A DNA stretch of 20,972 nt, taken from positions 1 to 20,972 of the IMG/VR virus record IMGVR_UViG_3300032296_001332. One strand, written 5' to 3'. A program made the position numbers and the translations under genes. Below, in pieces: positions 1 to 20,972 of the stretch. The notes under the pieces are model-generated. The model searched no databases and had not been told where the DNA came from. It was given only the letters and a program-made list of their open reading frames with translations. This DNA is from a virus. Within the stretch, counting starts at the first letter, position 1. Each line of letters opens with the position of its first letter.

Positions 1-951
1 AAGGACACCCCCTTCACCTCCATGGCGAAGAAGGGCTCCAAGCCCGGCAACACCCAGTTCCGCTGGCAGGTCGATTCCCTCCCGACTCCCAAGACCACGG
101 GCGTCGTCGATGGTACCGACGTCTCGACCTACGAGAACTACGTCAAGGACGGTGCCACCGTGTACCGTGCTGAACTGAGCAACTACATCCAGATTTTCCG
201 CCGTTCCGTGCGTGTGTCTCCTCTCACGGAGTCCATCGCTACCGTCGCTGGCGTGAAGTCGGAACTCGCTAACAACGTCGCCAAGGGGATTCAGGGCCTC
301 AAGCGTGACATGGAAGCGACGCTCTGCTCGAACAACGGTGCCCAGTTGGACAACGGTACCAACCCGTATCTGACCCGTGGCCTCCACAAGTGGCTCCAGC
401 CTATCGCTTCCAAGGATGCGACCCTCGCTGTTCCGGATGCTTTCTGCACCCCGACGGCTAATCGCTCCACGGTCGGCACGGCCGCCCTCACCGAATCTGT
501 CGTTCAGGGTGTCCTGACCGGCATCTACAACCAGACCGGTCAGTTCAAGGACTACGACGCTCTCGTCGGCACCGCCCTCAAGCGAGCCTTCACGAACCTC
601 GTCTTTACGACCCCGTCGTCTGGCTCGGCCAACACCCAGACCGCTATCCGCACCTTCAACCGTGAAGCCAACGCCTCGGCGTACATCTCCTCGGTCGACG
701 TGTTCGAGGGCGATTTCGGTAAACTCCGTCTGCACCCCTCGCACTTCCTGAACTTCTCGGCTGGTGCGGGTAGCACGACCCACGGTTACGTCATCCCGTT
801 CAACATGGTCGAAGTCCGCTACGGCGGTAACGTCGCTCAGGTCACGGAACTGACGAACAACGGTGGCGGTGAAGCCCGAATGATTGAAGCGGTTGCTGGC
901 CTCTGCGTCTACAACCCGCTGGCCTTCGGCGTCTTCGACTTCGCCTCCTAA
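1..951 (+). CDS. Major capsid protein, SU10/DUF5309 family, 5' end cut by window
   Basis: This is the shell-forming HK97-fold capsid protein of the SU10-like family (DUF5309). The reading frame is open from base 1, and the codons before the first ATG (base 22) read K-D-T-P-F-T-S. Family members carry a T-P-F segment near their N-terminus, so the ATG at 22 is internal and the true start lies upstream of the window. Further family signatures are F-R-W-Q-V-D-S-L about 20 residues later, N-Y-I-Q-I-F-R-R-S-V-R-V, and G-L-K-R-D-M-E-A, followed by an aromatic C-terminal part ending in G-V-F-D-F. Codons are strongly C-ending and the segment is GC-rich (40 of 60 bases at 61-120), which fits very high expression. 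The next gene begins 6 bases after the stop. Assignment to capsid is confident; the exact subfamily is from recalled motifs, not a search. Confidence 0.9.
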   Translation, partial: KDTPFTSMAKKGSKPGNTQFRWQVDSLPTPKTTGVVDGTDVSTYENYVKDGATVYRAELSNYIQIFRRSVRVSPLTESIATVAGVKSELANNVAKGIQGLKRDMEATLCSNNGAQLDNGTNPYLTRGLHKWLQPIASKDATLAVPDAFCTPTANRSTVGTAALTESVVQGVLTGIYNQTGQFKDYDALVGTALKRAFTNLVFTTPSSGSANTQTAIRTFNREANASAYISSVDVFEGDFGKLRLHPSHFLNFSAGAGSTTHGYVIPFNMVEVRYGGNVAQVTELTNNGGGEARMIEAVAGLCVYNPLAFGVFDFAS

Positions 952-957
952 TCCGAG

Positions 958-1323
958 GTGTCGGACTTCGTTCAAAGTCTGGCCGACGTCATTCCCTCCC
1001 ACCTCAGAAATGAGGTGGAGAGGGAACTCCGTTTGGGCTTTAACGCTATGAGAGTGAAAGCGGTCGCTGAGGCCAAGCAGACTGCTGTTTTTCAAAATGC
1101 CCACGAAGCACGAAGCATCGAGGGCGTGGGGGAGAAACTCGGGTCCATCCCGGGTGACGCCTATCATTACTGGGGTCAGCGTCTCGGCTACGATTGCTGG
1201 AGCGATGACCAATTCGTCAAGGAGTTCTTCCGAGACAACCCAGAAACCGCCGTCAGGAACCGTGTCAAACGGGCCACCGTGAACGGTGCCATTTTCACCG
1301 CTGACGGTCATCTACTCCCATGA
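958..1323 (+). CDS. Small head-region protein of unknown function (121 aa)
   Basis: I do not recognise this protein. It follows the capsid gene by 6 bases and overlaps the next gene by ATGA, so it belongs to the head operon and is probably a head completion or neck component. The proposed start is GTG at 958, preceded immediately by GAGG, which is too close to act as an ideal ribosome site. The in-frame ATG at 1048 (residue 31) is an alternative. I prefer the GTG because residues 1-30 read as a charged amphipathic helix, which looks like real coding. The middle contains a tryptophan/tyrosine-rich stretch (Y-H-Y-W-G-Q-R-L-G-Y-D-C-W) and the C-terminal third is basic. The first third of the gene also encodes a strong RNA hairpin (992-1026), using the Arg codons AGA and AGG there. 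Confidence 0.7.
   Translation: MSDFVQSLADVIPSHLRNEVERELRLGFNAMRVKAVAEAKQTAVFQNAHEARSIEGVGEKLGSIPGDAYHYWGQRLGYDCWSDDQFVKEFFRDNPETAVRNRVKRATVNGAIFTADGHLLP
992..1026 (+). promoter_or_regulatory. Strong RNA hairpin with GAAA tetraloop, 41 nt after the capsid stop
   Basis: Bases 992-1006 pair with 1011-1026. Eight consecutive pairs (999-1006 with 1011-1018) are followed by a single bulged A at 1019 and seven more pairs (992-998 with 1020-1026), closing on a GAAA loop at 1007-1010 (GNRA type). No T-run follows, so it is not a canonical intrinsic terminator. It could protect the 3' end of capsid mRNA, be an RNase III site, or act as a leaky transcription or translation brake. It lies inside the coding frame of the 121-aa gene if that gene starts at 958, or in its leader if it starts at 1048. 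Confidence 0.65.
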
Positions 1324-2090
1324 GGACCACCGACTTTTCCAACATCCTGTTCGAGGCCCTTCAATACGCCGGTCAGGACCGTCACAACATCCGACCTGAG
1401 ACTTTTGCTCAGTTCCGTGATTTTGCTAACGCCCGGCTTCGCTCGGTATGGGAACTGTCCAACTGGCCTGATGTCGTCCGTCTTGCGTCCTTTACGACCA
1501 TCACCGACCCGGTGACTCAGGTCCCTTACTTTACCCCGGCTTCTGATGCCGGTGAAATCCTGAACGTCTACAACAAGAACCCTCAGGTCACGACCCGTGG
1601 AATTGACGTCGGATATGAACTTTACGACGACGGTACCAATCAGCGTGTCGTCCTAGGCCAAAAACTGCTAGATGCCGGGTTCTACCGCTATCGCACCAAG
1701 TTGACGCCTATCCATGGCGACCTTTACTCGCCGACGACCGTCTATTACGTCGGGGCCCAGACCTACTTTGACACCGGTTCTACCAGCGGCACCTACACGC
1801 CCATCCTAGGCCGTCCTCATACCGCTAACTTCTACACCTGTCTCTCTACGACTAACGCCGGAGAGAACCCCACCAGCCATCCGGCCAAGTGGTCCAAGGT
1901 GAACATTCCTTACGCTTTTGGCCCTTACATCTCTTGGGGTTCTGCCGCCGATTGGATGGTTTCCGAAGGAAACGTCGAAGGTGCCGCAGTCCTTGAGCAG
2001 AAAGCCAACGGAATCCTTGACCTCGAACTCGACAAGGTCTTGCGTCAGCAAGGTCAGTTCGACAAAATCATCATGACTAAGACTTACTGA
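1320..2090 (+). CDS. Probable head-tail adaptor (connector) protein with carbohydrate-binding-like insertion
   Basis: A 256-aa protein in the position where podoviruses encode the tail tubular A / gp11-type adaptor that joins portal to nozzle. The N-terminal part (about residues 1-50) and the C-terminal part (about 205-250, containing A-D-W-M-V-S-E-G-N-V-E-G-A-A) are helical, as in adaptor helical bundles; the rest is beta-rich. Residues about 138-200 look like an inserted chitin/cellulose-binding-type module of the CBM5/12 style: a T-T-V-Y-Y-V-G entry strand, N-F-Y-T-C-L-S-T-T-N-A-G, N-P-T-S-H-P-A-K-W-S-K-V exit. Such insertions decorate the neck surface in some phages. It starts by ATGA overlap with the previous gene, with no Shine-Dalgarno sequence visible. 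The adaptor role rests mainly on order and helical pattern; the insertion is a motif-level inference. Confidence 0.6.
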   Translation: MRTTDFSNILFEALQYAGQDRHNIRPETFAQFRDFANARLRSVWELSNWPDVVRLASFTTITDPVTQVPYFTPASDAGEILNVYNKNPQVTTRGIDVGYELYDDGTNQRVVLGQKLLDAGFYRYRTKLTPIHGDLYSPTTVYYVGAQTYFDTGSTSGTYTPILGRPHTANFYTCLSTTNAGENPTSHPAKWSKVNIPYAFGPYISWGSAADWMVSEGNVEGAAVLEQKANGILDLELDKVLRQQGQFDKIIMTKTY

Positions 2091-2092
2091 CC

Positions 2093-2395
2093 ATGGCAAA
2101 CGTACCCTTCACTTCTCCTTTCACCAAGTCCTTTACGCATACTGACGTGACCGTTGGTACGTCGGCCGGTGAGATTCTAGCCCCTACTACCAACCCTTAC
2201 GATAAGCGTGTGATGCTCGTCATTCAGAACAAGCATAATACCGCTATCGTTGAAGTGATTTTCGCCACTTCCGGGTCCGTGGGCCTCGAACTTCAGCCGA
2301 ACCAGTCTTGCACCCTTGAGAACTACAATGGTGCCGTCCGGGCTGTTTCTGACACCGCCGGTACTACCGTACACATCGCTCAGGCCCTTGTTTGA
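2093..2395 (+). CDS. Small beta-rich virion-associated protein, unknown (100 aa)
   Basis: Not recognised by name. The sequence alternates hydrophobic and polar residues (V-M-L-V-I-Q-N, I-V-E-V-I-F-A, C-T-L-E-N-Y) in the manner of a small beta-sandwich, with no helical segment, signal peptide or membrane segment. It lies between the adaptor and the Tyr/Gly-rich repeat protein. Small proteins of this build in this position are often decoration, stopper or fibre-attachment subunits. The start is the ATG two bases after the previous stop, and its stop overlaps the next start as TGATG, so the next gene is probably translated by re-initiation. Function is inferred only from position and composition. 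Confidence 0.65.
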   Translation: MANVPFTSPFTKSFTHTDVTVGTSAGEILAPTTNPYDKRVMLVIQNKHNTAIVEVIFATSGSVGLELQPNQSCTLENYNGAVRAVSDTAGTTVHIAQALV

Positions 2396-3216
2396 TGCGG
2401 ATTGGCTTGTCCAGTCTAGTTGGAGACGGCTTTGGTACAGGGTCTTTCCAGATTAGTGAGATAGCGGGAGAAATCTCGTTTCCTGCCGCTGGGACTATTC
2501 TTAACACACTTACTGGACAAGAGTATCCTATCGCTGAAGGTGGCGGTAGTTTCTATTTTGCAAACCTTGCCACTAATGTGCCTAATGAAGTTTGTAGCGT
2601 TTATGTAAAGGCAGATGGCATTGGTGGCAGTTATAATGACTGGGCTAATGCCTTTGATGTTTCATTTAAGGCGTATGGTACTTCGTTTTATGGAGATAGC
2701 GGAACTTCGTATGTAAATATAAACGGAACGGATTATCCGAATGGGTCGTATAGTAACGATTTTTACCACGATGGTGCTGGTTATTTTGGACAAAGCGGAA
2801 GTAGTTCATATAGTTCCAACGGGGACTTTATCACATCTGATTCACTTTCTGGAAGTAATTCCATCTCCACTCCAGTAGGTTCGTTTGCTTACGAAAGTTG
2901 GACAGGATACTCCTATTACCACGATGGGTCTGGCGGTTACTACTCCAATATGAATGGTTACTCTCAGGCATCTGACGGAACATTCATTGGAACAGACTCT
3001 GCTGGAGGAACGAGCCAGACTGAAGTTCCAAGCGGCAGTAGCAATTACTTCACTTACAGCAGTTGGACTTCCATTGACTACTACTTCCAACTCAGCGGAA
3101 ACACTTATACTTCCTACTACCAAGGCCTAATGTCTGCCAATTACGGAGACTACATCACCAATGATGGCACTTATAACTACTACTGGGATGGAACTGGTGG
3201 TTACTACTACTACTAA
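2395..3216 (+). CDS. Tyr/Gly/Ser-rich repeat protein, candidate surface or receptor-contact protein (273 aa)
   Basis: I do not know this family. The ATG at 2395 overlaps the preceding stop (TGATG); a TTG three bases earlier is possible but less likely. Residues 1-80 are an ordinary mixed domain. From about residue 80 to the C-terminus the protein is low complexity, dominated by Y, G, S, N, D and T, and from residue 121 it is built of 51-55-residue repeats each opening with an aromatic knot of form x-x-Y-Y-[HW]-D-G-x-G-G-Y-Y. The protein ends inside the fourth knot, in Y-Y-Y-Y. There is no membrane segment. Base composition is unlike the neighbours (24 of 60 bases G or C at 2641-2700) and third positions are often A or T, suggesting recent acquisition or diversifying exchange. 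A surface, carbohydrate-binding role is plausible from the tyrosine knots but unproven. Confidence 0.7.
   Translation: MRIGLSSLVGDGFGTGSFQISEIAGEISFPAAGTILNTLTGQEYPIAEGGGSFYFANLATNVPNEVCSVYVKADGIGGSYNDWANAFDVSFKAYGTSFYGDSGTSYVNINGTDYPNGSYSNDFYHDGAGYFGQSGSSSYSSNGDFITSDSLSGSNSISTPVGSFAYESWTGYSYYHDGSGGYYSNMNGYSQASDGTFIGTDSAGGTSQTEVPSGSSNYFTYSSWTSIDYYFQLSGNTYTSYYQGLMSANYGDYITNDGTYNYYWDGTGGYYYY
2755..3213 (+). repeat. Four tandem coding repeats, period 51-55 residues
   Basis: Repeat units begin at residues 121 (N-D-F-Y-H-D-G), 172 (Y-S-Y-Y-H-D-G), 227 (I-D-Y-Y-F-Q-L) and 259 (T-Y-N-Y-Y-W-D-G). Units 1 and 2 share an internal [SD]-x-G-[DT]-F-I-x-x-D-S block and both end with an x-S-W-T segment. 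Units 3 and 4 are shortened. The copies have diverged at the DNA level, so this is an old protein repeat rather than a fresh DNA duplication. Confidence 0.7.
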
Positions 3217-3221
3217 ACTTT

Positions 3222-3404
3222 ATGGCTACTGAAATCACTATCCCCAAAGGCTGGACTGCCTTCGTCAAGACAGACAAGGCTCTTGGCTACAAGGAGTTCG
3301 TTGGTGGCGGCAAGTACTTCGGTACTCTGACCCTCATCACCAAGCCCACCGAAGCCGAACTCAAGGCCGAACTCACCCGGCTCAAAATCTCTCTCCCTGC
3401 CTAA
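3222..3404 (+). CDS. Small hypothetical protein (60 aa)
   Basis: Not recognised. The protein is a short acidic/basic mixture with a beta-rich start (I-T-I-P-K-G-W-T-A-F-V-K-T), a glycine turn and a helical end (E-A-E-L-K-A-E-L-T-R-L). It starts 5 bases after the Tyr/Gly-rich gene and stops one base before the next small gene, so it is co-expressed with the virion genes. GC content and codon use return to the GC-rich pattern of the genome here, which supports it as a real gene distinct from the AT-rich gene before it. No Shine-Dalgarno sequence is evident. Confidence 0.6.
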   Translation: MATEITIPKGWTAFVKTDKALGYKEFVGGGKYFGTLTLITKPTEAELKAELTRLKISLPA

Positions 3405-3405
3405 C

Positions 3406-3531
3406 ATGATTATCGCTATCGCTACTTCTCTCATTCTTGGCTTTGCTGGCGGCTTCTACGTCGGCCTCAAGAACGCAAACTCCGGCAAGGTCGCCAAGGC
3501 CAAGTCGATTTTTGACGAGATTACCAAGTAA
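3406..3531 (+). CDS. Tiny single-pass membrane protein (41 aa)
   Basis: A 41-codon gene with an N-terminal hydrophobic helix (I-I-A-I-A-T-S-L-I-L-G-F-A-G-G-F-Y-V-G-L) followed by a basic amphipathic tail. It begins one base after the previous stop and its TAA overlaps the ATG of the nozzle gene (TAATG), which supports it as a genuine, translationally coupled gene despite its length. The topology predicts a single inner-membrane span with a short cytoplasmic tail, or a signal-anchor. Its role is unknown; small membrane proteins in tail operons can assist membrane penetration or lysis, but nothing here decides between these. Confidence 0.65.
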   Translation: MIIAIATSLILGFAGGFYVGLKNANSGKVAKAKSIFDEITK

Positions 3532-5126
3532 TGCCCCCTTCCCCGCTATTTGCGGGCGATAAGGCGTTCATCGGACTGAACTCCCGAGACAACCCTATCG
3601 CCATTCCGGCTGGGTTTGTCTCCCGGTCAGAGAACATGCGTATTGACCGTGGCATGCTCACGGTACGCAAGGGCCTTGAACGCCTTACTGACGGCGGCCT
3701 GATTAACCAGACCGTCTATGGTAGCGGCGTTTACATCAATGGCTCCGGTCAGGAAACCATTGTGGTATGCCTGACCTCTAGCCTTTATACCTTTAACCCG
3801 GATACTAACGTACTGGTAGGTCCTATCAACTACCCGGCTGGCCAGACCATTACGGACCCAGATGTAGTTACGGTCTTTCAGGCCATGGACAAGGTCTACA
3901 TTACCCGTGGCTTTGCCCTTAGACCCTTTGAGTTCAACTATACCGCAGGAAGCATTATCGCCCTACCTACGGTTGGTCATCAGTTTCCTAACTCGGTCAA
4001 TGGCATCTACTATGCCAATCGTATCATTGTTCAGGACTCTATCGACTCGGTGGCGGTCAGTCATTACCTAGACGCCACGTCGTTCAATCAGACTGACATC
4101 TTCAGGATTAACGATGGCGGAAACGACCGCCTTGTTGGCGTCTGCCCATGGACCCTCAACGAGTTTGTGGTCATGATGCGTAATAGCATCTTCTACGTCT
4201 CGGTAGGCTCCGGAAACTACGACGTGGGAGACAACATCGCCGCCGATGCCTATGTTAAGTCCTTGGCGACGGACGTAGGGTGTGCGGCCAAGCGTAGCGT
4301 CGTTCAGGCTGGCGGTAGCATCTTGTTCCTGTCGGATAACGGCGTCTATGCCTTGAACCCTCAAGCGGCCGGGGGCGGCAACTCAAACACCCCGGAAGGC
4401 ATGCGTCTTCTCACTATTGGGGAGCCGCTATCGGCCCCCATTGATGACGTCATCCAGCGTATCAACCGTACCTACGCTCATAGGGCCTGTGGCATCTATT
4501 GGAACAACAGGTACTATCTTGCCGTTCCGCTAGACTCGAACACCAAGAACGGACACATCCTTGTTTACAACTTCATCAACAAGGCTTGGGAGTCCGTAGA
4601 TTCGTTCCCGGAAGGTTTTGACATCCAGAACTTTGTCGTAGCCAAGAAGGGCTCTCAGCGACGACTCTTTGCTTTAGATGACACCAACGGTCTTTTCTTA
4701 ATGGAAGAACTGGATGCGGATGAGTTTGGTCCGGCTACCGGGACCCCAATTCTGCCATTCTACATCCCCGAGACTCTTAGTGCGGCTAGTTTCCGTGAAA
4801 ACTTAATCCCAAGTGTCTGTGAAACAAGGACTTACATCTTTGACATTATGGAGTCAAAGCGGTACGCCAGCCTTGAGTACGACCTAGTAATCCCTTCCGG
4901 GGCCGCAATCCGTGCATCAGCCGTAACGGTGAACCCGGACAAGGTAAGGGTTCTGGATGAGTATGGAGCCAACGCTGACGGGCAAGACGCCACTAGGCGT
5001 GTACCTATTCGCATGACTGCATACGGTATCCGGATTCGGTTTCAGAACCTAAGCAAACGACCCACTATTCGTGGGGTTCTGGTTGACGCTATCGTCCCCG
5101 GAAGGAATACTAAGAGTTCAGACTAA
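3531..5126 (+). CDS. Tail nozzle protein (tail tubular protein B-like, beta-propeller)
   Basis: A 531-aa, almost all-beta structural protein. The N-terminal signature G-L-N-S-R-D-N-P followed by I-P-A-G-F-V-S-R-S-E-N-M-R-I-D-R-G and V-R-K-G-L-E-R-L is characteristic of a widespread phage family taken to form the distal tail tube (nozzle). The pattern says 'all objects except those in the default list', with repeated blades around V-V-C-L-T-S-S-L-Y-T-F-N, K-V-Y-I-T-R-G, F-V-V-M-M-R-N-S-I-F-Y-V, S-I-L-F-L-S-D-N-G-V-Y-A-L and Y-Y-L-A-V-P, as in beta-propellers. It follows the adaptor block and precedes the tail fibre, as expected for a podovirus tail. It starts by TAATG overlap. No truncation is visible. 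The family role is established for T7 gp12; equating this protein with it is inference from order and blade pattern. Confidence 0.75.
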   Translation: MPPSPLFAGDKAFIGLNSRDNPIAIPAGFVSRSENMRIDRGMLTVRKGLERLTDGGLINQTVYGSGVYINGSGQETIVVCLTSSLYTFNPDTNVLVGPINYPAGQTITDPDVVTVFQAMDKVYITRGFALRPFEFNYTAGSIIALPTVGHQFPNSVNGIYYANRIIVQDSIDSVAVSHYLDATSFNQTDIFRINDGGNDRLVGVCPWTLNEFVVMMRNSIFYVSVGSGNYDVGDNIAADAYVKSLATDVGCAAKRSVVQAGGSILFLSDNGVYALNPQAAGGGNSNTPEGMRLLTIGEPLSAPIDDVIQRINRTYAHRACGIYWNNRYYLAVPLDSNTKNGHILVYNFINKAWESVDSFPEGFDIQNFVVAKKGSQRRLFALDDTNGLFLMEELDADEFGPATGTPILPFYIPETLSAASFRENLIPSVCETRTYIFDIMESKRYASLEYDLVIPSGAAIRASAVTVNPDKVRVLDEYGANADGQDATRRVPIRMTAYGIRIRFQNLSKRPTIRGVLVDAIVPGRNTKSSD

Positions 5127-5127
5127 C

Positions 5128-6264
5128 ATGCCTCAACTTAACAAAGGAGACACTTTTGCGGACGGCCAACAGGTAACTGGGACCCGGCTTAATAACCTTA
5201 TCGACGGGGCAACCCTTCTTGTAGGTGCGATTGCCGACCAGACTGGCATCACGGCTAACACTCTTGAATCAACCGACACCTTGCTGGTCAATGACGCTGG
5301 CGTCCTCAAGAAAGCGACGGTCGGAGATGTCCTCAACAGCAACCTTGATGCGAATCTAGATGTTGTAACAGCAGTAACCCTGAAGTCTGGTCAAATCGAA
5401 GGCGTCCTTGAGTCGGACGTAAACCTTGTCCCGCAAGACGGAACTACCATTTCTGGCAAAACCTTTACTTCAATTGACGGCATTACGGCAATCGTGACCT
5501 CTACGGCCCACGGTCTTGTGACCAACATGCTTTTGACGTTTACCGCCTCAAACGCTGTCTACAATGGCACCTACCTGATTACGGTCCTTAGCGTCGACAC
5601 TTTCTCCTACGTCATCAGTCAAACAACCCCGGTGGCGGCTAGTGGCACGTTGTCCTATGTAAAGAAGGGCTCTGTCAACGTCGATGGCAACGTCTACGTC
5701 AGCGAAGAACTTAATGTCGTAGGCCAAACCAACCTTGATAACGTTACTGCAAGCGGCAACCTAACTTCAAGCGGTGTCGCTAACTTCACAGGTACGTTTC
5801 AAGTTGGCGGTACTGTTGGGTATGCTCTTACTGAAATTGTAGAGCAAAATATGTCCTATACTGGCTCTCCCTCAGGAGGCTCTTGGACGGCTTGTTTTAC
5901 ATCTGCTTCGTATACTAAACCCGTTGGCGAAATCTGGGTGCTTGAAGTTGACTTCCGCTTTAGAACAGAAGCACAACATTACACAGTATTTAGATTTCAA
6001 CAAACAACTCCTTCTGTGACACTAAATGGAGTATACAACATTGAGGGTGCTGGGTCCAATTATTATCATTGTGAAAATGCTATGCTCCGTTATGTTTTCC
6101 AAGACGCTACGACATTCACAAGCACTTTTACGCTAGACGCATATCCGACCTCTACGCACACAATTACCATAGGCGAAGCGGCTTTCCCGTATACTCCTCC
6201 TTATTTTACAGGAGTAACATTGCCTGTTTCTAAGTTCCGCATCTACAAGTACAAGACCGCCTGA
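5128..6264 (+). CDS. Tail fibre protein with exchangeable-looking AT-rich tip (378 aa)
   Basis: The N-terminus (L-N-K-G-D-T-F-A-D-G-Q-Q-V-T and R-L-N-N-L-I-D-G-A) is the usual virion-anchoring opening of small phage tail fibres. A longer reading frame runs upstream to 5071, but the ATG at 5128, one base after the nozzle stop, gives the correct family N-terminus. Residues about 186-226 form short repeats of the type G-N-V-Y-V-S-E-E-L-N-V and A-S-G-N-L-T-S-S-G-V-A-N-F-T-G, typical of trimeric beta-helical fibre shafts. From about residue 226 (base 5803) the protein becomes a globular aromatic-rich domain and the DNA becomes AT-richer (21 of 60 G or C at 5941-6000), consistent with a swapped receptor-binding tip. 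The stop overlaps the next start (TGATG). No chaperone or peptidase motif is seen at the C-terminus. Confidence 0.75.
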   Translation: MPQLNKGDTFADGQQVTGTRLNNLIDGATLLVGAIADQTGITANTLESTDTLLVNDAGVLKKATVGDVLNSNLDANLDVVTAVTLKSGQIEGVLESDVNLVPQDGTTISGKTFTSIDGITAIVTSTAHGLVTNMLLTFTASNAVYNGTYLITVLSVDTFSYVISQTTPVAASGTLSYVKKGSVNVDGNVYVSEELNVVGQTNLDNVTASGNLTSSGVANFTGTFQVGGTVGYALTEIVEQNMSYTGSPSGGSWTACFTSASYTKPVGEIWVLEVDFRFRTEAQHYTVFRFQQTTPSVTLNGVYNIEGAGSNYYHCENAMLRYVFQDATTFTSTFTLDAYPTSTHTITIGEAAFPYTPPYFTGVTLPVSKFRIYKYKTA

Positions 6265-6698
6265 TGCTTCTGACCAAACTGGTCACGTTCATCCGTCAGA
6301 CTCACGAACACAAGGAAGGCACGGCCTTCCCGTGGGCCGACGATTCGCTAGGGCATTATCTGGCTTGGGCCATGAGCAAAGACTACCTATTCGTTGCTCA
6401 GGACGTAGGCGAGCCTACCGGCGTTTCGGTAGTCTACCCGATTCCCAAGCCATACGACGGCAAGTTCAGCCAAGTCCTACCCTTTGATAGTGAGGTGCCG
6501 AAGTCGGAAGAAGCATCCATGGACCTAATCATCATGGACAGCATCTTCAAGAATGACGCCGCACGGCAGACCCTGACGACTCAGTTCATGGAACGATACC
6601 CTAATTGGAAAGAGCAACGTAAGTTTGCCACTAGAAAAGGGGTTGTATCGTTGCTTGAGAACCGTTACTTTGAACTTACAAAAGGACTGAAAACATGA
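6264..6698 (+). CDS. T7 gp13-position protein, possible acyltransferase-like fold (144 aa)
   Basis: This gene sits between the tail fibre and the gp14-like ejection protein, where T7-type phages encode the small internal virion protein gp13. Residues about 31-60 (H-Y-L-A-W-A-M then Y-L-F-V-A-Q-D then G-V-S-V-V-Y-P-I) have the helix-strand-strand rhythm of GNAT or HlyC-type acyltransferases. The later I-I-M-D-S-I-F and R-Y-P-N-W parts are also compatible with that, but no acetyl-CoA P-loop of the usual form is visible, so an enzyme activity is not supported. It starts and ends by overlap (TGATG, ATGA). The alternative is a purely structural assembly factor for the ejection proteins. Confidence 0.5.
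   Translation: MLLTKLVTFIRQTHEHKEGTAFPWADDSLGHYLAWAMSKDYLFVAQDVGEPTGVSVVYPIPKPYDGKFSQVLPFDSEVPKSEEASMDLIIMDSIFKNDAARQTLTTQFMERYPNWKEQRKFATRKGVVSLLENRYFELTKGLKT
6681..6686 (+). promoter_or_regulatory. Clear Shine-Dalgarno sequence for the gp14-like gene
   Basis: AAAGGA lies 8 bases before the ATG at 6695. It is the best-matched and best-spaced Shine-Dalgarno sequence in the window and confirms this start; most other starts have none. Confidence 0.6.
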
Positions 6699-7681
6699 GT
6701 ATGCCCGCAATCTTTAACATGCCTTCCCGCCTTGGCTGTTGCGGGCCCCTCGCAGTAATCGGTGCTGTTGCTGGCGGAACCGGTGCCCTTGGTGCTGGCG
6801 TAGGTGCCCTTGCAGGTGCTGGTCTTGGTATGGCTGGCGATTCCATTATGGGGGCCAAAAAAGCCGCCAAAGGAATCTCTGCTCCTAACGCCCGGTCTTA
6901 CTACGGTGAAATGTCTGGGGCCCTTGAAGCCCAGCGTCGTGTCCTTCCTGACATCGCTAATGCCGAACGTGAAGCGATGCCGATGTACCGGCAACTCCAA
7001 GAGGAGTCGCTCATGGGGCAGTTGGGTTCGCTTGAGAATCTTTACGGACAGTACAGCCCTGCCGCCGCCCGGATTAGCCAAGCAAACTTGACTCAGATGT
7101 CCCCCCTGTATCAACAGGCGGCTGGCATGTCCCGTGATGCCTACATGGCTGGCATGGCTCCGGGCTCTGCGAATCTTCTCTCTACGATGACCCAGCAAGC
7201 ACAAGCCGGTCTTGCCGCTGGTCGTAGCCTTACTCCTGAAATGCAGACGCTTGCCCAGCAAGCCTCCCGGGCCGCTATGTCCGCCCGTGGCCTTACCGGC
7301 AATCAGGCTGTGGCTCAGGAAGTGCTTAACTCTTATCGCCTAGGAACCGAGCGTGAGAATCAGGCCCGCCAATACGCTTCCGGCGTCTATGGTCTTGGTG
7401 CCTCTGTTTCCGACCGTGCCGCCGCCACTTACGGTGCCCCCATGCTTTCCAATGTGATGAGCCCGGGTAGCCTTCTTGGTGCCGCCTCAGGCATGGTCGG
7501 GGCTCAGGGTCCGCAGTTCGTCCAGCCGGAATCGCAGTACATGGCCGGTGTCATGGGACAGCAGTACAGCACTCAGGCTCAGGTCAACATCGCCCGGGCT
7601 CAGGCTCAGGCTGGTCTGCAAAGCGGTATCCTCTCCGGCCTTGGCCAGATTGGTGCCGCCTACGTCGGTCGTACCACCTAA
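6695..7681 (+). CDS. Internal virion / DNA ejection protein, gp14-like (328 aa)
   Basis: The N-terminal quarter (residues about 14-54) is a cysteine-containing, glycine/alanine-rich hydrophobic stretch (G-A-V-A-G-G-T-G-A-L-G-A-G-V-G-A-L-A-G-A) of glycine-zipper type, suited to membrane insertion. The rest is helical with many A, Q, M and short heptad-like stretches (for example Q-A-S-R-A-A-M-S-A-R and A-R-A-Q-A-Q-A-G-L-Q). This is the build of the first ejection protein of T7-like phages, which enters the host outer membrane during infection. It is followed directly by the 803-aa and 3200-aa genes, giving the order gp14, gp15, gp16. The start is supported by a Shine-Dalgarno sequence and the ATGA overlap. 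The ejection role is inferred from order and composition. Confidence 0.65.
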   Translation: MSMPAIFNMPSRLGCCGPLAVIGAVAGGTGALGAGVGALAGAGLGMAGDSIMGAKKAAKGISAPNARSYYGEMSGALEAQRRVLPDIANAEREAMPMYRQLQEESLMGQLGSLENLYGQYSPAAARISQANLTQMSPLYQQAAGMSRDAYMAGMAPGSANLLSTMTQQAQAGLAAGRSLTPEMQTLAQQASRAAMSARGLTGNQAVAQEVLNSYRLGTERENQARQYASGVYGLGASVSDRAAATYGAPMLSNVMSPGSLLGAASGMVGAQGPQFVQPESQYMAGVMGQQYSTQAQVNIARAQAQAGLQSGILSGLGQIGAAYVGRTT

Positions 7682-7687
7682 CTTTCC

Positions 7688-10099
7688 ATGGCAAACCCCT
7701 TCCAACGCTATCAGTCCGGGGGCTTCGAGGCTGTTCCGGGTATCGCACAAGCCGGTGCGAACATCGGCCAGATGCTCGGCTCCGGATTCTCCAACTTCGG
7801 TTCCGCCATCGGTAGCGGCATCAAGCAGTACTACGAGAACAAGGCCAAGTCCACGGCGGCCATGCAGGAGATTGAGGTCCTCGGCCCTCAGTTGCTTGCT
7901 CGCCGTAATGCTTACCTTGAAGCGTCCGGTATCGACCCGGCCACGCTTGACCGCTACATGACTGATGACCAGTCTGAAGGCACGGACGATGAGATGTTCA
8001 GGTCTGTCGCCTCAAATCCGATGGTTCAGTTGGCCAAGACCCTTGACCCGGCGATTGACGCCCTCAAGAACGCTCCGACCAAGGGCCTATCCGCACAGTT
8101 GGCCGCCCTTAACTCCGGCAAAGCCGCTATCGGCATGGTTGACGAACAGATTAAGTTGCAGGACTTTGTCTCCAAGTACCGCCTTGAACAGACTGTCAAT
8201 GACCTTCCTGACTCCGTTTCTACGGAACAGGACGTAGTCACTCCGGACGCTTTGTTTGACCCGAACAATCCCTTGTTTGCCAATCTTGGCGAAGTTCGCA
8301 AGGCCCTTGAAGAAACCTATCCTAACAATCCTGAGTTTGTTGAACGAGGCGTTAAGCAGTACCTTGACAAGGCTGGTGCCAAGATTCGTGCCGATGAGTC
8401 TATCGGTACCCCTGAACAGAGAGCCGGTCTTATTGATGCTCTCAACCGCTACGCCGAGGGCAAGTTGGACATTAAGGGTGAACTTACTCCGACTGGAGAA
8501 AGTTACGAATACCAAGAGGAGTCGGCCCGCCAAGACAAGTTTCGTAAGGAAGCCCTTGCGGAAGCCAAGGCAAAGGCAGAAGGAAAGACCGGCGGCAAGC
8601 CGCAGAGTGCTGAAGTTCAGGCTCTCATCAAGAAGCGTGACGAAAAACTCAAGTATGCCGCTGGATTTGACGACCCGAAAAACGTCGAGAAAGACCCTAC
8701 TCTCCGTAAGGAGCAGGAACGTATGCGTGACAAGGCAAAGGCCGACGCCAACGCACTCGATGCTCAACTTCGCAACCTTGGCGTTGGCGTAGACGTTGAG
8801 GAAGGATTGAGGAAACTGTCAGGAAGGGCCGCCGCTGAACGCAAGAAGCCACTTGAACTCAAGGAGCAACTCAATGTTCTTGGTTCCGAAATCTTGAGCG
8901 AAGTGACCGATAAGCACCTTGCCCGTATTGCTAATGGAGAAACGGTTACTGGCTTGGACGTTCTTAAAGACATTACGGGAGAAGACATTAAGCGTAATCC
9001 TACTACAACTCAGGCTCCCTCTGTCTCCGGAGGTTTCTACATCCCGATGGATAATAGACTGCCAGCCCAATACACTCCGGCTCGCAAGTTGATGGAGGCG
9101 GCCATGAGCAAACTTGGAATCAAACCCGGAGAGCCGCTTACCGCCGACCAGTTTCTACGACTCAAGGAAGCGGCTACCATTGGTGTCCAGACCCAGAAAG
9201 AGACTGCCGTCAATACCGCCGCAGAAGCGGCAAAGATTACGCCAGAATCAGTTGCTAAGGCCGCCACGGAAGCCGCCCAGAAAGCCACGACTCCTGCAAC
9301 TCCGGCCGTTAAGTCCAAGACCTTCAATGTTGGAGAACTTGAACTGGGTACCGAAATCGTCGACCGCCGCCTCAATGCCGCCGAGAAGGAAACGGCCGCC
9401 CGTGAGTTCTACTCCAAGCGGTTTGGGTCCGTTCCTCCGGGCTTTACTCAGATGTATCGCCAGATGTTCCCTGAGGCTTCTATCCGCACGACTGAGGTCA
9501 ATGGCATCCCTGTCATGGTCGATGGCAAGGGTAACGTCACAGCCCTCACCAGCAACAAGGAGCAGGATAACACCAAGATTGCCGAGAACAAGGCCGTCAC
9601 GTTCCAGAACACGGAGATTGCCGATGGCGTCGTCCTTAACGGAATCTTCTCTGGTACCGTAGCCGGTGCTATGAACTTCCGCAAGGACTACTCGCACATG
9701 GCTAACGTCCGTTCTGCCGTTGACGAACTCATCAAGATTAACGAGATGGGTTACGAAACGCTGTCTCCGACGGCCCGTGCCCGTGCTGACCAGTTGCAGT
9801 CTGAAATCATCGCCGCCATGCGTATCCCCATCGTGGGTCCGGGTCAGGTCGCTATTCCCGAACAGCAGATTCTCGAACGCATCATCCAGAAGGGTACCGG
9901 CTTCTTCACCCTCGAATCCGGCGAACGTGCCGCCCTCAAGGGCCTCAAGGACCGAATGGAGCGTGAACTTGTCAACTGGCCTAAGTCCATGGGACTTGAG
10001 GTTAAGATTGGCGGTAAGTCTTCCGACACTATCAAAGCACTTCGTATGCAGAAACTTCGCTCGTCGAGGAACCTTAAACCCATCGGAGAAGCCAAGTAA
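7688..10099 (+). CDS. Internal virion / DNA ejection protein, gp15-like (803 aa)
   Basis: A long, mostly helical protein. The first 50 residues are glycine-rich and mildly hydrophobic, residues about 270-380 are a Lys/Glu/Ala-rich likely coiled coil, and residues about 500-545 are an Ala/Thr/Pro-rich stretch. The C-terminal third holds a compact helical region with A-A-M-R-I-P-I-V-G-P-G-Q-V-A and I-P-E-Q-Q-I-L-E-R-I-I (around residues 709-735), a pattern I associate with phage internal virion proteins. It sits between the gp14-like gene and the giant gene, one stop codon from the latter with no spacing. I infer it forms part of the ejection channel. No enzymatic motif is visible. Confidence 0.65.
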   Translation: MANPFQRYQSGGFEAVPGIAQAGANIGQMLGSGFSNFGSAIGSGIKQYYENKAKSTAAMQEIEVLGPQLLARRNAYLEASGIDPATLDRYMTDDQSEGTDDEMFRSVASNPMVQLAKTLDPAIDALKNAPTKGLSAQLAALNSGKAAIGMVDEQIKLQDFVSKYRLEQTVNDLPDSVSTEQDVVTPDALFDPNNPLFANLGEVRKALEETYPNNPEFVERGVKQYLDKAGAKIRADESIGTPEQRAGLIDALNRYAEGKLDIKGELTPTGESYEYQEESARQDKFRKEALAEAKAKAEGKTGGKPQSAEVQALIKKRDEKLKYAAGFDDPKNVEKDPTLRKEQERMRDKAKADANALDAQLRNLGVGVDVEEGLRKLSGRAAAERKKPLELKEQLNVLGSEILSEVTDKHLARIANGETVTGLDVLKDITGEDIKRNPTTTQAPSVSGGFYIPMDNRLPAQYTPARKLMEAAMSKLGIKPGEPLTADQFLRLKEAATIGVQTQKETAVNTAAEAAKITPESVAKAATEAAQKATTPATPAVKSKTFNVGELELGTEIVDRRLNAAEKETAAREFYSKRFGSVPPGFTQMYRQMFPEASIRTTEVNGIPVMVDGKGNVTALTSNKEQDNTKIAENKAVTFQNTEIADGVVLNGIFSGTVAGAMNFRKDYSHMANVRSAVDELIKINEMGYETLSPTARARADQLQSEIIAAMRIPIVGPGQVAIPEQQILERIIQKGTGFFTLESGERAALKGLKDRMERELVNWPKSMGLEVKIGGKSSDTIKALRMQKLRSSRNLKPIGEAK

Positions 10100-13000
10100 A
10101 TGGCCGACCTAATCAAGCGTAAGGTCATGGCACCTGTTCAGGGAGCCATGTTCGGGAACTCGGCTGAGATGAACGAGGAACAGCAGTTCCTTGCCAATCT
10201 TGCTCCGGAAGAACGAGAGATGGCCGAGTTGGAACTTGCGGGACCTATCACCGGAGATGAGTTGGCTCAACTCATGGCCGAGGACTCAAAGTACATGCCG
10301 ACGAAGGATGAGTACGACGTCTACAAACAATGGATGAAGACCCGTGAGGTCGACGTCATTGACGCCTTTACCAATGGTTTTGGTCAGGTCCTTAGCGACC
10401 TTGGCACCGCAATTGATGCCGGATGGGAAGCCGACGATAAACTTGCCAAGGCCCTGCCTACCCTCTTTGAAGGCTTTGCCCGTGGTACCCGTGACTTCTA
10501 CGGCATGCTGGCCCAGTCTCAGGACCCAAACAGCGTCCTGTTCAAGTTCAAGAACGTGCTGGCCGGTGACGGCTCCGACCCAGAAGCCGAATACCAGCAG
10601 TTCCTAGCGGCCCGTCAGTTTAACGCCGTGACCATGGACATCATGGAAAACAAGACCACCGGGTCCAAGGAGTTCTTCGGCGTCGAAATCGACAAGGACT
10701 TGCTTATCCCCGAGGTGGCTCAAGCCGTTTCCTACATCGCTGACCCTACCCTTTTCATTCCTTCCGGTGCCTTTGGTGCCGTCGCCAAGGCCGGTGCCAA
10801 GGCTATCGGTGCTGGACACTTCGCCGAGAAAATCATCGCCGCCGCCGGAAAGGCTCAGGCTTTCAAGGATTTGGCCCTTGCTGGCACCCTGCGTATTGCC
10901 GGTATGCCCCTTGAACTCGTAGGTCGTGCTACCAGCAGTACCATTGACGGGGCTGTTGCCCGTGGCTCTGCCTTGTTTGGTGACGTTATCGGCATGAGTC
11001 CGGAAACCTTTAACGCCACCCTTCGTGGGGCTGGCCTTACGACTACTGCCCTTCAGGTCCCCGGATGGTCTACCGTCTCTGACGCTTACTTTGCCGCCAA
11101 CGTAATCGGTGGCATCGGCGAAACTCTTGGTGCCGTTGGCCGTCAGGTCGGCGGACAACAGCGAGGCATCCTTTCTTACGCCAAGCGAGCCTTGCTTGCC
11201 GAAGGTGATAAACTCACCCCTCAAGCCAAGCGGATGCTCCAAATCATCGACACCGCTGACCCGCTGTTTGGCTATGCCTATGCGGCTGGTGAAGGTGCCC
11301 TTGAAGGTGCGGCTATTGGTGGTTTCTTGGGTAGCCTTGCTGGTGGCCTTGAAGGTGCCGCCGCCGGTGCTGGTTCCGGTTCCGCACTTGGTGCTATTGG
11401 TGGAGCCGTAGGTCGTGGCGTCACGGACATTCACAAGGAACGTACCCGCATCCAAGCGGACATGGTCATCGAAGGACTCAAAGATACTGACACGGTCCAA
11501 TACGATGCCATGAACACCCTTCGTGCCTTGGGCCGCAAGCACGACAAGTCCTACGACCACATCATTGTCGGCCTTGACACCGTAGCCCCCGGAGCCCGTC
11601 TGCACATGCACGATGGGGCTTCTTTCGAGGCTTACCTTCAGAAGAACAAGTTAGTCGACACCTTTGACCCTGACCGTCCGGGCCGTGTGCTTCGTGGAGA
11701 AGACCCTGCCAACCCGCTGATGTACCATCGCTGGGAAGGTTTCGTGATTCAGAAGGATAAGGCTGGTCAGACCGAAATCTTCATCAATACGGATTGGGCC
11801 CTAGAGAACGCCATGGGACACGAACTGTTCCACGGCATCATGCGTTCTTCCGTCTACGCCAAGAACTTTACCGACGCCGTCACTAACAGCATCATCGGTA
11901 CCCGTGGCCCGAAAGGAGAACTCATCCGAGCCGGTGAAGTTCCTCCGGCTGAAGCCTACGAGATGTTCAAGCGGTACATTGACATCGAGTACAAGGACCC
12001 TGTGGCCAAGAAAGCCAAGATGGACCAGTTGGACGTCGCCATCAAGGAGTGGGAAACCAACGGCAAACTCATCTCTGAGTCCGGACTAGAAGGTCGTGCC
12101 ATCCTCGAAGACCTTTCTGAGGAGTTTGGTGCCTACTACTTCAACCATTGGCTCGACGACAAGTCTCCCGACTACCTGTTCTTCGGCGGCAAACTGCCCG
12201 GCATCCGTGGCTTGTTTGACGACATGAAGATGGGCTGGCTGTCGTTCACCGAGGCCCGACTCAAGAAGTCGATGCCCGGATTCAACTTCTCGGAAACGGT
12301 CATTGACCCCCGCACCGGCTTGCCTCGTCAGGCTCACATTGACGAAGCCTTCCGTCGTCCTAGCGGACGCACTCGTTTCTCCGCCCTTGACTACCTGATG
12401 CGTGATTTGGTCCGTGCCGCATCCGGGGTAAACACCAACGACAACATCATCCTGCGTAACATGACTCCGGAGCAACGTGCCCGGTTCATGGATGCTCATG
12501 GCCTCGACGGACTGTTCCGTCGTGACGCTACCGGCGGAGCCCGTGAAACGTCCGAGGCTCAGATGCGTCGGGAGAACCAGACCCGGGTCAAAGGCATCAT
12601 CGACACAGTCAATACCATCCCTGCTAACGAGCGTGGTACCCAGACCATCGTCGATGTAAACGGAGACACCGCCATCATCGGTACCCTTTCGGACCGTGAA
12701 CTTGAGGTCATCGTCAAGAACGGCCACATGAGTCAGGCACTTGCCGACAAGTACAAGACCATCCGTGAGGTGTCCGGCAACAAGGGCAAGGGTGCCAACG
12801 TCCTTCAGTCTAACTACTGGGGAGAATCCATCGAGACTGGTTCCGGCGTCAACGCTCCCCGTGTGGTCAATACCGGCGGCACTCGCTCGGTTCCGATGAC
12901 CCGCCGTGTGTTCGTCCCGCACTCGCTTGAGACGGTCATTACCCTCAAGAAGAACGGAGATGCCAACTTCGGCGTCCTTGCCCACTCCCTAGACTACGAC

Positions 13001-16000
13001 AACCTTGGTCGCCGCAGTCAGGCCGTGTACGGCATGCCCGAAGCCCGGGCCCTGTACAACAACGACTACAACTCGTTCCAAGCGGACTTCTACCGCTACC
13101 TCCAGAATCTCAGCGACCCGAACGCCATCCCTTCTGCCGACCTGTTCGGCGGCGGCGACATTGGTGCCAAGAAGCGTAACTTCTTCCACGAAATCGTTGG
13201 CTCCGCCCTTCGTCAGGGTGAAACCTACATCAATCCTCCCCGTGCTGGCTACGCCGGTCCTGCCGGTCGTGGCGAGTTCTTCGTCTACCAGACTCTGCGT
13301 ATCGACCGCATGAGCCATGTGGCCGTCCGTCCTGACATCGTCCCTTACGACCATTCTCAGGTCTACGACCGCACCCGCCGTAACTACAAGCCGAGCGAAC
13401 TTGCCGTCGAAGAAGTGCAGGGCGGCCTAATCTACAAGCACCCGCAGGGATACAACATCATCAAGCGTGGTTCGATGGCCCGTGCTTACGACCTTGATGG
13501 CAAGGAAATCGGCACCTTCTCTGATGCCGAGTCGGCGTCCCGGGCAATAACCCGTGACTTGAAGCGTCGTGATAACGAGGGCTATGTGGCCACAGTCAGA
13601 AAGACCAAGGCAGAACAGCGTATGTTCAAGCCGGTCGAGTCGAACGAAGCCATGGAAGCCCGACAGAAAGGCGATGTGTTCATGACCGACGCCATGCGTA
13701 CCTTTGCCGGTACTCACGGAATCATCCGCCAAACCGCAGACGAATCCTACTCCGACTACTCCAAGAGCATCTCCGAAGGCGTCGTCACCAAGGCTCAGGC
13801 AGAACGCATCCTGATGATGGCCGAGGGTGCCTTCAAAGGTGAGTTGCGTATTCAGCAACTTCAACAGCGACTCGACCTGCTTGAAAGTCAGGGCTCGAAC
13901 GGAGCCCGTCTTGGCAAGTACAGCCAGCCTATCGAGGCCATCATCAACAAGCACTTCAATCCTACGAACGACGCTTTCGTTGCCGGTCGTCCGATGGCAA
14001 ACCTTGGTGGTACTGACGCACTCCTGAAGGCCGCAAAGGAGGCACAGTCTCTGGACGAAGTCCTCACCGGATTCGTCTTTGAGTTGGCAGGAAAGAAAAA
14101 GGGCGGAACTGGAATGGACATGCGTAGGGCCCGTGAGATTACCGCCGAACTGGCTCCTCATGCCAACGAACTGTTCAATCAGGTAAAGATGTTCGGAGAG
14201 CGTGAGGCTATCCGTAACGAACTAAAGCGTCCTCAGGTCGGACACCCTGACTACTACTACGGCAGGGACCGTGCCAATCTTCAGGAAGACGCCCGTCGTG
14301 TTTCTCAGGTCCGTGAATACATCGACACGCTTGACCCTAACAAGAACGTCGAAGGTCTTGGCCAGTACCTTGTCGACAATCTTCCGCTTCGACGCATCTA
14401 CCAGAACGAAGTCTATCTCCAGCAGTTCGACACCGGTGTTCCTTTCGTCGCTACCGTTGTCCATGGCACTCCGAACGTAGACCTAGTCAAGTCCCGTGAG
14501 TTTGACCCGTCCCGTGGCGGAGAAACTACCGGTGCCATTTCCGCCGCTAAGGCCGTGTTCTTCGCCGCCTCTGACGAGACTGCGATGGCTCCTCTCTATC
14601 AGATTGGAAAGCAGACCAACCCTCAGTTCAATCCGGACGGCACGGTGGCCGAAATGAACATGCTCAAGGTCGCCATCAAATCGGACAATCCGTTCGTTGC
14701 CGACCTGTCCATGATTCCTCCGGACAAGAAGGTCGGCTACCTAGGCATCCGTGGCGTCGTCGAAGAAGCGTTTGCCAAGGGCCATGACGTAGCCGTCATT
14801 CACAACGTCCGGGACGGCGGCGACTTCGACACCGTGTTCGCCATCCGAAATGACAGGGTCAAGGACCTTCATCGTGTCCTTGAGACTACGCTGGACAAGG
14901 CCGCCGGTCAGACTCCCCTCCCCCGTGGCGACGGAGTCACCGTGGGTACCAAGAATCTCAAGCCTTCCGAGGGTGACGCTACCCCTGACTGGCAGACCAA
15001 GAGGGCTCAGGATGCCCGTGAGAACCAGCCCCGTAAACTGTGGGTCTATCCTGACACTCCCCAGTTCCGTAAGTGGGCCGGTGGTCTTACGTTCCTCAAG
15101 AGCGTAGGTCAGCAGATGCGTCCGGCCGACCTTGAGCGTGGATTTGTTTCTACGGTATTTAAGGGCGTCATCTCCAAGCGTGACTTTGACGAGTTCGGAG
15201 AACGTCAATCGAGGTACAGCATTAAGCCGGGCAAGCGTACTGACCAGTACGGCATGGACCTTACCGGTCGAAAGGACCCCAACTATTTCATCTCTGACGA
15301 AAACACGGGGCGGAACTTCTCGGATACCGGAGACAGTCCTGACATGTACTATCTTCGTAGCGAGAATCCTGCTGTTCTTACCAAACTCAAGGACGTCGCT
15401 AAACGTAACCCTCAACTTGATTCCGTCCTACGCAAGTTCTGGGAGTCGAGCATCAAGGATGAGTTCGCCGATGAGCCTGAGTATGGCAAGGGAACCCGCT
15501 ATGAAGGCATGGTTGAGTACGACTATGACGCTTTCCTGAAAATGGTCGAGGAAGGCCGCTTCCTCATGGACGGCCCAGAGGGGTACGACAAGAAGGGCGT
15601 TGCCTTCAAGGGTGACTTGGAAGAAGTCATGGCGACTTGGGGTGAGTCGTGGAACAAGATGAACCGCTACCTCCTTGAGAACGGCTATGACTCCGTTGTC
15701 GTTCCAGACAGGACCGTGAACGAAGACGTGCCTACCATCGTCGCCGACCAGATGACGACAAACGTCAAGGCTTCCAGCAACTACGGCGAGTTCTCCCGGG
15801 AAGACGCCAGATACAACTTTAAGCCCGCTGAAGGTGATGAGGTTCCACTCAAGGCAGGAAAGTACGAACCGACGGAACGTGACCTCCGCATGTTCGCTCT
15901 GAACATCAAGAAGTTCGGATACACGACTAGCCCGTCTGAGGCTGGATACATCCTTCCTGACGGCAAGATGTTGGACTTCTCCGGTCGTCATCAAATGTCC

Positions 16001-19000
16001 GACTATGTCAGGGTTGGAGATGTCTTCATCCCCAAGAGGATGAAGGACATTGGGCGTATGGAGCAGGGTACTGAAAGCGATTATGCCGCTGGCTATCGCA
16101 CCCTAGACCACCGTGAAGCATTGGTTCTCCCTGACGAACGGACGACGAAGGAAGACCTGTACTCCAACAAGAAGGCTGGCAAGGAACGTAAGTTAAACCA
16201 GCATGAACACATCATCCGCATGCAAGAAGCCGGTGCGATTCGCATGCACTTCGACAATGCGATGATTTCGTTCGACATGCTTCGTGAGCCTTCACCGGCA
16301 CAGTATCGACAGATTCTTGAAATCCTAGAAAACAGGAGTCCTTACGACGGAGACAAACAGCCCCTTACTATCGACTTTGGTGAACAGTACTCGTTCCTCA
16401 ACAGAGGCAACCAAGGCTACGCTAAGGCCAAGTACCTCTCATACGACCACGGATTCAGCCCGAAGCGTGTGATTGGAGACATCAAGCGTATCTTCAAGGG
16501 TGAAGACATTTCCGGAAAGAGGATGAAGCCTGTCGAAGGTGACACCGTTCCGTTCCCGGAATCTAGTGGCAAGAAGTACGACACCGACTCTGACCTATTC
16601 AAGGCTGGGTTCTTGGGTCGCTACGCCAAGGAGAACCCGGGCCTTACGGAGAACATCAGTATCGAGGTAAATTACAGGGTTAGCGACGGCTCCTACAACA
16701 AGGCAGGAACTCCCGAGGACATTTATGTGTACTTGAAGGACCCCGACGGAAAGATTTTTGCCGACATAAACCTTGAGTTTGGCAAGGGTCAGCGTTTTGG
16801 GAACTTCGCAAACCTTCGTTATGTAAATGTAGCACCGGAGTACAGAGGCCGTGGCTACGGCAAGTTGATGTATTCCGAGGTAGGCGAGCGTATCCGTTCT
16901 CTGGGCGTCCAGAACCTTCTTGGTTCCGTCATTAACTCCGAGAACATTCCTTATCACATCCGTGAGGAAATCTTCGGCAAAGGCTCCACTAGACAGCCAA
17001 TGGGCAAAGGTGGAAGCACTATTACTGAACTTCGTCCTGACGCCTACTACAAACCTGTCGAAGGCGAAGGCCAGCCGCCACGCCCCCTCAAGGAGTACCT
17101 TGCCGAACGAGGTGCAGACTTCAACCCCGAGGAACTCGTTGGTGCCATCGTCAGATACCGCAAGGACGCCGACGATGAGCCTGACAACTTCTGGCGTATC
17201 ATGGATTACGGCAAGGGGAAGAACGGCCACTTCCTGAAGTACCTGAAGGAAGAAGACTACAAGGAAATCATGGCATCCGGAGCAACCGGCACGTTGTTGC
17301 AGATGAAACTCAGGGATGCCATGCACCAGTTCGGCGGAACCAAGTACGATAACTACAAGGAAGTCTCCGACCTCACCAAGTGGTTCGGACGAATCTACGA
17401 CCAGATTCAGTTCCCGGCCGGAGAGCAGAAGGTCGAGATGCCTAAGCCAAAGGCAATCGACACGGGCACCTTCCGTGGAATCCTTGAGGATGTTGAGTCC
17501 GGTATCGACTCCGTGCAGTTCACCAAGGACCACACGACCCAGTTGTACGGCAACAAGTCTGGCACAAAGAAGGGTGTCATGAAGGAAGCCGCCGCCGCCT
17601 TGGAAGCCTACGACAAGGCTACGACTCCGGAAGCCAAGGACGCCGCCATCTCTGACCTTATGGACTCCATCGAGTCGTTAAGGGAAATCCTGAACGAACT
17701 TGAAGATGTGCAGTCCAACTCGGAAGCCTTCGAGAACACCGAAGGATACCAGCGTCGTGAGGAACAGATTGAGGCCCTGACCGAGGCGGTCGACGCCTTG
17801 GACGACGCCATCAAGCCGGACGACACGGGCGGCGATTCCCCTCAGGTCAACATGAAGCCGGTTGAAGGCGACCTTCCTGCTGACGAAGTAAATGCGGCAA
17901 GGGCTCGTACTCCGGTTAGGAACTTCGTCCCTATTCCCTACAAGGAGAAGCCTGACCCTACAAAGCACACGTTCCAGCAGTACATCGACTGGTCTGACCG
18001 TACTAAAGGTCACATCATCATCAAGGATGCCCTAGACTTCATCAAGGCCGGTCCTCCCGGATTCATGGCTTCGACGGCCGAGATGCTGAGAGTCATGCTT
18101 GAAGGCACGGATTCAATCTACCGTGACGGAGGTAGCATGAAGCGTGTCTCCCTTCTCGACAGAGCAATCAAGACCACAAGCGGACGTGCCCATGGTGGAC
18201 CGGAAGACACGCTCATTCCATCCGCCACAAACACCGCCATAGTCGAAACTATGTCCGCTGACCTTGAAACGCTTATTGCTCGTTACAAGGCAAACGGCAA
18301 AGGTCAGTCAGGAATCACGGGCAACGGATTCGAGGGAGTCTTCTTTGAGGAAATCATGCACACCTTCCATGGTGAAGCATTGAGGGCGATGGGTAACAGG
18401 AACACCGGAGGTCCTCCGGAAGGAATTGAGTCACTCACAGGCCAGAGGATGATTCAACACTTGTTCATTCGTGGACAGGGAACTAGCGGTGCCGCTTGGT
18501 TCACGATGGCAAACAACTTCATCACGGACGTCGGCATGCGTATCCAGCAGTACCAGCGTAAATTGTCTTCCGGCACTTTTACTCAGAAGGAGTTTGACGC
18601 AAAGATTGACGGCATGCGTACCGAGATTGCCGCCGCCCGCCTCGTTAAAGTTTATGAACATGCCATCAAGAACCTAGACATCGCCGTAAGGACTACCACT
18701 TACGACAAGAAGGGTGGGAAGACTTCTACCATCAAGGTTGTTAAGGCTTATGATGTCATCAAGAGGGCCATCAATAGGCATAAGCCTGACCTTCATTCAC
18801 TTGATGAGTATGATGATTCTGGGGTAGATAAGAAGACCGGCGAGAGATACGAAATCAAGCATGCCTTTGTTCGCAGAAGCGAAATTGACTTACTTAAAAC
18901 TGATGATGACCGCTTCCAATACGGTGCCAACAAAGGTGCATACCGTATCTGGAATCCGATGGAGTTCATGATTCAGGCTTTTGCCGACCCTTATGATGCT

Positions 19001-19702
19001 TCGCTTCTTCGTGAACTTCGTGCGGTAGACATGGGTTTCTTGGACGTCTACGAACGTGGCAAGAGTTCGTTCCCGAAAAATCCCAACGACCCTATGGGCG
19101 GCACGGTTCGTCCCAGTACGGAAAGAGGTCTTACCCGCTGGTTCAAGAATCTTGGCGGCCTGATGGCTCAGTTCTTTGATGCCGTAACTCGTTTCTATGG
19201 CATAAGCAACAGGGCTAAGACGCTTCTTGAGCAGAACATTGAGGAATCTTTGCGTCTGATTGCGGGACACAGAACTACGGACATTAAGCCTTACAGTCCA
19301 ACGCCTACGCCTACGCCTACGCCCACGCCTACGCCTACGCCTACGCCCACGCCTACGCCTACGCCCACGCCTACGCCTACGCCGACACCTACGCCTACGC
19401 CGACACCTACGCCGACACCTACGCCGACACCTACGCCGACCCCGACGCCTACGCCGACACCTACGCCGACCCCGACGCCTAGTCCGCTTCCGGCTCCGGT
19501 GAAGCAACCGGCTATCATCTGGAGGTCGTGGACCAATAGTACGACCGAAAACGGCTCCATGTGGCGTAATGCCGTGGGTTACAGCATCGTGTACTTGGCT
19601 GGCCGCAAGTTCCGTCTCTACAATCCGCAGAACGCCCTCGTCGGAATCTACAACGACATTGAGGAAGCCAAGCGGCGTGTCAGACGAGACGAACCCAAAT
19701 GA
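10100..19702 (+). CDS. Giant multidomain 'polyvalent' ejection protein (3200 aa)
   Basis: One uninterrupted frame occupies the T7 gp16 position, two and a half times gp16's size. Domains in order: helical N-terminus (1-390); glycine zipper (392-441); zincin with HELFH at 574-578 and E674/E675; unassigned part (about 790-1090); beta-alpha module (1117-1156); helical segment then ADP-ribosyltransferase-like domain (H1455, F1488); second such domain with K at the His position (1688); unknown domain with A-G-Y-I-L-P-D-G (1948-1955); GNAT (R2249-G2254); helical/coiled-coil part (2325-2583); zincin-like domain with EEIMH (2750-2754) and E2955; 30 Thr-Pro pairs (3068-3127); second copy of the module (3160-3200). 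Six K-P-x-E-G-D-type motifs mark boundaries from residue 1175 on. No lytic transglycosylase is visible. I infer ejection with the DNA, like T7 gp16 or the N4 virion polymerase, carrying host-modifying enzymes. Confidence 0.75.
11273..11422 (+). other. Glycine-zipper membrane segment of the giant protein (residues 392-441)
   Basis: Fifty residues consist almost only of G, A, S, L, I and V, with a small residue every third or fourth position (for example [11 protein letters not shown] and L-G-A-I-G-G-A-V-G). This pattern inserts into and packs within membranes and is common in phage ejection proteins. A weaker hydrophobic stretch lies earlier at residues about 210-245. It supports a role in the host envelope. 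Confidence 0.65.
11447..12379 (+). other. Zincin metallopeptidase domain of the giant protein (about residues 450-760)
   Basis: The sequence G-H-E-L-F-H-G at residues 573-579 is a textbook HExxH zinc site (H574, E575 catalytic, H578). A helical segment about 95 residues later, [10 protein letters not shown], supplies the likely third ligand (E674 or E675), as in phage polyvalent metallopeptidases. The domain follows the membrane segment, so after ejection it would sit at or inside the host envelope. It could cut host proteins, or the giant protein itself. Confidence 0.7.
13448..13567 (+). repeat. Beta-alpha module, copy 1 (residues 1117-1156)
   Basis: About 38 residues beginning G-Y-N-I-I, continuing [18 protein letters not shown], form two or three strands and one helix. 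The same plan recurs at the C-terminus of the protein (3160-3200). Shared positions include G-Y-x-I, R-x-Y, a central G, D-x-E-x-A and a final R-x-x-R-D-type end. Confidence 0.6.
14417..14899 (+). other. ADP-ribosyltransferase-like domain 1 of the giant protein (about residues 1440-1600)
   Basis: The pattern V-V-H-G-T (H1455), then G-E-T-T-G-A-I-S-A, then [11 protein letters not shown] (F1488 where the family has Y or F), then G-H-D-V-A-V-I-H-N and [12 protein letters not shown] matches the architecture of ART domains found in phage polyvalent proteins (H-Y-[EQ] class). The last catalytic position, usually Q or E just before I/V-K, appears to be R1586, so activity is uncertain. If active it would transfer ADP-ribose from NAD to host targets, as the ejected Alt enzyme of T4 does. 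Confidence 0.6.
15047..15799 (+). other. Degenerate ADP-ribosyltransferase-like domain 2 (about residues 1650-1900)
   Basis: The outline follows the same family: P-Q-F-R-K-W-A-G-G opening, V-F-K-G-V at 1686-1690 where Y-H-G-T is expected (K1688 instead of His), [24 protein letters not shown] (1862 onward), and [11 protein letters not shown] (ending 1899). Loss of the NAD-binding histidine suggests a non-catalytic copy. The fold assignment is by pattern only. Confidence 0.45.
16562..17035 (+). other. GNAT acetyltransferase domain of the giant protein (about residues 2155-2312)
   Basis: Strand V-N-V-A-P-E-Y is followed by the acetyl-CoA pyrophosphate loop R-G-R-G-Y-G-K (R2249 to K2255; the consensus is R/Q-x-x-G-x-G/A) and the helix [11 protein letters not shown], then L-G-V and S-V-I-N-S-E-N. 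This is GNAT motif A and the start of motif B in the right order and spacing. The preceding 80 residues form the expected antiparallel strands. The substrate cannot be read from sequence. It lies between two K-P-V-E-G-D-type motifs, so it is a discrete module. Confidence 0.8.
18032..19249 (+). other. Second zincin-like domain with altered zinc motif (about residues 2645-3050)
   Basis: The segment [11 protein letters not shown] lines up with the usual L-L-H-E-I-x-H-A-x zinc helix of phage polyvalent metallopeptidases, except that the first His is Glu (E2750-E-I-M-H2754). About 200 residues later [13 protein letters not shown] (E2955) matches the conserved third-ligand helix and the D-P end, followed by T-R-W-F-K-N-L and a final hydrophobic helix as in that family. 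One zinc ligand is therefore missing and the domain is probably inactive or repurposed; H2757 three residues on could conceivably substitute. Confidence 0.5.
19301..19480 (+). repeat. 30 tandem hexamers encoding (Thr-Pro)30
   Basis: Exactly 180 bases form 30 in-frame hexamers of five kinds (ACGCCT, ACGCCC, ACGCCG, ACACCT, ACCCCG). Units 1-4 and 5-8 are identical 24-mers; units 14-23 are mainly alternating ACGCCG/ACACCT; units 23-25 and 28-30 repeat the same 18-mer. The encoded extended linker (residues 3068-3127) separates the second zincin-like domain from the C-terminal module. The layering of higher-order units indicates repeated slippage or unequal exchange. Confidence 0.9.
19577..19699 (+). 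repeat. Beta-alpha module, copy 2, C-terminus of the giant protein (residues 3160-3200)
   Basis: Begins G-Y-S-I-V, continues [23 protein letters not shown]. It matches copy 1 at 1117-1156 with a one-to-two-residue gap. Displayed at the end of a long Thr-Pro stalk, it looks like a tether or binding tip. Confidence 0.6.
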
Positions 19703-20034
19703 GCAACATCCCCGACTACGAGGCCGCCATGCAAGACTTCAAAAGAGGTGGTTGGATTACGGCCTTGTTCGGAGGTGCTGGCATGCTTGCCCGTCTTCTC
19801 ATCACCGATGAAGCCCACCCGGCAATCTGGTGGACTCGTCGCATCTTGGCTTCCGTCATTATCGGAGTGCTTTCATACTTTGCCATCTGGCCCATGGAGT
19901 TAGCAGGTATCTACAAGTCCGTCATCCTGACCTTCTCAGGCATGGCTGGACCTGAACTGGTAGACTGGGTCATTAGGCAGTTCCGCAACGCACCTGACCT
20001 CAATGCAAAAAAGCCAAAGAACAAGCGTCGTTGA
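19699..20034 (+). CDS. Holin candidate with three membrane helices (111 aa)
   Basis: Hydrophobic segments lie at residues about 19-35, 48-69 and 71-92, with a short acidic loop (T-D-E) between the first two and a strongly basic C-terminal tail (K-K-P-K-N-K-R-R). Size, three spans, the basic tail and the G-G-A-G-M-L-A-R-L and S-G-M-A-G-P-E-L-V pattern fit LydA/phage_holin_3-type holins, which open the inner membrane at lysis. It starts by ATGA overlap with the giant gene and is followed by a second membrane protein and a spanin-like lipoprotein, a normal lysis cassette. A run A-AAA-AAG lies in frame near its end. The alternative is another small inner-membrane protein; no endolysin is adjacent on this side. 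Confidence 0.7.
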
Positions 20035-20317
20035 GAGTATCATCCTGATGCAATCCGTGTTCCTGATGGCCTTTGGCCTAGCAGGATACATGGCATCTAG
20101 TACTGTGGTAGCCGGTATGAAAGCACTCACGGACGCAAACTCGGCAGTAGCATTGATTAGCGACGGCGGCCTGATGACAGAGAGCAAGAACATCAGCGTG
20201 GCAGAAGCATCCCGTATCGTATCTAACTTTGAAATCGTATGCACAAGTGCCCTCGCAATCGGAAGCGTCATCATCGTGGCAAGCGTCATCAGGCTCGCCC
20301 TTCGTCGAAACAAGTAG
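20003..20317 (+). CDS. Two-helix membrane protein of the lysis cassette, possible antiholin or second holin (104 aa)
   Basis: Two hydrophobic segments (about residues 12-34 and 78-99) flank a polar loop of about 45 residues; the ends are basic (K-S-Q-R-T and R-L-A-L-R-R-N-K). This topology occurs in holins and antiholins. The ATG at 20003 overlaps the holin gene by 32 bases and has no ribosome site. The in-frame ATG at 20048 (residue 16) lies 10 bases after GAGAG and 13 bases after the holin stop; it would shorten the first membrane helix by only a few residues and may be the real or a second start. A dual start would recall lambda S. Gene reality is supported by tight packing with the next gene (4-base gap); the specific role is not. 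Confidence 0.55.
   Translation: MQKSQRTSVVESIILMQSVFLMAFGLAGYMASSTVVAGMKALTDANSAVALISDGGLMTESKNISVAEASRIVSNFEIVCTSALAIGSVIIVASVIRLALRRNK
20007..20013 (+). promoter_or_regulatory. In-phase A-AAA-AAG slippery heptamer near the holin 3' end
   Basis: The holin codons read GCA AAA AAG at 20005-20013, the same phase as the -1 site of E. coli dnaX. A -1 shift would replace the basic tail by about 11 other residues before a stop at 20046-20048. A +1 shift would enter the frame of the overlapping two-helix protein. No stimulatory structure is obvious. The site may be chance. Confidence 0.25.
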
Positions 20318-20321
20318 AACA

Positions 20322-20972
20322 ATGGCTCCGACGAATCTGGGACTTCTTTGCCTCTCGCTTCTTGCGGTCACGTTGACCGGTTGCTCCTCGACCCCGGAGC
20401 CTAAGCCCGTGGTCAAAGAGGTGGTCAAGGTCGTGGACAACCCTGAGAAGGACAAGTACATCGACCGGGTCGAGCATGAGGCTTCCGAGGCCGCCGCCGC
20501 TTTGATAGCCGCCAAGCCGGGCGTCACCCCTCCGCACTCCAAGTTGGTCGAACTGACCACCGAGCGTATGTCCGGGCTCAAGAAGCCTTCGGCAGAACAG
20601 GTCAAGAAGTACGAGGACGCCCTCAAGAACGAGGCCAAGATGAAGACCGAGAAGGACAAGGCCAAGGCCGTGGATGCCGAGACTACCGAACTTTACAACC
20701 GGGTCGAGAAGGTCGACTCCGAGAACAAGGACCTGAAGGAGAAGATTCGTCTGCTCGAAGAACAGCGTCAGGCCGAAATCAAGGCCGAGGCTTACGAGGA
20801 CCTCCGGGATACCTGTCTCCTGCTCTGTACCATCCTAGTCATCGCCGGGGTAGGCATAGCCCTCATCGGCTATTGGATGGGCAAGGGCGTCAAGGCTGGG
20901 GTGCTTATCTCCCTAGCCGGGCTTACGGTAGGAGCCGCCCCGCTGGTCATCCAAGACATCGTCGAGGCCGCT
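20322..20972 (+). CDS. Spanin-like lipoprotein (unimolecular spanin candidate), 3' end cut by window
   Basis: 217 codons are visible with no stop before the window ends. Residues 1-20 are a lipoprotein signal peptide ending in the lipobox L-T-G-C (Cys21). A Pro/Val/Lys segment follows, then a long charged coiled-coil region (about 95-163, rich in K, E, D and A), then a hydrophobic helix (about 165-186) and another (about 193-210). An outer-membrane lipid anchor, periplasmic coiled coil and C-terminal inner-membrane helix is the layout of unimolecular spanins such as T1 gp11, which fuse the two membranes at the last step of lysis. The lysis context supports this. Having two C-terminal hydrophobic segments instead of one is unusual. 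The alternative is an unrelated envelope lipoprotein. Confidence 0.6.
   Translation, partial: MAPTNLGLLCLSLLAVTLTGCSSTPEPKPVVKEVVKVVDNPEKDKYIDRVEHEASEAAAALIAAKPGVTPPHSKLVELTTERMSGLKKPSAEQVKKYEDALKNEAKMKTEKDKAKAVDAETTELYNRVEKVDSENKDLKEKIRLLEEQRQAEIKAEAYEDLRDTCLLLCTILVIAGVGIALIGYWMGKGVKAGVLISLAGLTVGAAPLVIQDIVEAA

Follow-up and report, generated by a model that had tools for sequence, protein, structure and literature searches.

The window analysed here, a 20,972-base stretch of DNA, is part of the genome of an uncultured tailed phage whose capsid protein is of the SU10 type, and it raises the question of what a gene for a tyrosine-, glycine- and serine-rich repeat protein does in the middle of the structural operon. 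The gene, referred to as REP (positions 2395..3216, plus strand), codes for 273 amino acids and had been proposed in a first-pass annotation to be either a surface adhesin for glycans or an exchangeable host-range cassette. We propose, with a probability of roughly 0.7, that REP supplies a virion appendage with its adhesive, exchangeable part, the appendage being composed of a base (the product of the preceding gene, s100), a plug and a swappable body.

Genomic context and base composition

The operon starts with the gene of the major capsid protein (22-951), which matches PF17236 in Pfam with an E-value of 3.4e-41 and assigns the window to the SU10_MCP backbone. It is followed by a gene for a 121-aa protein and by TT256 (1320-2090; 256 aa), which is adaptor-like by position only, no adaptor homology having been detected. 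Next comes s100 (2093..2395, plus strand; 100 aa), the stop codon of which shares one nucleotide with the ATG of REP (TGATG), an arrangement conserved at 28 of 30 distinct loci of relatives. Downstream of REP lie s60 (3222..3404, plus strand; 60 aa), a 41-aa ORF (3406-3531), a nozzle-like protein (3531-5126) that weakly matches PHROGs of tail and head closure proteins, Hc3 among the latter, and the variable gene f378 (5128-6264). The structural operon is closed by a giant protein of 3200 aa (10100-19702) with a long threonine-proline dipeptide tract close to its C-terminus and a weak match to GNAT acetyltransferases (E 8e-4, under the curated cut-off).

The sharp break in base composition described in the first-pass annotation was confirmed, the GC content of REP being 0.44 compared with 0.53-0.61 in the series of genes that begins with the capsid gene and ends with the nozzle-like one, and its GC3 being 0.40 where codon usage in the remaining genes would predict 0.67. 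Immediately 3' of REP, s60 has a GC content of 0.55 again. The break is not confined to REP, as the 5128-6264 gene contains a second AT-rich swapped region in its C-terminal part (GC3 0.40). REP genes are AT-rich also in relatives with GC-rich backbones, and therefore AT-richness alone does not mark a single recent import. AT-richness fits frequently transferred appendage genes generally. No homologue combining uniform GC content with a known unrelated function, the case named beforehand as speaking against the idea, was found.

Repeat structure and predicted fold of REP

Self-alignment of REP yielded a score of 177, compared with 72.1 ± 11.7 (maximum 110) for 60 composition-preserving shuffles, and the open reading frame described earlier is hence a real repeat gene. 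The motif centres of the hairpins are at residues 74, 126, 177, ~232 (degenerate, read by eye) and 265, with spacings of about 52, 51, 56 and 32 residues, which corresponds to a degenerate period of about 52 aa. The motif Y-Y-[HW]-D-G-x-G-G-Y-Y, with which all units had been said to open, occurs in its exact form only twice, namely in unit 3 (YYHDGSGGYY, residues 174-183, 2914..2943) and in the C-terminal cap hairpin (YYWDGTGGYY, residues 262-271, 3178..3207). Unit 1 (VKADGIGGSY region, residues 70-80, 2602..2634) and unit 2 (FYHDGAGYFG, residues 123-132, 2761..2790) are degenerate copies, as is unit 4 (YYFQLSGNTY, residues 229-238, 3079..3108), which is recognised from the sequence and from the model strands 218-232 and 237-246; all units are on the plus strand. 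Across 46 distinct family members, successive DGxG motifs are most often 48-59 residues apart, the last step, ahead of the C-terminal cap, being shorter (28-35 residues), and the hairpin consensus is approximately Y-Y-x-[WH]-[DN]-G-S-G-G-Y-Y.

An AlphaFold2 model of the REP monomer, calculated with 20 family sequences as input, was all-beta with a mean pLDDT of 86.9. Residues 1-22 were below 50, and values of about 82-97 were obtained from residue 31 onward. The label 'tyrosine knot' given to the protein at first has no basis in this confident model. Comparison of the model with PDB folds revealed none passing E 0.03; the best hits were beta-propellers and are meaningless because their TM-score is about 0.1. 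No trimerisation motif was detectable in REP, and the foldon is absent. From the model and from the comparisons with s100 and L002 described below, we distinguish an anchor (residues 1-28, 2395..2478, plus strand) from a body of beta-hairpin repeats (2479..3213, plus strand), the modules of which are common to proteins with differing anchors.

A new repeat family

The REP family comprises 46 distinct sequences of up to 428 aa, a few of which are incomplete at contig ends. No Pfam family was found in REP at E-values up to 1, nor at 0.1 in any of 20 members, and no REP relatives were found in PHROGs, among PDB sequences or in 50,697 phage records. A tblastn search for relatives of REP, s100, TT256 and f378 in isolated phages, to which the BLAST low-complexity filter applies, returned none. 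A predicted-structure search revealed three uncultured-phage proteins matching REP with a probability of 1.0, one of which, known by name and length, has 790 aa and is named collagen triple helix repeat protein. The earlier remark that no phage family with this repeat was known is thus borne out, no named family including REP, and we conclude that the repeat family is new and absent from current libraries.

Choline- and glucan-binding repeats and MORN repeats are aromatic- and glycine-containing beta-hairpin repeats resembling those of REP. Their period, however, is about 20 residues in contrast to about 52 in REP, and membership was rejected since none of the Pfam repeat models matched. A DGR-diversified target, which would be rich in tyrosine, asparagine and serine, was likewise rejected, as none of 19 related records (28-88 kb, some of them fragments) contained the reverse transcriptase PF00078. 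Because of its divergence, alignment A1 did not lend itself to pattern scans, for which a subset of it and a DNA pattern served instead. Against a cellular origin, the exact motif was matched twice in bacterial and archaeal genomes totalling 257 billion bases, compared with 29 times in a far smaller viral set. The only two exact matches in bacterial genome contigs (L118, L119) are both in Clostridia MAGs.

Outside the present operon, REP was found on an unrelated 42.8-kb phage contig (G003) with a different capsid protein and terminase phrog_38. On this contig, the gene for a REP of 402 aa lies between a 772-aa tail-fibre gene (phrog_8443, 4.7e-9), the end of which it overlaps, and the terminase gene. 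This adjacency implies that the REP domain moves together with fibre genes, independently of the operon described here.

Exchange of slot occupants

The interval from s100 to the nozzle-like gene, designated the slot, was read out in 80 loci that share a related capsid gene. It contains REP alleles, a 'MAISI' type, foldon-bearing fibres, shorter proteins or nothing. The 'MAISI' type occurs in L007, L009 and L011, the capsid proteins of which are 90-96% identical to that of the window. Foldon-bearing fibres occupy the slot in L026, L027, L050, L051, L054, L060 and others; of the three tested for PF07921 (L027, L050, L060), L027 and L050 scored above the curated cut-off (E 1.6e-11 and 4e-7). These occupants match fibritin and tail-fibre PHROGs and are AT-rich like REP. 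In L071, the slot is empty (L071:9712-9827, 115 bp), which implies that the appendage gene is dispensable in at least some lineages.

Comparison with close relatives, as suggested in the first-pass annotation, revealed alleles and unrelated genes to be swapped between near-identical backbones. DNA homology of the window to L004, L005, L007, L008 and L009 breaks at 2163-2546 and at 3141-3406, with the flanks being 73-90% identical. It resumes at 3141-3169, just before the cap hairpin, in the REP-bearing L004, L005 and L008, and at 3405-3406 where s60 is missing too. Backbones with 90-100% capsid identity carry an unrelated gene or REP alleles that are 27-57% identical, the latter being the case in L004, L005 and L008 despite identities of 95-100% for the capsid and 92-93% for the nozzle-like protein. 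Conversely, the closest REP alleles (61-75%) sit in phages with capsids of 56-68% identity: in L002, L094, L110 and L117, REP is 61-75% and s60 85-97% identical, whereas the capsid, adaptor-like and nozzle-like proteins reach only 51-68%. The DNA of L002 is 84% identical to the window over 2465-3412 and at most 69% identical in the flanks. The history of REP is therefore discordant with that of the virion backbone, a mark of exchangeable receptor-binding or adhesin modules. Of the earlier proposal of an exchangeable host-range cassette, the cassette is upheld by the homology breaks at the gene borders and by relatives with different alleles or unrelated genes; the host-range part is hypothetical.

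Only three long near-identical segments were detected between otherwise dissimilar REPs. All of them lie in the first module or in the C-terminal part, which argues for the 3' joint and the joint of anchor and body as the main places of exchange; for the same reason, whole-unit shuffling among the repeats was rejected. Two differing REP genes are present in tandem in one phage (L028:10243-11764), the first with a standard VD-type anchor. An 88287-base contig (L024, L107, L108) carries two capsid genes (83% and 58% identical to that of the window) and two REP genes, and probably represents two phages joined in assembly.

A second exchange site was observed in f378, where close relatives retain the N-terminus but differ in the C-terminal two thirds, homology being lost from 5205-5736 to 6234-6288. 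This gene is probably the tail fibre proper and, as a point against the role proposed for REP, may itself be the true host-range determinant.

Covariation of the anchor with s100

About five classes of REP anchors can be distinguished. The window and L002 are homologous from position 2465 on, which is codon 24 of REP, and the first 30 residues of the L002 protein belong to another class. Among 35 distinct REP phages, the rank correlation of pairwise identities between s100 and the anchor (~28 residues) was 0.65, a value reached in 0 of 1000 permutations. In the same phages, correlation was 0.13 between s100 and the next 75 REP residues, 0.09 between s100 and the adjacent TT256, and 0.03 between the anchor and the following REP module, though the latter two are parts of one polypeptide. 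At TT256 identities of 0.8 or more, s100 identity was 0.83 within an anchor class compared with 0.48 between classes; L067 and L065, for instance, are about 100% identical in TT256 and 48% in s100. The first body module is 72-77% identical among L102, L105 and L111, yet the L102 anchor is only 26-29% and its s100 47% identical to those of L105 and L111. Anchor classes are thus common to different bodies and tied to s100, in keeping with the conserved N-terminal anchor and variable distal body of exchangeable adhesin modules, and the anchor would be the part in contact with the virion.

Tight linkage could contribute to this covariation. Nevertheless, so sharp a drop at one joint would not be expected from linkage alone and may reflect selection on the joint. 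While a swappable appendage gene as such is of a known kind, the covariation of plug and base is new.

Properties of s100 and s60

AlphaFold2 predicted s100 to be a compact beta protein (pLDDT 90.8). Its PDB neighbours are jelly-roll-like, including Bacillus endospore appendage proteins (4e-4), nucleoplasmins, the KHP40 cement protein (3.7e-3) and an HFTV1 turret chain (8qpg chain TD; Foldseek E 4.4e-3, TM 0.47/0.43), the last standing among many other jelly rolls. The fold is a very common one, with nucleoplasmins, cupins and plant virus coats scoring alike.

The s60 gene was present in 26 of 30 distinct REP-positive loci and in 0 of 19 REP-negative loci (Fisher P 5e-10). We conclude from this co-occurrence that s60 belongs to REP, as a putative assembly partner.

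Proposed function and its alternatives

We infer that s100, encoded in the same operon and translationally coupled to REP, would form a small jelly-roll-like base on the virion, into which the first ~28 residues of REP would insert as a flexible plug matched to s100. The body would project outward as a string of beta-hairpin repeats and bind the host surface, with s60 as a REP-specific partner, perhaps a chaperone or a cap. A phage would change its adhesin by recombining where plug and body join and also close to s60 or the conserved 3' end; alternatively, plug, base and body may be replaced together. A role of REP as an adhesin is the best inference because foldon fibres occupy the same slot and because a tail-fibre gene is its neighbour in the unrelated G003. 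Of the surface adhesin for glycans proposed before, the adhesin is accordingly likely and the binding of glycans hypothetical. More tentatively, at somewhat under even odds, s100 and the first ~28 residues of whichever appendage follows it may constitute a matched pair, with REP, as a new class of beta-hairpin repeat adhesin, and unrelated fibres, foldon fibres among them, being interchangeable at one virion site and the repeat representing a fold class without a solved representative.

Where on the virion the appendage would sit can be read in two ways. It may quite possibly dock on the adaptor or nozzle as a side fibre or a distal adhesin, with its function unchanged, as do the long tail fibres of SU10, the genes of which (gp12, gp13) come after the adaptor gene gp11 and before gp16 and gp17 (PMC9509320). 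The slot between the adaptor-like TT256 and a protein with weak Hc3 and tail PHROG matches conforms to this arrangement, as does the position of the G003 REP after a tail-fibre gene; TT256, however, shows no adaptor homology, and the s100 fold resembles decoration, cement and turret proteins. That resemblance, specifically to the KHP40 cement protein and the HFTV1 turret chain, lends itself to the slightly less probable reading that s100 sits on the capsid with REP projecting as a turret or head fibre, comparable to the HFTV1 turrets, which consist of two separate proteins, gp30 as the base and gp31 as the head (PMC12494034). The jelly-roll matches are unspecific, though, and the operon position is equally compatible with a tail location.

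It is unlikely that REP serves for non-specific adhesion to glycans or mucus, retaining the phage near hosts without setting host range. Aromatic and glycine-rich surfaces are frequent in carbohydrate binders, the slot is empty in L071, and f378, with its conserved N-terminus and swapped C-terminus, would then be the receptor-binding protein; the strong allele turnover and the two-level modular exchange, on the other hand, resemble selection for specificity. AT-richness and foreign-looking codon use would suit a gene with no relation to the virion, cargo or moron, that sits by chance in a recombination hot spot. We consider this very improbable in view of the foldon fibres in the same slot, the covariation with and translational coupling to s100, the fibre neighbourhood in G003 and the lack of any enzyme family match.

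Comparison with known systems

In the Alteromonas phages A5 and V22, tail fibre and chaperone are exchangeable host-recognition modules (PMC10579305). As there, a gene for receptor binding, putative in the case of REP, appears to be transferred horizontally between distant phages along with its small cognate partner; the proteins differ, however, and here exchange splits the plug from the body while the base follows the plug, the chaperone role of s60 being putative. With the HFTV1 turret (gp30 and gp31; PMC12494034, PDB 8QPG), s100 and REP would share the two-protein design of a small base with a variable outer part; the fold similarity of s100 to the turret chain is weak and one among many to jelly rolls. 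The outer parts are unrelated in sequence, that of HFTV1 being deacetylase-like. By analogy, we think that s100 and REP work like gp30 and gp31; homology is not claimed. With the Kuravirus SU10, the window shares the PF17236 capsid family and a fibre locus between adaptor and nozzle genes, gp12/gp13 lying between gp11 and the nozzle gene gp17, with gp16 coding for the short fibre (PMC9509320). REP has no sequence in common with gp12/gp13, and no counterpart of s100 or s60 is known from SU10. Fibritin-type foldon fibres (PF07921) share with REP the genomic slot in relatives, REP itself being devoid of a foldon.

That phages exchange host-recognition genes is not new, but in the present case sequence alone suffices to dissect the exchange, with the plug following the base and the body moving freely. 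The plug/body border offers a testable joint for adhesin swapping, and s100, an unannotated gene of 100 aa, is a likely predictor of the appendage that a phage can carry. This provides a route to annotating the adhesion machinery in an uncultured phage group without close isolates.
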